Source of the DNA: Bacteroidia bacterium
Lineage (GTDB): Bacteria; Bacteroidota; Bacteroidia; NS11-12g; UBA9320
Length of the DNA stretch: 64,000 bases
Reading direction: 5' to 3'
NCBI GenBank assembly: GCA_018402155.1
Contig: JAGYJG010000001.1
Coordinates: 818,198 to 882,197 of the forward strand
The position numbers and the translations under genes were made by a program. The notes under the pieces were generated by a model. That model was given only the letters and a program-made list of their open reading frames with translations. It ran no database searches and was not told the DNA's origin. Numbering within the stretch: position 1 is the stretch's first letter; every line of letters begins with the position of its first letter. Positions 1-64,000 of this stretch are shown one piece after another.

Positions 1-33
1 CTAAAGTTAACACTGCAAATAACAAGATTTAAA

Positions 34-41
34 TAGATTTG
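34..41 (+). promoter_or_regulatory. Bacteroidetes -7 element for serC
   Basis: TAGATTTG matches the TAnnTTTG -7 consensus of Bacteroidetes vegetative promoters. Sixteen bases separate it from the serC ATG. I see no clear TTTG -33 element at the usual distance. Confidence 0.5.
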
Positions 42-57
42 CCACAATTAAAATTTT

Positions 58-1107
58 ATGAGCAAAGTACATAATTTTTCCGCCGGCCCAGCTATACTTC
101 CTCAGGAAGTTATTCAAAACTGTGCGGATGCACTGTTAAATTTTTCGGGAACTAATCTTTCTTTGATAGAAGTATCGCACCGAAGCAAGGAATATGTTGC
201 AGTAATGGATGAAGCGCGCAGCCTAGTAAAAAAAATAATGAAGCTTGGAGATGACTACGATGTTGTATACCTGCAAGGAGGAGCTAGTACCCAATTTCTG
301 ATGACAGCTATGAATCTACTAGAAACAAAAGCCGCGTACACTAACACCGGAACATGGGCTAAAAATGCTATAAAAGAGGCTAGACCATTTGGCACGGTAG
401 ATGTGCTGGGCTCTTCCGAAGACACTAATTTCAATTATATCCCCAAAAATTATACCGTAGCGGCTGACTATGATTACTTTCATTGCACCTCCAACAACAC
501 TATTTTTGGCACTCAGATGCATAGTTTTCCAGAGTGTCCAACTTCTTTAGTGTGCGATATGAGCTCTGATATCTTTAGTCGCCAATTGGATTTTTCTAAA
601 TTTGATCTGATCTATGCAGGGGCTCAAAAAAATATGGGACCTGCTGGAACAACGTTGGTAGTGCTCAAAAAAAGTATTCTTGGAAAAGTGACTAGATATT
701 TACCTACTATGCTAGATTATCGCACACACATTGATAAGGAATCTATGTTTAACACTCCCTCTGTTTTTGCTATATATGGATGTCTTCAAACATTGAAATG
801 GATAGATGCTCTTGGTTTAGAAACAATAGAAAAACAAAATAATGCGAAAGCAGAATTACTGTATAGTGAAATTGATAAAAATCCATTGTTTATCGGGACT
901 GCTGCCATAGAAGATAGGTCTAAAATGAATGCAACTTTCGCTCTGAAAGATGAAGCAAGAAACGATGAGTTTTTGCAAGCTTGTGCAGCTGCTAGTATAA
1001 ATGGTTTGAAAGGACACCGCAGTGTAGGTGGTTTTAGGGCAAGTATGTACAATGCACTTACTATAGACAGTGTACAAGTACTAGTAGATGTGATGAAAAA
1101 TTTTTAA
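58..1107 (+). CDS. serC: phosphoserine aminotransferase
   Basis: PLP-dependent class V aminotransferase that converts 3-phosphohydroxypyruvate and glutamate to O-phosphoserine, the second step of serine synthesis; it can also act in pyridoxal phosphate synthesis. The N-terminal NFSAGPAILP signature is at residues 6-15 and the Schiff-base lysine is K191 in the AGAQKNMGPAG context. The 349 residues are normal for SerC. The ATG follows a TAGATTTG element by 16 bases. It heads an apparent operon with serA, which starts 11 bases downstream, and DUF1015. Soluble cytoplasmic enzyme. Identification is firm. Confidence 0.97.
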   Translation: MSKVHNFSAGPAILPQEVIQNCADALLNFSGTNLSLIEVSHRSKEYVAVMDEARSLVKKIMKLGDDYDVVYLQGGASTQFLMTAMNLLETKAAYTNTGTWAKNAIKEARPFGTVDVLGSSEDTNFNYIPKNYTVAADYDYFHCTSNNTIFGTQMHSFPECPTSLVCDMSSDIFSRQLDFSKFDLIYAGAQKNMGPAGTTLVVLKKSILGKVTRYLPTMLDYRTHIDKESMFNTPSVFAIYGCLQTLKWIDALGLETIEKQNNAKAELLYSEIDKNPLFIGTAAIEDRSKMNATFALKDEARNDEFLQACAAASINGLKGHRSVGGFRASMYNALTIDSVQVLVDVMKNF

Positions 1108-1118
1108 GTAAAAAAAGT

Positions 1119-2069
1119 ATGAAAATATTAATAAACGATGGTCTGCACGAAGCAGGTATAGCTCTACTGGAGCAGGCCGGACACGAAGTAGACACTACAA
1201 GCATTCCACAAGATGAGCTACTTACCAAACTAAGTAACTATGATGCTATAGTGGTGAGAAGCGCGACTACCGTAAGAAAAGAACTGATGAATGCGGCACC
1301 TAACCTAAAATTGATTGGTAGAGGTGGTGTAGGTCTAGACAATATAGATGTGGACGTGGCAAAAGAAAAAGATATTGCCGTTTTTAATACTCCTGCAGCT
1401 TCGTCTCGTTCAGTTGCAGAATTAGCCTTAGGTCATTTGTTTGGAATTGTTAGATCATTGCCTATGGTCAACAAAGCAATGAACAAAGACGGTGTTTCAG
1501 ATTTTAAAGACTTAAAAAAAGCAGCGAGTAAGGGGATAGAATTGCAAGGCAAAACACTAGGATTGATAGGTTTTGGCAGAATCGGACGCGAAACAGCAAG
1601 CATTGCAATAGGCTGCGGAATGAAGGTGATTGCCTACGATCCTTATATTACCGAAGAAGAAGTAGTTGTAAATGTGCATCCTGATTACGATGTTAACCTT
1701 AAAATAAACGTTAAAACAACACCTAAAGATCAGCTTCTTGCTGAATCAGATTTTATTAGTCTGCATATTCCCGGTGGTCAAGGATATGTCTTAGATACCG
1801 AAGATTTTGCAAAAATGAAAGACGGTGTTGGTATAGTAAATTGCTCTCGGGGCGGGACAATAAGTGAAGAAGCCTTGCTAGCAGCAATGGACAGCGGGAA
1901 GGTAAAATACGTAGCCACAGATGTATTTGAAAAAGAGCCACCCATAGATCAAAGATTATTACGCTCAGTTTCTGTAGGTTTGAGCCCCCATATAGGCGCT
2001 AGTACAGCCGAGGCCCAGGAACGTATCGGTATAGAACTGGCTGGTAAAATTATAGACTTCTTTAATTAA
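1119..2069 (+). CDS. serA: D-3-phosphoglycerate dehydrogenase, short form without ACT domain
   Basis: Oxidises 3-phosphoglycerate to 3-phosphohydroxypyruvate with NAD, the first step of serine synthesis. The Rossmann motif GFGRIGRE is at 151-158. The catalytic set reads R244 (NCSRGG), E273 (FEKEP) and H291 (SPHIGAST). At 316 residues it ends straight after the catalytic domain, so it lacks the C-terminal ACT domain that gives serine feedback inhibition in longer SerA proteins. The position next to serC supports serine rather than generic 2-hydroxyacid metabolism. Feedback control must lie elsewhere or be absent, which is an inference. Confidence 0.94.
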   Translation: MKILINDGLHEAGIALLEQAGHEVDTTSIPQDELLTKLSNYDAIVVRSATTVRKELMNAAPNLKLIGRGGVGLDNIDVDVAKEKDIAVFNTPAASSRSVAELALGHLFGIVRSLPMVNKAMNKDGVSDFKDLKKAASKGIELQGKTLGLIGFGRIGRETASIAIGCGMKVIAYDPYITEEEVVVNVHPDYDVNLKINVKTTPKDQLLAESDFISLHIPGGQGYVLDTEDFAKMKDGVGIVNCSRGGTISEEALLAAMDSGKVKYVATDVFEKEPPIDQRLLRSVSVGLSPHIGASTAEAQERIGIELAGKIIDFFN

Positions 2070-2076
2070 ATTATCT

Positions 2077-3273
2077 TTGCCTAAAATATTTCCATTCGAA
2101 GCGCTGAGACCAAAGACAGACTATGTAGGTATGGTGACCTCTAAGTCTACAGACTTCCCAAATCAAGAAGATTTAGTACACGAAATACGTGTAAATTCAT
2201 TTTCCTTCCATCATGTCACAAAAAGTCACCTGAGCTACAGTGGTGCGTTTCAAGAACCTGAAAAATTCCTTCCATTTGCATCGCAGTATATCACAGATTT
2301 AAAAAATAAAGGTGTTTTGGTGAAAGAAAAACAACCGGCATTTTATCTCTATGAGCAAATAAGAAAAGATGGAAAAAAATTTGAAGGAATCATAGCTTTA
2401 TGTGGGTTAGAGGATTACAATAGTAATAAAATCAAAAAGCATGAAGAGATAAGACCGAGTCGTTTAAAATTTTTAGTTGAACTTTTTAAAACCACTAAGG
2501 TTATGGGAGAGCCCACACTTCTGGCACATAATGGTCATTTACCAATTGAAAATGTAGAGAAAGAAAAGGTATTTTCATTTGTAACAATTGACGAGAAGAA
2601 ACACACTGTACACCGCATAAACAAACCTCAAGACATAGAGCTTTTGCAACTAGCGATGGAGAAGATAGACGCTTTATATATAGCAGACGGGCACCACCGA
2701 ACGGCATCCACTGCAGAATTTAATAGCTCTGTCTCTAGTCTTAATAATGATAAGTTTATGTGTTTTATTGTAAATGAAACACAATTGGAAATTTTACCAT
2801 TCCACCGGTTGATAAAACCATTAGAACCCAAGTCAATAGACTCATTGCTAGAGTCATTAAATGTCAATTTTATTGTAACTACATCGGATAAATCATTGTA
2901 TGATATAAATGAGCAGAATCAGTTTGGAATCTATACACTTGGCCAATGGTTTAAATTGCAACTGAAAGAAAAAAGTCAATTAATGGATGTAGAAATTATA
3001 GAGCACTACATTGTAAAGACAATTTATAATATAGAAGACAGTAAAACTGATAGTCAAATTTCGTTTCATCCGCACACAAACGGAGAGAAACTTCTATGTC
3101 AGTTGATAGACGAAGGAACATACAGCGTAGCAATAACTAATAAGGCTTGTTCTTTTTCTGAAGTTAGAACGGTGGCAGATGCAAATAAAACTTTACCAGC
3201 TAAATCTACTTTTATAGAGCCAAAACTCCGTGCAGGTATGATAATACAGGAATTTGAAGAGCATCAAAAATAG
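2077..3273 (+). CDS. DUF1015 family protein of the serine operon
   Basis: A 398-residue cytoplasmic protein of the DUF1015 (COG4198) family, whose members commonly sit beside serA/serC. Family marks are the N-terminal PFEALRP (6-12), the KKHEEIRPSR stretch (120-129) and the conserved ADGHHRTAS box (203-211). DGHHR resembles the phosphate/nucleotide-binding loop of ParB/sulfiredoxin-fold proteins, a fold that includes free-serine kinases, so a role in serine or phosphoserine metabolism is plausible but not proven. The start is a TTG 8 bases after serA; the family N-terminus requires it, since the next ATG (2131) would remove PFEALRP. Oddly, this TTG overlaps a TATCTTTG promoter-like octamer at 2072-2079. 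Confidence 0.85.
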   Translation: MPKIFPFEALRPKTDYVGMVTSKSTDFPNQEDLVHEIRVNSFSFHHVTKSHLSYSGAFQEPEKFLPFASQYITDLKNKGVLVKEKQPAFYLYEQIRKDGKKFEGIIALCGLEDYNSNKIKKHEEIRPSRLKFLVELFKTTKVMGEPTLLAHNGHLPIENVEKEKVFSFVTIDEKKHTVHRINKPQDIELLQLAMEKIDALYIADGHHRTASTAEFNSSVSSLNNDKFMCFIVNETQLEILPFHRLIKPLEPKSIDSLLESLNVNFIVTTSDKSLYDINEQNQFGIYTLGQWFKLQLKEKSQLMDVEIIEHYIVKTIYNIEDSKTDSQISFHPHTNGEKLLCQLIDEGTYSVAITNKACSFSEVRTVADANKTLPAKSTFIEPKLRAGMIIQEFEEHQK

Positions 3274-3430
3274 GAGGCGGAGTACTTGTATTTTTTTCTT
3301 CCTTAAAAAAAAACTACGCCTTGTAGAGGGCGACATAATTGTTCAGCTGTTTGTTAGATAATTCTGAAATAACACCTTCAAAATGTTTAAATAAAATTAT
3401 TTTTTATTAGGAAACAGTATGTCCCAAACT

Positions 3431-3469
3431 ACCCCTTTATAAACGAATTGTAATCGTCTATAAAGGGGT
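3431..3469. terminator. hairpin between convergent genes
   Basis: An 11-bp perfect stem (ACCCCTTTATA with TATAAAGGGGT) continues after one mismatch by 4 more pairs. It sits between the convergent ends of the DUF1015 gene and the DUF6580 gene. There is no U-run on either strand, so it is either a U-less terminator or an mRNA 3' stabiliser for both genes. Confidence 0.6.
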
Positions 3470-3482
3470 GAAACATTGAAAT

Positions 3483-4019
3483 TTAGACGAAAGCAATCTT
3501 TTTGGAGGTTGCAAACTGGTAAATAACATAAATACTTAAGCTGAAAATCACCTGACTTAGCAATGTAGCTCTAAAGAACGGTAAAGCCATTTCGTAAGAA
3601 GTCAGTAATCCAGATATATCTTTGGAGTAGGCTGGCATTAAAATCCAAGCACCAGCATTGGTTACGAAAAAGAATACTACTGCAGCGAAAAGACTACCAC
3701 CCAATACTGTTTTTAGCGTTGGATTATTGCGTAGGGAAATTCCAATTGCAATAATTGCAGCGAAAGAAGCGTAGACAAAAAAGAAATTTGCGCTAAAAAT
3801 ATATTCTAAATAAATAGGAGAGGAGAAGCTCATAATGATATCTCCGGCAAAAAGAGCCGCAAAAGGAACTATCCAAGACCAAAGTTTTTTTGTGGCTAGC
3901 ATACCACCCATTAGTGCAACGGCACCCATTGGATTAAAATTTGGAATTTGAAAAACCGAGCGCACCGCAACTAGTGCTACCAAGACTGCTGAGAGTATAA
4001 TAATATCTGTCTTTTTCAT
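3483..4019 (-). CDS. DUF6580 family putative membrane transport protein
   Basis: A 178-residue integral membrane protein with about five or six hydrophobic segments. The PNFNPMGA motif (26-33) and FFFVTNAGAW (116-125) match the DUF6580 family, which is annotated as putative transport proteins and resembles ECF substrate-binding (S) components in size and topology. The substrate is unknown. I looked upstream for a cobalamin riboswitch, because such proteins can be vitamin-linked, and saw no B12 box. A TAACTTTG -7 element lies 19 bases before the ATG. It diverges from the HTH gene at 4249 over a 229-base region. Confidence 0.7.
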   Translation of the reverse strand: MKKTDIIILSAVLVALVAVRSVFQIPNFNPMGAVALMGGMLATKKLWSWIVPFAALFAGDIIMSFSSPIYLEYIFSANFFFVYASFAAIIAIGISLRNNPTLKTVLGGSLFAAVVFFFVTNAGAWILMPAYSKDISGLLTSYEMALPFFRATLLSQVIFSLSIYVIYQFATSKKIAFV

Positions 4020-4038
4020 CTATTTGTTAAATATTGAG

Positions 4039-4046
4039 CAAAGTTA
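4039..4046 (-). promoter_or_regulatory. -7 element for the DUF6580 gene
   Basis: On the minus strand the sequence reads TAACTTTG, a TAnnTTTG match, 19 bases before the ATG at 4019. Confidence 0.4.
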
Positions 4047-4195
4047 AAAATCTTTCCGACATACCATTTCAAGTCAATTTGACATACAGTTAATAAGTGT
4101 TAATAAAAAATACATAAGATACATAAAATGAGCGATTTACATGTTTGCATTAAAGCTAAATTTAAGTGTATAATTTTCGAACAAACAGTAAATGT

Positions 4196-4243
4196 TTAAC
4201 AATTGTTAATGTAACAAATGTTATTTTATTTACATTTGTAAAT
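4196..4243 (+). promoter_or_regulatory. three palindromic operator-like sites over the HTH gene promoter
   Basis: Three perfect inverted repeats share the pattern WAC-N4-GTW: TTAACAATTGTTAA (4196-4209), TAACAAATGTTA (4212-4223) and ATTTACATTTGTAAAT (4228-4243). Their centres lie 15 and 18 bases apart. The third covers the -7 element TACATTTG (4231-4238), which is 10 bases before the ATG of the HTH regulator. The arrangement suggests autorepression by that regulator. Confidence 0.55.
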
Positions 4244-4248
4244 AACTT

Positions 4249-4596
4249 ATGAGTATTAATAAAAGAGTAGAGCAACTAATAAAAAAGACAACAATAAGTA
4301 AGTCAGCGTTTTCAAAGGCAACGGGAATTAGTACCGTTATACTTTCGCACATAAGCAGCGGCAGAAATAAGGTGAGTTTATCAACCGTAGAACAAATTTT
4401 GATTGCTTATCCTAAAATTAATGCTGAATGGCTTTTGTTAGGTAAAGGGCAAATTTTTAAAGACAGTTTAGATACGGAGCTTACTGAAATGGTAGAGTTT
4501 CAGCTGACACAATTATCTGACGAAATGGAACGATTTCAGAAGTCAGCTACTCATAAAATAAATCTTCTAAGAGCATCTCTAGCCGAGCTGAAGTGA
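4249..4596 (+). CDS. XRE-family helix-turn-helix transcriptional regulator
   Basis: A 115-residue DNA-binding protein. The helix-turn-helix spans about residues 18-37 (SKSAFSKATG, ILSHISSG), followed by the YPKINAEWLLLGKG segment (54-67) common in phage-repressor-like XRE regulators of Bacteroidetes. The C-terminal 45 residues are rich in E, K, Q and L and probably form a dimerising coiled coil. Three palindromic sites precede it and the nearest overlaps its own -7 element, so negative autoregulation is likely. No phage genes are nearby. The target beyond its own promoter is unknown; the divergent DUF6580 gene is a candidate. Confidence 0.85.
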   Translation: MSINKRVEQLIKKTTISKSAFSKATGISTVILSHISSGRNKVSLSTVEQILIAYPKINAEWLLLGKGQIFKDSLDTELTEMVEFQLTQLSDEMERFQKSATHKINLLRASLAELK

Positions 4597-4694
4597 AGTT
4601 TATTTTAGATTTGAAAGTTTGGTTCAAAGTGTTGACTAATAAGGGAATATATATATATCGCTTCCTATTTAAGGTATCTCGTAGTGTAGAAAAG

Positions 4695-5291
4695 TTATTT
4701 ACCACGAAGTTTTATTTCATCGCGTACAAGTGCAGCTCTATCGTAGTCTTCTACATGAATTGCCTTTTCTAGTTCTTTATTGAGCTGATTTAGTGTCATA
4801 TTTTTTAATGAGTTTGCCTCTACTGGCTTTACTTTTTCTTCGGCAATGTGACTGGGTTCGTCTAGGTCATCCAATTCATTTTCGTAAGCAACTCCAGCAT
4901 CATCTAAAATACTTTTGTATGTATAGATACTACACTTTGCTCTTAGTGCAAGAGCTATTGCATCACTTGTTCTAGAATCTATAGCGTGTTCTTCACCATT
5001 TTGAAGAGTAATAAGTTTTGCGTAAAAAACTCCTTCTTTTAGTTCATCTATAATTACCTCCTTAATCTCTATTCCAAATTGAGTTAAAGTTTCGAACATA
5101 AGATCGTGCGTGAGTGGGCGCTGCGGAGTTAAACCCTCTATAATCAGAGCTATAGATTGTGCTTCATAACTACCGATTACTACAGGCAATTTTAGCAATC
5201 CATCTTCTTCCCCCAGTATTAAGGTATAGCTGTTGCGCTGTGAGTGCCCTGCTGTAAGACCGATAATATTTAGATGTATTTTTTCACCCAT
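4695..5291 (-). CDS. bifunctional nuclease (BFN/DUF151) domain protein with UVR motif
   Basis: A 198-residue protein. Residues about 5-130 form the BFN/DUF151 domain, with the conserved DSRTSDAIALALR stretch at 105-117. Family members have reported DNase and RNase activity. Residues 165-196 form a UvrB/UvrC-type UVR motif (ELEKAIHVEDYDRAALVRDEIK), usually a protein-protein contact. It starts 23 bases after etfA ends and is the third gene of an etfB-etfA-BFN unit. The coupling to the flavoprotein is conserved in Bacteroidetes as far as I recall, but its functional reason is unknown to me. Confidence 0.85.
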   Translation of the reverse strand: MGEKIHLNIIGLTAGHSQRNSYTLILGEEDGLLKLPVVIGSYEAQSIALIIEGLTPQRPLTHDLMFETLTQFGIEIKEVIIDELKEGVFYAKLITLQNGEEHAIDSRTSDAIALALRAKCSIYTYKSILDDAGVAYENELDDLDEPSHIAEEKVKPVEANSLKNMTLNQLNKELEKAIHVEDYDRAALVRDEIKLRGK

Positions 5292-5314
5292 TAGGAGCGC
5301 ACTTAATTATAAAT

Positions 5315-6274
5315 TTAGTTTTTTAATTCTTTTACGCGTTGTAGTAGTTTGGGTAGTACCTCTAGTGCATTACCAACTATTCCGTAGTCTGCTGCCTTAA
5401 AAAAAGGTGCCTCAGGATCAGTATTAATAACACAAATAACTTTGCTACTCCCCACACCTGCTAAGTGCTGGATGGCACCAGAAATACCAGCAGCGATATA
5501 TAAATTTGGTTTTATAGTGATCCCGGTTTGTCCTACGTGCTCACTGTGTGGTCGCCATTCCATATCACTCACAGGTTTGCTGCAAGCTGTTGCTGCCCCT
5601 AAAGCATCAGCTAAATCTTCTACCATGTGCCAATTTTCTGGACCTTTAAGTCCTCTACCTCCGGAGATTACAAGTTCTGCCTCTGTCAAGGGAACCTTAC
5701 CTATTTCTTTATTAGTAGATACTATGAGACTATTTACGTCATTTTCAGTTACTTGAGTGTCTATCTCTAGGATTTCTACATCTGTGCTATCCTTAGTTGT
5801 GTGATAAGAGTTGGGTATAATAGTGAGTACTTTTTTTTCTTGGTTGATGCTTACATGCGCTATTGCTTTACTAGAGAATGTAGTTTTTTTAACAGTAAAA
5901 CCATTGGTGGTATTAGCCATATCAACAATACCAGTTACCAGTGCTGCGTCTTGTTTAATGGCTACTAACGGAGCTAGTGATTTTCCATTATAGGTTTGCG
6001 ATACTATGACGACTGTTCCGTTATTGGTAGTTACTATTTCACTAAGTGCTTTAGCATAGGCTTGCGGATTAAAAGTGGCAAGCATTTTACCGGTAATATG
6101 CATATGTTGGTCTGCTCCAAAAGCACCTAAATTTTCATTTCCTTTAGATCCTATTGTTACTGCAATACAGCTAATATTAAGCAATTTTGCCAAGTCTTTG
6201 CCATATGTTATAGCTTCGAAACTTGATTTTTTATATTGTCCGTTGTCGCTTTCTGCGTATACTACTACTGCCAT
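5315..6274 (-). CDS. etfA: electron transfer flavoprotein subunit alpha
   Basis: The FAD-carrying subunit of ETF, which accepts electrons from acyl-CoA dehydrogenases and similar flavoenzymes and passes them to ETF-quinone oxidoreductase. The C-terminal FAD domain shows SGGRG (204-208), VGQTG (247-251), GISGAIQH (263-270) and NTDPEAPFF (284-292), the classical EtfA signatures. The 319 residues are normal. It begins 3 bases after etfB stops, so the two are translated from one transcript. Cytoplasmic heterodimer. Confidence 0.96.
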   Translation of the reverse strand: MAVVVYAESDNGQYKKSSFEAITYGKDLAKLLNISCIAVTIGSKGNENLGAFGADQHMHITGKMLATFNPQAYAKALSEIVTTNNGTVVIVSQTYNGKSLAPLVAIKQDAALVTGIVDMANTTNGFTVKKTTFSSKAIAHVSINQEKKVLTIIPNSYHTTKDSTDVEILEIDTQVTENDVNSLIVSTNKEIGKVPLTEAELVISGGRGLKGPENWHMVEDLADALGAATACSKPVSDMEWRPHSEHVGQTGITIKPNLYIAAGISGAIQHLAGVGSSKVICVINTDPEAPFFKAADYGIVGNALEVLPKLLQRVKELKN

Positions 6275-6277
6275 TTT

Positions 6278-7015
6278 TTAAAATAATTTTTCTTTGTTAT
6301 GTAAAATATCAATCAATTCTGCTGCATTTTCTGCATCTATCATTTTTACGCCGCTTTTGGTAGGAGGAAGCTCATATCTTGCAACACTAGTGTAGTCAAA
6401 TTTGTCTGTGGCTTGCACTACATTTAGTGGTTTTGTGCGTGCCTGCATGATTCCTCTCATATTGGGAATCCGCGGTTCGCAGAGATCTTTTTGAGCACTA
6501 ACTACACATGGTAAAACTGCTGAAACAGTTTCTCTCCCTCCATCTATGTCACGACTAGCTATCAGTGTTTTATCTGTTATATCTGCCGTGGTTACCACAT
6601 TTATAAGTGGCCAGCCAAGTATCTCGGCTACTAAACCTTGCACCTGCCCACCGTTGTAATCTATAGACTCTCGCCCTGTAAATACTAGGGAGTAATCTCC
6701 TGCTTTTGCTTGTTCTGCTATCTGCGCTGCTACGTACATACCATCTTTTGGTGCCGCATCTACACGTATGGCGTCCGTTGCACCCATCGCTAGTGCTTTT
6801 CTTATAATAGGATCTGTATCTGCTTCACCCACAGTTATAACCGTTACACTACCAGCATTTGCCTCGGCTAATTCAAGGGCACGAGTGAGCGCTAATTCAT
6901 CATAAGGATTTAGTATAAATTGCACCCCAGCCTTGTTAAATTGGGTATCTTGATCGCTAAAAGTGATTTTTGTAGTGGTATCAGGTACCACACTCACACA
7001 AACTAATATCTTCAT
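6278..7015 (-). CDS. etfB: electron transfer flavoprotein subunit beta
   Basis: The AMP-binding partner of EtfA. The N-terminus MKILVCVSVVPDTTTKI and the VFTGRESIDYNGGQVQG segment are typical of the EtfB/FixA family. At 245 residues it is of normal length. It is the first gene of the etfB-etfA-BFN operon. A minus-strand TATTTTTG (-7 type) lies 29 bases before the ATG. Confidence 0.96.
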   Translation of the reverse strand: MKILVCVSVVPDTTTKITFSDQDTQFNKAGVQFILNPYDELALTRALELAEANAGSVTVITVGEADTDPIIRKALAMGATDAIRVDAAPKDGMYVAAQIAEQAKAGDYSLVFTGRESIDYNGGQVQGLVAEILGWPLINVVTTADITDKTLIASRDIDGGRETVSAVLPCVVSAQKDLCEPRIPNMRGIMQARTKPLNVVQATDKFDYTSVARYELPPTKSGVKMIDAENAAELIDILHNKEKLF

Positions 7016-7044
7016 TACAAAAAAAATGTATTAAAATTGAGGCG

Positions 7045-7052
7045 CAAAAATA
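7045..7052 (-). promoter_or_regulatory. -7 element for the etfBA operon
   Basis: On the minus strand TATTTTTG matches TAnnTTTG, 29 bases upstream of the etfB ATG. Confidence 0.4.
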
Positions 7053-7074
7053 CGAATTAAAAAGTAAAAAAAAG

Positions 7075-7395
7075 ATGACTAGCGAGCTACGAATAGAGCA
7101 AATAAAAAGCTACTTGAAAGAAACTCCAGAGGATGCGTTCATGCTATATGCGTTGGCGACAGAGTATGTCTCTCTGGGTAAGGATCATTTAGCGTTGGAT
7201 ATATACCTTAATTTGGTATCCAATAACCCCAACTATTTTGCAACCTACTACCACTTGGGAAAGCTGTATGAGCGCATTGGTGAGGATGCTAAAGCAGAAA
7301 AAATTTATGAACAAGGCCTTAAAATAACTCAAGATTTAGACGAAAAACATGCCCATGGCGAATTGCGTGGCGCGTATGAGGAATTAACGTTCTAG
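7075..7395 (+). CDS. small TPR-repeat protein
   Basis: A 106-residue cytoplasmic protein without signal peptide. It has about two tetratricopeptide repeats, visible as AFMLYALATEYVSLGKDHLA (about 21-40) and ATYYHLGKLYERIGEDAKAE (about 58-77), with the small/large residue pattern of TPR helices. Such proteins are protein-interaction scaffolds; the partner is unknown. It is divergent from etfB with only 59 bases between the starts. Confidence 0.8.
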   Translation: MTSELRIEQIKSYLKETPEDAFMLYALATEYVSLGKDHLALDIYLNLVSNNPNYFATYYHLGKLYERIGEDAKAEKIYEQGLKITQDLDEKHAHGELRGAYEELTF

Positions 7396-7523
7396 TAAAA
7401 TATGATGTTTTAGTGGCATTTTTGGTTATATAAACTCTACCTTCTTTCTATTTGAGTCGCCCTTTTATCTTTGAAACTTCGCAGTAAATGTGGAAGTGGT
7501 GAATAACCACAGAATCACTACAG

Positions 7524-7531
7524 TATATTTG
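7524..7531 (+). promoter_or_regulatory. -7 element 5 bases before the thioesterase start
   Basis: TATATTTG matches TAnnTTTG. The ATG follows after only 5 bases, so the predicted transcription start coincides with or nearly abuts the start codon. Confidence 0.5.
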
Positions 7532-7536
7532 CCCCT

Positions 7537-7980
7537 ATGGAAAATTTCCAATCCAAAGATCCAAATTTTGAGACGAAAATTAAACAGCGTTTGAGTGGAC
7601 AGCATTTTATGCACTTGATGGGGTTTGATTTGATAGATATTCAGGCTGGTCTGGTGAAAGGAGAAATGATGCTATCGCAAAAGCACTTACAGCAATATGG
7701 TTTCGTGCACGGTGGTGTTACTGCCACAATTCTAGACATTACTATGGGATTTGCCGCTTACACTCTAATGCCAGTAGGAAAAGGAGTCGTCACTGCAAAT
7801 ATTAGTATAGACTACCTCAATCCAGGTGACGGAGAAAAAATTATAGCCATAGGTGAAGTTGAGAAACCAGGAAGTAAAATGGTTTTTACAACGGGTCGGG
7901 TTTTTGTTGAAAAGAATGGAATCCGAAAGCAAATAGCCACGGCTAGGGCCGTAATGGCAGTTATCGAAGCAAGTCAATGA
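7537..7980 (+). CDS. PaaI-type hotdog-fold thioesterase
   Basis: A 147-residue hotdog-fold protein, probably hydrolysing acyl- or aryl-CoA thioesters. The PaaI-family signature is FVHGGVTATILDITMG, with H58-G59-G60 at the thioester/oxyanion site and D67 as the likely catalytic acid. The C-terminus carries the expected SIDYLNPG and ARAVMAV strands. The natural substrate cannot be read from sequence. It is monocistronic, with a -7 element 5 bases before the ATG. Confidence 0.88.
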   Translation: MENFQSKDPNFETKIKQRLSGQHFMHLMGFDLIDIQAGLVKGEMMLSQKHLQQYGFVHGGVTATILDITMGFAAYTLMPVGKGVVTANISIDYLNPGDGEKIIAIGEVEKPGSKMVFTTGRVFVEKNGIRKQIATARAVMAVIEASQ

Positions 7981-8236
7981 TTTAAAACTCATGAAACTTT
8001 TTTCTAATAATTTATCTCTATGATATGTTAAATTTAGCTATCTAAAAAATAGTATGTACACAGTATCTATTGTAAATTAAACTAGCGGTAATAGTTTCTG
8101 AAGTTTAAGAAAATCGGACAATTCGTTGTTACCGTAAAAAGTTATGACTGATTTGTTAAATAAAAAGCTCTTTATTCATGTTTTTTTTATAGTGCAATGC
8201 TTTTTCAAAACTTATTGATAACATTTGCGCTTCTTT

Positions 8237-9577
8237 ATGAAGATATTAATTGCTGGTGCAGGTGAAGTTGGTTATCACCTAGCAAGATTACTCACCAAAG
8301 AATCTCACTCTATAGTGCTCATAGATACGCGAGCAAAAATATTGAGCAGGGCAGACAATGAGATGGATTTACTAACTATACAAGGCAATGCGTATTCGCT
8401 TAGTGTGCTAGATAAAGCAGGAATAGCAGAAGCAGATTTATTAATTGCAGTTACCTCTTCCGAAACAACTAATCTCACTATTGCTACTTTAGGTAAGCAA
8501 CTCGGAGCTAAAAAAACTATTGCTCGAGTAAATAATTCTGAGTTTTTAAAACTAAAAGATAGACTTGATCTCAAAAGTTTAGGAATAGACGTGATTATAA
8601 GCCCTGAAGAATTAGCATCAAAAGAAATAGTAAGATTGTTGCGCCGATCATCTTTCACCAATGCCTTTGATTTCGAATTTGGTAAACTAACACTTTTGGG
8701 AGTTTATCTCAAGAAAGGTAGCAAACTAATAGATAAAACCGTGAGTGCTTGCAAGGCATACAATACAGGAAGGTGCTACAAAACAATAGCCATAGAACGC
8801 AATAGTGAGCCGATAATACCTGATGATAATTTCGAATACAAAGAAAATGACCATGTATTTTTTTTGTGCCTGCCAGAGGGAGTAGACCAAATACGAGAAG
8901 TGGCTGGTAAAACCAAGCATGAGGTGAAAAACGTCATGATAATGGGAGGGGGTAACGTCGGTTTTAATACGGCTAAAAAACTAAGTAGACGAAAAAACGT
9001 AAAACTCATAGAATCTGATACGGAGCGCTGTCACGAACTAGCAGATGAGTTGCCCGAAACACTTATTATAAACGATGATGGACACGATGTGCATCTTCTC
9101 GAAGATGAAAACATTGAAGAAATGGATGCATTTATTGCAGTGACAGGAAACTCTGAAACTAATATTATGAGCTGCCTTGTAGCCAAAAATCACGGAGTAA
9201 AAAAAACAATAGCCATGGTAGAAAACATGGATTATATTAATCTCTCACAAAATATAGGCATAGATACGCTTATCAATAAGAAACTAATTGCAGCCAATAA
9301 TATTTTTAGGTATGTGCGTCATGCTGATATTATAAATATTGCAGGAATACACGGATTGGATGCTGAAGTGATAGAAATACATGTAAGCGAAAACTCTAAA
9401 GCTACAAAAGTTAAAATAGGTGATATTAACCTTCCTAAGGACGCAACTGTAGGGGGTATAATTCGTAATAATGTGGGCTGGATAGCCGAACCAGATTTTC
9501 AAATATTGGCCAATGATAAGGTAGTCGTTTTTGCCCTACCAAATAGTATAGAAAAAACACTGAATCAGTTTACCTAA
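8237..9577 (+). CDS. trkA: Trk system potassium transporter regulatory subunit TrkA
   Basis: Peripheral NAD-binding subunit that gates the TrkH channel. It has two RCK modules: the first opens with MKILIAGAGEVG (GxGxxG at 7-12) and the second with VMIMGGGNVGFNTAKKL (about 234-250); each is followed by an RCK-C domain. An upstream in-frame TTG at 8225 would add only MRFF, so I choose the ATG at 8237, which starts exactly at the first beta strand. trkH begins 6 bases downstream. Confidence 0.95.
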   Translation: MKILIAGAGEVGYHLARLLTKESHSIVLIDTRAKILSRADNEMDLLTIQGNAYSLSVLDKAGIAEADLLIAVTSSETTNLTIATLGKQLGAKKTIARVNNSEFLKLKDRLDLKSLGIDVIISPEELASKEIVRLLRRSSFTNAFDFEFGKLTLLGVYLKKGSKLIDKTVSACKAYNTGRCYKTIAIERNSEPIIPDDNFEYKENDHVFFLCLPEGVDQIREVAGKTKHEVKNVMIMGGGNVGFNTAKKLSRRKNVKLIESDTERCHELADELPETLIINDDGHDVHLLEDENIEEMDAFIAVTGNSETNIMSCLVAKNHGVKKTIAMVENMDYINLSQNIGIDTLINKKLIAANNIFRYVRHADIINIAGIHGLDAEVIEIHVSENSKATKVKIGDINLPKDATVGGIIRNNVGWIAEPDFQILANDKVVVFALPNSIEKTLNQFT

Positions 9578-9583
9578 TAAATA

Positions 9584-11035
9584 ATGTTTCACATTCGCGC
9601 CGTGTTCCATATCCTTAGCCTATTAATGATCCTGAATGGATTTTTCATGGCAACGATTTTGCCAGTAAGTTGGGTGCAGGATTCCGGTGATTTCAATGCG
9701 TTGCTTATATCCGCTGCTATTAGTGCTAATTTTGGTGCTATTATTTGGGCCCTCACAAAAAGAAATAGGCGAGAGTTATCAAAACGAGATGGCTATTTAA
9801 TTGTGACTTTTGGTTGGATTATTCTAGGTATTACAGGAGCACTGCCATATTTAATTAGCGGCGCTATCCCTAATGTGTCTTCAGCTATCTTCGAAACATT
9901 TAGTGGATATACAACGACAGGTGCCTCCATATTGAATGATATAGAAGTATTGCCATCCGGTTTGCTTCTTTGGCGAAGTATGACGCAGTGGATAGGAGGA
10001 ATGGGAATTATTGTGCTTACTATAGCACTTTTACCCTTGTTCGGTGCTGGCGGTGTAGAGCTATTTATGGCCGAAGCACCAGGCCCAAGTAGTGGTAAAT
10101 TGCACCCGAAAATAACCGATACAGCAAAACGGCTTTGGATCATTTATGTGTTGCTTACATTCGCAGAAACAATACTATTGAAAATAGCTGGAATGTCTTG
10201 GCTAGATGCTGTAAATCACTCTTTTACAACTATGAGTACCGGCGGTTTTAGCACCAAAAATGCAAGTATTGCTGCGTTTGATTCTAAAGCAATAGAGTAC
10301 ATAATAACCGCATTTATGCTTGTAGGGGGCCTCAACTTTAGTATGATTTATTTCATTTTTAAGGGAGTGTTCCGTAAAGTACTATCCAATGAAGAATTTA
10401 AAACCTACGCAGGTATAGTTGTTGTTTTTACTTTAACTATTTCTGCTACTCTTTATTTTACAAGCGACAATGATTTGGAGAGTAGCTTCAGAAACGCCTT
10501 ATTTCAAGTCGTGACTATAGTAACTACCACAGGTTTTTCAACAGCTAATTATGCCCTGTGGGCACCATTTGCGTATATGTTAATTGTGTTTTTAATGTTT
10601 ACAGGTGGTAGTGCGGGATCTACTTCTGGTGGAGTTAAAATCCTCAGACATCTTATTATTTTTAAAAATGGTTACACTGAGTTTAAACGACTACTTCATC
10701 CTCGTGGTGTTATCCCTGTGCGCATCAATGGTCGTTCCGTAGAACAAAAAACGGTTTATAATGTCCTAGCTTTTTTCTTTATTTACATTTTAGTTTTTAT
10801 CCTAGGTGCACTAGTTATTTCAGCTTTTGGCCACGACATAGTAACCTCGGCTGGTGCCAGTATCGCATGTTTAGGGAATATAGGACCAGGAATTGCAGGA
10901 GTAGACCCCTCGCATAACTTTGCTTTTTTCTCATCCGGTGCGCAGTTATTTCTAAGCTTTCTTATGTTACTAGGACGATTGGAGTTGTTTACCGTTCTCA
11001 TTATCTTAACTCCAGCTTTTTGGAGGAATGTGTAA
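9584..11035 (+). CDS. trkH: Trk potassium uptake transmembrane subunit TrkH
   Basis: A 483-residue inner-membrane protein, the ion-conducting partner of TrkA. It has the four membrane-pore-membrane pattern with selectivity-filter glycines in FSGYTTTGAS, TMSTGGFST, TVTTTGFSTANY-like and ACLGNIGPG contexts. The SAGSTSGGVKILR stretch is typical of TrkH. Only 6 bases separate it from trkA, so the pair is one operon supplying low-affinity potassium uptake. Confidence 0.95.
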   Translation: MFHIRAVFHILSLLMILNGFFMATILPVSWVQDSGDFNALLISAAISANFGAIIWALTKRNRRELSKRDGYLIVTFGWIILGITGALPYLISGAIPNVSSAIFETFSGYTTTGASILNDIEVLPSGLLLWRSMTQWIGGMGIIVLTIALLPLFGAGGVELFMAEAPGPSSGKLHPKITDTAKRLWIIYVLLTFAETILLKIAGMSWLDAVNHSFTTMSTGGFSTKNASIAAFDSKAIEYIITAFMLVGGLNFSMIYFIFKGVFRKVLSNEEFKTYAGIVVVFTLTISATLYFTSDNDLESSFRNALFQVVTIVTTTGFSTANYALWAPFAYMLIVFLMFTGGSAGSTSGGVKILRHLIIFKNGYTEFKRLLHPRGVIPVRINGRSVEQKTVYNVLAFFFIYILVFILGALVISAFGHDIVTSAGASIACLGNIGPGIAGVDPSHNFAFFSSGAQLFLSFLMLLGRLELFTVLIILTPAFWRNV

Positions 11036-11102
11036 TTTTTACGTCATTAAAATATGACAATTCGTATATTTTTTTTTCGCTTTATTTGAAAAAAATAAAT
11101 TT

Positions 11103-14100
11103 ATGATTTCCAATAATTTAGTAAAATCCTCCTTAGTTCGCATCTTTTTATTATTTTTCTGCTTTTGCAGTGCAAGTTTTGCTGTTCTTGGGCAGTCCAA
11201 ATCAAATAAAGGTAAAGAGTTTTGGTTAGGTTTTATGTTTCACTATGAGGGAAGTAGTGCAGGTCATTCGTTGTATATTACTTCAGATTCTAATACAACT
11301 GGAACTGTAAGTGTGCCAGGTGAAAATTGGTCGCAAAATTTTACTGTTACTGCAAATGATCTTACTGTGGTAACTATACCAAGTTCTGTAGCTTACAATG
11401 GATGCTCAGACTGTATTACTACAAAAGGAGTAAAAGTAGTGGCTGATGATAATATAGTAGTATATGCTCATCAATATCTCGGCAATCAATCAGATGCTAC
11501 GCTTGTACTGCCAACGCGTACGCTAGGAAAGGAGTATTTTGCAGCATCTTACTATCAGAGCTCACCCTCTTCTTCACGTGGTAGAAGTACTTTTTTGATA
11601 GTAGCCACAAAAGATAGTACTGTAGTTAGAATAACACCGAAAATTGCCATACAAAAAGGTACGGCCACAGCTAGTACGGGCTCACTGCCTGCCAATGCTG
11701 CTTACCAAGTGACGCTTGATGAAGGAGAAATTTATCAAGGCTATGGATTTGGTGCAAGCTCGTCTGATGATGTTACAGGTACATCCTTTGAAGTTATTGA
11801 TACGGGAGCTACGTCAAATTGCCGCAAGATTGCGGTATTTTCTGGAAGTTCTTATGCTAGTATTGGAAATTGCCCTGGTGGTTGGTTTACAGTTAATTCT
11901 GGTGACAATCTGTACGAGCAGATGTTTCCTATAAATTCTTGGGGTAAGCGCTTTGTACTTGTTCCTGCTTTGGGAAGATCGGGAGATGCCTTTAGATTTA
12001 TAGCGCAAGAAAATGGAACACAAGTCGTCATTTTTAAGCAAGGTGGTGCACCAGATGTTGTAAATTTAAACAAAGGACAGTTTCATCAAATAGACAATGA
12101 ATCAGCTATAAGAAGCTGCCAAAGCAATAAACCAATAATGGTTGCACAATATCAAAGGACAGCTCGTTGCGATGGAGGTAATAATAGGATAGGGGATCCG
12201 TCTATGACCATCCTCAACCCATTGGAACAAACACTGACAGATATAACGGTGTATAGTAGTCGGTTTTATGATATAGATAATCACTATATCAACGTGGTAA
12301 TGCCTAGCTATGCTACCAACACTTTTCGTCTAGACGGCGTAGCAAGAACTTTTACAGCGGTGCCTAACAATACCTTTTACAGCTATGCTAGAATACCCGT
12401 TTCTAGTGGAAACCATCGTCTTACTGCAAGCGCCGGATTCATAGCAACAGCCTATGGTGAGGGACAATACGAAAGTTACGGATACGCCGCTGGAGCCAAT
12501 GTACTAGACCTTACTGCTGTGGCTTCGGTATCCAATAGCACTCAAACTAATACTGTGGCTAGCTGCATTGGTAGACCCACAAATTTTAGTGGATCTGCTG
12601 AGTATGCTGTAGTAAGGTGGGAGTGGGATTTCGGCGATGGAAGTACAGATACAGTGCAAAATCCTACGCACGTTTATGCAGACACGGGTACGTACCAAGC
12701 CAAATTATACACTTATAAACCCGCATTTGATGGGTGCTCCAACTATGATTCAGCTTTTGTAGAAGTAGCTATATACCCAAATCCTGAAGCACGTATTTCT
12801 AAATCGAATCTTTGCGATAGTTTGACTGCATTTTTTTCAGACCAAAGCTCTATCCCTAGTTCAGAAACCAAGCTCATCTCTATTTGGAACATACAAGGAG
12901 CCTCTGGACTGAAATACGGAAATAATGTTTCACACTTGTTTGATACCATAGGTAAGTTTGAAGTAAGAATGGAGGTGATTACAACTAACCAATGTAGAGA
13001 TACGTTTATTGACTCCTTGGTTGTAAATCCCATTCCCGTGGCAAGTTTCACAGTAGATGATGTATGTTATTTTGATACTGCACTTTTTCAAAATAACTCT
13101 ATCATAAGCTTTGGTGCTATTGACCAATATGATTGGATTTTTTCTAATGACTCTATATCCACCAAGGAAAATCCATCTATATTCTATGGCGACTCTGGTC
13201 AGCACTTCGGTTTTTTAAAAGTAACATCTGATAGCGGTTGTGTAGATAGTTTTCAATCCTCCTTTTATAAATATCCTCGTTTCGAGGTTGATTTCACATT
13301 CAATGACACATGTCTTGGGTTTGGTACTACTTTTTTGAATACCACAGTATTGGAAGGAGGTTCTTTTACTGATACCTTTTGGTACACAAGTGACGCTAAT
13401 CGTTTTGCTAACACTTTTAATTATTCCGATACATTCACCAACGCTACTTTCTACGACGTGTCATTGGTAATGGAACAAGATAGTTTTTGTAGAGATACAT
13501 TAACTCAACGAATAAATATACATCCTTTGGCAGTTCCAGATTTCTCGTTTTTCAATACTTGCTTGGGTGATAGTACATCTTTCGTAAACTCTTCGGATGT
13601 TGCTGCAGGTAATACTGCATTCTCATCTGTTTGGGATTTCGCTGTAGGTCAAACTTCTATGGAGACTAATCCTAAGCATCCTTTTGCTAGTGGTGGAGTG
13701 AAAAACGTGCGACTTTCTATCACAACAGAAGATGGTTGTACTACTGATACTACCAAATCAGTTTTGATTACATTCCCAGAAATAACAGCATTGAACGTGG
13801 CAAATATTTGCGCTGGAGATAGTCTGATACTAACTGCTGATACCATACGAGGTTTAGATAGTTTTTCTAACTACACGTGGAACTATGGAGTGAATAGTGT
13901 AAACACTCCAGAATTAAGAGTAAAATATGGTACGCTTGGTACTACAAAAGTAAGCTTGAACGTAATCACTAAAAATGGATGCTCCATTTCGAAGAATGAT
14001 AGTTTCTTAACATTGGCAAAACCGAAACCAAATTTTTTGGTGACGGGCGTTTGCGAAGGCTTACTCATACAGCCAGTCGAAAATTCCGTGATAACACCCC

Positions 14101-15305
14101 CAGCTTTGATCATTTCTCGCCAGTGGTATAGTGATGATGTGCTGCAATCCACTGACCTTAATCCTAGTTTTGCCAGTGGCGCATCAGGAAATAGAACTAT
14201 TAAACTCATTGCAGTAGCTAATAATGGCTGCACCGACAGCATACAAAAACTAGCTGTAGTTCATCCGTTACCAGTAAGTAGTTACGATGCTACCTCAATG
14301 TGCCTTGGAAAGGTGAATACCCTTTCAAGTACAGCGTCTGTATCTTCCGGCATAGTAGATAATGTCTTTTGGACAGTAAATGGAGCAGCGTATACTTCTT
14401 CTATCATTACCCCAAATTTTGATACTGATGGTAGCTTTGATGTACAATTAATAGCAGAATCTAACAGGGGCTGTCGTGATACATTAAACAATAAAGTGGA
14501 TGTGCATCCATTGCCGGTTTTATCTTTTGAACTTTCTGATACTAGCGGCTGCGCACCTTGGCAAATAGATGTAGAAAGCAATTCATCCATCAACAAAGGA
14601 CGCATAACAAACTATACGTATACATGGGGAGATGGGACAGGAAGCTCAGCTAATTCATCTCATACATATACAACTAAAGGTACTTATGCTATAAAAATAG
14701 TAGCAGAAAGTGACCAGGGCTGTAAAGATAGTTTGAACCTAGAATCTCAAGTTAATATATATACTAATCCAAAAGCAGATTTTGCCTTTTCACCAACCAA
14801 ACCAAGCACTTTGACAGAATTTGTAATACTCAAAGATAGCTCCACTGGTGAGGTAGTAGAATGGGATTGGGAAATAAGTGATGGCGGTATATATACGGAT
14901 TCTATAGCCTATCATACTTTTGGTGATACTGGAAGCTTTGCTATTACACTGTATATCACCGATAAAAATGGCTGTAGGCACGATACCACTAAATTTATAT
15001 ACGTGAATGCCGATCTTTTTGTGCATATACCAAATGCTTTCACTCCCAACGGTGACGGATTGAATGATTATTTTGGCTTGGCAGGAGTAGTAGCTGGGGT
15101 TAGTAAAATGGAAATGCAGATTTATAATCGTTGGGGTGAAAAAATATTCCAAAGTTTTGATGTGAATAATAAGTGGGACGGCACATACAATGGTGAACCT
15201 GCGCAGCAAGGGGTATATGTCTATAAAGTTAAATTTACCAACCCAAAACAAACACAATGGTTTTTCTTGGACGGTGAAATTCATTTAATTAGAGGTAGTA
15301 AATAA
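11103..15305 (+). CDS. large secreted PKD-repeat protein with IgGFc-binding-like N-terminus and T9SS type B sorting domain
   Basis: A 1400-residue cell-surface or secreted protein. A signal peptide (hydrophobic stretch about 12-28, ending near VLGQS) is followed by a domain beginning KGKEFWLGFMFHYE (about 37-50) that resembles the IgGFc-binding N-terminal fold found in many Bacteroidetes surface proteins. From about residue 495 run at least eight PKD-like repeats (for example WEWDFGDGSTDTVQNPTHVY). The C-terminus from about 1305 (NAFTPNGDG at 1311-1319, YNRWGEKIF, NKWDGTYNG, GVYVYKVKF) is the gliding-motility-associated CHU_C domain, a type IX secretion signal. Probably an adhesin or matrix protein; the ligand is unknown. 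It has its own terminator at 15325. Confidence 0.85.
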   Translation: MISNNLVKSSLVRIFLLFFCFCSASFAVLGQSKSNKGKEFWLGFMFHYEGSSAGHSLYITSDSNTTGTVSVPGENWSQNFTVTANDLTVVTIPSSVAYNGCSDCITTKGVKVVADDNIVVYAHQYLGNQSDATLVLPTRTLGKEYFAASYYQSSPSSSRGRSTFLIVATKDSTVVRITPKIAIQKGTATASTGSLPANAAYQVTLDEGEIYQGYGFGASSSDDVTGTSFEVIDTGATSNCRKIAVFSGSSYASIGNCPGGWFTVNSGDNLYEQMFPINSWGKRFVLVPALGRSGDAFRFIAQENGTQVVIFKQGGAPDVVNLNKGQFHQIDNESAIRSCQSNKPIMVAQYQRTARCDGGNNRIGDPSMTILNPLEQTLTDITVYSSRFYDIDNHYINVVMPSYATNTFRLDGVARTFTAVPNNTFYSYARIPVSSGNHRLTASAGFIATAYGEGQYESYGYAAGANVLDLTAVASVSNSTQTNTVASCIGRPTNFSGSAEYAVVRWEWDFGDGSTDTVQNPTHVYADTGTYQAKLYTYKPAFDGCSNYDSAFVEVAIYPNPEARISKSNLCDSLTAFFSDQSSIPSSETKLISIWNIQGASGLKYGNNVSHLFDTIGKFEVRMEVITTNQCRDTFIDSLVVNPIPVASFTVDDVCYFDTALFQNNSIISFGAIDQYDWIFSNDSISTKENPSIFYGDSGQHFGFLKVTSDSGCVDSFQSSFYKYPRFEVDFTFNDTCLGFGTTFLNTTVLEGGSFTDTFWYTSDANRFANTFNYSDTFTNATFYDVSLVMEQDSFCRDTLTQRINIHPLAVPDFSFFNTCLGDSTSFVNSSDVAAGNTAFSSVWDFAVGQTSMETNPKHPFASGGVKNVRLSITTEDGCTTDTTKSVLITFPEITALNVANICAGDSLILTADTIRGLDSFSNYTWNYGVNSVNTPELRVKYGTLGTTKVSLNVITKNGCSISKNDSFLTLAKPKPNFLVTGVCEGLLIQPVENSVITPPALIISRQWYSDDVLQSTDLNPSFASGASGNRTIKLIAVANNGCTDSIQKLAVVHPLPVSSYDATSMCLGKVNTLSSTASVSSGIVDNVFWTVNGAAYTSSIITPNFDTDGSFDVQLIAESNRGCRDTLNNKVDVHPLPVLSFELSDTSGCAPWQIDVESNSSINKGRITNYTYTWGDGTGSSANSSHTYTTKGTYAIKIVAESDQGCKDSLNLESQVNIYTNPKADFAFSPTKPSTLTEFVILKDSSTGEVVEWDWEISDGGIYTDSIAYHTFGDTGSFAITLYITDKNGCRHDTTKFIYVNADLFVHIPNAFTPNGDGLNDYFGLAGVVAGVSKMEMQIYNRWGEKIFQSFDVNNKWDGTYNGEPAQQGVYVYKVKFTNPKQTQWFFLDGEIHLIRGSK

Positions 15306-15324
15306 CGTATCATAAAATTTTGGG

Positions 15325-15357
15325 GACAAATAAGCAAATTTGTTTGTCGAGTTTTTT
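15325..15357 (+). terminator. intrinsic terminator after the PKD surface protein
   Basis: A 9-bp stem (GACAAATAA with TTGTTTGTC, one G-U pair) closes a 6-base loop and is followed by GAGTTTTTTG. It lies 20 bases after the stop codon of the surface protein gene. Confidence 0.65.
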
Positions 15358-15402
15358 GAATTAGAAAGGTTACCGTAGCTTACCATTGCAATTACTTTAT
15401 AG

Positions 15403-15885
15403 ATGAATAATATATTTATAGTTTTAGCCACTGCTATTTTAATGAGTTGCCAGACAAATAACAGAAAAACAATACCCGACTTCAAATTCACTGCCTTAGA
15501 CGGTGCCGAAATAACCCAAGATTCACTGAAAGGAGATGCTACTGTACTCTGTGTATGGGCTACTTGGTGCGGAGATTGTATACGAGAAATACCAGAACTT
15601 AATGAGTTGGCTTCTAAATATACTGGAAACGAAAGAGTTAATTTTATAGCATTAAGTGACGAAGACGAGTTAACCGTTAAAAAATCACTACAGCAGTTTC
15701 CTTTTAATTTTACTCAAGTAGTAAATGCTAAAAAGTACAGCGATCAATTAAAAACAGGATTAACCAAGCATTTTCCGCAAGTACTAGTAGTAGACGGAAA
15801 TCTTCAAGTGATTTACGACGTCACAGAAAACAAAGAGAAGATCTTTGATGTTTTAGATGGGCACATTCAAAACATTTTAAATTAA
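15403..15885 (+). CDS. TlpA-like thioredoxin-fold lipoprotein
   Basis: A 160-residue periplasm-facing lipoprotein. The signal ends at a lipobox with C16 (ILMSC). The thioredoxin fold has active site W55-C56-G-D-C59 and a later cis-proline region (FPQVLVV). The family (TlpA/ResA/AhpC-TSA) performs thiol-disulfide exchange in the periplasm, for example in cytochrome c maturation or oxidative defence; the partner here is unknown. The next gene starts 7 bases after the stop, suggesting co-transcription. Confidence 0.88.
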   Translation: MNNIFIVLATAILMSCQTNNRKTIPDFKFTALDGAEITQDSLKGDATVLCVWATWCGDCIREIPELNELASKYTGNERVNFIALSDEDELTVKKSLQQFPFNFTQVVNAKKYSDQLKTGLTKHFPQVLVVDGNLQVIYDVTENKEKIFDVLDGHIQNILN

Positions 15886-15892
15886 ATACTCC

Positions 15893-17095
15893 TTGACAGC
15901 TCTAGAAGAACCTCAAAAAATTTCTATAGATTCAGAAAATACGGTTTTTTGTAACAGCATGAACGATGTAGATGTAGCTTGGGATTCACTGGTCCTGCAT
16001 CGTAATATCTACTTGTCGCGAAACTATTTATTGGCACTCGAACAGAAACTAGGGCAAAATGAGTTTAGATATATCCAATTTTATTCAAGTACCAATGAGT
16101 TGGTAGGGGTAGGTTATTGCCAAATTATACCAATCACGCCTAAAGAAATAAATACAGACGCGCTAGCTGAAAGAATGGGAGGTATGCTTCCAAAAACCAT
16201 AATCGGCAGTATAGATATTAAAATACTTATCTGTGGTAATGCCTATGCTACAGGCGAAAATGGGTTTTATTTCTTTTCAGAAATAGACGAAAATGAAGCA
16301 TTCCATAGCCTACAAAATGCAATAGATGAAGTACATTTGCGTGAAAAAAAAGTAGGTAATAAAATTGTAGCTACTCTCATTAAAGAGTTTTGGCCTGAAG
16401 CACAGCCAAAGCACCAATTTTTCAGTGAAAATGGTTGTTGTGAAGTAAATATAGATGTTAATATGGTCTTATCACTGGATACTAGTTGGAACAGTTTTGA
16501 TGATTATATAAATGCTATGAACTCAAAATTTAGGACAAAAGCGAAACAAGTGTTGCGCAAATCTAGCGCACTAGAACTAGTTGATTTTGATGATAATCCA
16601 ACAGATGAACTTGTAGAGCAAATTAATATCCTTTACCAAACTATAGTAGACCGTGCTAATTTTAGCTTTGGTCGGCTCAATGCATCTGCACTTTTTGCGA
16701 TAAAAAAGGCACTACAGGACGATTTTTTCTTCAGAGGTTATTACTTGAATAAAACTCTGATAGGTTTTAGTACCGCTACTATTTTTGATGATGTATTTGA
16801 TGGTAATTTTATAGGTTTAGACTATGACTATAACCAAACATATGCTGTGTATCAAAGAATACTTTATGATTTTGTTGAACGAGCTATAGAGTTAGATCTA
16901 AAAACAGTAAGGGTAGGGAGAACTGCTGAGGAAATAAAGAGCGGGATAGGGGCAGAACCCGTAGAAATGAAGTTTTATGCCAAACATCGCAACAAAGTCA
17001 CTAACGCAATTATGAGACCGTTTATCCAAAAATTACGTCCCAATGAATTTAGCCTTCGGCGTCCGTTTCATAATAGTTATTATGAGGATAGGTAA
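15893..17095 (+). CDS. GNAT/FemAB-like acyltransferase family protein
   Basis: A 400-residue cytoplasmic protein. The C-terminal half (about 190-390) has the look of a GNAT or FemAB/peptidogalycan-type acyltransferase: a basic KFRTKAKQVLRK helix, then LIGFSTATIFDDVFDGNFIGLDYDYNQTYAVYQRILYDF-type strands and helix, and a final RVGRTAEEIKSGIG segment. The substrate is unknown. The start is a TTG 7 bases after the thioredoxin gene; an ATG at 15959 is the alternative and would drop 22 weakly informative residues. It is followed by a membrane hydrolase after 10 bases. Confidence 0.6.
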   Translation: MTALEEPQKISIDSENTVFCNSMNDVDVAWDSLVLHRNIYLSRNYLLALEQKLGQNEFRYIQFYSSTNELVGVGYCQIIPITPKEINTDALAERMGGMLPKTIIGSIDIKILICGNAYATGENGFYFFSEIDENEAFHSLQNAIDEVHLREKKVGNKIVATLIKEFWPEAQPKHQFFSENGCCEVNIDVNMVLSLDTSWNSFDDYINAMNSKFRTKAKQVLRKSSALELVDFDDNPTDELVEQINILYQTIVDRANFSFGRLNASALFAIKKALQDDFFFRGYYLNKTLIGFSTATIFDDVFDGNFIGLDYDYNQTYAVYQRILYDFVERAIELDLKTVRVGRTAEEIKSGIGAEPVEMKFYAKHRNKVTNAIMRPFIQKLRPNEFSLRRPFHNSYYEDR

Positions 17096-17105
17096 TAAAT
17101 AAATT

Positions 17106-18248
17106 ATGGACTCTGTCACGCAAATAGTGCTTGGAGCTGCTGTAGGAGAGGCGATACTCGGAAAAAAAATAGGCAATAAAGCAGTGCTTTGGGGAGCCCT
17201 GGCCGGCACTATACCCGATCTAGATGTCTATCAATCAATTTTTTACGATTCACTGACAGCAAACGAGCTACATCGTGGCTTTTCGCACTCTATTTTGTTT
17301 AGTGTCATTTTTGCACCGATACTTGCCTTGCTCGCTCGTACAAAAGAAAAATGGTCGCTCATAGGTCTAGTTACGCTCATTTTGGGTTATCCGTTTATTA
17401 CGTTAGAAAATACAGCAGCACGAATGGTAGTTTTTATTTTGTGGGCTATTGCTTTGTTTTCTTTACAAAAAAATACCTTCGGAGTATCGTTAGCATCTCA
17501 ACGAGATTGGACTAAACTAATGTTTGGTAGTCTTATTACCCATCCTTTGCTAGATTGTCATACCACTTGGGGCACGCAGCTGCTTTGGCCTTTACCCTAT
17601 AAGCTCGCATGGAACTCGATTTTTGTAGTAGACCCATTGTATACACTACCATTCTTACTACTACTTTTAATAGCAATGTTTTACAACAGGGCGAGTAAAA
17701 AAAGAGAGATTCTCAACCGCGCAGGAATAGTTATTAGTTCGATATATTTACTTTGGTCACTAGGAGCCAAGTACTATACACAAAATATTTTTCAGGAAAA
17801 CTTGCGAAACCAACAGATTACCTATTCACGATTAACTACCGCACCTACACCTTTCAATACTTTTTTGTGGAGTGCAACCGCTGAAACTGATTCCACATAT
17901 GTTACCGGCTTATATTCAATTTTTGATGCTGAAAAGAAGGTTCAATTTGTGAGCGTGGCGCATCAGCATCATTTGTCTAATCAAATCAAGGATAAAGAAA
18001 TACTGAAAAGGTTGTTGATTTTGTCCAAAGATTGGTATATAATCGACAAAGAAAAAGATACTATTATATATATCGACGCACGTTTTGGACCAATATATAT
18101 AGATAAAACACCAGAGTATACATTTGGTTATAAACTTATAAATAATGATGAAGCCCTAAGTGTAACTAAGCATACACCGCAGCTAAGTGCTACATTAGGA
18201 AAGCGAATGCTAATTGAACTATGGCAGAGAATATGGTCAGTTGAGTAG
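17106..18248 (+). CDS. YdjM/DUF457-type membrane-bound metal-dependent hydrolase
   Basis: A 380-residue protein of the LexA-binding/YdjM (DUF457) metal-dependent hydrolase superfamily. The N-terminal motif has GTIPDLD (D38, D40) and ELHRGFSHS (H56, H61), which form the predicted metal site, and a later HPLLDCHTTWGTQLLWPL segment. About five membrane segments lie in residues 1-220, then a 150-residue soluble C-terminal part rich in T, D and K. The physiological substrate is not established for the family. Confidence 0.8.
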   Translation: MDSVTQIVLGAAVGEAILGKKIGNKAVLWGALAGTIPDLDVYQSIFYDSLTANELHRGFSHSILFSVIFAPILALLARTKEKWSLIGLVTLILGYPFITLENTAARMVVFILWAIALFSLQKNTFGVSLASQRDWTKLMFGSLITHPLLDCHTTWGTQLLWPLPYKLAWNSIFVVDPLYTLPFLLLLLIAMFYNRASKKREILNRAGIVISSIYLLWSLGAKYYTQNIFQENLRNQQITYSRLTTAPTPFNTFLWSATAETDSTYVTGLYSIFDAEKKVQFVSVAHQHHLSNQIKDKEILKRLLILSKDWYIIDKEKDTIIYIDARFGPIYIDKTPEYTFGYKLINNDEALSVTKHTPQLSATLGKRMLIELWQRIWSVE

Positions 18249-18423
18249 TGGTAGAACATGTCTGATCCGTTGCTAAAGTAGGGTTCAACTCACGCAATAT
18301 TTTCAATATATTCTTTAATTAAACTATTTTATCAGGGTTTTCCTGCAAAAAAAAAGGTTCAAAAATTACGGAATGGGGACTTAGGTTGTAGAATTCGGAA
18401 ATAATTTGATCTGTGGTTTGAAA

Positions 18424-19035
18424 TTAAAGAAAAACTAGTGCAAGTAATCTTGCTGCAAAACTCAATAGGAGTATGCCAATTATAAAATAAGCTTTTTTTA
18501 GATATTTTGGCGCTAAGTACGGGAGTATACGCGAAGCGAAAATGGATTTAAGAATGTCAGTTAAGAATATACCTGAAAGTATGGAAGTGATAAAAAATAG
18601 TAAATCCGATTGATCATACTTACTTTGGCCAATAGAGACAAAACCAATCCAAACCACAAAAACGAAAGGATTAACTCCATTGACTAAAAACCCTTGTACG
18701 AAACACTTGAGATGATTTTTGAATGAATTGTTTGCTGTACTTGAAGATCCTTCATAATTTTCTGCAGGCCAAAAGATAAGGCGTATGCCCATAATAAGTA
18801 GAATAGAGGAACCTAGAATTTTCACCAAAGGTTCTGTTTTAATAGATTCAATTAGAGGAGCAGTGGCAATGAAACAGATTAAAATAACCACAATATCGCT
18901 GAAAACAATTCCTAACGCGGTCGCAATTCCTGCAATTTTACCAAATTTTAAGGCGTTCTTAAGTAACGTAAAAAAGACTGGTCCGAGCAAAAATGCCGTT
19001 CCAAAACCTAGTAGAAGTCCTTGTATAATGGGCAC
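18424..19035 (-). CDS. LysE/RhtB-family amino-acid exporter
   Basis: A 203-residue inner-membrane protein with six predicted membrane segments. The N-terminal GLLLGFGTAFLLGPVFFTLLKNAL pattern, with conserved glycine and GP, is the LysE translocator signature. It probably exports an amino acid or derivative; substrate unknown. The start is GTG, with a weak minus-strand AATCTTCG (one mismatch to TAnnTTCG) 2 bases before it. It converges with the YdjM-type gene over 175 bases that hold no clear terminator. Confidence 0.85.
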   Translation of the reverse strand: MPIIQGLLLGFGTAFLLGPVFFTLLKNALKFGKIAGIATALGIVFSDIVVILICFIATAPLIESIKTEPLVKILGSSILLIMGIRLIFWPAENYEGSSSTANNSFKNHLKCFVQGFLVNGVNPFVFVVWIGFVSIGQSKYDQSDLLFFITSILSGIFLTDILKSIFASRILPYLAPKYLKKAYFIIGILLLSFAARLLALVFL

Positions 19036-19129
19036 AGCGAAGATTTTAATCGTAGAAAAATGCTTTTGATACTAGTTGATACACTAGGAATAAACACATA
19101 CATATAAAAATGACATTAAGACAATTGTT

Positions 19130-19402
19130 TTATGAAAGATATTTTTTATCCACGTAAAACGTACCAAATGGAATGACCGAAGCTAGTAATACACTGATAA
19201 ATGATGTAAAGTTCCAATTTAGTTTTTGTCTAATTATAATAGCTGCGAAAATATAAGCCATAAATAATACACCGTGCGGCATTCCGAGGGCTTTAACCCA
19301 CGAATCGTTATTAGCTAAATACTTCAGAGGTACACCAACGCCAAGCAATAATAAGTAAGATATGCCCTCTAGATAGCTTATAATTCTGAATGTTAAAATC
19401 AT
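19130..19402 (-). CDS. DUF3817 small integral membrane protein
   Basis: A 90-residue membrane protein with three hydrophobic segments. The ISYLEGISYLLLLGVGVPLKY start and the GMPHGVLFMAY motif identify the DUF3817 family (YdzA-like), which has no assigned function. The minus-strand element TAATTTTG ends 5 bases before the ATG. A 16-base tandem repeat lies 57 bases upstream. Confidence 0.85.
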   Translation of the reverse strand: MILTFRIISYLEGISYLLLLGVGVPLKYLANNDSWVKALGMPHGVLFMAYIFAAIIIRQKLNWNFTSFISVLLASVIPFGTFYVDKKYLS

Positions 19403-19407
19403 AGTTA

Positions 19408-19415
19408 CAAAATTA
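19408..19415 (-). promoter_or_regulatory. -7 element 5 bases before the DUF3817 start
   Basis: On the minus strand TAATTTTG matches TAnnTTTG and is followed by TAACT and the ATG, predicting a leaderless or almost leaderless mRNA. Confidence 0.45.
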
Positions 19416-19458
19416 CTTGAAATGATTCAGTTAATCGTTATTATACAATTTGGTCATA

Positions 19459-19490
19459 GCTACATTGTATTAACGCTACATAGTATTAAC
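19459..19490 (+). repeat. two-copy 16-base tandem repeat
   Basis: GCTACATTGTATTAAC (19459-19474) is directly followed by GCTACATAGTATTAAC (19475-19490), 15 of 16 bases identical. It lies upstream of the DUF3817 gene in a non-coding stretch. It could be a paired regulator site or a recent duplication. Confidence 0.7.
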
Positions 19491-19569
19491 CCGGACTCAT
19501 TATGTGAGGATATTTTTTGACTTTTCAATTTGCCTATAATTTATATTATGTTAACTAAATGATATAACT

Positions 19570-19596
19570 AAAAGGGAGAACTTTATAGAACTCCCT
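19570..19596 (-). terminator. terminator of the gyrA-TPR operon
   Basis: Read on the minus strand, AGGGAG and CTCCCT form a 6-bp stem with a 12-base loop followed by TTTAG. It lies 48 bases beyond the stop of the TPR gene. Confidence 0.5.
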
Positions 19597-19643
19597 GAAA
19601 ATTGTATCAGTACATAAAATTCCTCTCGCCCATAAAACTCAAT

Positions 19644-20846
19644 CTACTTGTTGTCTTCTTCAAATAATTTCATTCTATTGTAGTCATCCATACGCTCCAA
19701 TCGTGCGTATATTTTTTTCATTGTATTAGCTAATTCAACTTTTTCAGATAATGGCATTTCTTCATTCTCTTCAAATACCTTTTCAAATTCTGCTATAGCT
19801 TTAACATACCACATACTTATTTGAGCTTCTTTAGCTTCAATAATACTTGGCTTATACTCTCCATCTAATTCCTGAACAATAGCTGCAACTTCATTTAGAT
19901 ACATTACACCTTTATTGTAGTAAGCATCGTAATACTCGGGGTCTATTTCGATAATTTTATCGTAATCAGCAGCTGCTTTTTCAATCTCATTTAAGCCTTC
20001 GTAACTTATTGCTCTTGCAAAATAATAGATAGTACTTGCGGGATCTGCATCAATTGCTGCATTCAATTTGTCAATTAATTCAGTGCTTCTGCCCTGTTTC
20101 AGGTATATATCTAATTCCATATTAATCAACGTTTTATCAGACTCATTTAGTTCTTTTCCAGCATCCACAGTCGCGAGAGCTCCAGTAGTGTCTCCAGCTT
20201 TTAGTTGAAGCTGCGCAAGGCTTGCGAATATTGTAGGGTCAGTACTTCCCTTATCCACAAGACTATTAAATGCTTGAATTGCCTTTTCACTTTCTCCATT
20301 GTTCATAGCACAGTACGCCATCATTTGCTCCAGTACTTCGGCAGTTAGATTATTTCTGCGCAAAGCGTTGTCTACGTCGTATTTCATTAAAGGTAGTGCT
20401 GTCTCAAAAGAGGTGTAAGCTGTCGCAAAATCATTTGCTTGATAATTGACGTAACCTTTATTATAAAATCCTACAGCCACATTGAGTAAATTGCCTTCTG
20501 CCATTTCTGTTACATGATTTTTTGCATCCGTTTTTATAGCGTTTAAGAAACCTTCATGAGCTAACTCTAGTGCATTAGGATAATTTTTACTGAGTTCTGA
20601 TTCCATGGTTGAAATTTTAAGAAATGTAAGTCCTCGGTAATACCACATTTTTGGGTCATTCGCTGTTTTGGGATGCTCTTTTGTTTCCTCTGCCCATCTA
20701 ACTAAGTCATCGTAGTTTCTATCTCCATCTGGTTTAGATGGGTCTAGTTCCATCTTCATTGACTCTACGCTAAATTTTTGAGCACTTGATGTGTAGCCCA
20801 TAAATAAGGCTATTAAAACCAATACTTGGCTAATTCTAATCGTCAT
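19644..20846 (-). CDS. exported TPR-repeat protein co-expressed with gyrA
   Basis: About 400 residues. The start at 20846 is chosen because [23 protein letters not shown] is a good signal peptide; longer versions only run into gyrA. The mature protein is a chain of about six tetratricopeptide repeats (for example [60 protein letters not shown]). Its ATG lies inside the last codons of gyrA, giving an 11-base overlap and translational coupling. Probably a periplasmic or outer-membrane scaffold. Why it should be coupled to gyrase is unclear, though I recall the pair recurring in Bacteroidetes. Confidence 0.85.
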
Positions 20847-23397
20847 TTTCTTCTGTATTTGTTTCATTCTGTTCATTAGTTGCATTTGAATCTGTAATTT
20901 CATCATCTACATCATCAATTTCTGTGTTTTCTTCAAACTCTTCCTCCTCTACTTTCGGCACTTTGGCTACCGAGGCTATATCATCTTTCTCTCTAACTTT
21001 TATGAGCCTAACTCCTTGGGTGGCTCTTCCCATTACGCGCACATCTTCCATTTTCATACGTATGGTGATGCCTAGTTTAGTTATGATCATTAGATCATTT
21101 TCATCGGTTACGTCTTTCATAGAGATCAGAGCGCCAGTTTTTTCTGTTACGCTTAGGGTTTTTACACCTTTTCCTCCCCTACCTGTTATCCTATAATCAT
21201 CTATATCTGTCCGTTTTCCGTATCCTTTTTCTGATACTACCATTATGGTCGTGTCTTCCATGTTGGAGTTTACACAAACCATGCCTATTACTTCGTCAGT
21301 ATCGTTTTCTAGACGTACTCCTCTAACACCAGAAGCAGTTCTACCCATAGGACGAACCGTCTTTTCATTGAAGCGAATAGCTTTACCGCTTTTCTTAGCC
21401 AGCAGTATTTCAGCAGTACCATCGGTCAGTTTTGCCTCCAGAAGTTGGTCTCCATCTTTTACAGTAATTGCATTGATACCATTTGTTCTAGGTCTAGAAT
21501 ACTGCTCCAACGATGTTTTTTTGATTGTACCATTTTTTGTACACATCACGATAAAATTATTGTTCACATATTCTTCATCTTTGAGATTTCCGGTAGCTAC
21601 AAATGCCCTTACTGTATCGTCGGCGGGTATATTTATAAGGTTTTGTATGGCTCTGCCTTGAGATACTTTGCTACCCACAGGTATTTCGTATACTTTCATC
21701 CAGAAACATCTACCTTGGTCTGTAAATAGTAGAATATAATTGTGGGTCATTGTAATAAAAAGATTTTCTACAAAATCTTTATCTCGATGTTTTACTCCCT
21801 TATTACCTACTCCACCCCTACTTTGTGATTTATACTCGCTTAGAGGTGTACGTTTTATATAACCCATGCTAGAGATTGTTACAACCATCTCTTCATTGGC
21901 TATAAGGTCTTCTATATTTATTTCCCCAGCATCCAATTCTATTGCTGTGCGTCGTTCATCTCCGTACTTTTCTTTCATTTCCAAAAGTTCGTCTTTGATG
22001 ATTTGCATTCTTCTAACCTCACTAGCAAGTATGTCTCTCAAATCGGTGATAGTTGCCATCAATTCTGCGTACTCAGATCTCACTTTATCTATTTCTAGAC
22101 CAGTGAGTTTTTGTAAACGCATATCGAGTATTGCTTTTGATTGAATTTCTGAAAGATTAAATTCTTTCATCAAGCCATTGCGAGCTTCTTCGGCATTTTT
22201 TGATGCTCGTATTAGTTTGATAACAGCATCTAGATTATCGAGTGCTATTATCAGTCCTTCTAAAATGTGTGCACGTTTTTCTGCCTCTTTCAGTAAGTAT
22301 GCGGTTCTACGGGTTACTACTTCGTGGCGGTGTTCCACATAGTGTCGAATCATATCGCGTAGGTTGAGCATCTCTGGTCTACCTTTAACTAGTGCTATGT
22401 TATTTACACTAAAACTGGTTTGCAATGGGGTATATTTATACAGCTTATTGAGTACGATATTTGGTATAGCATCTCGTTTCAAGTCAAATACTATCCTAAG
22501 CCCCTGCCTACCGCTCTCATCCCGAACTTCACTTATTCCTTCGATTACCTTATCATTTACTAGATCTACTGCTTTTACAATGATTTGAGAAGGACTAACT
22601 TGATATGGTACTTCCGTAATGATTATTTGCTCCCTACCTGTTTTTGTAACATCAAATTCAGCTTTTCCTCGCATTACTATTCGGCCTCTGCCTGTTTCAA
22701 AAGCAGACTTCACTCCTTCTGTGCCGTATATAATACCACCAGTAGGGAAATCAGGTGCTTTTACATACTGCATCAAGCCCTCTACATCAATATCATTGTT
22801 ATCAATATAAGCGACCGTTCCATCTATGACCTCCGATAAATTGTGAGGTGCCATATTGGTTGCCATACCAACGGCAATACCAGCTGCGCCATTAACCAAT
22901 AAATTAGGTATACGCGATGGCAGCACACTTGGTTCACTTAAGCTATCATCAAAATTTGGTCTATAATCTACGGTGTCTTTATCAATATCAGCAAGCATTT
23001 CCTCGGCAAGTTTGCGCATTCTTGCTTCGGTATAACGCATAGCCGCAGGTGGATCACCATCTATACTACCAAAATTACCTTGACCATCTACCATTGGGTA
23101 GCGCAAACTCCAGCTTTGAGCCATACGCACCATTGTATCATATACCGAAGTGTCACCGTGAGGATGATACTTGCCCAGCACCTCTCCGACTATTCTTGCA
23201 GATTTTTTATAAGATCTGTTGCTAGCCAAGCCAAGCTCGGTCATGCCATATAAAACCCTCCTATGAACTGGCTTCAAACCGTCTCTCACATCTGGAAGCG
23301 CGCGCGACACAATTACGGACATCGAATAATCGATATACGCTGTTTTCATCTCGTCTTCAATGTTAATTGGAATAATCTTCTCGTTTTCCGAATTCAT
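20836..23397 (-). CDS. gyrA: DNA gyrase subunit A
   Basis: An 853-residue type IIA topoisomerase subunit that cuts and rejoins DNA to introduce negative supercoils with GyrB. The catalytic tyrosine is Y122 in AMRYTEAR. The quinolone-resistance region reads [11 protein letters not shown], so it has T83 and S84 in E. coli numbering. The C-terminal beta-pinwheel is present, with the best GyrA-box-like sequence TGRGGKG and a related SRGGVGNKG blade, which argues for GyrA over ParC. The last about 40 residues are very acidic. ATG start. The stop overlaps the start of the TPR gene. Confidence 0.96.
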
Positions 23398-23574
23398 TTA
23401 TCTCAATGTTTACTTTTATTAAGGGTGCAATCTATAAGCAAAACTGCAATACTTTCGCTATTCTAACAGTAAAATACCCACAAATATTATTACAATTTGG
23501 GGATAAATTTAACTAGCTTCATTTACACTGCATAAACACAGTTTTAAATCAAACTACTTACGATGTAAATTTTA

Positions 23575-24387
23575 CTAAAATTGAACTTTTAAAAACCTAG
23601 ATTTACCCTGAAAATCCTCTTTCCAAGTATATTGTAATTCTTGACTTGTTAGCCATTGATCAAATTCTTTTTTATAAAACTCACTTGTTTCAAAGTAACA
23701 AGTAGTTCCATATGCTTTTGCTTGCTTTGTTATAGCTTGATAAAAAATTAGCGGATTATCATGGTTTACAAATAATGCTAAATGGGGTTCATGATCCAAC
23801 ACATTTTGGTGCATCGTATTTTTCTCTGCAAAGGAAATGTAGGGCGGATTACTAACAATAAGATCAAAATGACCGATATTTCCATTCAAAATGTTGTGTT
23901 GAAAAAAATCAATAGTAACTCCTTGTGATTGAGCATTCTTTCGAGCCACTGACAACGCCTCTAAACTAATGTCGCAAGCACTTACTGTAGCACGTGACAA
24001 ATGTTTGGCGAGCACTATAGATATGCATCCGCTTCCCGTTCCTATGTCTAGTATTTTGTATTCAGAATTTTGGTTTTCAGTTATTACCCAATGTACTAGT
24101 TCCTCTGTCTCAGGCCGCGGAATTAACACATTCTCGTCGACATAGAAATCTAGCCCATAAAACGGCGCCTCATGTATAAGGTATTGTATAGGACTGCCTT
24201 CTAGTAGCTCCTTTAAAATAAGCTGATATGTATCAACAAGTAAAGTCTCTTGACCCAAGATAACTGCTGTTTTTGATTTTTTTTCTAACCATTGCAGGGT
24301 AATATAGAATAGGTTTTCTGCTTCACTGTAGCTATAAAGTTTTGTCAGCTGATCAATGTACAGCGCTTTTAAAAGCCCGAGTTGCAT
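23575..24387 (-). CDS. prmC: release factor glutamine methyltransferase
   Basis: SAM-dependent enzyme that methylates the glutamine of the GGQ motif in RF1 and RF2. Motifs are the release-factor-binding LIPRPETEELV (88-98), the SAM loop DIGTGSGCIS (114-123) and the catalytic NPPY (180-183). The 270 residues are normal. Its substrate RF2 is encoded at 51305-52388. It diverges from ribD; on the minus strand a perfect TAACTTTG element stands 4 bases before the ATG. Confidence 0.95.
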   Translation of the reverse strand: MQLGLLKALYIDQLTKLYSYSEAENLFYITLQWLEKKSKTAVILGQETLLVDTYQLILKELLEGSPIQYLIHEAPFYGLDFYVDENVLIPRPETEELVHWVITENQNSEYKILDIGTGSGCISIVLAKHLSRATVSACDISLEALSVARKNAQSQGVTIDFFQHNILNGNIGHFDLIVSNPPYISFAEKNTMHQNVLDHEPHLALFVNHDNPLIFYQAITKQAKAYGTTCYFETSEFYKKEFDQWLTSQELQYTWKEDFQGKSRFLKVQF

Positions 24388-24391
24388 AGTG

Positions 24392-24399
24392 CAAAGTTA
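24392..24399 (-). promoter_or_regulatory. -7 element 4 bases before prmC
   Basis: Minus-strand TAACTTTG, a perfect TAnnTTTG match, is followed by CACT and the ATG. A leaderless prmC mRNA is predicted. Confidence 0.5.
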
Positions 24400-24465
24400 G
24401 TATGAATATCTTTTGCTTTAGGCATAGTCTATCGCTGTGCCTTTTTTTTTCATTGATTTTAGTTT

Positions 24466-24473
24466 TAGTTTCG
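24466..24473 (+). promoter_or_regulatory. -7-like element 4 bases before ribD
   Basis: TAGTTTCG (TAnnTTCG variant) precedes the ribD GTG start by 4 bases. It supports the GTG as true start and again predicts a leaderless mRNA. Confidence 0.4.
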
Positions 24474-24477
24474 CAGT

Positions 24478-25491
24478 GTGCAGCACGAGAAGTACATGAA
24501 CAGATGCCTGGAATTGGCAAAATTAGGTGAGTTACATACAGCGCCTAACCCAATGGTGGGCTGTGTTATTGTACACAACCAAAAAGTAGTGGCTGAAGGA
24601 TATCATAAAAAATATGGCGATATGCATGCCGAAGTAAACGCTTTTAATGAGCTACCTAATCATATAGATCCCAAAACATGTACTGTTTATGTAAGTTTAG
24701 AGCCTTGCTCACATTTTGGTAAAACTCCTCCTTGTGCAGATTTTCTTGCACATATGCAGCCAGCTCAGGTAGTAGTTGGAATGCTAGACCCTAACCCAAA
24801 AGTAGCCGGAAAAGGGATTAGAAAGCTTATGGAATCTGGTATTAACGTGAGAGTTGGCGTGTTAGAAGCAGCTTGTAAAGATCTGAACAAGAAATTTCTT
24901 AAATCTCAACTTTGCTCACTACCCTATGTCACGTTAAAATGGGCCGAAACAACTAACGGTTTTATGGGTTCTGTTAATCAATCAGTAAAAATAAGCGACG
25001 GCTGTAACGATGAGTTAGTGCATCACCTTCGTGCCACGAATCAAGCCATATTGGTAGGTTCTAAAACTATAAATACGGACAATCCAGCTCTGGATGTGCG
25101 TCACGTAGAGGGTAAAAATCCTCTTAAAATTGTACTCTCTGAGAATCTCAATGTAGACCTAAAAAAAAATATATTTGCAAATAGCTTTACGCTAATATAC
25201 AACAAGCTTAAAGCAACAAAAACACCAACTTATGAACTGGTAAAACTGCCAGATTTTCATCTAAAAACTATATTAAGTGACCTACACTCCCGTGGCATTC
25301 AAAGTGTATTGGTAGAGGGTGGGGCACAGATTTTGGGACAATTTTTGAAAGAAAAAGCTTGGGATGAAACTATTCTATTAGTCTCCGATATTGAATGGGA
25401 TACGGGTATAAAAGCACCTTGGATAGGGAAATCCAGTAGTAGAGAAGAAAGAAGCGGTAAGGATATCATAAAGTACTTTTTTTCTAACTAA
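24478..25491 (+). CDS. ribD: bifunctional riboflavin biosynthesis deaminase/reductase
   Basis: Two-domain enzyme of flavin synthesis: an N-terminal zinc deaminase (about 1-145) and a C-terminal NADPH-dependent reductase (about 146-337) acting on the pyrimidine intermediate. The zinc site is visible as H50-A-E52 with C77 and C86 (EPCSHFGKTPPC). The reductase part has VTLKWAETTNG and the VEGGAQILGQF motif. The start is GTG, giving MQHEKYMNRCLELA, the normal family N-terminus. The EamA transporter starts 2 bases after it. No FMN riboswitch is seen upstream. Confidence 0.95.
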   Translation: MQHEKYMNRCLELAKLGELHTAPNPMVGCVIVHNQKVVAEGYHKKYGDMHAEVNAFNELPNHIDPKTCTVYVSLEPCSHFGKTPPCADFLAHMQPAQVVVGMLDPNPKVAGKGIRKLMESGINVRVGVLEAACKDLNKKFLKSQLCSLPYVTLKWAETTNGFMGSVNQSVKISDGCNDELVHHLRATNQAILVGSKTINTDNPALDVRHVEGKNPLKIVLSENLNVDLKKNIFANSFTLIYNKLKATKTPTYELVKLPDFHLKTILSDLHSRGIQSVLVEGGAQILGQFLKEKAWDETILLVSDIEWDTGIKAPWIGKSSSREERSGKDIIKYFFSN

Positions 25492-25493
25492 AA

Positions 25494-26360
25494 ATGTCCG
25501 TATTATTTCTTATCTTAAGCATTGCTTTCAGTACCTTTATTAACTTGATTTTTAGATGGTTTAAAGTCTATAATGTCAATAAGTTTCATGCCATCATTAT
25601 AAACTACTTAGTCTGCTTTAGCATTGGCTTTTTTCTGTCTCAAAACCGGTCAATCCTCAGTAATATACAATCAGATTGGTTTTTGTATTGTTTAGGATTA
25701 GGCTTTGTTTTTGTTGTCATATTTTTCAGTATGGCTCTTACTACCGAAAAAATGGGAATAAGCGTTACTGCTGTTAGCGGCAAAATGTCTGTTATTGTTC
25801 CTGTCCTATTCGCCTATTTCTATACCAATGAAGATATTAGTGCGCTATTTTTAGCTGGTGTAATCCTTTCTCTATTTAGTATTTATTTTATAAGTGTAAA
25901 AAAGGATTTGGTATTAGAAAAAAAATATTTGTTCCTACCGATTATAGTTTTCCTTGGTGGTGGTTTTATTGACACTTCTCTTAAGGTTTTAGAGAGCGCT
26001 TATGGTACAGAAGTCTCAATGGATGAAATATCATATTCAATATTTTTAGGTGCTTTTTTGGCAGGTATCCTACTTTTCGTGGTAAGAAATAACATAAATT
26101 TTCGAGTAATTGAGAGGAAAAGTTTGGTAGCAGGAGTACTTTTAGGTATCCCAAACTATTTTAGCATTTTCTTTTTGTTGAGCTCAATATCTAGTTTTGA
26201 AGATAAGAGTGCCTTAGTTTTTGGTATAAATAATATTGGGGTGGTGCTACTCAGTACTCTTTTATCTGTTTTCATTTTTAAAGAAAGCCTAAGCAAAGGA
26301 AATAAATTGGGTTTAGGACTTGCCATTCTATCTATAGTTATTATAGGATATGCAAGTTGA
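25494..26360 (+). CDS. EamA/DMT-superfamily transporter
   Basis: A 288-residue inner-membrane protein with about ten membrane segments arranged as two EamA repeats (about 1-135 and 145-288). The second repeat ends in the typical VLLSTLLSVFIFKESLSKGNKLGLGLAILSI-type pattern. Family members export or import small metabolites; position after ribD makes a flavin-related substrate conceivable but this is only inference. The 3' end overlaps the next start by 11 bases. Confidence 0.82.
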   Translation: MSVLFLILSIAFSTFINLIFRWFKVYNVNKFHAIIINYLVCFSIGFFLSQNRSILSNIQSDWFLYCLGLGFVFVVIFFSMALTTEKMGISVTAVSGKMSVIVPVLFAYFYTNEDISALFLAGVILSLFSIYFISVKKDLVLEKKYLFLPIIVFLGGGFIDTSLKVLESAYGTEVSMDEISYSIFLGAFLAGILLFVVRNNINFRVIERKSLVAGVLLGIPNYFSIFFLLSSISSFEDKSALVFGINNIGVVLLSTLLSVFIFKESLSKGNKLGLGLAILSIVIIGYAS

Positions 26361-26940
26361 TAGCTATTTGGGCATTTTACAGCAGTATACCAGCGAGTAC
26401 AAGGCCAGGGGTAGTAAGTTTTATGGGTTTCTTTTCCCTGCAAATGATGCCGAAACTTTTGAAGAAAAAATTAAAGTATTTAAACATCAGTTTTCTGATG
26501 CTACTCATGTTTGCTCGGCTTGTGTTATTGGTCTGAAAAAGGAATACCAAAAATGTAGCGATGATGGGGAACCGAGTAATAGTAGTGGAAGGCCAATACT
26601 TAATATACTATTGAGTGCTAATATCACTTATGTAGGGTGCACTGTAGTGAGGTATTATGGAGGTAATAAACTCGGTATTCCAGGTTTGATAGATGCCTAT
26701 GGCGGGGCGACAGAGGCTTGTATTCTGGCTGCCGAGCTAAAATCACTTGTAGTGACTGAGACACTGACTTGTACTATTCATTCATTAGAGGCTTATCGTT
26801 TGTATAATTTTCTAGCACACAAAAAAGAGATAAATTACCGCAAAAATGAGGCTGGCCAGTTTGAAATAATGTGTCCTAAAAGTATGACCGCACTTTTACG
26901 CATTGAATTAAAGAAAATTCGTACTTTGCTGGTTTTATAG
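26350..26940 (+). CDS. YigZ/IMPACT family protein
   Basis: A 196-residue protein of the UPF0029/IMPACT family. The conserved block KCSDDGEPSNSSGRP is at 69-82, followed by VVRYYGGNKLGIPGL-type sequence, which forms the ribosomal-S5-like core. Bacterial YigZ proteins are implicated in translation or nucleic-acid binding, without a settled role. Its ATG lies inside the 3' end of the EamA gene, so translation is probably coupled. Confidence 0.9.
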   Translation: MQVDSYLGILQQYTSEYKARGSKFYGFLFPANDAETFEEKIKVFKHQFSDATHVCSACVIGLKKEYQKCSDDGEPSNSSGRPILNILLSANITYVGCTVVRYYGGNKLGIPGLIDAYGGATEACILAAELKSLVVTETLTCTIHSLEAYRLYNFLAHKKEINYRKNEAGQFEIMCPKSMTALLRIELKKIRTLLVL

Positions 26941-26945
26941 AATCA

Positions 26946-28586
26946 ATGTTCAGAACTATAGCTATTTCACTTCTTTTACTTGGTAGTTTGTTGACAAAGC
27001 CAACATTGGCGCAGCATATTTTTGCAAAACCTGTTAATTATTTGCAGATTATTTTGAATGAAATAAATCTTCCGGAAAATACTGTTCTAAAGCATTACTA
27101 TACTATTTCTAGTCCATTTGCTCAGCACTTTAGCTTTCATCAAGTTACTAACGGAAAAGAAGTAAAACATCACGGTATAAAAGTTCATTTGAAATATGAT
27201 GGTTCATATAATATGCAAAAATTTCTCAGCTTCGCTCCTATCTCAAGTACATATACCACTGGTAATGAGCTTATGTTGCATAACGATGAATTACAAGCGG
27301 TCATAAAGAAAAACATAACAGATAGCAGACGACCCTTAGAACAATGGATAAGGTCAGATGGGCTAGTGCTTTTGGAAGTAGAGGGAAATAAATATGGTCG
27401 AAAAGACACAACTATCTATGGAAAAGTGTTTAACATCAACCCGATAAATTCCTCTGGACAACCCTATGGCGGGTCTTTTGTAGATAATAACGATCAAACT
27501 AATAGCGCTCTTGATAGTCAGTTGGTATGGCGAGAATTGCCTGTTATTTTTCATAATGACACTTTTTTATTCGAAACAGAGTTCTTGTATTTTAAGGATA
27601 TAAGTGCACCTCTGGATACATTCTTCTACGTTTTTTCTGATAGCCTTACTTATACCCGAGATATAAATGCATTTGAGTTTGTCAACGCGTACTATCATAT
27701 TAATGCAATAGGTGAGTATGTAAATGCCTTGGGATACGATGAGCTAACCGAAACTCTTGCTGTTGATGTACACGCTTTTGATGGATGGGATAATAGTGCA
27801 TACACCCCAGCTACTCACTCACTTCAGTTTGGAGATGGAGGCATAGACGATGCAGAAGATGGCGAAGTCATAATCCATGAATTTGCTCATTCCTTAAGTG
27901 AATTAGCATCCCCAAATAATACGGTTGGTTCACAACGAGAGGCAATGGAAGAAGGCTCATGCGATTATTTTGCTAAAGCGTATAGCCGTAGTATAAACGA
28001 TAATACACCGAATAAAATCTTCACTTGGGATGGGAATGAATTTTGGGATGGGTTTAAAATAAATACAAATCGTCTTTATCCAGACGACTTGAAAAAATCT
28101 AAAGATGGAGACCGCGATATGTGGAGCAGCGCGCTAATGTGTGCACACGATGATATAGGTAGAGAGGCAATGGACAGTTTATTATTAGAGCATTTTTACT
28201 ATCAGGCTGCCAACACTACAATGGAACAAATGGCCCAAATTATTTTAGATATAGATAGTGCTGATTTCAATAAACGCTACAATTCTAATCTAAAAAGATG
28301 TTTTGTAGATGCAGGATTTATCAAACGTAGCGCTAGTGTAGCCGCACACAAAAGTAGTGACGTAATCAAAATTATCAATCAACAAGGATTTGCAGACGGA
28401 ACTGCGCATATAGAGTTAGTAGCCCCAAGCATATCTACTTTTACTGTATATGGAGCTTCAGGCTCAAAGATATATACTCAAAAGAGCAAGTCATTGCTCC
28501 TCTCTCCTGCTTCTTTCGAGAAAGGTCTATATGTGATACAAGTAGAAGCTCACGATACTATATACACCCTTAAAATAATACGATAA
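26946..28586 (+). CDS. secreted gluzincin metallopeptidase with T9SS C-terminal sorting domain
   Basis: A 546-residue secreted zinc peptidase. The signal peptide ends near TLAQH (residue about 22). A propeptide-like region is followed by the zinc site H311-E312-F-A-H315, with E335 (AMEEGSCDYFA) as third ligand at the 24-residue spacing typical of thermolysin/fungalysin gluzincins. The mature C-terminus from about 475 (ISTFTVYGASGSKIYTQKS, SFEKGLYVIQVE, YTLKIIR) is a type A Por secretion/T9SS sorting domain. The stop codon is directly followed by the ATG of the next gene. The exact family (M4 versus M36) cannot be fixed by eye. Confidence 0.8.
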   Translation: MFRTIAISLLLLGSLLTKPTLAQHIFAKPVNYLQIILNEINLPENTVLKHYYTISSPFAQHFSFHQVTNGKEVKHHGIKVHLKYDGSYNMQKFLSFAPISSTYTTGNELMLHNDELQAVIKKNITDSRRPLEQWIRSDGLVLLEVEGNKYGRKDTTIYGKVFNINPINSSGQPYGGSFVDNNDQTNSALDSQLVWRELPVIFHNDTFLFETEFLYFKDISAPLDTFFYVFSDSLTYTRDINAFEFVNAYYHINAIGEYVNALGYDELTETLAVDVHAFDGWDNSAYTPATHSLQFGDGGIDDAEDGEVIIHEFAHSLSELASPNNTVGSQREAMEEGSCDYFAKAYSRSINDNTPNKIFTWDGNEFWDGFKINTNRLYPDDLKKSKDGDRDMWSSALMCAHDDIGREAMDSLLLEHFYYQAANTTMEQMAQIILDIDSADFNKRYNSNLKRCFVDAGFIKRSASVAAHKSSDVIKIINQQGFADGTAHIELVAPSISTFTVYGASGSKIYTQKSKSLLLSPASFEKGLYVIQVEAHDTIYTLKIIR

Positions 28587-28829
28587 ATGTGGAAAGAAGA
28601 CAATAACGCGCTAGTTACAGAATTAAAATTCGCTGATTTTCAGCAAGCAATGAGATTTATGCAAGCCTGCATAGCAGACATAGATAAGCTAAATCACCAC
28701 CCAGAGTGGTGCAATGTGTATAGCACAGTAAATATACGACTTACAACACACGATGCAGGAAATACGATAACCGAAAAAGACCGCAAGCTTGCCGAAGTAA
28801 TTGAAAAAATATACAAGAAGTTTAGCTAA
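28587..28829 (+). CDS. 4a-hydroxytetrahydrobiopterin dehydratase (pterin carbinolamine dehydratase)
   Basis: An 80-residue enzyme that dehydrates the 4a-carbinolamine produced by aromatic amino acid hydroxylases, recycling tetrahydrobiopterin. The active-site block NHHPEWCNVYSTVNIRLTTH includes H37-H38 and H55, all family-conserved. At 80 residues it lacks some of the N-terminal segment of longer homologues (about 95-105). No aromatic amino acid hydroxylase lies in the window. The ATG abuts the stop of the peptidase gene with zero intervening bases. Confidence 0.93.
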   Translation: MWKEDNNALVTELKFADFQQAMRFMQACIADIDKLNHHPEWCNVYSTVNIRLTTHDAGNTITEKDRKLAEVIEKIYKKFS

Positions 28830-28893
28830 TGGTATTTACGTAAATCAAAATCTTAGCTCTACAAATTAGTTCATCTGTGCTATCCCTTTGCTA

Positions 28894-28913
28894 AGGGTAC
28901 TGATAAGTACCCT
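28894..28913. repeat. perfect 8-bp hairpin with GATA tetraloop
   Basis: AGGGTACT-GATA-AGTACCCT is a perfect inverted repeat followed on the plus strand by a run of seven A, not T. It sits 65 bases after the pterin dehydratase gene. It may be a U-less terminator or a protein-binding site. Confidence 0.55.
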
Positions 28914-29033
28914 AAAAAAAGTCTATGATAAAAGATTTTTTAATGAAAAGTTGGGTATTATTGCCAAGTAAAAAAAGTTATAGTCAACTAATTTATAAAG
29001 TGGCTAAAGAGATAATTAACTAATTGCTTTGAT

Positions 29034-29477
29034 ATGATTTTTTTAAATACGAAAAAATTTTATTTAATAATACTCTCACTAGTTTTATTTAGTTTCGGGA
29101 GTTTTGCACAGAGTCGATATATATCGGCAACAACAAAGAAGATTGTATTTTCGAGAGACGCTGGAGTATGCCAATGCTGCGGAGGTTCGGAATATCTAGA
29201 ATTTGATCATATAACTCCTTTTTCATGTGGAGGAAAAAACGGTGTCTCTAATATACAGTTACTTTGCCGAACATGCAACCGAAGTAAATCTAATAGTTGC
29301 TATTGTAAAGTGCACTCTAAAAAAGTTGGTATAAATTGTTGTCAAGGATCAACTAAAAATAAAAGTTCAAAATCATCCTCAACTCAGGCCAAACAATGCT
29401 CCGGGACTACAAAGAAGCAGTCGAGATGTAGAAATAGAACAACCGACTCTAGTGGGAGATGTCATCATCATCGTTAA
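29034..29477 (+). CDS. secreted HNH nuclease-like protein with C-terminal Cys-His module (DUF5763-like)
   Basis: A 147-residue protein with a clear signal peptide (hydrophobic 9-24, FGSFAQ cleavage near 25-26). Residues 34-86 form an HNH domain: C46-x2-C49 and C78-x2-C81 bind structural zinc, and D58-H59-I plus N73 and N82 make the catalytic beta-beta-alpha site. A low-complexity S/K/T linker follows. The C-terminus QCSGTTKKQSRCRNRT..GRCHHH (121-146) is a separate Cys/His module like DUF5763. Export of an HNH enzyme suggests extracellular or periplasmic DNA degradation, for nutrition or competition; this is inference. Preceded by an unusual hairpin, followed by a small unknown gene. Confidence 0.75.
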   Translation: MIFLNTKKFYLIILSLVLFSFGSFAQSRYISATTKKIVFSRDAGVCQCCGGSEYLEFDHITPFSCGGKNGVSNIQLLCRTCNRSKSNSCYCKVHSKKVGINCCQGSTKNKSSKSSSTQAKQCSGTTKKQSRCRNRTTDSSGRCHHHR

Positions 29478-29505
29478 CATAACTGATTAACAGGGAATTA
29501 TAATT

Positions 29506-29751
29506 ATGAATAGAAGTTTTTTATTTGCCATAGATACCAAAACAGAAGAAGTAATTGTATCTGAATCTCCGAAAGGTAGTGCTACAATAAATTTTATTGA
29601 ACGTATTAAGCGAAGTGATAATGATATGATTTTCAATGCTGTTCAAACTTTAACCAGCATAACCAAATCAACTAACTTTGACACAGTAATTTTCAAATTA
29701 ACGGATAAAGTGTGCCAAGCTATGTATCAAAAGCATAAAGAAAACCAATAG
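29506..29751 (+). CDS. small hypothetical protein
   Basis: An 81-residue soluble protein with no recognised family, no signal peptide and no membrane segment. Balanced charge, alternating strand and helix character. The ATG is 28 bases after the HNH gene, so it could be co-transcribed; a role as partner or immunity protein of the nuclease cannot be supported because the nuclease is exported and this protein is not. It may be unrelated. Confidence 0.5.
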   Translation: MNRSFLFAIDTKTEEVIVSESPKGSATINFIERIKRSDNDMIFNAVQTLTSITKSTNFDTVIFKLTDKVCQAMYQKHKENQ

Positions 29752-30035
29752 GCAATTCTAAAAGCTTAGTGCCATTGCAATTTTAAAAAACATCTGTCTG
29801 ATAGGCTCTTACAGCTGGAAGCTTATGTACTGACGGATAAATTGCTTTTAATGATTACGTATAAAAATAGTAAGCTATAAAAAATACATAAACTGCAAAT
29901 ACTGAAGATATATGAGAGGTAAAACAGAGCAGTCGTTGAGAGTATTATTTACAACTATTTAAGGTTGGTAAAAATACCCAGATGCCATGATTTTAAAAAA
30001 AGAACGTAACTTGCCATTCATTTGAAATAGCTAGA

Positions 30036-31358
30036 GTGGAGAATTGCGTAAAAATAGTTGTAGAGAACCCTACCCCTCGGCATGATTATATTTTCTCGCT
30101 GATTTTTAATCAGCTACTTGGAATCTCTTATTGTTACGTGTCTTCTAACAATGAAGCTCATATAAATTATACATCAGTCTCATTACGTGGCATACAGTGC
30201 GTACCACACGGTTTATTAGCTGAAAAAAATATACGTCTTAGCATTATTGATGAGGTTACTTTTGACCTTTGGCTAGAAACACCTTGTTTCTTTAGGACTG
30301 GAGACACTAGCCTTCCATTTGATCTATTTTCGGCAGCCTTTTTTTTGGTTTCTCGCTACGAAGAGTGGCTTCCCTATGAAGCTGATATACACAATCGTTT
30401 CCCAGCTACTGCAAGTCTTTTACACAAAAATAAACTATTAGAAGAGCCTATAGTTAATCAATGGGCATTAGCACTCAAGGACACTCTGCTATATGAGTAT
30501 CCAACTCTTATTTTCAATCCACGAAGATTTGAATACTTAAATACTTTGGATATAGACCAAGCTTGGAAATTCAAAGAAAAAGGTGCAGTTCGCAACATAT
30601 TAGGAAGTTTAAGTGACGTGGTACATGGCAGGCAGGAAAACATATTTGCTAGATGGCCAATAATCATGGGATTAAAACAAGACCCGTTTTTCGAAGTTTT
30701 TGATTGGCATAACTCAGTATGCTCAGAACTCAATATAGCCACTATTTTTTTTATCTTAGTGGGTGATTACGGAAAATTTGACAAGAATATACCGCATGAT
30801 AATTTACACTTTATAAAACTCATTCAACACTTACAAAAAAACGCCCAGATAGGCATACATCCATCTTACAGAAGCAATAGTAATTCAACTGCTCTGCCTA
30901 CTGAAATTCAAAGGCTAAAAAGTATTACAAATACCCCAATACACCTCTCAAGACAGCATTTTTTGATGCATAACATGCCACAAACTTATAGCAACTTGCT
31001 AGCTCATGGCATACAAGAAGACTACACAATGGGTTATAGCACTCATCTAGGTTTTAGGGCGGGTATAGCGGCCCCTTTTTTTTGGTACGATTTAGAAAAC
31101 AATAAGGCTACTGGGCTCAAAATAGTGCCTTTTTGTGCGATGGACATCACACCGCTGTATTACCGAAAGGAGACTCCACAAGAGGCAAAAAAAACACTTC
31201 GAAATTTACTGACTAAAACAGCTGAAGTAGGCGGTCATTTTGTGAGCTTATGGCACAATGAGAGCCTTAGTGAAACTGAGCGATGGAGAGGTTGGCGCTG
31301 CGTTTACAATGATATGCTAAAAGCTGTTAATGAGATATATAATCAAACGATACGATAG
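30036..31358 (+). CDS. DUF7033/polysaccharide deacetylase-like protein
   Basis: A 440-residue protein. The N-terminal DUF7033-type region has PFDLFSAAFFLVSRYEEWLP (94-113). The C-terminal part has the NodB-fold start NTLDIDQAWKF with D172 and D174, then a GIHPSYRS box (about 281-288) with a candidate metal histidine and FVSLWHNESL near the end. This is the common Bacteroidetes polysaccharide-deacetylase-related family, usually in cell-envelope carbohydrate loci, and a glycosyltransferase is indeed the convergent neighbour. Start is GTG; no better start lies nearby. Its last 16 bases overlap the end of the glycosyltransferase gene on the other strand. Confidence 0.78.
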   Translation: MENCVKIVVENPTPRHDYIFSLIFNQLLGISYCYVSSNNEAHINYTSVSLRGIQCVPHGLLAEKNIRLSIIDEVTFDLWLETPCFFRTGDTSLPFDLFSAAFFLVSRYEEWLPYEADIHNRFPATASLLHKNKLLEEPIVNQWALALKDTLLYEYPTLIFNPRRFEYLNTLDIDQAWKFKEKGAVRNILGSLSDVVHGRQENIFARWPIIMGLKQDPFFEVFDWHNSVCSELNIATIFFILVGDYGKFDKNIPHDNLHFIKLIQHLQKNAQIGIHPSYRSNSNSTALPTEIQRLKSITNTPIHLSRQHFLMHNMPQTYSNLLAHGIQEDYTMGYSTHLGFRAGIAAPFFWYDLENNKATGLKIVPFCAMDITPLYYRKETPQEAKKTLRNLLTKTAEVGGHFVSLWHNESLSETERWRGWRCVYNDMLKAVNEIYNQTIR

Positions 31359-32209
31359 TTTTGGTACTCTCCTACACGCCAACCGGTTAATTTTTCTATA
31401 GCGTAGAGTAGTTTTAGCTTTAGTCCAAATGATTTCACTTTAGGATCTCTATCAAATTTCCAATTCATTGAAGCAATACGCTCATGCATTACTTCAGGGT
31501 GTGTACCGTCAAAAGGTTTTATAGAGTCAATTTCTGTGTAGTCAAAATCTTTAGCTGCGTCAAATTTTTGGTCAATGTAAGCGTCATCGTGCCATAGCTT
31601 GTTGGCCTCTCGCAGTTTAGCCATTTGGTATTTTGGGTGTCTTACCCATCCGTAGTGATATATTTCTGCGTCTATAGCTTTTACCTTTAGTTTTTTACCC
31701 ACTTTTCTAAAACCTTGCGCATCTCTATAACTGCTTATGTTAGTGTCATTTTTTATTATGCGAATTTCTTTGCGATACCACGTGCGACTATCCCCCAAAT
31801 AGTCATAACTTCCATAGAAGTGAGTGTAGTTAAACAAGAGTCCATCCACATTTTTGTCAGCTTTGTATACTTTCATTTGTTCCAGTATCTCAGCGTGGTA
31901 CTTCTCGTGTACACACTCATCACCTTGTATATAAAAACACCAATCAGCTTTTTTATTAACTGCACTAAGTGCTTTATTGGTTTCGTCGGCTAATACTTTT
32001 CCTCCTTGGCGAAGTGTATCGTCCCAGTGAGTGTCTATTATTCTTATTTTTGGGCCAAGGGATACGATTAACTCGCGGGTTTTATCCTGCCCTGCTCCTA
32101 CTGCTACTACCATTTCGTCTACTACAGGCAGCACAGATAGTATAGCCTCTCTTATTGGGTAGTCTAGCTTAATAGCGTTTCGGATAAATGTAAAACCTGA
32201 CACAAACAC
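31343..32209 (-). CDS. family 2-type glycosyltransferase
   Basis: A 288-residue cytoplasmic or membrane-associated transferase. It opens with VSGFTFIRNAIKLDYPIREAI, the usual GT2 start, has VVDEMVVAVGAGQDKTRELI for nucleotide-sugar binding, and WCFYIQGDECVHEKY (about 90-104), where GDE takes the DxD metal-binding position. The acceptor is unknown. Start is GTG with minus-strand TAACTTTG 4 bases before it. Tail-to-tail overlap of 16 bases with the DUF7033 gene. Confidence 0.82.
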   Translation of the reverse strand: MFVSGFTFIRNAIKLDYPIREAILSVLPVVDEMVVAVGAGQDKTRELIVSLGPKIRIIDTHWDDTLRQGGKVLADETNKALSAVNKKADWCFYIQGDECVHEKYHAEILEQMKVYKADKNVDGLLFNYTHFYGSYDYLGDSRTWYRKEIRIIKNDTNISSYRDAQGFRKVGKKLKVKAIDAEIYHYGWVRHPKYQMAKLREANKLWHDDAYIDQKFDAAKDFDYTEIDSIKPFDGTHPEVMHERIASMNWKFDRDPKVKSFGLKLKLLYAIEKLTGWRVGEYQNYRIV

Positions 32210-32213
32210 ACTG

Positions 32214-32221
32214 CAAAGTTA
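32214..32221 (-). promoter_or_regulatory. -7 element 4 bases before the glycosyltransferase start
   Basis: Minus-strand TAACTTTG followed by CAGT and the GTG start. It supports the GTG and predicts a leaderless mRNA. Confidence 0.48.
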
Positions 32222-32551
32222 TGAACCTAAGCTTGATAATTAAAGTATAGTTAGTTTTAGAAGACTCTATTTATTGTGATGGTTGATTTATTTTTTAAAA
32301 ACTAATTTTTTGAGGTGTGAAGTTTTATTGTATGGTGTGTAATGGTATGCAATAACCCATTGGCTATTTTTTGGACTGTAATCTTATAGAAAACCTAATT
32401 TCGGTCGTAAAACAATTGATATATATATAGATGCTTAATTTTCATTATTTGCGTACAAAAATTCAAGAATAAATGGTAAACAAATTAATACAAGCAACGA
32501 AACAGGGCAAAAAAGCGATGCTTCTGTTTAGATAAAAAGACTGGATAGTAG

Positions 32552-32581
32552 TTCGCAAGTTCGGTGTTCGTATTACCTTCG
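32552..32581 (+). promoter_or_regulatory. promoter of the aminoacyl-histidine dipeptidase gene
   Basis: TTCG (32552-32555), an 18-base spacer, then TACCTTCG (32574-32581), both T-to-C variants of the TTTG/TAnnTTTG consensus. The ATG begins 5 bases later. Confidence 0.45.
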
Positions 32582-32586
32582 CACCT

Positions 32587-34029
32587 ATGAATGTAAGAGA
32601 TCTAGAGCCAAAGACCGTTTGGAATCATTTTGCGGACCTAAATGCTGTGCCGCGTCTTAGTAAAAAGGAAGAACGTGTCATTAAATTTATGCAAGATTTT
32701 GGAACTAAGCTTGGATTTTATACCTATACCGATGCAGCTGGAAATGTAATTATCAAAAAGCCAGCCACTGCAGGAATGGAGGATAAACAAACCGTTATTA
32801 TTCAAAGTCACTTGGACATGGTGCATCAAAAAAATGCCGATACTCTTTTTGATTTTGATACACAAGGAATTGAGATGGTTGTTGATGGTGATTGGGTAAG
32901 AGCTAAAGGTACTACCCTAGGCGCAGACAATGGACTTGGAGTAGCAGCTATAATGGCTATACTCAGTTCTACTGACGTAGCTCACCCTGCCATAGAAGCG
33001 CTATTTACCATAGATGAAGAAACTGGTATGACTGGCGCTAAAGAGTTGGAAAAAGGTATTTTGAACGGAACTATTTTACTCAATCTAGATACCGAAGACG
33101 ATGATGAATTTAGCATAGGATGCGCAGGAGGTATAGATACTAATACGCACTACAACTACTCAGAAGAAGCTGTGCTCAGTGGCTCTCAAACATATAAAAT
33201 AACTGTAAATGGACTAAACGGAGGACATAGTGGCGTGCAGATAAATGAAGAGCTGGGCAATGCCAATAAAATTATGAATCGCCTGATGTATAACTGCCAA
33301 GAGCATCAACTTCAAATAGTGGAAGTAAACGGCGGAAGTCTAAGAAATGCTATACCTAGAGAAAGTTTTGCGACTATAGCTGCGCTTCCAAGTTTTTTAG
33401 ATGAATTTGAACAACGAGTAATAGCATTAAAGCTAGAATATAATGTGCAAGATGCCGATCTTTCTATTCATATTGAGGCTACATCTCACGCAAATAAAGC
33501 CATGAGCTTGGCCGATACTCAAAAAGTGACTACCACTTTGTATGCTGTACATAATGGTGTTTTCAGATACAGTAGGACTATAGACGGATTGGTTGAAACA
33601 TCGTCGTCCTTAGCACGAGTTATTATAAAAGACGGGGAGTTTGTAACTCAAAGTCTACAACGTAGCTCTGTAGAAAGTGGAAAAAAGGATGTCGCAAATA
33701 CTGTTGCAGCTCCTTTTAGGCTGATGAATTGTGACGTGGTACAAGAAGGGGACTACCCATCTTGGACTCCAAATCCCAACTCTCCTATTTTAGACATTTT
33801 AGTAGCTAAATATAAAGCACTTTTCAACAATGAGATGCCAAAAGTTATGGCAATACACGCCGGATTAGAATGCGGTTTGCTCGGAGAACGCTATCCAGGT
33901 TTAGATATGGTCAGTTTTGGCCCTACCATAAAAGGAGCACACAGTCCAGACGAGCGTTGCGGGATAAAATCAACTCAAAAGTTTTGGCGTTTTTTGAAAG
34001 AAATATTGGCAAATATACCAAGTAAATAG
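32587..34029 (+). CDS. pepD: aminoacyl-histidine dipeptidase (M20 family)
   Basis: A 480-residue cytosolic metallopeptidase that cleaves X-His dipeptides such as carnosine. The M20 motifs are present: H75-L-D77 (first metal), GADNGLG with D114 (bridging), DEETG with E144/E145 (catalytic base and metal), the LNLDTEDDDE ligand (about 166-175) and a C-terminal histidine in GPTIKGAHSPDE. The lid domain lies between about 190 and 380. Normal length. Monocistronic with a nearly leaderless promoter. Confidence 0.93.
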   Translation: MNVRDLEPKTVWNHFADLNAVPRLSKKEERVIKFMQDFGTKLGFYTYTDAAGNVIIKKPATAGMEDKQTVIIQSHLDMVHQKNADTLFDFDTQGIEMVVDGDWVRAKGTTLGADNGLGVAAIMAILSSTDVAHPAIEALFTIDEETGMTGAKELEKGILNGTILLNLDTEDDDEFSIGCAGGIDTNTHYNYSEEAVLSGSQTYKITVNGLNGGHSGVQINEELGNANKIMNRLMYNCQEHQLQIVEVNGGSLRNAIPRESFATIAALPSFLDEFEQRVIALKLEYNVQDADLSIHIEATSHANKAMSLADTQKVTTTLYAVHNGVFRYSRTIDGLVETSSSLARVIIKDGEFVTQSLQRSSVESGKKDVANTVAAPFRLMNCDVVQEGDYPSWTPNPNSPILDILVAKYKALFNNEMPKVMAIHAGLECGLLGERYPGLDMVSFGPTIKGAHSPDERCGIKSTQKFWRFLKEILANIPSK

Positions 34030-34215
34030 TCCATGCTTTATCCAGTGATTTCGATAATCTTGCAACAGTATAAACACAATAACTAGTGTGATGCTTTTTT
34101 TTCTCCACCTAAAATGAATGAAGAAATAATAGTTACCCAAACCAATAAATCCACTTTTAGTATCATTGTTATATAAAAATATTTTTTAATACTAATTTAA
34201 AGTAAAGTTAAAAAC

Positions 34216-34914
34216 ATGAAAAAAATAACATTTTGCCTAATAGTTTTACTAGGAATAACTCAAGGATGTAAAACTATAATGACAACAGAAGGGAAAAAAA
34301 TAAAGCCGTTTAGAGGGATTATACTGTACGATGTAAAAGTAGAACAAAAATCTGATAGCAGTTTTGAAAAAAATAAGCAAGCACTATATGGCACAGAAAT
34401 GCGTCTTACAGTTTTCAAAAATGGAAATCTTCAGCGCCAGTATAGCGGGGCGTCTTCTACTGGATTTTCAATGTACTATATTGATATAAAAAACCAGGAA
34501 ATTTTGAAAAAATACAATAATTCTGACTCTCTGTATGTACACCCGAGCTCAGTTCAGAACATACGAAAAATTAGTGATTTACGAGGAGAAAAACTAGTAC
34601 AGAGCGTTCTAGACTACGAATTGAAAGAGATAGCAATAACCGCACAAGAGGCACCAAGCAGATTGAGTGCCGGGCGATACTTTACTATAAAGTATTGGTA
34701 CACCGATGCTTTGAAAATTGACAAAACCAACTATGCTGGCGTAAATGATGATTTATTAGGCTATTTTATGAATAAAGCTGATGGCTCTATTTACCTGAAA
34801 TATGAGATAGATTATTTCACGTATAAAGTGACCTATACCGCTAGGGAAATAGCGCCAGGTACATACGAAAAAACGAAGGAAATGTTGGAAGAATCTCCTA
34901 GGATTTTAAACTAA
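34216..34914 (+). CDS. hypothetical lipoprotein
   Basis: A 232-residue protein with a lipoprotein signal: hydrophobic 4-15 and lipobox GITQGC with C18. The rest is predominantly beta with alternating hydrophobic residues, for example GIILYDVKVEQKSD and YLKYEIDYFTYKVTYTA, and may resemble the GLPGLI/DUF4412-type periplasmic folds, but I cannot assign it. Its stop overlaps the end of the DUF6495 gene on the other strand by 4 bases. Confidence 0.7.
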   Translation: MKKITFCLIVLLGITQGCKTIMTTEGKKIKPFRGIILYDVKVEQKSDSSFEKNKQALYGTEMRLTVFKNGNLQRQYSGASSTGFSMYYIDIKNQEILKKYNNSDSLYVHPSSVQNIRKISDLRGEKLVQSVLDYELKEIAITAQEAPSRLSAGRYFTIKYWYTDALKIDKTNYAGVNDDLLGYFMNKADGSIYLKYEIDYFTYKVTYTAREIAPGTYEKTKEMLEESPRILN

Positions 34915-35309
34915 AACAGTCGTTCAAAATCTGCACCATCACTAATGGTGCACCCGTCTTTTATCATCATAAACATCTCGTATTCTCTTGTATTTTTATA
35001 TTCTTTTTGAGCAGTATATAGCTCAGTAGCACTTTCTCCTTTTACTATTTTTTTTAGCTCTATATTCTCATTTCCTAGTTTGAAGTAATATGCTGTTTTA
35101 TCTTCTATCTTATTTAGATACTTCGTACTCCGCAGTATACTCTCCCAAACCACATCGCTAAACTGATTAATAATTTCTTCTACATTCACTGGCTCGTTTT
35201 CTTTTAACGAAATCCAATCCTGCGCTGTGATTCCATTGACAACTAAAAAATCAACGAATTCTTTTTCAAGCTCTAGTAATTCTTCTTTTGAAAGTCTCTG
35301 ATATTTCAT
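34911..35309 (-). CDS. DUF6495 family protein
   Basis: A 132-residue cytoplasmic protein. The start MKYQRLSKEELLELEKEFVDFLVVNGI and the middle INQFSDVVWESILRSTKYL match the DUF6495 family of Bacteroidetes, which has no known function. Acidic, probably alpha-helical at the N-terminus. The convergent 4-base overlap with the lipoprotein gene leaves no room for a terminator between them. Confidence 0.75.
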   Translation of the reverse strand: MKYQRLSKEELLELEKEFVDFLVVNGITAQDWISLKENEPVNVEEIINQFSDVVWESILRSTKYLNKIEDKTAYYFKLGNENIELKKIVKGESATELYTAQKEYKNTREYEMFMMIKDGCTISDGADFERLF

Positions 35310-35370
35310 GACCTTACAAAGGTAGGAATTAGACAGTATTAACTGTTTATAGGATTTTTACTCTACAGGT

Positions 35371-35401
35371 TTTGATACTCTTTCTTTGGTACTTACTTTT
35401 G
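35371..35401 (+). promoter_or_regulatory. consensus Bacteroidetes promoter of the FKBP gene
   Basis: TTTG (35371-35374), a 19-base spacer, then TACTTTTG (35394-35401): a full match to TTTG-N19-TAnnTTTG. The ATG follows after 5 bases, so transcription should start at or within a base or two of the start codon. Confidence 0.65.
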
Positions 35402-35406
35402 CCTCA

Positions 35407-35898
35407 ATGAAAATAGGAAAAGACACCGTTGTAGGTGTAAATTACGAATTGGATGTAGACGGACAAAAACTAGATGCATCAGGAGACACTCCACTTACCT
35501 ACCTTCATGGTCATGGTATGATGATACCTGGCTTTGAGAGCAGACTTGAGGGCCTAAGTATTGGCGAAAATTACGACTTTATGGTGCCAGCTATCGAAGG
35601 GTACGGTGAGTTTAATGAAAACGCTATTGCTGAATTAGAAAAAGAGATTTTTTTGATAGATGGGAACATGAGTACCGAAGTGTTTGAAGGAGCGCAATTG
35701 CAATTAACAAACCAAGACGGGCAACCAATGGTAGGTGTAGTTAAATCAATAAGTGACGATAAGGTCACCATGGATTTTAACCACCAGCTTGCAGGAAAAG
35801 ATCTTCATTTTACAGGTTCTATAGCAGAAATCAGAAAAGCTACGTCAGAAGAAATAGAGCACGGCCACGTACACGGACCAGGTGGACACCAGCATTAA
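35407..35898 (+). CDS. SlyD-like FKBP-type peptidyl-prolyl isomerase
   Basis: A 163-residue cytoplasmic prolyl isomerase/chaperone. The FKBP core (GVNYELDVDGQKLD, TYLHGHGMMIPGFESRLEGL) is interrupted by an insert-in-flap domain (about residues 65-125), as in SlyD, and then resumes with DFNHQLAGKDLHFTGSI. The C-terminus ends with a His-rich tail (EHGHVHGPGGHQH) likely to bind nickel or other metals. I choose the ATG at 35407; an in-frame TTG at 35386 would overlap the promoter element. A good terminator follows. Confidence 0.93.
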   Translation: MKIGKDTVVGVNYELDVDGQKLDASGDTPLTYLHGHGMMIPGFESRLEGLSIGENYDFMVPAIEGYGEFNENAIAELEKEIFLIDGNMSTEVFEGAQLQLTNQDGQPMVGVVKSISDDKVTMDFNHQLAGKDLHFTGSIAEIRKATSEEIEHGHVHGPGGHQH

Positions 35899-35919
35899 TA
35901 GACACGATAGTATCAGATT

Positions 35920-35953
35920 AAAGTCGCATTTGTAAACAATTGCGACTTTTTTA
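35920..35953 (+). terminator. intrinsic terminator after the FKBP gene
   Basis: A perfect 9-bp stem (AAAGTCGCA with TGCGACTTT), a 12-base loop, then TTTA, so the T-run continues through the stem. It also serves the convergent CAP gene end at 35971. Confidence 0.75.
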
Positions 35954-35970
35954 TTGGCCACTTTGTTGTG

Positions 35971-36540
35971 CTAATCTATGCGAGCAAATACTTGTGTTGC
36001 TGTTATTGAATAAGTCGTTGAATTAAAATAGGCAGCTATAGCAGAAATTTGAAAACCCTCATACAGCATATTTGTATTATGAACGCTACTTTGTCTCCAG
36101 GAGTTGAACATATAGGTGGCTGCTTCTTCATACGTATAGGCAACACTTCTGATTGTCTTGCCATTTTCATCGTAATTTGTAGTTAGTTTTAAAACAATAC
36201 ATCTTGCTATATTTTCTCCCACGGCATATTGTTTAGTATCTAAGTAGTAAACAAGTCTCTTTTGTACACTTGCTTTTTCTGCGGTAGGTTGGTCGTGGCT
36301 CAGTTGTTTTTCTTCGGCTAAAAAATCAGTTTGGTCTTTTGCCACTTTATAGATTACAGAGTTATGAAACAATGGCTCTAATGCATTTTGCTTTCGGTAT
36401 GTATTTACTTTTTCAAACAGAGCTTTTTCAAATTTTTTGGGATCAAAGTTTTTTACATCAATTGTATCATTAGGTTGATTTGCTATCGCTACTAACACCA
36501 ATCCCCAAGAAAGTATACTACATATTACGATTCGTTTCAT
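35971..36540 (-). CDS. exported CAP (SCP/PR-1) domain protein
   Basis: A 189-residue secreted or periplasmic protein with a signal peptide (hydrophobic 5-20). The CAP domain runs from about 30 to 189: KALFEKVNTYRKQNALEPL, the VAKDQTDFLAEEKQLSHDQ helix, YAVGENIARC and YMFNSWRQSSVHNTNML near the end. The conserved His/Glu cavity residues (SHD, GEN, HNTNML) can be seen. Bacterial CAP proteins have no single function. It follows DUF389 by 25 bases on the same strand. Confidence 0.85.
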   Translation of the reverse strand: MKRIVICSILSWGLVLVAIANQPNDTIDVKNFDPKKFEKALFEKVNTYRKQNALEPLFHNSVIYKVAKDQTDFLAEEKQLSHDQPTAEKASVQKRLVYYLDTKQYAVGENIARCIVLKLTTNYDENGKTIRSVAYTYEEAATYMFNSWRQSSVHNTNMLYEGFQISAIAAYFNSTTYSITATQVFARID

Positions 36541-36565
36541 TTCGTTACTCGTACAATTTTAGTGC

Positions 36566-37942
36566 CTATTTTATTTCTATAATTTCAATGTTCTTGGTAG
36601 ATAGCTGTATTTCAAGTAATTGAGAAAGTTTATTTGCTTGTCTTTTCTTTTCGCTAGCGTCTAGATTTTTATCCCACTTCACTAATGCAGTGGTTATCGT
36701 ATCCTTTTTACTACCTCTATCATTGTATACCAAATTGTCTACTGCTATACGTTGCAAATCGTATTGACTTTTGGCAAGTGTTGCAATTTTATCAATCTCA
36801 TATGTTGTTATACTGAGTCTTTTTACTTCACTTTTTAATAAGGCAATCTCGTCATCTTTGTTTTGTATTTTCTGCTCTGTATTTTGGTACAACTCTTTTA
36901 TAATATCGGTACGAAGCGCGTCTAATCTTTGTTCTTTGAACCCAATGGGTTGTGGTTGGATAATTTTGAGGGTTCCAATCACACTATATTTTTCTAGCCG
37001 ACGCTGCAAAGCGAGTATACTGTCTGTCTCGATATAATTTCCACTCACATTTACCATAAGGGTTATTTTATCGTCGATGTTGAGAAGTTTGTAGTTATTT
37101 ACGTGCACACCGGGCTGAGTTTCGACTTCGTTCTTTATGTAATTTTCTATTCTGTCATTATTTAAGTTTTCCTGCAATAAATTGTAGTAAAAATAAATAC
37201 TAGGACCAATTATCAGAGCGACTACCATAAATATTCCTGCTTTCACTTGTCGTTTTTTAGCATTATCTACAAACGAAAATTTAGGATAACGCAGGTATAT
37301 GACAACGATAAGTGAGGCGAGACTTATCATGATTGAATTCATAAGAAACAAATAGAACGCTCCAGCAAAATAGTCCCAATTGCCTATTGCAAGACCAAAA
37401 CCTGCTGTGCAAAGCGGTGGCATAAGTGCTGTGGCAATAGCTACACCAGGTATAGTATTGGAGCTTAGTGATCTAGCTGCAGCCAATATGCCTGCGATGC
37501 CTCCAAAAAATGCCACAAATAAATCAAGTAAGGTTGGACGGGTGCGAGATAGCAACTCAGGTACTTCCTCTGTAGGTGTGATTTTAAAAAAGACAAACGC
37601 GGTAGCTATACTAATTGCAGCAGCAAGTGCAATATTTTTTAGTGATTTACCTATTAGCACTCTGTCATAAATACCGATACCTAGACCAAGGCCAACAATC
37701 GGTCCCATCAGTGGAGATATTAGCATCGCTCCTATGACTACTGCCGTACTATTCATATTTAGTCCTAGTGAAGCTATAAGTATGGAGCAGATTAATATCC
37801 AAATGTTAAATCCACGAAACGAAACACCCTCTTTTATATCGGTAATGGATTGTTTATAATTGACATCTGCTAACGAAAATACACTAGCAAAATAGTTGAT
37901 AATTCGATTAATAACTATTTTAGAAAGTTTTTCTTCAGACAT
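36566..37942 (-). CDS. DUF389 (TIGR00341-type) membrane protein
   Basis: A 458-residue protein. The N-terminal half (about 45-250) is an integral membrane DUF389 domain with six or more helices, including the family motif MNSTAVVIGAMLISPLMGPIVGLGLGIG and ARSLSSNTIPGVAIATALMPPLCTAGFGLA. The C-terminal half is soluble, with a coiled coil around 340-380. Function unknown; possibly a transporter or stress-related channel. It lies 42 bases after queG on the same strand. Confidence 0.87.
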   Translation of the reverse strand: MSEEKLSKIVINRIINYFASVFSLADVNYKQSITDIKEGVSFRGFNIWILICSILIASLGLNMNSTAVVIGAMLISPLMGPIVGLGLGIGIYDRVLIGKSLKNIALAAAISIATAFVFFKITPTEEVPELLSRTRPTLLDLFVAFFGGIAGILAAARSLSSNTIPGVAIATALMPPLCTAGFGLAIGNWDYFAGAFYLFLMNSIMISLASLIVVIYLRYPKFSFVDNAKKRQVKAGIFMVVALIIGPSIYFYYNLLQENLNNDRIENYIKNEVETQPGVHVNNYKLLNIDDKITLMVNVSGNYIETDSILALQRRLEKYSVIGTLKIIQPQPIGFKEQRLDALRTDIIKELYQNTEQKIQNKDDEIALLKSEVKRLSITTYEIDKIATLAKSQYDLQRIAVDNLVYNDRGSKKDTITTALVKWDKNLDASEKKRQANKLSQLLEIQLSTKNIEIIEIK

Positions 37943-37984
37943 ATCACGAGGCCAAATTATACATGCAAATAAAGTTATTTTACT

Positions 37985-38917
37985 TTATATCTTTTTCTTT
38001 GTTACAAATGCAATATTCTCTTTTAGTTTCATAAGTCCGGCACGCTTTACAGCAGATTTCTTAAAAAGGTCTTTAAAAATGTCTTGGGTCAGTTCTTCCC
38101 AATCGGAATCTTGTATTTGCGCAAGTAGCGGATGTGGACTAAATTTATTCTCTGAGTGAGGGACAGCAAACCGATTCCAAGGGCACACATCCTGACAAAT
38201 GTCGCAACCAAAAACCCAGCCCTTCATTTGATTTTCAAAATATGAAGGGATTTGTTCTTTAAGCTCTATTGTGAGATAAGAAATACATTTGGTACTATCA
38301 ACCACTTTATCTGCAACTATGGCATTTGTGGGGCAAGCATCTATACAGGCAGTGCACGTGCCGCAATGATCTGTAGTAGGACCGTCAGCCTCTAGCTCAA
38401 GATCTAAAATTAGTTCAGCAATGAAATAAAAACTGCCTCTCTGCTTGTTTATCAATAGACTATGTTTTCCTATCCAGCCTAGTCCTGCTTTTGCAGCCCA
38501 AGCTCGGTCAAGTACTGGAGCAGAATCTACAAATATACGTCCGTCTACTTGTCCTATCTCTTCTGCTATTCGTATCATATATGTCTTAAGTTTGTCCTTT
38601 ATTACAAAATGATAATCATCACCGTAGGCATACTTCGAAATATTTACAGATCCAGTTTCAATGGTTTCTGCAGGTGAGTAATTATACAAAAGGGACACCA
38701 CAGATTTAGCACCTGGAACTAGTTTTGTTGGATCTATACGTTTATCGAAATGGTTTTCCATCCAACTCATTTTGCCGTGGTAACCATTTCTGAGCCAATT
38801 CTCAAGGTTTCCAGCTTCTCTATCTAGCTGAGTTGCTGTGCTGATACCGCAATAGTCAAATCCTAGCTCAGTAGCTATTTTTTTTATATAATTTGTATGT
38901 TTAATCGTCTGTTTCAC
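37985..38917 (-). CDS. queG: epoxyqueuosine reductase
   Basis: Cobalamin- and iron-sulfur-dependent enzyme for the last step of queuosine tRNA modification. The 310 residues include two ferredoxin-type 4Fe-4S clusters: [15 protein letters not shown] and [11 protein letters not shown]. The N-terminal DFDYCGIS-type start and the [20 protein letters not shown] block are family signatures. No other queuosine gene lies in the window. It starts 12 bases after ruvB and is co-directional with it. Confidence 0.95.
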
Positions 38918-38929
38918 AACGAATACGGC

Positions 38930-39958
38930 TTAAAACAAGCTCGGTCCATTACCTTGCTTAGGTACTTTTCCTAAGTGCTTGTAGGCTAAATCAGTAGCTT
39001 CTCTCCCACGCGCTGTTCGCTGCAAGAATCCTTCCTTTATCAAAAAAGGCTCATACACTTCTTCTATAGTGCCAGCCTCTTCACTAACAGCAGTAGCTAT
39101 GGTATTTATGCCTACTGGTCCACCTTTAAATTTATCAATGATAGCCAAAAGTATACGATTATCCATTTCGTCAAGCCCGCGTGCATCGACATTTAGAGCG
39201 TCTAGGGCTATTTTAGCTATTTCAAGCGAAATTGTCCCATCCCCTTTTATTTGTGCAAAATCTCGTGTTCTTCTAAGAAGTGCATTGGCAATACGAGGGG
39301 TACCTCTGCTTCTGCCGGCTATCTCAAACGCGGCTTTGTGATCTATCGGCATTTTGAGTATCCCACTACTTCGTTCTACAATGCTGGCTAGTAAGTCTGT
39401 GTCGTAATACTGCAATCGGCAAGTTATACCAAATCGGGCACGCAAAGGCGAGGTTAGAAGACCACTTCTGGTAGTAGCACCTATTAATGTAAATGGACTT
39501 ATCCCGATTTGTACACTACGGGCGTTTGGCCCAGTATCTAACACAATATCTATTTTATAATCCTCCATAGCCGAGTACAGATACTCCTCTATTACAGGGC
39601 TTAGTCGATGTATTTCGTCTATAAAAAGCACATCCCCTTCGTTCAGATTGGTGAGTAATCCTGCAAGGTCTCCTGGCTTTTCTAGTACAGGACCGCTTGT
39701 TATTTTTATACTGCTTTGTAACTCTTGTGCTATAATATTGGCCAAGGTTGTTTTGCCCAATCCTGGAGGCCCGTGTAATAAGACATGATCGAGCGCTTCT
39801 GCGCGTCGATTAGCCGCTTCTACAAATATTTTTAGGTTATCCAGTATTCTATCTTGCCCCTCAAAATCGTCAAAAGAAATAGGGCGAAGTGCTTTTTCTA
39901 TCTCATTTTCTTGGTCAGAAAAGCTATTATTAGTACCACCTAGTAATTCATTGCTCAC
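38930..39958 (-). CDS. ruvB: Holliday junction branch migration ATPase RuvB
   Basis: AAA+ motor that drives branch migration with RuvA. Walker [10 protein letters not shown] is near residue 63, Walker B LFIDEIHR follows, then the RuvB-specific [18 protein letters not shown] and a C-terminal winged-helix DNA-binding domain ([13 protein letters not shown]). I place the start at the GTG at 39958. The TTG one codon upstream lies 1 base from a TACTTTCG element and could not be on a transcript made from it. queG follows after 12 bases. Confidence 0.95.
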
Positions 39959-39962
39959 CAAG

Positions 39963-39970
39963 CGAAAGTA
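39963..39970 (-). promoter_or_regulatory. -7 element 4 bases before ruvB GTG
   Basis: Minus-strand TACTTTCG (TAnnTTCG) with a TTG 22 bases further upstream (39993-39995 on the plus strand reads CAA). The GTG start lies 4 bases downstream of the element. Confidence 0.42.
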
Positions 39971-40065
39971 TGTATACTTATTGAAAGATGGGCAACGTTT
40001 TTTATGAACATTTCATCTAAAGAGTGTAATTGCTAAACATTCAGTGATTTCCTTTGAACTTTATT

Positions 40066-41166
40066 ATGCAAAAGCAACTTGTTTTCTTTCTTTTTTTTAT
40101 TTCTTTCTTTGGGTGGAGTCAAGCCCAAGTATCAGTCAATGATCTAGTTTTTGACAAAATTACTCATAATTTCGGGACTGTTTTTTCCAATGAAACAGCT
40201 CTATCAGCAAAGTATACGTTTACTAATACCAGCACCAACATATTATATGTAAATGATGTAGATGCCTCTTGTGGATGCACAAATCCACGGGTCACCAAAG
40301 ACACAGTATATCCAGGTGAATCAGCATCCATTTTAGCGGAATTTAATCCTACAGGTTTTTTTGGGCACGTGACTAAGCACGTCTACTTGCGAGGAAATTT
40401 TACTGATGCCTATCAAGTTGAATTAGAATTTGTTGCTGACGTACAATCTGAATACAATGCGAGCAAAGACCAACCCTATTACAAGGGACAATTCGGCTAT
40501 TTGGTCCTAGAAAAAACTGATTTTAGTTGGGGTAACATATTGAGCAATAGTCAGTTTACAGATACTCTTAAACTTATAAATGACGGATACCACGATATTA
40601 CTATATCTAAAATGGTAAATACACCTCAGTTTGCTACCATACGTAATTTACCCTTAACCCTTGCTCCCAATACAAAGAGCTATTTACTGCTTGATGTAGA
40701 TCTTACTAAAATAGATACAGTTGGTTCAGTATACAGTTTTATTCAATTTGCCACAAACGATCGATTTTTCCCACAAAAAGAAATCAGCTACAGCTTTAAT
40801 GCAGTAATTGACTATACAAAAATGAAAAAAAGACACGTACGTAAAGCTCCACATATATTTCTGAGTACCAATGCAATAGAAATGGGTAAAATGTATAGTG
40901 GCACTATTCGTACCAAAAAAGTGACTATCTCTAATAATGGAAAATCTGATTTAAAACTGCAGCGTATTGATTCAGATTGCACTTGCGCATTGCTAGAGCC
41001 TAGAAAACGAATATTAAAACCCGGTGAATCTGTGGAAGTAGAGGTGAAATACGACTCTATCCATAAAAAAGGCGTTCAAGTAAAAAGAATAAACATTTAT
41101 ACCAATGATCCTATCAATCCACTGATAACTATTTTTGTTCACGCTACTGTCAAATCAAAAGGATGA
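40066..41166 (+). CDS. exported DUF1573 protein
   Basis: About 366 residues with a signal peptide (MQKQLVFFLFFISFFGWSQA). It contains at least two immunoglobulin-like DUF1573/ASH-type domains: the N-terminal one has FGTVFSNETALSAKYTFTN and ASCGCTNP, the C-terminal one MGKMYSGTIRTKKVTISNNG and DSDCTCALLEP; the middle part keeps the fold without the cysteine motif. Typical Bacteroidetes envelope protein of unknown function. The ATG at 40066 is chosen over an in-frame TTG at 40054, which would put charged-poor extra residues before the signal and overlap a TTCCTTTG -7-like element. Confidence 0.85.
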   Translation: MQKQLVFFLFFISFFGWSQAQVSVNDLVFDKITHNFGTVFSNETALSAKYTFTNTSTNILYVNDVDASCGCTNPRVTKDTVYPGESASILAEFNPTGFFGHVTKHVYLRGNFTDAYQVELEFVADVQSEYNASKDQPYYKGQFGYLVLEKTDFSWGNILSNSQFTDTLKLINDGYHDITISKMVNTPQFATIRNLPLTLAPNTKSYLLLDVDLTKIDTVGSVYSFIQFATNDRFFPQKEISYSFNAVIDYTKMKKRHVRKAPHIFLSTNAIEMGKMYSGTIRTKKVTISNNGKSDLKLQRIDSDCTCALLEPRKRILKPGESVEVEVKYDSIHKKGVQVKRINIYTNDPINPLITIFVHATVKSKG

Positions 41167-41195
41167 AGCTTGTTTGGCAGTGTTTTTGAAAGGTA

Positions 41196-42629
41196 ATGTA
41201 TATGAAAATTAGACACATATTAGTACTCGTATTTTTTACTCTATTGGCTTCTATTACAGGAGCGTATGTTTTTAAAACTTTTTTTAATAATGGTTCGGTG
41301 GTTTATGTGCAGGCTGACAAAACGACGCCTTATAGTAATGTAAACTCAACAGATGTTTCGAACTTAGAGACAGGCTTTATCACCGCTTCACAAAATAGTA
41401 CAGCAAGTGTAGTATTTATCAAAACAGAATCCCAACGTTATCAACGTACATCGTTTTGGGGTTTTGATTTTGACCCCTTTGGTAGAATAGGAAAAGTAGC
41501 TAGTACAGGCTCAGGTGTTATTGTTAGTAAAGATGGATATATCATCACTAACGAACACGTCATTAAAAGTGCAGATAAAATAGAAGTTGTGCTTAGTGAC
41601 AGTAAAAAAACTCTGCAAGCTACTTTAGTAGGCTCAGATCCTAGTAGTGATTTAGCGTTGCTCAAAGTTGAGAGTAGTGCGCTGACTCCTATAATTTTCA
41701 CAAATAGCGACGAAGTGCAAATAGGTCAATGGGTTCTAGCCGTTGGAAACCCGTTTAATCTTAATAGTACTGTAACAGCTGGTATTGTGTCTGCCAAAGG
41801 TCGGAATATAAATATCGTCAACAATCAATTTCCAATAGAATCTTTTATACAAACAGATGCTGCGATAAATCCCGGAAACTCTGGAGGCGCATTGGTAGAT
41901 CTAAAAGGAAACCTGGTAGGAGTAAATACAGCAATAGCAAGCAAGACGGGCAGTTATGTAGGATATGGATTTGCAATACCAAGCAATATAGTGGCTAAAA
42001 CTATAGAAGACCTGAAAGACTATGGCGAGGTACAACGTGGATTTTTGGGTGTAGATGTGGTCGATATAGATGGCGATATCAGCGAAAAGCTAGGAGTTAC
42101 TAAAGGTGTACTTGTAAAACGTGTAAATGGATTGAATGATGAGGCGGGTAAAAAAATAGAGGCGGGTGATGTGATAACAGAAATTGATGGGAAATCCATT
42201 GATAGTAAATCTACATTTGACGAGCGACTAGCATACTTACGCCCAGGTGACATAGCTAAACTGAGTATAGTACGAAGTAAAAATAACAAAGACTACACTG
42301 TAACACTAGTAAATAAAGAAGGTACAACTAAATTACTCAAAAAAGAAAGCCAAGTAAGTGAATTGCTGGGTGCTGAGTTTGAAAAACTCTCAAAACTAGA
42401 GCGACAAACATACCGCATAGACGCCGGTATTAAGGTTACGAATATAACCAATGGAAAAATTCGTCAGATGAGTATTGGTGAAGGATTTATTTTTGTGAAA
42501 GTCAACAACGTATCGTTTGAATCTGTTGCTGAATTAATTCACTATTTGGAGACTTATCGTGGGCAAATACGTATAGAAGGAGTGAATTCTGGAGGCTCCA
42601 GCCAGTACTTAAGTTTCACTTTTAGGTAA
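41196..42629 (+). CDS. HtrA/DegP-family serine protease
   Basis: A 477-residue periplasmic or membrane-anchored protease-chaperone for misfolded envelope proteins. An N-terminal membrane anchor (about 6-27) precedes the trypsin-like domain with triad H121 (TNEHV), D152 (SSDLALLK) and S229 (GNSGG). Two PDZ domains follow (about 278-370 and 385-477); the second is degenerate. An AAAGG sequence at 41189-41193 is 2 bases before the first ATG but 8 before the ATG at 41202, so the true start may be two codons later. The gene name (degP or degQ) cannot be decided. Confidence 0.93.
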   Translation: MYMKIRHILVLVFFTLLASITGAYVFKTFFNNGSVVYVQADKTTPYSNVNSTDVSNLETGFITASQNSTASVVFIKTESQRYQRTSFWGFDFDPFGRIGKVASTGSGVIVSKDGYIITNEHVIKSADKIEVVLSDSKKTLQATLVGSDPSSDLALLKVESSALTPIIFTNSDEVQIGQWVLAVGNPFNLNSTVTAGIVSAKGRNINIVNNQFPIESFIQTDAAINPGNSGGALVDLKGNLVGVNTAIASKTGSYVGYGFAIPSNIVAKTIEDLKDYGEVQRGFLGVDVVDIDGDISEKLGVTKGVLVKRVNGLNDEAGKKIEAGDVITEIDGKSIDSKSTFDERLAYLRPGDIAKLSIVRSKNNKDYTVTLVNKEGTTKLLKKESQVSELLGAEFEKLSKLERQTYRIDAGIKVTNITNGKIRQMSIGEGFIFVKVNNVSFESVAELIHYLETYRGQIRIEGVNSGGSSQYLSFTFR

Positions 42630-42742
42630 CCACTTAACTGTGGGAATATGATCGCTCAAAAAAAATTAGGATCTATATTTAGTACCTCGTGTGACTTTAG
42701 CTACCTACAATGAAAATATACAGCCGTATATTTGAAGGAGGA

Positions 42743-43687
42743 ATGAAAGTTAAGGCACATATAATTTTAGGGGTATTTGTATGGATTATATTTTTTTCAG
42801 CGTGCAACGAGTCCATAAAAGAAGCTACATACAGCCAAGAATATTACGCAGAGGGTTTATCTTTATTAGAATCCAATTGCTTTACTTGTCACAGTCCAAA
42901 AGGAAATGAATCAGATCAGGTGGCACCGTCAATGTCAGCCCTAAAAAAACAATACCTTAGAGAAAATACTACCCAAGAGGAGTTCACACGACATTTGAGC
43001 ACTTTCTTAACTGACCCAAGTGTAGAAAAGAGTAAAATGCTTACAGCTATAAAACAATTTGGGTTAATGCCCAAAATCGATTTGTCAGAAACACAAATTA
43101 CCCAAATAGCAACCTATATCTATAATACACCGCTCGAACATTCAGATTGGTTTATAAAGCATTATGGAGAAAAACAAGAAAATAACAAAGATAGCAATAC
43201 TGATGTGCAGACGCAAATAGAACGGGCACAGCACTATGCATTGGCTACTAAATCTATTTTGGGTAAAAATCTTCTTGATGCCATCAACGCCTACGGAACT
43301 GCAGGAGCTGTTTCCTTTTGCAATACCCAAGCACTAGCCTTAACAGATAGTATGTCAACCCAATTGGATGTGCGTATACGCAGAGTAACTGACAAACCTA
43401 GAAATCCTAAAAATCAAGCTACTACATATTTTTTACATGAAATAAATGCATATAAAAATCAGCTTTCTGAAGGCAAAAAATTGGAGGCCAATAGCATAAA
43501 TATAGGAGGGAAAAATATATATTGTATACCTATAGTGACCAATGCCATGTGTCTAAAGTGCCACGGGAGTTCAGAAATTGACACTCAGACCCGTCAAAAG
43601 CTAATCGCACTATACCCTTTTGACAAGGGAACCGGATACGCTAAAAACGAATTGCGAGGTATTTGGGTAATAGAAGGATTGGAGTAA
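42743..43687 (+). CDS. dihaem c-type cytochrome lipoprotein with DUF3365 domain
   Basis: About 314 residues. Starting at 42743 gives MKVKAHIILGVFVWIIFFSAC, a good lipoprotein signal with C21; an ATG at 42710 would add 11 residues. Residues about 30-130 form a cytochrome c-like domain with C46-x-x-C49-H50 and a distal methionine candidate (GLMPKI). The C-terminal half is a DUF3365/Tll0287-type haem domain with C270-x-x-C273-H274. Likely an outer- or periplasm-facing redox or sensing protein. Fusion of the two haem modules in one chain is notable. GGAGG lies only 1 base before the chosen ATG. Confidence 0.82.
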   Translation: MKVKAHIILGVFVWIIFFSACNESIKEATYSQEYYAEGLSLLESNCFTCHSPKGNESDQVAPSMSALKKQYLRENTTQEEFTRHLSTFLTDPSVEKSKMLTAIKQFGLMPKIDLSETQITQIATYIYNTPLEHSDWFIKHYGEKQENNKDSNTDVQTQIERAQHYALATKSILGKNLLDAINAYGTAGAVSFCNTQALALTDSMSTQLDVRIRRVTDKPRNPKNQATTYFLHEINAYKNQLSEGKKLEANSINIGGKNIYCIPIVTNAMCLKCHGSSEIDTQTRQKLIALYPFDKGTGYAKNELRGIWVIEGLE

Positions 43688-43916
43688 AACAACTAGATGT
43701 TTTTTCGTGGAAAAAGTCGGAATAGACATAATTTAGTCTTCAAAGAACTATAGATGAAAAGGCTAGCAAATATGCATTAGATAAACTGTATAGTAATCCT
43801 ACTAAGATTGAAGAGGCATACTTTTAAAGTATAATGGACAAGCTCTCCTTTTAACTAGGTTTATCTCAACTATTTTTAAGACTTTTTGCAAATAATTTCG
43901 CAGCAGCTGTAAATGA
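43688..43916. other. non-coding stretch with a possible decayed coding fragment
   Basis: Between the cytochrome gene and the tRNA-Arg terminator. Frame 43732-43827 reads an open stretch of 31 codons ending ...KYALDKLYSNPTKIEEAYF-stop without a start codon, which looks protein-like in composition and could be the tail of a lost gene. No homologue is recognised. Confidence 0.25.
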
Positions 43917-43947
43917 AAAATGCCCTTCGCTAAGCGAAAGGCATTTT
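43917..43947 (-). terminator. terminator of tRNA-Arg
   Basis: AAAATGCC pairs with GGCATTTT (8 bp); after one mismatch TTCGC pairs with GCGAA across a 3-base loop. On the minus strand it lies 7 bases beyond the tRNA and ends in GGGCATTTTTC, with a T-run formed by the stem end. Confidence 0.7.
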
Positions 43948-43954
43948 ATCAAAG

Positions 43955-44028
43955 TGACCTCGTCAGGATTCAAACCTGAGACCTCTTGAGCCGTAATCAA
44001 GTGCTCTATTCAGCTGAGCTACGAAGCC
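43955..44028 (-). tRNA. tRNA-Arg(ACG)
   Basis: On the minus strand a full 74-base cloverleaf folds: acceptor GGCTTCG with CGAGGTC (two G-U pairs), D-stem GCTC/GAGC, anticodon stem CTTGA/TCAAG with loop TTACGGC, and T-stem TCAGG/CCTGA with loop TTTGAAT. The anticodon ACG (plus-strand 43992-43994) reads CGN arginine codons after A34-to-inosine editing. CCA is not encoded, so it is added post-transcriptionally. A TATATTTG promoter element lies 19 bases upstream and a terminator just downstream. Confidence 0.96.
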
Positions 44029-44047
44029 ATTTTCCTATTTAGGACTG

Positions 44048-44055
44048 CAAATATA
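44048..44055 (-). promoter_or_regulatory. -7 element of tRNA-Arg
   Basis: Minus-strand TATATTTG, a perfect TAnnTTTG, 19 bases before the tRNA 5' end; a TTTG lies 16 bases further upstream (plus-strand CAAA at 44072-44075). Confidence 0.5.
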
Positions 44056-44136
44056 ATGTTATCTGGAAAACCAAAGGATAAAAAATAACAATACTTTAAG
44101 TATTCAAAATCATTTTTAAAAGGTTGGATGCATCTG

Positions 44137-44167
44137 TCTGCATATAAAAACAATACCGCTATATTCG
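44137..44167 (+). promoter_or_regulatory. promoter of the Ppx/GppA gene
   Basis: TCTG (44137-44140), a 19-base spacer, then TATATTCG (44160-44167), one-base variants of both consensus boxes. The TTG start codon is 9 bases downstream. Confidence 0.42.
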
Positions 44168-44176
44168 TAGTCTGTT

Positions 44177-45076
44177 TTGAAGTTATTTAAATTCGCATCC
44201 ATAGACGTAGGTTCCAATGCTGTTAGATTGTTATTTACCAATGTGTTTGAGACACCAGAAGGGCCTATATTTAGAAAATTATCATTAATAAGAGTACCAA
44301 TTCGACTTGGTGAAGATGCATTTATACTCGGTAAGATTGGTGATGAAAAGTCAGATCAACTTATAAAAACGATGCGTTCGTTTAGACATTTAATGAATGT
44401 TCATCAGGCTTTAGATTACCGTGCATACGCTACTAGTGCAATGAGAGAAGCTAGCAATAGTCATTTTTTAATAGAGGAAATAAAACGCTACGCCGATATT
44501 GATTTAGAGATAATTGATGGAGAAAAAGAAGCTGAAACTATTGCATTTGAGAACCTACCATTATTTATGCCACATATGGCAAGAGCTGTATTTATTGATG
44601 TTGGAGGTGGCAGCACGGAGCTAACATATCTTAAAAACAACAAAAAGATTGACTCAATTTCACTTAAAATAGGAACTGTTAGATTGCTGCATAATACGGT
44701 ATTACATTCACTTTGGGATGATATGAAACAGTGGTTTGATAAGCACAATTTACTCTATTCCAAAACACCTATCATCGGCACTGGAGGCAATATCAATAAA
44801 ATCCTAAAAGTTCTTCGCAAGCAACAAAACGATTACTTCATTCATACAGCAGATTTGAGTAATTTCAAAAATGAACTTGAGTCTGTCGGCTATGAAGAAC
44901 GAATCAGTAGATTTGTACTAAACCCAGATCGAGCAGATGTTATTGTTCCTGCATCTCGCATATTTTTGCAAGCTGCTGATTGGCTAGGCGCAGAGCAAAT
45001 ATACATTCCAAAAGTAGGTCTTTCAGACGGAATAACACGAGCGTTATATTTAAAATATAAGGCATCTTCTAACTAG
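44177..45076 (+). CDS. Ppx/GppA-type exopolyphosphatase or pppGpp phosphohydrolase
   Basis: A 299-residue member of the ASKHA phosphatase family acting on polyphosphate or guanosine pentaphosphate. The phosphate-1 loop is FASIDVGSNAVRLLF (about 6-20) and phosphate-2 FIDVGGGSTELTY (about 138-150). It carries only the two N-terminal ribonuclease-H-fold domains, without the C-terminal HD-like domain of long Ppx. The TTG start is required because the family N-terminus begins exactly there. The choice between Ppx and GppA activity cannot be made from sequence. Confidence 0.9.
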   Translation: MKLFKFASIDVGSNAVRLLFTNVFETPEGPIFRKLSLIRVPIRLGEDAFILGKIGDEKSDQLIKTMRSFRHLMNVHQALDYRAYATSAMREASNSHFLIEEIKRYADIDLEIIDGEKEAETIAFENLPLFMPHMARAVFIDVGGGSTELTYLKNNKKIDSISLKIGTVRLLHNTVLHSLWDDMKQWFDKHNLLYSKTPIIGTGGNINKILKVLRKQQNDYFIHTADLSNFKNELESVGYEERISRFVLNPDRADVIVPASRIFLQAADWLGAEQIYIPKVGLSDGITRALYLKYKASSN

Positions 45077-45081
45077 TACCT

Positions 45082-45501
45082 TTACTTAAGCCTATTTTCA
45101 AAATCATCGTGTTTCTTTAAGAATGTAGGAGCCATCGATAATACGGTTCGCTCGGTAAACAATAAAATACGTAAAATACTTTTTTTAAGCTTTCTGATAA
45201 AAAATAGCGGCAGCTGCCTGGCTACACGCGCAACTTTAGTAGCTCCGCGAGAAGATTTTTCAGATGTGCCGTCTTTCTTACTACTAACCTTAGGTCTTTC
45301 CTCACTAGGTAGTTTTAAGTCCTTATAATCCTCAATTTTAGCTTCCAGCATAAAAAGATGAAAAGCTCTTTTAAGTTTATTGAGCTGTAATTTCCATTCC
45401 AATTGATTTCGATTCCCACCTTTTAGCCATTCCGCAATTTTACTTAAAGTAGCTACCACTTCGTACATAAAGTACTGCTCTACACTTGTTATTATTTCCA
45501 T
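45082..45501 (-). CDS. hypothetical protein with basic C-terminal half
   Basis: A 139-residue protein with no recognised family. Residues 1-60 look like two or three amphipathic helices (EIITSVEQYFMYEVVATLSKIAEWL, NQLEWKLQLNKLKRAFHLFMLEAK). A low-complexity K/S/E linker (about 65-90) follows, then a strongly basic, hydrophobic helix region (RVARQLPLFFIRKLKKSILRILLF) that could bind nucleic acid or membrane. It is divergent from the unknown gene at 45703 and shares with it the intergenic RCTTAAW array. A minus-strand TTG-N21-TAATTTTG promoter (45553-45584) precedes it. Confidence 0.6.
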   Translation of the reverse strand: MEIITSVEQYFMYEVVATLSKIAEWLKGGNRNQLEWKLQLNKLKRAFHLFMLEAKIEDYKDLKLPSEERPKVSSKKDGTSEKSSRGATKVARVARQLPLFFIRKLKKSILRILLFTERTVLSMAPTFLKKHDDFENRLK

Positions 45502-45552
45502 TTTACTTAATTATTATGTTATTAATGCTTAATATATAAATTATTTACACTG

Positions 45553-45585
45553 CAAAATTATTTTAATAATATATTGATTTACAAT
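45553..45585 (-). promoter_or_regulatory. promoter of the basic hypothetical gene
   Basis: On the minus strand ATTG, a 21-base spacer and TAATTTTG (plus-strand 45553-45560). The ATG is 51 bases downstream, and two RCTTAAW sites fall within this leader. Confidence 0.42.
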
Positions 45586-45685
45586 AATTTAAGTAAAAAA
45601 TAAATAGCTTAATGTTGCTTAATTGTAGTTAAATTAAGTAAACTTTAAAACTTAAAACAACTTAAATTTTAACTTAATTATTTAT

Positions 45686-45693
45686 TACATTTG
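45686..45693 (+). promoter_or_regulatory. -7 element of the unknown gene at 45703
   Basis: TACATTTG, a perfect TAnnTTTG. It overlaps an in-frame TTG (45691), which argues for the GTG at 45703, 9 bases downstream, as true start. Confidence 0.5.
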
Positions 45694-45702
45694 CAATCAA
45701 AA

Positions 45703-46803
45703 GTGTTATTAAGCAGTAATATACCCGTGCAAAAACTAGTAGTAGATTTTGTGGCAGACTCTTTGCCGCAAGCTAAGCAACTCTTTTGTATTGCTCAGCT
45801 GCCTAATGATGGAATTAGTATATTTACTGGTGACGGTGAATACTTAGAACCGTTACCGCCTTCCCTATCTCAGTTTTTGTCTACTTGCAACACAGGTTGG
45901 TATTCTATAAGTGAAACTCCGTTTAAGCCGAAACCACTTATAGGGCAAACAAGCCTAGAAATGGAACTCGATCGCGATTTCTTACTACTTCGAAATATTG
46001 CTGCAGAAGATTGTAATCTTTTTCTTTTTATTCAGCTTAAGCCATTTGGATTCACGAAACAGATGTATTTAATGGCTGATGAAAAGAAACAACTCGAGCG
46101 AAGTATTAGAGGCTTTGTAGAATCGTTTTTACGTATTTTACACAATGATAAAGAGGTGCTAAAAACTGTGGCTAAAGGGAATAGTGCAGCCCAACAGGAA
46201 ATACAAGAAATCAAGCGTCAGCTTAGCTTTCAGAATCAAAACTACGAGACCGCAATAGTCCAATTTGTTCAACTTATTGTAAATCAATTACAAGAGAAAT
46301 ATAGTATTGAAATAAAAATGAGTCGAATGTTTATTGACGAGCTTAAAACCTACAATCGACCCTTTGATCAACTTGAGATAAATCTAGATAAACATATTCA
46401 AATAGAACTCAATATGGCTCTTTTACGCGGTGATTCAGAAATAGTACTTACTCCTACGCATCTCACAAATCTGCAAAATACACAAGCAGCCAATGTTTAT
46501 ATTAATGGAGATGACCTAAATCTAGGTAGACACGCTAAGACATATAAATTGCTTGATCGATACGAAATGGCGGCTCAGAAAGCACTTCAAAACGGCCTTA
46601 GTGTCATAGGTAAAAATATTGGAGACTATTGCTCCCCCTCGGTTAGCAATGCAAGTATCACAGATGCACTCAATAAACACGCCAAGAAAATGTTTGAGCT
46701 ATTTAATCGTTTTCCAGACCGTTGGCAACTTATCCGAAATGAATTTAGGTCGGTAGCTAATATTATTGAAAAAGAAAATATACGCAGAAAAAATAGCGCA
46801 TAA
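45703..46803 (+). CDS. hypothetical protein with coiled coil and putative C-terminal HTH
   Basis: About 366 residues with no family I recognise. The first 130 residues look alpha/beta and could be a sensory or GAF-like domain. Residues about 135-210 form a charged coiled coil (EKKQLERSIRGFVESFLRIL, AAQQEIQEIKRQLSFQNQNYE). The last about 90 residues look DNA-binding: a helix YKLLDRYEMAAQKALQ, then GKNIGDYCSPSVSNASITDALNKHAKKM, which has helix-turn-helix shape, and FPDRWQLIRNEF. It may bind the RCTTAAW array that fills its upstream region and so regulate itself and the divergent gene. Start GTG at 45703. Confidence 0.6.
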   Translation: MLLSSNIPVQKLVVDFVADSLPQAKQLFCIAQLPNDGISIFTGDGEYLEPLPPSLSQFLSTCNTGWYSISETPFKPKPLIGQTSLEMELDRDFLLLRNIAAEDCNLFLFIQLKPFGFTKQMYLMADEKKQLERSIRGFVESFLRILHNDKEVLKTVAKGNSAAQQEIQEIKRQLSFQNQNYETAIVQFVQLIVNQLQEKYSIEIKMSRMFIDELKTYNRPFDQLEINLDKHIQIELNMALLRGDSEIVLTPTHLTNLQNTQAANVYINGDDLNLGRHAKTYKLLDRYEMAAQKALQNGLSVIGKNIGDYCSPSVSNASITDALNKHAKKMFELFNRFPDRWQLIRNEFRSVANIIEKENIRRKNSA

Positions 46804-46864
46804 ATCTATTAGTCAACGAATAAGGGATATCTACATTAAGTTATACTTTATTTTTGTTTTACCT

Positions 46865-46872
46865 TATATTTG
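46865..46872 (+). promoter_or_regulatory. -7 element of the patatin gene
   Basis: TATATTTG, a perfect TAnnTTTG match, 11 bases before the ATG at 46884. Confidence 0.45.
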
Positions 46873-46883
46873 TTTCTTGATAT

Positions 46884-47738
46884 ATGAAACAAAAAATAGA
46901 GAATTTGGTATTCAAGGGTGGTGGTGTGCTGGGTATAGCCTATGCTGGGGCTATCAGTGTTTTAGAAAATAAAGGTGTACTAAAAGATATAAAACGGTCA
47001 GCTGGTACGTCAGTAGGTGCAGTTGCTGCCTTACTCGTATGCTTAAGCTATAGCGCTAAAGAAATTTTGAATGTATTGGGTGAAACTAATTTTAAACAGT
47101 TCCAAGATGACTTTAATCCACTTAAACTAACCACCAAATACGGCTTATACAGAGGAGATAAACTGCTACAATGGTTAGAAGGAATAATTGAGAATAAAAC
47201 TGGAGATAAAAATATGACTTTCAACGATTTGAAAGTCCAAAACTATAATGAACTTAAAGTATATGCATCTGACCTCAATACGGCTAGTGTTACCGAGTTT
47301 TCCTTTGAAAAAACGCCAAAAGTTAAGCTAGCAGAAAGCATACGTGCCAGTATGTCCATACCCTTATTTTTTGATGCATGGAAATTTCCTGACAAAAACC
47401 CAACTAATCACCTGTATGTTGATGGAGGAGTCCTTTACAACTACCCCATAACTGCCTTTGAGGAGCTTGATAAAACTATTGGTTTTTTTATAGACATAAA
47501 TGAGGAGGACGATGGGTTAGATTTTAATACTATCGGATCTTATCTTAAGCACCTTTTTCGAACTGTACTCAATGCACAAGATAGTACTTTTTTAAAATCC
47601 ATTAAAAAAGATAATACCACGGTTGTAATTCAAAATATGGGAATTGCAATAACTGAATTTAGCTTAAATAACGAGCAAAAAAAACTGCTTTACGAAGAAG
47701 GTAAACGGGCAACTTTGGACTATTTTATGGAGCGCTAG
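46884..47738 (+). CDS. patatin-like phospholipase
   Basis: A 284-residue serine lipid acyl hydrolase of the patatin family. The oxyanion-hole GGGVLG is at 12-17, the nucleophile elbow GTSVG at 41-45 with S43, and the catalytic dyad aspartate D181 in VDGGVLYNYP. There is no signal peptide, so it acts in the cytoplasm or at the inner membrane on phospholipids. Single gene; substrate class is by family. Confidence 0.9.
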   Translation: MKQKIENLVFKGGGVLGIAYAGAISVLENKGVLKDIKRSAGTSVGAVAALLVCLSYSAKEILNVLGETNFKQFQDDFNPLKLTTKYGLYRGDKLLQWLEGIIENKTGDKNMTFNDLKVQNYNELKVYASDLNTASVTEFSFEKTPKVKLAESIRASMSIPLFFDAWKFPDKNPTNHLYVDGGVLYNYPITAFEELDKTIGFFIDINEEDDGLDFNTIGSYLKHLFRTVLNAQDSTFLKSIKKDNTTVVIQNMGIAITEFSLNNEQKKLLYEEGKRATLDYFMER

Positions 47739-47810
47739 CCTTATTATTCGGGGAAGTCATCACCGTAATTATTTTTAAGAACAAAAGACCATTGGTACTC
47801 ATACATTTTG

Positions 47811-47818
47811 TACTTTCG
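47811..47818 (+). promoter_or_regulatory. -7-like element of the ACMSD-like gene
   Basis: TACTTTCG (TAnnTTCG) lies 19 bases before the ATG at 47838. An in-frame TTG at 47808 overlaps it and is therefore rejected as start. Confidence 0.38.
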
Positions 47819-47837
47819 CCAAAAAACCATCAAATCA

Positions 47838-48902
47838 ATGAAAATAAACGGTCATTCCCACTTACTACCGTATCCAGAGCAAATACCTCAGTTTATGAAA
47901 GACAAAGAAATCTTCTGGATAGATGATGACCGTAAATTTATGCGACAAAAAAACTGGGCTAGACCCATCACTGCAGAGAGTTTTTTTGTAGATGAAAAAT
48001 TAGAATGGATGTCAGAAAATTCTATTGACCACGCGGTAGTTTTAAACCTCTCACAACTTTACGGCAATGGCCTGACTCAGAACGACATGCGACAAGCACT
48101 TCGCTTTCAAAATGATTTTAATGCCGAAGTTCAAGCTGCTCATCCCAGCAAATTTACTACAGGGTTTGTTGTGCACGCGGGGTTTATAGATGGTGCTTTG
48201 TGGGAGATAGAACGATGTGTCGAAAAACTACAAATGAAAGTTTTATGTTTACCTACGCACTATCTAAATACCGCCGGAGAGTGGAAGGTAATTTTTAATA
48301 AAGAAACAGAACCTTTATTGGAACTAGCAAATAAATACAACCTTGCTATAGAGGTACATCCTTATGATGGTGAAAAATTCATTAAACTTGAAAATACTTC
48401 TTGGAGATTTCATCTAATTTGGATGTTGGCTCAGTGTGCTGATGCGTATCATTTTTATACACTACACGGCTACTACGAAAAATTTCCGAGGATAAGAACT
48501 TGTTTCGCTCATGGTGGCCAGCTTAATCACATCAATATAGGCCGAAGAACACAGGGTTTTGATGGGAGGCCCGATTTATTTGAAGGCATGGAGCGACCGA
48601 GAAAAGCAGTTGGCCATCCCAACATCTACTTTGATACATTGGTTCATGATACCATTAGCTTTGAAGTAATGCTGAAGAGACAAAAAACAAGTAATCAAAT
48701 AATTATGGGTTTAGATGACCCCTACCCACTAGGAGAAATGGAAAGTGAAAAGCAAAGTAGTTACCCCGGAAAATTACTAGATTTAGCTCTAGAAGAGGGA
48801 CTAATTACCGCTATTCAACACAGAGAAATTTGGGAAAATAACGTTGTAAATTGGCTTTATGGTGCTGATCACAAGCAATTTTATGATAGAGTAAGAACTT
48901 AA
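47838..48902 (+). CDS. ACMSD-like amidohydrolase
   Basis: About 354 residues of the amidohydrolase-2 family. It begins MKINGHSHLLPYPEQIP with the metal site H6-x-H8 and continues with EVHPYDG, YTLHGYYEKFPRIRTCFAHGG and the C-terminal metal aspartate in MGLDDPYPLGE. These fit 2-amino-3-carboxymuconate-6-semialdehyde decarboxylase of the kynurenine route, although related decarboxylases and hydrolases share the pattern. No other kynurenine or 3-hydroxyanthranilate gene is in the window, so the substrate remains open. Confidence 0.78.
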   Translation: MKINGHSHLLPYPEQIPQFMKDKEIFWIDDDRKFMRQKNWARPITAESFFVDEKLEWMSENSIDHAVVLNLSQLYGNGLTQNDMRQALRFQNDFNAEVQAAHPSKFTTGFVVHAGFIDGALWEIERCVEKLQMKVLCLPTHYLNTAGEWKVIFNKETEPLLELANKYNLAIEVHPYDGEKFIKLENTSWRFHLIWMLAQCADAYHFYTLHGYYEKFPRIRTCFAHGGQLNHINIGRRTQGFDGRPDLFEGMERPRKAVGHPNIYFDTLVHDTISFEVMLKRQKTSNQIIMGLDDPYPLGEMESEKQSSYPGKLLDLALEEGLITAIQHREIWENNVVNWLYGADHKQFYDRVRT

Positions 48903-48985
48903 AATCGTACATTAATGGTAAACTTGTGTACAACGATGTGTTTTTGAGCTACAACTTTGTGACCTAAGTTAAAATCAAAACGCCT

Positions 48986-50080
48986 ATGCCCGCATTACAC
49001 ATTGCAATCATTTATGGTGGTAAATCCACAGAGCACGAAGTCTCTATTCGTTCGGCAAGAAATATTGCCAAAGCAATGGACAATAGAAAATATTGCCTCA
49101 GTCTTATTGGCATATGCAAAACCGGAGCGTGGTACGCTAAAACTCCTGAACAACTTCAAAACGAAGATGTTGTTTTGCCTTGCTCTAGTCGTCTAAGTTT
49201 AGTACCTGGTGGCTCACAAGGAAAGCTCATAAACTTAGAAAATAATACCGAATTGAGTCAACTAGACGCTGTTTTTCCGATAGTACACGGAACAGGAGGA
49301 GAAGATGGAAGCCTACAAGGAATACTAAAAACAATGAACATCCCTTTTGTAGGGCCAGGTGTAGTAGGCAGTGCATTGTGTATAGATAAAGAGATCACTA
49401 AACGGATGCTTAATGAAGCAGGCATAAAAAATAGTCTTTTTTTGGCTTTTCATAAATCCGAAAAGCATCAAATTAGCTTCGAAAATGCGGTGAAAAAACT
49501 TGGATTACCTATGTATATCAAACCGCCAAATTTGGGTTCTTCAGTGGGCATAAATAAGGTGCACACTAAAAAAGAATTTGAGGCTGCAGTAGATGAAGCA
49601 TTTAAATATGACCAAAAAGTGCTGATAGAGCAAAATATTGTTGGTCGTGAGATAGAGTGTGCTGTGTTGGGCAATTCTGACGCAATAGCCTCGCCTGTTG
49701 GTGAGGTGGTTACTAATTCAGATAATCATTCATTCTACAATTATGCTGCAAAATACACAGATGCTTCCGGGTCTGTAACTATGATACCTGCCAAACTAGA
49801 TACAGATATTCAAAACCGAATACAAGAAATTGCTATACAAACATACAAAACGCTCAATTGTGAGGGCTTGTCTCGTGTAGATGTATTTGTGACTGATGAA
49901 GGGCATATTGTTGTAAATGAGGTAAATACATTGCCAGGATTTACTGACATAAGTATGTATCCCAAGCTATGGGAGGCTGGTGGGATTGCATATGATGACC
50001 TAATCGATAAATTGATATTACTTGCTATACAACGCTCTAATGAAGAGAATACCATGCAAACATCCGTAGATATAAGTTAA
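48986..50080 (+). CDS. ddl: D-alanine--D-alanine ligase
   Basis: ATP-grasp ligase making the D-Ala-D-Ala dipeptide for peptidoglycan. The N-terminal IIYGGKSTEHEVSIRSA signature is at about 9-25, the central HGTGGEDGSLQG at about 106-117 and the C-terminal VNEVNTLPGFT with metal-binding Glu/Asn near 311-321. The 364 residues correspond to the longer Ddl form. Cytoplasmic. No mur genes adjacent. Confidence 0.95.
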   Translation: MPALHIAIIYGGKSTEHEVSIRSARNIAKAMDNRKYCLSLIGICKTGAWYAKTPEQLQNEDVVLPCSSRLSLVPGGSQGKLINLENNTELSQLDAVFPIVHGTGGEDGSLQGILKTMNIPFVGPGVVGSALCIDKEITKRMLNEAGIKNSLFLAFHKSEKHQISFENAVKKLGLPMYIKPPNLGSSVGINKVHTKKEFEAAVDEAFKYDQKVLIEQNIVGREIECAVLGNSDAIASPVGEVVTNSDNHSFYNYAAKYTDASGSVTMIPAKLDTDIQNRIQEIAIQTYKTLNCEGLSRVDVFVTDEGHIVVNEVNTLPGFTDISMYPKLWEAGGIAYDDLIDKLILLAIQRSNEENTMQTSVDIS

Positions 50081-50109
50081 GTTTAAAATATTTATATTCC
50101 GCAGATGAT

Positions 50110-50136
50110 AATAAGAAAAGACGCTTTTTTCTTATT
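50110..50136 (+). terminator. AT-rich terminator-like hairpin after ddl
   Basis: AATAAGAAAAG pairs with CTTTTTTCTTATT around ACG, with two extra T in the right arm. It stands 30 bases after the ddl stop. Stability is low because the stem is almost all A-T. Confidence 0.4.
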
Positions 50137-50230
50137 TGGCAAGATGTATAAATTAACTACTTGTGTGCAATTAATCGTACTGTGGTGTTTATATATTTAT
50201 AAGTAGATTATAAACTAGTTTTTAAGGTAC

Positions 50231-50238
50231 TAATTTTG
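50231..50238 (+). promoter_or_regulatory. -7 element of the OmpA-type gene
   Basis: TAATTTTG, a perfect TAnnTTTG match, 20 bases before the ATG. Confidence 0.4.
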
Positions 50239-50258
50239 TTCGAATAAATTAAACTAAA

Positions 50259-51254
50259 ATGAATAAGACCGCTCAAATATTACTAGTATTATTTCTCAGT
50301 TTCAGCATTTCGTGTGTGCCAGCTCGAAAACTTGAGGAGCTTCAAGTATCTTACGACAATCTAAAAAGTGATTATGATGAGATGAAAATTTTGAAAGAGT
50401 TTTGCGATACTTCTCTACTAGACCTCAAGAGTAGCTACGCTTTTGCTGAGAAAGAATATTCTGAAGCGATGAGAAAATGCGATGAGCAAAAAATACTTTG
50501 TGAAAAAACTCAAGCTTCGTACGAGATTTTAAACAAGAACTATAAAAATCTTGTAAATAGTAATGAAAACACTAAAAAAGACCTTCGCTATGAGCTAAAA
50601 CGATTAGACAATCAATTAGAAGAGAAAAGAGGCGAGCTTTTTGCAAAAGAAGCCAAATTAGAAGCCCAAGAGGCAAAAGCAGAGAATCTTAAAAAACAAT
50701 TAGATATTACAGCTAATAATTTGAAGGAGCGAGAACGAAGAGTGAATGAACTTGAAGCTAATCTTGCTGCACAAGAAAAAGCCGTAACAGAGCTTAAAGA
50801 TAAGTTGACTGAATCTCTTATTGGTTATAAAAATAGTGGGATAAGTGTGGTGCAAAAAGAAGGTAAAATTTATGTTTCCTTAGATAATAGTCTCCTATTT
50901 GCCTCAGGTAAGACAGATATAGATTGGAAAGGAAAGACAGCATTGCTCAAAGTAGCTGAGAGCTTAAAAGACCTCGACGATTTTGATATAATGGTAGAGG
51001 GCCACACAGATAATCAGCCTATGAATTCAAACACAATTAAAGATAATTGGGATCTAAGCGTACTACGAGCTACTTCTGTAGTAAGGTATCTGACTACTGA
51101 AGGAAAAATGGATCCTTTAAAAATAATACCAAGTGGAAGAAGCAAATATGTTCCTCTGAATGAGGCTCAAACAAAGGAGGCATATGCTCAAAACCGTCGT
51201 ATAGAAATTATCTTAACACCAAAATTAGACCAGTTGATGGACATCCTAAAGTAA
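50259..51254 (+). CDS. OmpA-family lipoprotein with long coiled coil
   Basis: A 331-residue envelope protein. The signal ends at a lipobox (FSISC, C19). Residues about 25-185 form a long charged coiled coil. Residues about 205-331 are an OmpA-like peptidoglycan-binding domain with MVEGHTDNQPM, NWDLSVLRATSVVRYL and AQNRRIEIILTPK. It should tether the outer membrane to peptidoglycan. Similar Bacteroidetes proteins are annotated as OmpA/MotB family; no motility genes are nearby. Confidence 0.9.
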   Translation: MNKTAQILLVLFLSFSISCVPARKLEELQVSYDNLKSDYDEMKILKEFCDTSLLDLKSSYAFAEKEYSEAMRKCDEQKILCEKTQASYEILNKNYKNLVNSNENTKKDLRYELKRLDNQLEEKRGELFAKEAKLEAQEAKAENLKKQLDITANNLKERERRVNELEANLAAQEKAVTELKDKLTESLIGYKNSGISVVQKEGKIYVSLDNSLLFASGKTDIDWKGKTALLKVAESLKDLDDFDIMVEGHTDNQPMNSNTIKDNWDLSVLRATSVVRYLTTEGKMDPLKIIPSGRSKYVPLNEAQTKEAYAQNRRIEIILTPKLDQLMDILK

Positions 51255-51304
51255 GGAATGGACTATTTTTTAGGAGTTTGAAAGTCCGTTGAGCTCAGAT
51301 TTGA

Positions 51305-52388
51305 CTATTTTTTCTTTCCAAGCAAAAATGCTTTCATAAACGCTTCTAAGTCTCCATCCATTACGGCTTGAACATTGCTAGTTTCTTCCCCTGTACGGAC
51401 ATCTTTAACCAGTTTATACGGGTGCATTACATAATTTCGTATTTGACTGCCCCACTCTATTTTCATTTTTCCATTTTCTATCTCAGCTCGCGCGTCTGTC
51501 TGTTTGCGTAGCTCTATGTCATAAAGTTGAGATTTTAGCATCTTCATGGCTTCTTCCTTATTGGCTAGCTGTGAGCGTGCTTGAGAACAAACCACCATAA
51601 TTCCTGTTGGTCTGTGTGTGAGCTGCACTTTAGTTTCTACCTTGTTTACATTTTGACCACCTGCACCACCACTGCGCGAAGTTTGCATATCTATATCTCC
51701 CCAATTAAGATCTATCTCTATACTGTCATCTACCACAGGATAGATATAAGCTGAGGCAAAACTGGTATGCCTTCGTGCGCTGCTATCAAACGGGCTTATG
51801 CGCACCAAGCGGTGCACTCCATTTTCTCCTTTTAGGTAGCCGAATGCAAAATCCCCACTTATCTGTATACTAATAGATTTAATACCTGCAACGTCTCCAT
51901 CTACTTGCTCTAGCACCTCGGTTTTGAAACCATTATTCTGTGCCCACATCACGTACATTCTACTTAGCATACTCGCCCAATCATTGCTCTCTGTGCCACC
52001 TGCCCCAGCATTTATTTCAAGAATAGCATCGAGTTGGTCTTCCTCACCGCTTAGCATATTCTTGAATTCTAAATCTTCTAAATGTTGGAGTGTTTCATGA
52101 TATTTCGAAGTTATTTCGTGATCTACCTCCTCACCCATTTCTTTAAATTCTACAAGAATGTCTAACTCCTCAACACCAGTATTGACAGTTGTCCAAGCGT
52201 CTGTCCAAATTTTCTTTTTTTTAATATTTTTCAGGTGTATTTCAGCAGTTTTAGGATCATTCCAAAAACTAGGATCTTGGGTTTGCTGCTCTTCTTCTTC
52301 TATTAGTGCTAAATTCTTAGCTAAGTCAAAGATAGTCCGCAAGCTTGGCTGTGCGGTCTTTAAGGTTATTGAATTGATCTGATGTCAT
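51305..52388 (-). CDS. prfB: peptide chain release factor 2, with programmed +1 frameshift
   Basis: RF2 terminates translation at UGA and UAA. The gene starts at the ATG at 52388; after 20 codons the frame meets TGA (52328-52326) in the context TATCTTTGAC, identical to the core of the E. coli prfB frameshift site. Skipping T52328 joins the frames and gives 360 residues. The stop-recognition tripeptide SPF is at about 198-200 and GGQ at about 243-245. The SD-like spur upstream is GCGGAC rather than AGGGGG. A promoter TTTG-N21-TACCTTTG lies 8 bases upstream. A 345-residue version from a TTG at 52342 is an artefact of ignoring the shift. Confidence 0.95.
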
Positions 52389-52396
52389 GTTGTTTG

Positions 52397-52429
52397 CAAA
52401 GGTAATCTACCCGACTAATTTGATGCAAA
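52397..52429 (-). promoter_or_regulatory. consensus promoter of prfB
   Basis: On the minus strand TTTG (plus 52426-52429), a 21-base spacer, then TACCTTTG (plus 52397-52404). The ATG is 8 bases downstream. It fits the Bacteroidetes consensus and supports the ATG at 52388. Confidence 0.6.
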
Positions 52430-52634
52430 AAACACCAATTAACTAATATATAATTATTCTGTGTAGAATGATAAATACTCGATGTTCTTTTCTTTACTCC
52501 TTATGCACCTTCTGTGGCGAGCCAGAAAAATGGTTCACAGAAAGAAGGCTTTATTTTTCTATTAATACAATAACTGTTTTCTTTCCTAAACCATATAGTT
52601 TCAAGAAAGCACTGCAGGATCCAAAAAATAGAAC

Positions 52635-52961
52635 TTAAGAAAGCTCTTTGATTTTGTCTCTTATTTCTTGGATTTCTTCGCGGTTTGCTGGTTTGTCTAC
52701 CTTTAGCATAAGCTCCAATAAATATTCTATATCCGTCATATCACCGATTTCTTCTCCAGCAACATATCCTATATCAAAGTTTTCATTCTCTGCTATGTAC
52801 TCGCTAGCTAATCTGCATATTTTCACAATGGTAGGATCCTTCTCCTCTAAGGCTAATGTTCTTATTTCTGCTAGTTGGCTTACTACGGTACTTGCTTCAA
52901 ATTTTTTTGATACTTCTTGTAGTAAATTGTTAATAGCTAAGTTAGCTTTTGCTTCTCTCAT
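52635..52961 (-). CDS. hypothetical protein, helical
   Basis: A 108-residue acidic, mostly alpha-helical cytoplasmic protein with no family I recognise. It has no signal or membrane segment. The reading frame has an ATG start preceded at 22 bases by a minus-strand TATTTTCG element, and codon use like its neighbours, so it is probably a real gene. It is co-directional with prfB over a 246-base gap containing an imperfect hairpin (TTCTGTG/CACAGAA, 52510-52542). Confidence 0.65.
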   Translation of the reverse strand: MREAKANLAINNLLQEVSKKFEASTVVSQLAEIRTLALEEKDPTIVKICRLASEYIAENENFDIGYVAGEEIGDMTDIEYLLELMLKVDKPANREEIQEIRDKIKELS

Positions 52962-53123
52962 TTTATTATCTTCTAATTTGCTGCGAAAATAATTTTAAAC
53001 CCATCAAAATCCATACACTTTTTACCTAACCTCTTCAATAGCTACTTTTTTACGCTTCCATACTCTACTCAAAATTATAAAATTACAAGGCATTAATATT
53101 TAAAATCTTGAAGATTAGCTGAC

Positions 53124-53131
53124 TATCTTTG
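53124..53131 (+). promoter_or_regulatory. -7 element of cinA
   Basis: TATCTTTG, a perfect TAnnTTTG match, 24 bases before the ATG at 53156. Confidence 0.42.
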
Positions 53132-53155
53132 CACCATAAATAAAATCATTTTTTA

Positions 53156-54400
53156 ATGTTAGCAGAGATTATCACTATTGGAGATGAAATTCTTATAGGT
53201 CAAACTGTGGATACCAATTCTGCATGGCTAGGCGAAAACCTTAATGAATATGGCGTAGAAGTTATTCAAATAACTACTATTAATGACAGTAAGGAGAGTA
53301 TTGTAGAAGCACTTAAGGCTGCAGAGAAAAGAGCTGATATTATATTGATGACGGGAGGTTTAGGTCCTACAAAAGATGATATTACCAAAAACGTTCTTGC
53401 TGACTATTTTGCAGTTACTTTAGTAGAAAACCACGGCGCATTAGAAAACATAAAAAATATTTTTCATCGAAAAGGACGAGAAGTACTTCAAATTAACGTA
53501 GATCAGGCATTGGTTCCTAGCAATTGTCAGGTAATACAAAACAATAAAGGCACTGCTCCAGGTATGTATTTTGAGGAGAACGGAAAGATTTATGTTAGTA
53601 TGCCCGGTGTGCCTTACGAAATGAAAGCAATGATGGAGGATGTTGTTTTCAAAAAACTAAATAGTAAAGGAGATAATTACACCATTGTACACGATACTAT
53701 TACAGTAGTGGGTATTCCTGAATCTCATTTATCTTTAGCTGTAGAGCATATAGAAGATAGTCTACCTGCTTATATCAAATTGGCCTACCTACCTCACCTC
53801 AATTTGGTAAGACTCCGCTTAAGTGCCAAATCCAATACGCACTCTGCTGAGAAACTTCGTACACAAATAAAATACTACTTTGACCAAATAAAAGAGATTA
53901 TAGGAAATGTTTGGTTTGATGGCAACCGAACTCTGCCTGAACTGGTAGGTAAACTTTTGCAACGCAGCTCTCAAACAATAGGCACATGTGAAAGTTGCAC
54001 TGGTGGATTTGTAGCACACCAAATTACTTCAGTGGCTGGTAGCTCAGCATATTTCAAAGGTGGTTTACTCACTTATGCCTACGAAACAAAAGTAGCTGTA
54101 GCGGATATAAACCAAGATATATTAAATAAAGTTGGCGCTGTTAGCGAAGAAGTATGTGCAGCGATGGCATTAAACGCTAAGGCGAAGCTAGAGGTTGACT
54201 TTTGCCTATCTACCACAGGGATTGCCGGACCTGGCGGTGGTACCGATAGCAAGCCCGTAGGTCTAGTATACATCGGCCTAGCATTGCCAGACGGTAGTGT
54301 TGAGGTAAAACGTTGCGAATTTAATGGTACGAGAAACCAAGTTATTGAACGTACTGCCTATATGGCTCTTGAGATTGTTAGACAACATCTCTCATGCTAG
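53156..54400 (+). CDS. cinA: CinA family protein (ADP-ribose pyrophosphatase/NMN deamidase type)
   Basis: A 414-residue two-domain protein. The N-terminal MoaB/MogA-like COG1058 domain has MLAEIITIGDEILIGQTVDTN and MTGGLGPTKDDIT (about 66-78). The C-terminal PncC domain (about 255-414) has TCESCTGGFVAHQIT and STTGIAGPGGGTDSKPVGLVY and is expected to deamidate nicotinamide mononucleotide in pyridine nucleotide salvage. Normal full-length fusion. Confidence 0.95.
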   Translation: MLAEIITIGDEILIGQTVDTNSAWLGENLNEYGVEVIQITTINDSKESIVEALKAAEKRADIILMTGGLGPTKDDITKNVLADYFAVTLVENHGALENIKNIFHRKGREVLQINVDQALVPSNCQVIQNNKGTAPGMYFEENGKIYVSMPGVPYEMKAMMEDVVFKKLNSKGDNYTIVHDTITVVGIPESHLSLAVEHIEDSLPAYIKLAYLPHLNLVRLRLSAKSNTHSAEKLRTQIKYYFDQIKEIIGNVWFDGNRTLPELVGKLLQRSSQTIGTCESCTGGFVAHQITSVAGSSAYFKGGLLTYAYETKVAVADINQDILNKVGAVSEEVCAAMALNAKAKLEVDFCLSTTGIAGPGGGTDSKPVGLVYIGLALPDGSVEVKRCEFNGTRNQVIERTAYMALEIVRQHLSC

Positions 54401-54437
54401 TACTTTAGTGAGCCTATTTATCTATACAGTTTACTTG

Positions 54438-54467
54438 GCCTAAATTTACCATTGACGTAATTTAGGC
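54438..54467. terminator. hairpin between convergent cinA and FAD dehydrogenase genes
   Basis: GCCTAAATT pairs perfectly with AATTTAGGC (9 bp, 12-base loop). It is followed on the plus strand by AAAAA, so there is no U-run for either gene. The position between convergent genes suggests bidirectional termination without a U-tract. Confidence 0.55.
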
Positions 54468-54484
54468 AAAAATCAGTTTGTCCA

Positions 54485-56038
54485 TTATCCCAACTTACCA
54501 CAAATTGCTTTTACTACTCGTACCCCATCTAGTGCCGCACTTATAATACCCCCTGCATACCCTGCTCCTTCCCCACATGGATAAAGATTATTCAACTCTG
54601 TATGGTGCAAATCTGAGGTTCTAGGTATTCGAATTGGCGAACTTGTTCTACTCTCTGGTGCAGTAACCATCGCATTTTTATGGTCAAAACCTTTTAGTTT
54701 TTTCGTCATTTCGCGTAAACCTTCTCTCAAGCGATAGTTTATATCTTTGGGATAAAGTTCATTTAAATTAACACTTGTTACTCCAGGATGGTAACTGCTA
54801 GTGTTTAGCTTTAAACTTTTCTTTTCAGCCAAATAATCGGTAAGGTTTTGAGCGGGCACATGAAATTTTCCACCACCCATTGCATAAGCTTTTTGCTCTA
54901 TATGCTGCTGAAATGCAAGGCCTGCTAAAACCCCATGATCCTCAAAATCTTTCCATTCTTGCTTTCCTATTTCAGTTACCCAGCCGCTATTGGCGTATTC
55001 TCCGTTTCGCTTACTTGGACTCCACCCATTTACAACTACCTCTCCATTTGCTGTAGCAGCAGGTGCTATGATACCACCAGGACACATACAAAATGAAAAA
55101 ACACCTTTACCCTTTACCTGTGTTACCAAACTATAGGCAGCTGGAGGTAGAAGCTTAGCATTTTGCTCGGTATAGTATTGTATTTCATTGATTAAGCTTT
55201 GTGGATGCTCTATTCTAAAACCCATAGCAAATGGCTTGGCTTCTAGCTCTATTTTTTTATTGTAAAGTAGATGATATATGTCTCTTGCGCTGTGCCCAGT
55301 TGCTAACACCACCTCTTGACAAGATTCCCACTCACCATTTATTTCCAACTCCGTTACCCGGTCATTATTATATTTTAAATCTGTGAGTTTTGATTCAAAA
55401 CGCACCTCTCCACCTTTCTCTATAATGGTTTCTCTGAGTTTCTCTATAATTTGTGGTAGTTTATTCGTCCCTATATGAGGGTGTGCTTCGTAACGTATAT
55501 TTTCATCTGCACCGTGTAGCACAAAAAATTCTAAAATTTCTTGTATCTTTCCTCTTTTCAAAGAGCGCGTATACAATTTGCCGTCTGAAAATGTACCTGC
55601 GCCACCTTCTCCATAACAATAGTTAGATTCAGAATTTAAATTGCCCTCACGATTTAGTTTTGCTACATCTCTTCTACGTTGTTTTACAGCCTGACCTCTT
55701 TCAATCACTATAGGTTTTTTACCCTGCTGTAAACACTGTAGCGCTGCAAAAATACCAGCAGGTCCAAATCCTATGATATGAACATTTTGATTTTTTTTTA
55801 ATGGTAAAAATAATGGCATTTGAAGATCTTCGGGATAGTCGTTGCCTGATAGAATTTCGAGCTTGAGGTTATATTTTATATGCGATTTTCTTGCGTCAAG
55901 CGATTTTCTTAGCATCACTATAGCGTTTATTTTACTTTTAACTGGCCCAAGATGTGATTTTATCAGATCTTCCAGATTCCCTTTCTTTGTCTCGTACTCC
56001 ACTATTGGAATACTAATTTCTATGATATCTCTAGCCAC
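54485..56038 (-). CDS. FAD-dependent dehydrogenase (COG2509 type)
   Basis: About 517 residues. An N-terminal region of about 80 residues (VARDIIEISIPI, then ML-RKSLDARK) is typical of this family, followed by the FAD-binding NVHIIGFGPAGIFAALQCL Rossmann start, an ERGQAVKQRRRDVAKL segment and the C-terminal TSSPIRIPR and YPCGEGAGYAGGIISAALDG. The family is annotated as uncharacterised FAD-dependent dehydrogenases. I choose the GTG at 56038; GTG at 56062 is possible. A longer reading to 56221 would run into the divergent transketolase gene and is not credible. Confidence 0.85.
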   Translation of the reverse strand: MARDIIEISIPIVEYETKKGNLEDLIKSHLGPVKSKINAIVMLRKSLDARKSHIKYNLKLEILSGNDYPEDLQMPLFLPLKKNQNVHIIGFGPAGIFAALQCLQQGKKPIVIERGQAVKQRRRDVAKLNREGNLNSESNYCYGEGGAGTFSDGKLYTRSLKRGKIQEILEFFVLHGADENIRYEAHPHIGTNKLPQIIEKLRETIIEKGGEVRFESKLTDLKYNNDRVTELEINGEWESCQEVVLATGHSARDIYHLLYNKKIELEAKPFAMGFRIEHPQSLINEIQYYTEQNAKLLPPAAYSLVTQVKGKGVFSFCMCPGGIIAPAATANGEVVVNGWSPSKRNGEYANSGWVTEIGKQEWKDFEDHGVLAGLAFQQHIEQKAYAMGGGKFHVPAQNLTDYLAEKKSLKLNTSSYHPGVTSVNLNELYPKDINYRLREGLREMTKKLKGFDHKNAMVTAPESRTSSPIRIPRTSDLHHTELNNLYPCGEGAGYAGGIISAALDGVRVVKAICGKLG

Positions 56039-56108
56039 TATACTTTTCCAAGAAGTTTCCACAAATATTTTATAAAAGTTTAATATATCGCACCTTTGTT
56101 TATAACAA

Positions 56109-56957
56109 ATGACAAGATCGACTTCAGAATTAAATGAATACGTGGCACAAACGCGTAGAGATATAGTACGAATGGTACACGGAGTGCAATCTGGACACCC
56201 TGGAGGTTCGTTAGGTTGCACAGAATTTTTAACTGTATTGTACCAGAACGTTCTGCGTCACAACCCTGCAAAGTTTACAATGGAGGGCCAAAATGAAGAT
56301 GTTTTTATATTGTCTAATGGACATATATCACCTGTTTATTATAGCGCTTTGGCTCACAGTGGATACTTTCCAAAGTCTGAATTGGCTACTTTCAGAAAAT
56401 TAAATACAAGACTTCAAGGGCACCCTACTACTCACGAAGGTTTACCAGGTGTACGTATAGCTTCTGGTTCTTTGGGGCAAGGTTTATCTGTAGCTTGTGG
56501 AATAGCGCAAGCAAAAAAACTTAATAAAGACGAGAAGTTAGTTTACGTACTAATGGGAGATGGAGAATTGCAAGAGGGACAAATTTGGGAAGCAGTAATG
56601 TATGCCTCTCACAACAAAATTGACAATATAATTGCCACAGTAGACGTTAATGGTCGGCAAATAGATGGAGATACCAAGGACATAATGGGTTTTACAGATC
56701 TTCGGTCAAAATTTGAGGCATTCAATTGGAATGTAATTACAATGGAGGGTAATAGCCTAGATGACGTGCAAGATACCTTAAGTAAAGCAGCAGTGCTAAG
56801 TGGTAATGATAAGCCGATTTGTATACTGATGAATACAGAAATGGGTAATGGAGTTGATTTTATGATGGGAAGTCACGAGTGGCATGGTATAGCACCAAAC
56901 GATGAGCAACTTGAAGCTGCTTTAGCTCAAAATCCTTCTACCATTGGTGATTATTAA
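56109..56957 (+). CDS. transketolase, N-terminal (TPP-binding) subunit
   Basis: A 282-residue half of a split transketolase, carrying the thiamine-diphosphate domain: GHPGGSLGCTEFL (about 22-34), the GSLGQGLSVACG segment and the TPP/metal motif GDGELQEGQIWEAVM (about 148-162). Its partner, the pyrimidine-binding half, is at 58384, separated by a vWA gene. Together they act in the non-oxidative pentose phosphate pathway. A CACCTTTG element (one mismatch to TAnnTTTG) lies 10 bases before the ATG. Confidence 0.93.
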   Translation: MTRSTSELNEYVAQTRRDIVRMVHGVQSGHPGGSLGCTEFLTVLYQNVLRHNPAKFTMEGQNEDVFILSNGHISPVYYSALAHSGYFPKSELATFRKLNTRLQGHPTTHEGLPGVRIASGSLGQGLSVACGIAQAKKLNKDEKLVYVLMGDGELQEGQIWEAVMYASHNKIDNIIATVDVNGRQIDGDTKDIMGFTDLRSKFEAFNWNVITMEGNSLDDVQDTLSKAAVLSGNDKPICILMNTEMGNGVDFMMGSHEWHGIAPNDEQLEAALAQNPSTIGDY

Positions 56958-56982
56958 AGCAAAGGCAGCACGATTTTTGACC

Positions 56983-56990
56983 TACCTTTG
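56983..56990 (+). promoter_or_regulatory. -7 element of the vWA gene
   Basis: TACCTTTG, a perfect TAnnTTTG match, 8 bases before the ATG of the vWA gene. It suggests the gene can be transcribed independently of the upstream transketolase half. Confidence 0.45.
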
Positions 56991-56998
56991 GCCAAAAT

Positions 56999-58360
56999 AT
57001 GGCAAAATTTAATAAAATATGGGCATTTTTACTGCTATTTATAGCAGTAAATACCTATGCTCAGCAGCCAAAAACGCGCATTCTCTTTGTGTTGGATGCT
57101 AGTGGTAGTATGTATGCCAAAATGGGCAAAGACAATAGAATAACCGTAGCAAAAAGACTACTCACACGTATGGTAGATAGCTTGCAATATACCGGTGAAC
57201 TAGAGTTGGCGCTTAGGGTATACGGCCACCAATCTCAAAAGACAGAACGAAACTGTAAGGACACAAAACTAGAGGTTCCTTTTAGTAGAAATAACCATCA
57301 AGCTATAAAAGATAATATTCGTGATTTGAGGCCCAAAGGTACTACCCTCATTGCTTACTCACTGCAAGAGGCGGCGTATGATTTTCCAAAAGCAACAGGA
57401 GTTCGAAATATTATAATACTTATAACAGATGGTATAGAAGAGTGTGATGGAGATCCTTGCGCCGTATCTCTAGCCCTACAAAAGCAAGGTGTTGTCTTAC
57501 GCCCTTTTGTTATTGGATTGGGGCTTAGTGCCGATTTTAAAACACAGTTTGAGTGTGTAGGAAGGTATTTTGAAGCAGAAACAGAACAAGACTTTAGCGA
57601 AGTACTCAATGTGGTGATAAGCCAAGCTATAAACAATACAAGTGCTCAAATAAACCTACTAGATAGCTATGGAAAACCCACAGAGACAGATGTAAATATG
57701 ACATTCACTGATGCTGCTACAGGTAGAGTGTTACACAACTATATGCACACACTAAACTATCGCGGAAATCCTGACACAATGTATCTAGATCCCAGTTTTA
57801 AATATAATCTAACAGTGCACACTATTCCTCGCCTAATAAAAAATAATATAGAACTACTAGCTGGCAAGCATAATACTGTAGCGTTAGACGCTCCACAAGG
57901 GTATCTTAATTTACAAATTGATGGGGTAACTAATTATGATTTTTTGCAAGCGTTGGTTATCGACAAAAAAACAGGAGATATTATAAACGTACAAAATTTT
58001 AACGATAAGCAGAAGTATTTAGTAGGAGACTATAAAATGGAAATCCTCACCTTACCACGCATAACCCAAGAAAATGTAAGTGTAGTACAAGATAAAACAA
58101 CCACCGTACAAGTACAGCAACCTGGAAAACTAAACATTGTGACTCGAGGAAATTATCAGATGGGTGTTTACCGCGTGCACAAGGGAATAACTGAGCTAGT
58201 AAAAATGCTAAACTTGGGACTGCAACAAAATATAACAGTGCTACAGCCCGGCGATTATCAACTGATATATCGTCAATCTGGTATTAAAGAAACATTGAGT
58301 ACTAAAACTATTCCTTTCACCATAAAATCGGGTGAAATGAAACATATTAACTTGAGATAA
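56999..58360 (+). CDS. exported von Willebrand factor A domain protein between the transketolase halves
   Basis: A 453-residue protein with a signal peptide ([14 protein letters not shown], cleavage near 21). The vWA domain (about 26-215) has a full MIDAS: D33-A-S35-G-S37, the threonine in [13 protein letters not shown] and the aspartate in [14 protein letters not shown]. Cysteines in [15 protein letters not shown] and FECVG may form disulfides. Beyond 215 are beta-rich regions without recognised family. A surface or periplasmic protein-binding role is likely. Its insertion between two halves of a cytoplasmic enzyme is odd. Confidence 0.83.
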
Positions 58361-58383
58361 ATCAAAAACGAAACAACACCAAA

Positions 58384-59316
58384 ATGGAAAAAAAAGATAC
58401 CCGATCAGGATTTGGAGACGGCCTTTACGAGCTAGGGCTCAAAAACGAAAATGTAGTTGGTCTATGTGCCGATCTCACAGGCTCACTCAAAATGAATAAA
58501 TTTGAGAATGAATTTCCAAAAAGATTTTTTCAAATGGGAATAGCAGAAGCCAACATGATAAGCATGGCGGCTGGACTAGCCACAGCGGGAAAAATTCCTT
58601 TTACAGGTACATTTGCTAATTTTTCTACTGGTAGAGTCTATGATCAAATTCGTCAATCTATAGCTTACAGCGATAAAAATGTCAAGATTTGTGCTTCGCA
58701 CGCCGGCCTTACCTTGGGAGAAGATGGTGCTACGCACCAAATACTTGAGGACATTGGTCTGATGAAAATGCTGCCAGGTATGACAGTTATAAATCCTTGC
58801 GACTATAACCAGACCAAAGCGGCTACCTTGGCTATAGCCGACCACCAAGGCCCAGTTTACTTGCGCTTTGGCAGGCCAAAGTGGCCCGTTTTTACTGAAG
58901 AAAATACATTTGAAATTGGGAAAGCACTTCACTTACGTCAAGGTTCTGATGTTACTATTTTTGCTACAGGTCATTTGGTATGGAACTCGCTAGAAGCTGC
59001 AAAAGCATTGGCCGAAGAAGGGATATCTGCTGAAGTAATAAATATACACACCATAAAACCACTAGACAACAAAGCAATACTAGATGCTGCTGCCAAAACG
59101 CAATGTGTGGTGACCGCAGAAGAGCATCAGATGAATGGTGGATTGGGCGATAGTATTTGTCAGCTTTTGTCGAGATACAATCCACTTCCTGTTGAAATGG
59201 TGGCAGTAGATGATAGTTTTGGTGAAAGTGGAACTCCTGAAGAATTGTTAGAAAAATACGGCTTGGGCATAAAAGATGTAATAGCCGCAGCGAAGCGTGC
59301 AATTTCGAGAAAATAA
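58384..59316 (+). CDS. transketolase, C-terminal (pyrimidine-binding) subunit
   Basis: A 310-residue partner of the half at 56109. It has the pyrimidine-domain block [19 protein letters not shown] with the catalytic glutamate (E57 in GIAEAN) that activates TPP, and the C-terminal transketolase domain with [14 protein letters not shown]. It starts 23 bases after the vWA gene and shows no own promoter element, so it is probably co-transcribed with vWA or from the upstream half. Confidence 0.93.
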
Positions 59317-59322
59317 ACTAGT

Positions 59323-60168
59323 GTGAAATTCCTATTTGTTTATAATAAAAAAGCAGGTAAAAAATTTGAAGACGCTCTAATAGAACAGATTTCAGTTTTG
59401 ATGCCTCAATCCATAGATTTTTTGTTCGTAGACATACAAGACTTTAATACCTACGACACTACAAGTTTTGACAACTTAATAGCCATAGGTGGAGATGGCA
59501 CCGTAAATACCGTGGCACAGAGAGCCCACATTGAAGCCAAGACACTTGGAGTTATACCCAAAGGATCAGGCGATGGTCTAGCTCGTTTTTTAGGTATTTC
59601 TAGGAATACAAATGCCGCCATCGATACTTTGCTTCATGGAAAGAGCATAGCCATAGATACAGCACATATTGATGGTCTGTTTTTTGTTAATGTAGCGGGT
59701 GCAGGATTTGAAGCAGAAGTAGCACACAAATTTGGCGCAGAAGGTGTGCGTGGTCTCATGGGGTACGCTAAAGTAATAATTGAATCATTTGGAGGTAGAG
59801 AAGAGCAAAAAGTAACGATTACCCTTGATGGTAAAAAGAAAACAATGCCTTTTTTTAGTTTGAGCATAGCCAACGGCGCACAATGGGGAAATAATTTTGA
59901 GATAGCTAGCGCAGCAAACATTCAAGACGGACTTCTAGATATAGCCATTATGCGAAAACCTAAATGGCATGAAATACTCGGTCTTATAACTTTTTTGCGA
60001 AGCAAGAAACAAGAAAATAATCGACTGTTCACATACTATAAAGCAGAAGAAATAGATATAAAAAAAAGTGGTAAACATTGGCATGTAGACGGAGAGCCTG
60101 TAATTCTGAAACGAAAAAAGCGTGTAAAAGTTAAACCAAAGAGCCTGAAAACAATTGTACCTCAATGA
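59323..60168 (+). CDS. diacylglycerol kinase-family lipid kinase
   Basis: A 281-residue YegS/BmrU-type lipid kinase. The nucleotide loop IAIGGDGTVNTV has GGDGT at 56-60, followed by PKGSGDGLARFLGIS and FVNVAGAGFEAEVAHKFG. The C-terminus HWHVDGEPVILKRKK is typical. It phosphorylates diacylglycerol or a related lipid at the inner membrane. The start is GTG, 6 bases after the transketolase stop; its own stop overlaps the next ATG (ATGA). Confidence 0.9.
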   Translation: MKFLFVYNKKAGKKFEDALIEQISVLMPQSIDFLFVDIQDFNTYDTTSFDNLIAIGGDGTVNTVAQRAHIEAKTLGVIPKGSGDGLARFLGISRNTNAAIDTLLHGKSIAIDTAHIDGLFFVNVAGAGFEAEVAHKFGAEGVRGLMGYAKVIIESFGGREEQKVTITLDGKKKTMPFFSLSIANGAQWGNNFEIASAANIQDGLLDIAIMRKPKWHEILGLITFLRSKKQENNRLFTYYKAEEIDIKKSGKHWHVDGEPVILKRKKRVKVKPKSLKTIVPQ

Positions 60169-60536
60169 CGAAGAAAAAAATGCAAAAGCTTGACCTTTCC
60201 AACTTTTTTGTATCGCAAAAAGAAGACGAGGGTTTTAAAGTATTGACAGAAAGCGACAATGAACCGGCAGAAGAAAAGCTCAATTTGTCAACCAATGCAC
60301 AAAAACTTACTGTGCGCAAAGAAAAAAAAGGACGAGGAGGTAAAACTGTAACTGTGGTAGAAGGGTATCAAGGAAATCCCCAAACTCTAGAATTACTTTG
60401 CAAAAAAGTAAAACAACAATGCGGAGTTGGTGGCGCTGTAGACAAAAAAACGTTTATCATCCAAGGAGATAAAGCCGACCTAGTAGTCAGCATATTGATA
60501 AAAGAAGGATACCGCGCAAAAAAGACAACCATGTAA
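60165..60536 (+). CDS. SUI1/eIF1-like translation factor (YciH type)
   Basis: A 123-residue protein. The SUI1 domain spans about 43-120: KLTVRKEKKGRGGKTVTVVEG, then LCKKVKQQCGVGGAVDKKTFIIQGD. An N-terminal extension of about 40 acidic residues precedes it. Bacterial YciH affects initiation fidelity. The 4-base ATGA overlap with the lipid kinase gene indicates translational coupling. A terminator hairpin follows at 60571. Confidence 0.93.
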   Translation: MTKKKMQKLDLSNFFVSQKEDEGFKVLTESDNEPAEEKLNLSTNAQKLTVRKEKKGRGGKTVTVVEGYQGNPQTLELLCKKVKQQCGVGGAVDKKTFIIQGDKADLVVSILIKEGYRAKKTTM

Positions 60537-60570
60537 TTTGGTGTGGAAAAGTCTACATTTTGGGCCTACA

Positions 60571-60593
60571 CTTAGTGTATTTTTGACACTAAG
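60571..60593 (+). terminator. terminator of the transketolase-SUI1 gene cluster
   Basis: Perfect 8-bp stem CTTAGTGT/ACACTAAG with a 7-base loop, followed by GATTTTG. It lies 34 bases after the SUI1 stop. Confidence 0.6.
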
Positions 60594-60738
60594 GATTTTG
60601 TAACCGATTAAATTACAAATAATTAACAACTTATAGTATTTTCTACTACTAGCCTACATGTTATTTATTTTGAATCAAAATATTAATTAAATAGGTTAAA
60701 ATGAACAAGTTAGATGCAATAATGGCGACCCGTAAACG

Positions 60739-60746
60739 TACCTTTG
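60739..60746 (+). promoter_or_regulatory. -7 element of pckA
   Basis: TACCTTTG, a perfect TAnnTTTG match, 15 bases before the ATG at 60762. An in-frame TTG at 60744 overlaps it and is rejected as start. Confidence 0.45.
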
Positions 60747-60761
60747 TATCATTGTATAAAA

Positions 60762-62357
60762 ATGAAGTCACATCCAATAACTGACCTGGTTTTTGATATA
60801 GCCTCAAAAATCAACAAAAATCTCACTTTAGACCAGCTTTTGGAATCTGCGGTGTCCCGTGGTGAAGGTACTATAACAAGTACAGGAGCACTAGCTGGTG
60901 ATACGGGTAAATTTACTGGTAGATCTCCTAAAGATAAATTTTCTGTGTATGATGATACGACCAAAGATGAAGTGTGGTGGGGAAATGTAAACCAAAAGTT
61001 TGATGCAGTTAAGTTTGATGATTTACTTGAAAGAGTAATCAAGCACTATAAGGGGAAAGAAATATTTGTTCGAGATGCTTATGCCTGCGCAGATTCAATG
61101 TACAGAATAAGTGTACGGGTAGTCAATGAGACAGCCTACCAAAATTTATTTGTTCACCACATGTTTATTCGTCCAGACACGACAGAAATTGATGAAATAG
61201 ATCCAGATTGGGTAATACTAGCTGCACCAAGTTTTTTAGCTATACCTGAACGCGATGGTACACGTCAAGAGAATTTCTCAATTATCAATTTTACAAAGAA
61301 AATATATCTCATAGGAGGCAGTGGATATACTGGTGAAATCAAGAAAGGTATTTTTACTGTACTTAATTTTTCACTACCGGTAGAGCACAATGTACTCAGT
61401 ATGCACTGCTCAGCCAACATAGGAAAAGATGGAGATTCGGCTGTATTTTTTGGTTTGTCTGGCACGGGTAAAACAACACTTTCAGCAGATCCAAATCGTA
61501 AACTGATTGGAGATGACGAGCACGGGTGGAGCGACCATGGCATTTTCAATTTTGAAGGAGGATGCTATGCCAAGACAATTAATCTAACTGAAGAAAACGA
61601 ACCTACTATTTGGAAAGCAATAACCCGAGGTGCGTTGGTAGAGAACGTACGATTTTTTCCCGGTTCTAATGTGGTAAATTATGATGATGTGAGCGTAACA
61701 CAAAATACGCGTTGCGCCTATCCTATTAGCAATATAGATAACATAGCTATTCCTAGCGTTGGTCCACAACCCAAAAATATATTTTTCTTAACTGCTGACG
61801 CTTTTGGTGTGCTCCCTCCTATTTCTATACTTACACCTGGCCAAGCGGGCTATCACTTTATAAGTGGATATACCGCCAAGGTAGCAGGTACAGAAGAAGG
61901 TGTTAACGAGCCGCAAGCTACTTTCTCCGCCTGTTTCGGGGCAGCATTCATTCCGCTACATCCCGGCAGATATGCCGATATGCTTGCTAAAAAAATGACA
62001 GCAAATAATGTGAAAGTATGGCTGATAAATACCGGTTGGAGCGGCGGGGAATACGGCACCGGAAGCCGTATAAAATTAAACTATACAAGAGCCATGCTTG
62101 ATGCAGTACTAGAAGGGAAACTAGATGACGTAACCTTTGAAAACCACCCCGTATTTGGTGTAGCAATGCCAACCGAAGTTCCTGGAGTACCAACAAAATT
62201 ACTAAACCCAAGGAATACATGGGTAGATAAAACAGCCTACGACCAGAAAGCAAATCACTTAGCAGGACTTTTTAATAAGAATTTTGAGGAATTTGCAGAT
62301 GGAGTGCGTCAAGATATACTTGATGCTGCTCCAAAAGCGAGTGTCTCAATTAGTTAA
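60762..62357 (+). CDS. pckA: phosphoenolpyruvate carboxykinase (ATP)
   Basis: A 531-residue gluconeogenic enzyme converting oxaloacetate and ATP to phosphoenolpyruvate, ADP and CO2. The P-loop GLSGTGKTTLS is at 231-241, preceded by MHCSANIG and followed by LIGDDEHGW (kinase 2/metal site). The oxaloacetate-binding GRSPKDK is at 53-59. Length and motifs fit the ATP-dependent class. Single gene with own promoter and a strong hairpin downstream. Confidence 0.96.
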   Translation: MKSHPITDLVFDIASKINKNLTLDQLLESAVSRGEGTITSTGALAGDTGKFTGRSPKDKFSVYDDTTKDEVWWGNVNQKFDAVKFDDLLERVIKHYKGKEIFVRDAYACADSMYRISVRVVNETAYQNLFVHHMFIRPDTTEIDEIDPDWVILAAPSFLAIPERDGTRQENFSIINFTKKIYLIGGSGYTGEIKKGIFTVLNFSLPVEHNVLSMHCSANIGKDGDSAVFFGLSGTGKTTLSADPNRKLIGDDEHGWSDHGIFNFEGGCYAKTINLTEENEPTIWKAITRGALVENVRFFPGSNVVNYDDVSVTQNTRCAYPISNIDNIAIPSVGPQPKNIFFLTADAFGVLPPISILTPGQAGYHFISGYTAKVAGTEEGVNEPQATFSACFGAAFIPLHPGRYADMLAKKMTANNVKVWLINTGWSGGEYGTGSRIKLNYTRAMLDAVLEGKLDDVTFENHPVFGVAMPTEVPGVPTKLLNPRNTWVDKTAYDQKANHLAGLFNKNFEEFADGVRQDILDAAPKASVSIS

Positions 62358-62370
62358 TTTCATTTTTTTT

Positions 62371-62407
62371 CCTAAAACCCTCAGACGAATGTTTGGGGGT
62401 TTATAGG
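62371..62407 (+). terminator. long hairpin after pckA
   Basis: CCTA and AAACCCTCAGAC pair with GTTTGGGGGTTT and TAGG with one bulged A and two G-U pairs; loop GAAT. It stands 13 bases after the pckA stop. No U-run follows, so it may instead protect the mRNA 3' end. Confidence 0.6.
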
Positions 62408-62549
62408 TGAAACTTCATATGAGGGCTACTGGAGGATTAAAATTATTATTTTTCGAGTTCATTTGAATAATCTGCTTTTTTGCTACTATCTATGTACCGT
62501 TGTAAAGCTATTTTAAAATCAATTACTAAAATAAACGTACCGGAAAGCC

Positions 62550-63590
62550 ATGTTAGCATACGCAGAAACTGAGATAAATGATGTTGTTCTTCACTTTGTG
62601 GGTAATCCATTCAATGAGGAGTTACTTACATTAGGAAATACAAAATTACAGTTTGACAAAAAAATAGAGGAGCATTTGCTCACTTACTTTTTATCCTCGT
62701 TTAAGGGCAATGAATTTTATCGCTTTCATCACGAGTCAAACATCAAACTAAATGAGTTGTATGCCTATTCCCAAGCTATTTTTGAAGACCCAGAGAATAT
62801 GGTAGCTCACTCTAAAAGTATGGCGAAACACTTGTACGAGCATAGCAATCATCCTAAAATAAAAGGTGGCGAGTTTTATGTAGCTTTAATAAAAAACGTG
62901 TTACTTGAAGGTGAAGCGGTAGACGCTATTGGGCTCTTTAAGTCTGAGGTGAAAGATACATTCTTGGATATAAAGTCAACAGATGGTGTATTTATACTCG
63001 ATAGTAAAGAAGGTATTCTCATCAAAAATCTGGATAAAGGAGCTATTATTTTTAACACAGAATCTGAAGATGGCTATGTGCTTAGTGTTATTGACAATAC
63101 CAACAAAGGGAGTGATGCAAAATTTTGGTTTGATCATTTTTTACACGTAAAACAGCGCGAAGATGCTTACTATCAAACCGAAACAGTGATGAAAATAGCG
63201 AAGGATTTTATCACCAAAGAGCTGCCAAAGGAATTTTCCACAAACAAAGCAGACCAAGCAGATATGCTGAATAAATCTGCCCTATACTTCAAAGAACAGG
63301 AAGATTTTGATCTATCCGAGTTTGCCAATGTAGTCATAAAGCAACCTGACATTGTAGACAGTTTTCAAGAATTTACTACATCATATCAACGGGAGCGAGC
63401 GGTAAGTATCCCTGAAAACTTTCAGCTAAACGAAACAGCAGTAAACAAGAAAAAGGGAGTTTTTAAAAGTGTCATCAAGCTAGACAAAAATTTTTCAGTT
63501 TATGTTCATGGCGATCGAAACAAAATCGAACGTGGTGAGGATAAGGATGGGAGAAAGTTTTACACTTTATGGTACGACGAAGAGAAATAA
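62550..63590 (+). CDS. nucleoid-associated protein (NdpA/YejK family)
   Basis: A 346-residue member of the 37-kDa nucleoid-associated protein family (PF04245 type). The N-terminal LAYAETEINDVVLHFVGNPFNEE and the middle GGEFYVALIKNVLLEGEAVDAIGLFKSE and KGAIIF patterns fit; the C-terminus ends in GERKFYTLWYDEE-like sequence after a basic stretch. Family members bind DNA or nucleoid; the precise role is unknown. It converges with uvrA. Confidence 0.82.
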   Translation: MLAYAETEINDVVLHFVGNPFNEELLTLGNTKLQFDKKIEEHLLTYFLSSFKGNEFYRFHHESNIKLNELYAYSQAIFEDPENMVAHSKSMAKHLYEHSNHPKIKGGEFYVALIKNVLLEGEAVDAIGLFKSEVKDTFLDIKSTDGVFILDSKEGILIKNLDKGAIIFNTESEDGYVLSVIDNTNKGSDAKFWFDHFLHVKQREDAYYQTETVMKIAKDFITKELPKEFSTNKADQADMLNKSALYFKEQEDFDLSEFANVVIKQPDIVDSFQEFTTSYQRERAVSIPENFQLNETAVNKKKGVFKSVIKLDKNFSVYVHGDRNKIERGEDKDGRKFYTLWYDEEK

Positions 63591-63664
63591 TTTCTTAGTC
63601 TTTTATTGGTTCGCACCTGTGACAAAATTTGGGCTGTTATGAAATTTGTCGTCTACTATACCGG

Positions 63665-64000
63665 TTACAATTTTGCTTTTAAAAACTGTGCTGTTACTGA
63701 CTTTTTAATTACAGATGGTTTTACCATATCTTCAGGTGTTCCTGCAAAAATGAGTTCGCCACCTCTTTCTCCACCCTCTGGCCCTAAATCTATCACCCAA
63801 TCTGCACATTTTACAACGTCCAAGTTATGCTCAATAACCACAATACTGTGTCCTTTTTCAATTAATGCATTAAATGATTTCAGTAGTTTTTTTATGTCGT
63901 GAAAGTGCAAACCTGTAGTTGGCTCATCAAAAATGAAAAGCACCTTTGTTTTAGATTGAGATTTGGCAAGAAATGTAGCAAGTTTTATGCGTTGTGCTTC
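63665..64000 (-). CDS. uvrA: excinuclease ABC subunit A, 3' end only
   Basis: The last 111 residues of UvrA, the damage-recognition ATPase of nucleotide excision repair; the gene enters from the right window edge. The visible part starts [13 protein letters not shown] (end of the ABC signature helix), then Walker [15 protein letters not shown], the H-loop [24 protein letters not shown] and the C-terminal GTPEDM tail. An apparent GTG start at 63943 is internal. Partial because of the window edge, not broken. Confidence 0.96.

Follow-up and report, generated by a model that had tools for sequence, protein, structure and literature searches.

The window, by which we mean the whole 64-kb stretch of DNA analysed (positions 818198-882197 of its contig), comes from the 2.49 Mb, 37% GC genome of an uncultured Bacteroidota bacterium. 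It carries a gene for an FKBP-type peptidyl-prolyl isomerase and seven further genes with an octamer of the form TAnnTTTG or TAnnTTCG set 4 or 5 nt before the start codon (Table 1). These eight octamers had been picked out in an earlier sequence-only reading of the DNA, and their coordinates, strands and gaps were all confirmed. Every one of them matches TAnnTT[T/C]G, the form of the -7 box TAnnTTTG (TAHHTTTG) of Bacteroidota primary sigma-factor promoters. Pfam supported seven of the eight gene names given in that reading (methyltransferase, RibD, RuvB, 4HBT thioesterase, DUF3817, M20 peptidase and FKBP), but not "glycosyltransferase" for the 31343-32209 gene, which had zero Pfam matches at 1e-5.

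Table 1. Predicted promoter elements and associated starts, in window coordinates
Feature	Sequence	Coordinates	Strand	Spacing and start
FKBP putative -33 element	TTTG	35371..35374	+	N19 to box
FKBP -7 box	TACTTTTG	35394..35401	+	gap CCTCA (5 nt) to ATG 35407
FKBP-type peptidyl-prolyl isomerase, predicted leaderless		35407..35898	+	ATG; Pfam FKBP_C from residue 4
prmC -7 box	TAACTTTG	24392..24399	-	gap 4 to ATG 24387
ribD -7 box	TAGTTTCG	24466..24473	+	gap 4 to GTG 24478
31343-32209 gene -7 box	TAACTTTG	32214..32221	-	gap 4 to its GTG
ruvB -7 box	TACTTTCG	39963..39970	-	gap 4 to GTG 39958
ruvB upstream 13-mer	TAAAAAACGTTGC	39992..40004	-	~20 nt before -7 box
thioesterase -7 box	TATATTTG	7524..7531	+	gap 5 to ATG 7537
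DUF3817 -7 box	TAATTTTG	19408..19415	-	gap 5 to ATG 19402
M20 dipeptidase -7 box	TACCTTCG	32574..32581	+	gap 5 to ATG 32587
DUF6495 gene (34911-35309) -7 box	TACCTTTG	35317..35324	-	gap 7 to ATG 35309

The FKBP promoter has the full TTTG-N19-TACTTTTG arrangement that the sequence-only reading had described, and TTTG was found ~18 nt before the box in 6 further orthologues out of 15. Among the eight genes, a -33 TTTG was reported for FKBP alone, and the gap-4/5 class as a whole showed no pile-up of TTTG at spacers of 19-21 nt. The -33 element was found to be weak in PMC6847099 as well, so its class-wide absence does not exclude membership among primary sigma-factor promoters. Divergent to FKBP lies the DUF6495 gene, an example of a class with ultra-short predicted leaders. 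The prmC and ribD genes are also divergent, ~90 bp apart (24388-24477), so that their two predicted leaderless promoters face away from each other; this arrangement is present in several relatives.

To place these cases in their genomic context, the window was combined with 800 kb of the same genome, giving 864 kb with 630 genes predicted by a codon-pair model to which promoter information was not an input. Raw whole-genome pattern counts were too noisy for use, and boxes were counted by their distance from predicted starts; every permutation of the octamer letters served as the control. At gaps of 4-5 nt, 28 boxes were observed against 1.3 expected (P = 2.5e-27), and only 2 were found at gaps 0-3, so that the distribution breaks off sharply below gap 4. 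The gene finder is crude (it missed DUF3817 and mis-set the start of ribD), and all genomes were sampled in part with predicted gene starts. A second member of the genus, G016, gave 15 boxes at gap 4-5 against 0.7 expected, with gaps 0-3 again near-empty, and samples of four other Bacteroidota also showed a peak at gap 4-5, with 16 in-frame ATG codons at gap 4 and 6 at gap 5. The gap counts in the 864 kb also bore out the remark that more genes have gaps of 8-16. Within the class of 28, G is rare at box positions 3 (4%) and 4 (0%); ribD has TAGT.

By the terms of the sequence-only reading, its prediction of leaderless mRNAs would fail if relatives did not hold the octamer at its distance. Overall the spacing was kept, though only in part for prmC and DUF3817, and not for the thioesterase. 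In all 15 genus members, the FKBP gene had TAnnTTTG 5-6 nt before its ATG, and across 10 lineages the box was 100% identical compared to 36% for the 40 nt upstream of it. The ruvB gap was exactly 4 to GTG in 14/14 genus orthologues. All 15 ribD orthologues had the box at a gap of 4-5 to a GTG, TTG or CTG start (CTG in orthologue L058); the gap was 4-7 in 14/14 orthologues of the M20 dipeptidase and 4-5 in 11/11 orthologues of the 31343-32209 gene, where the start was GTG or ATG. Ten of the 13 listed DUF3817 sequences (own one counted) had a gap of 4-5, ten of the 15 prmC orthologues a gap of 4-6, and 14 of the 15 DUF6495 sequences (own one counted) a gap of 5-7. Since orthologues hold the spacing while the upstream DNA is saturated with changes, these comparisons count for a promoter fixed at the start codon. 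Relatives of the thioesterase are mostly at gap 8-11 and would have a short leader there rather than none. Among reciprocal best hits, gap-4/5 status was shared between this genome and G016 for 4/11 genes, against 5/143 others (P = 0.0015). Outside the genus the leaderless set as a whole was mostly not kept (G031 0/4, Flavobacterium WG47 0/5, Algoriphagus 0/3). The exception is ruvB, with a box 4-7 nt before the start in 46 of 62 other flavobacterial loci, 28 of those at a gap of 4; five permuted control motifs gave 0/79.

Two further observations came from these alignments. In prmC orthologues L065, L067 and L068, TAnnTTTG is replaced by TAAATTGC, which resembles SM5 (TAnnTTGY), a box that PMC9723704 reports for an alternative sigma factor of F. 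psychrophilum. Upstream of ruvB, the 13-mer TAAAAAACGTTGC stands out as conserved between diverging flanks in nearly all orthologues of the genus; in the 1.26 Mb sampled its exact matches occur only at ruvB, both 33 nt before the GTG, and it is possibly an operator or a special -33 element.

The reading had further claimed that the class is enriched for GTG and TTG starts. When start codons were taken as predicted, the result in this genome was negative (non-ATG, P = 0.8; GTG, P = 0.75), a consequence of start codons misplaced by the gene finder; we instead tallied the in-frame codon at every distance after the box, regardless of the predicted start. In-frame ATG was found 14 times at gap 4 and 21 times at gap 5; in-frame GTG was found 11 and 4 times, respectively, and about once per gap elsewhere. 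Out of frame, GTG did not occur at gap 4-5, and at gap 4 the 11 in-frame cases stand against 0 in each of the other frames. The GTG part of the claim held (15/180 in-frame codons at gap 4-5 vs 24/2936 at other gaps, P = 1e-9). The TTG part did not (3/180 vs 60/2936, P = 1), and the same in-frame count gave no enrichment of CTG at gap 4-5. Relative to ATG, GTG was also more frequent at gap 4-5 (15:35) than at gap 6-30 (21:173, P = 0.0015). Enrichment of GTG without TTG points to a 5'-terminal codon and not to a leader, since with a leader TTG should serve equally.

We then expressed the class as a share of promoters, taking boxes at gap 4-5 among those at gap 4-40 with background subtracted. 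This share was 22% (14-30) in this genome and 23% (13-35) in G016, and about half of the detectable promoters of this genome lay at a gap of 12 or less. In Flavobacterium WG47 the share was 6%, a calibration resting on 3 genes (Algoriphagus likewise had 3 genes at gap 4-5), which agrees with the 5.5% of leaderless genes measured in F. psychrophilum (PMC9723704). With shares of 19-23% in G031 and BBFL7, although with wide intervals, a high leaderless share cannot be called peculiar to the genus. The two groups did differ at intermediate distances: gaps 6-12 held 57 boxes vs 120 at gaps 13-40 in two genus members, compared with 7 vs 126 in four outsiders. Leaders of ~1-8 nt would seem to be avoided by the sampled relatives and populated in the genus of the source organism, where the lower length limit of the relatives appears relaxed.

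The genes of the class sit at transcript heads and not inside operons: same-strand neighbours closer than 20 nt occur at none of the 28, compared to 123/559 other genes, and 19/28 have a divergent neighbour. Most are housekeeping genes, including ruvB, uvrC, RNase HII, histidyl-tRNA synthetase, malate/lactate dehydrogenase and methylmalonyl-CoA mutase. Predicted mRNA folding was no weaker in the leaderless genes than in others (P = 0.56). A covariance model and a 3'-end pattern found no 16S rRNA in this genome (called 99.6% complete) or in G016; the gene is either absent from the assemblies or masked.

Could this pattern have arisen from chance or from the picking of starts near boxes? Only six of the eight box bases are fixed, and an AT-rich genome of this GC content would be rich in TAnnTTTG. 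The gene finder is, however, blind to promoters, permuted octamers produced a small fraction of the boxes seen, GTG at these gaps is confined to the reading frame and the arrangement is conserved in orthologues. The permutation, reading-frame and orthologue controls together refute this explanation, to which we attach next to no probability. One could also suppose that the boxes are true promoters but that transcription starts a few nucleotides past the assigned start codon, or translation at a later in-frame codon, leaving ordinary leaders of ~15-25 nt. For ribD, an in-frame ATG at codon 7 would indeed give a leader of ~18 nt, yet orthologues L058 and L064 have the box and lack that ATG. Several N-terminal Pfam domains of the class begin at residue 1-4 (lactate/malate dehydrogenase, NIF3, ferredoxin and FKBP), and the enrichment of ATG and GTG at gap 4-5 is limited to the reading frame; both argue against a later start, and we consider this possibility improbable.

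A slightly smaller probability goes to the start-proximal boxes being secondary, with the main transcripts arising further upstream and carrying normal leaders. Some promoters do not match TAnnTTTG, and flavobacteria have alternative sigma factors, as described in PMC9723704, which leaves room for such upstream promoters. Against them, a second box 16-110 nt upstream occurs at 2/28 class genes vs 2.3 expected, without any excess, and conservation covers box sequence and spacing but not the DNA farther upstream.

The conserved spacing, the enrichment of GTG without TTG or CTG and the spacing of transcription starts in F. johnsoniae all support the predicted leaderless class. In that species, a member of another genus, transcription starts 4 or 5 nt after many of the -7 elements (PMC6847099), and mRNAs from boxes at gap 4-5 should be leaderless if the same spacing applies. 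With this start-site spacing borrowed from a relative, it is very likely that the gap-4/5 boxes are primary sigma-factor promoters making leaderless mRNAs. We propose that a Bacteroidota-type primary sigma-factor promoter would hold its -7 box 4-5 nt before the start codon and that RNA polymerase would start on the A or G of ATG or GTG, giving an mRNA with a leader of 0 (or 1-2) nt. The ribosome would then initiate on the 5'-terminal AUG or GUG; Shine-Dalgarno pairing is not used in the phylum. About one fifth of the recognisable main promoters lie at leaderless distance, and leader-free translation is probably routine in this organism. For a broader model, drawn from the same sequence statistics, we see the chances as evenly balanced: ribosomes of the genus would routinely start on 5'-terminal AUG or GUG and tolerate leaders of 0-8 nt, about half of the primary promoters would lie 12 nt or less from the start, GUG starts would be mainly 5'-terminal, and a mycobacteria-like rule would have arisen separately in a phylum without Shine-Dalgarno pairing.

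These results bear on start-codon recognition in Bacteroidota, whose ribosomes do not rely on Shine-Dalgarno pairing; the conserved, predicted leaderless genes, some of them universal (ruvB, ribD), are natural test templates for it. They also provide an annotation rule, since translation very probably begins at an ATG or GTG that follows TAnnTTTG by 4-5 nt; for ribD, orthologues and promoter agree in moving the start from the ATG at 24553 set by the gene finder to the GTG at 24478. Predicted leaders of 0-8 nt occur in one lineage with a small genome while its relatives have a gap, which suggests that evolution can change how short a leader may be.

Leaderless mRNAs as such are already known in Bacteroidota, since 3.7-5.5% have been measured: 3.7% of B. 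thetaiotaomicron leaders are under 10 nt (PMC7366714), the upper figure being that of F. psychrophilum. These two species and F. johnsoniae (PMC9723704, PMC6847099, PMC7366714) share with our organism the phylum, the TAnnTTTG -7 box and the absence of Shine-Dalgarno use. Leaderless genes are a rare remainder in them, whereas here gap 4-5 accounts for ~22% (14-30%) of detectable promoters, and the accessible text of these Flavobacterium and Bacteroides reports does not describe single-gene leaderless conservation or GTG coupling. As far as the literature searched shows, what is new is that the placement is conserved, that GTG is coupled to it and that the valley at gaps 6-12 is missing. Zheng et al. 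2011 (PMC3160421) likewise took a -10-like box right before the start codon as a sign of leaderless genes (their TA-led genes). With the E. coli -10 box as reference they called such genes in only 1/37 Bacteroidetes/Chlorobi genomes, and they pointed out that leaderless genes might escape detection where the signal is not of the Pribnow type. The closest parallel in start-codon choice is mycobacterial leaderless translation (Shell et al. 2015, PMC4633059), where only ATG or GTG serves at the 5' end; here too, sequence enrichment favours ATG and GTG, and neither TTG nor CTG, at the predicted 5' end, as in the RTG rule. In E. coli, GTG gives under 10% activity (PMC4633059). The mycobacterial rule was shown by reporter assays and ribosome profiling, whereas ours comes from sequence statistics, and it belongs to another phylum with a different sigma factor and a different box.
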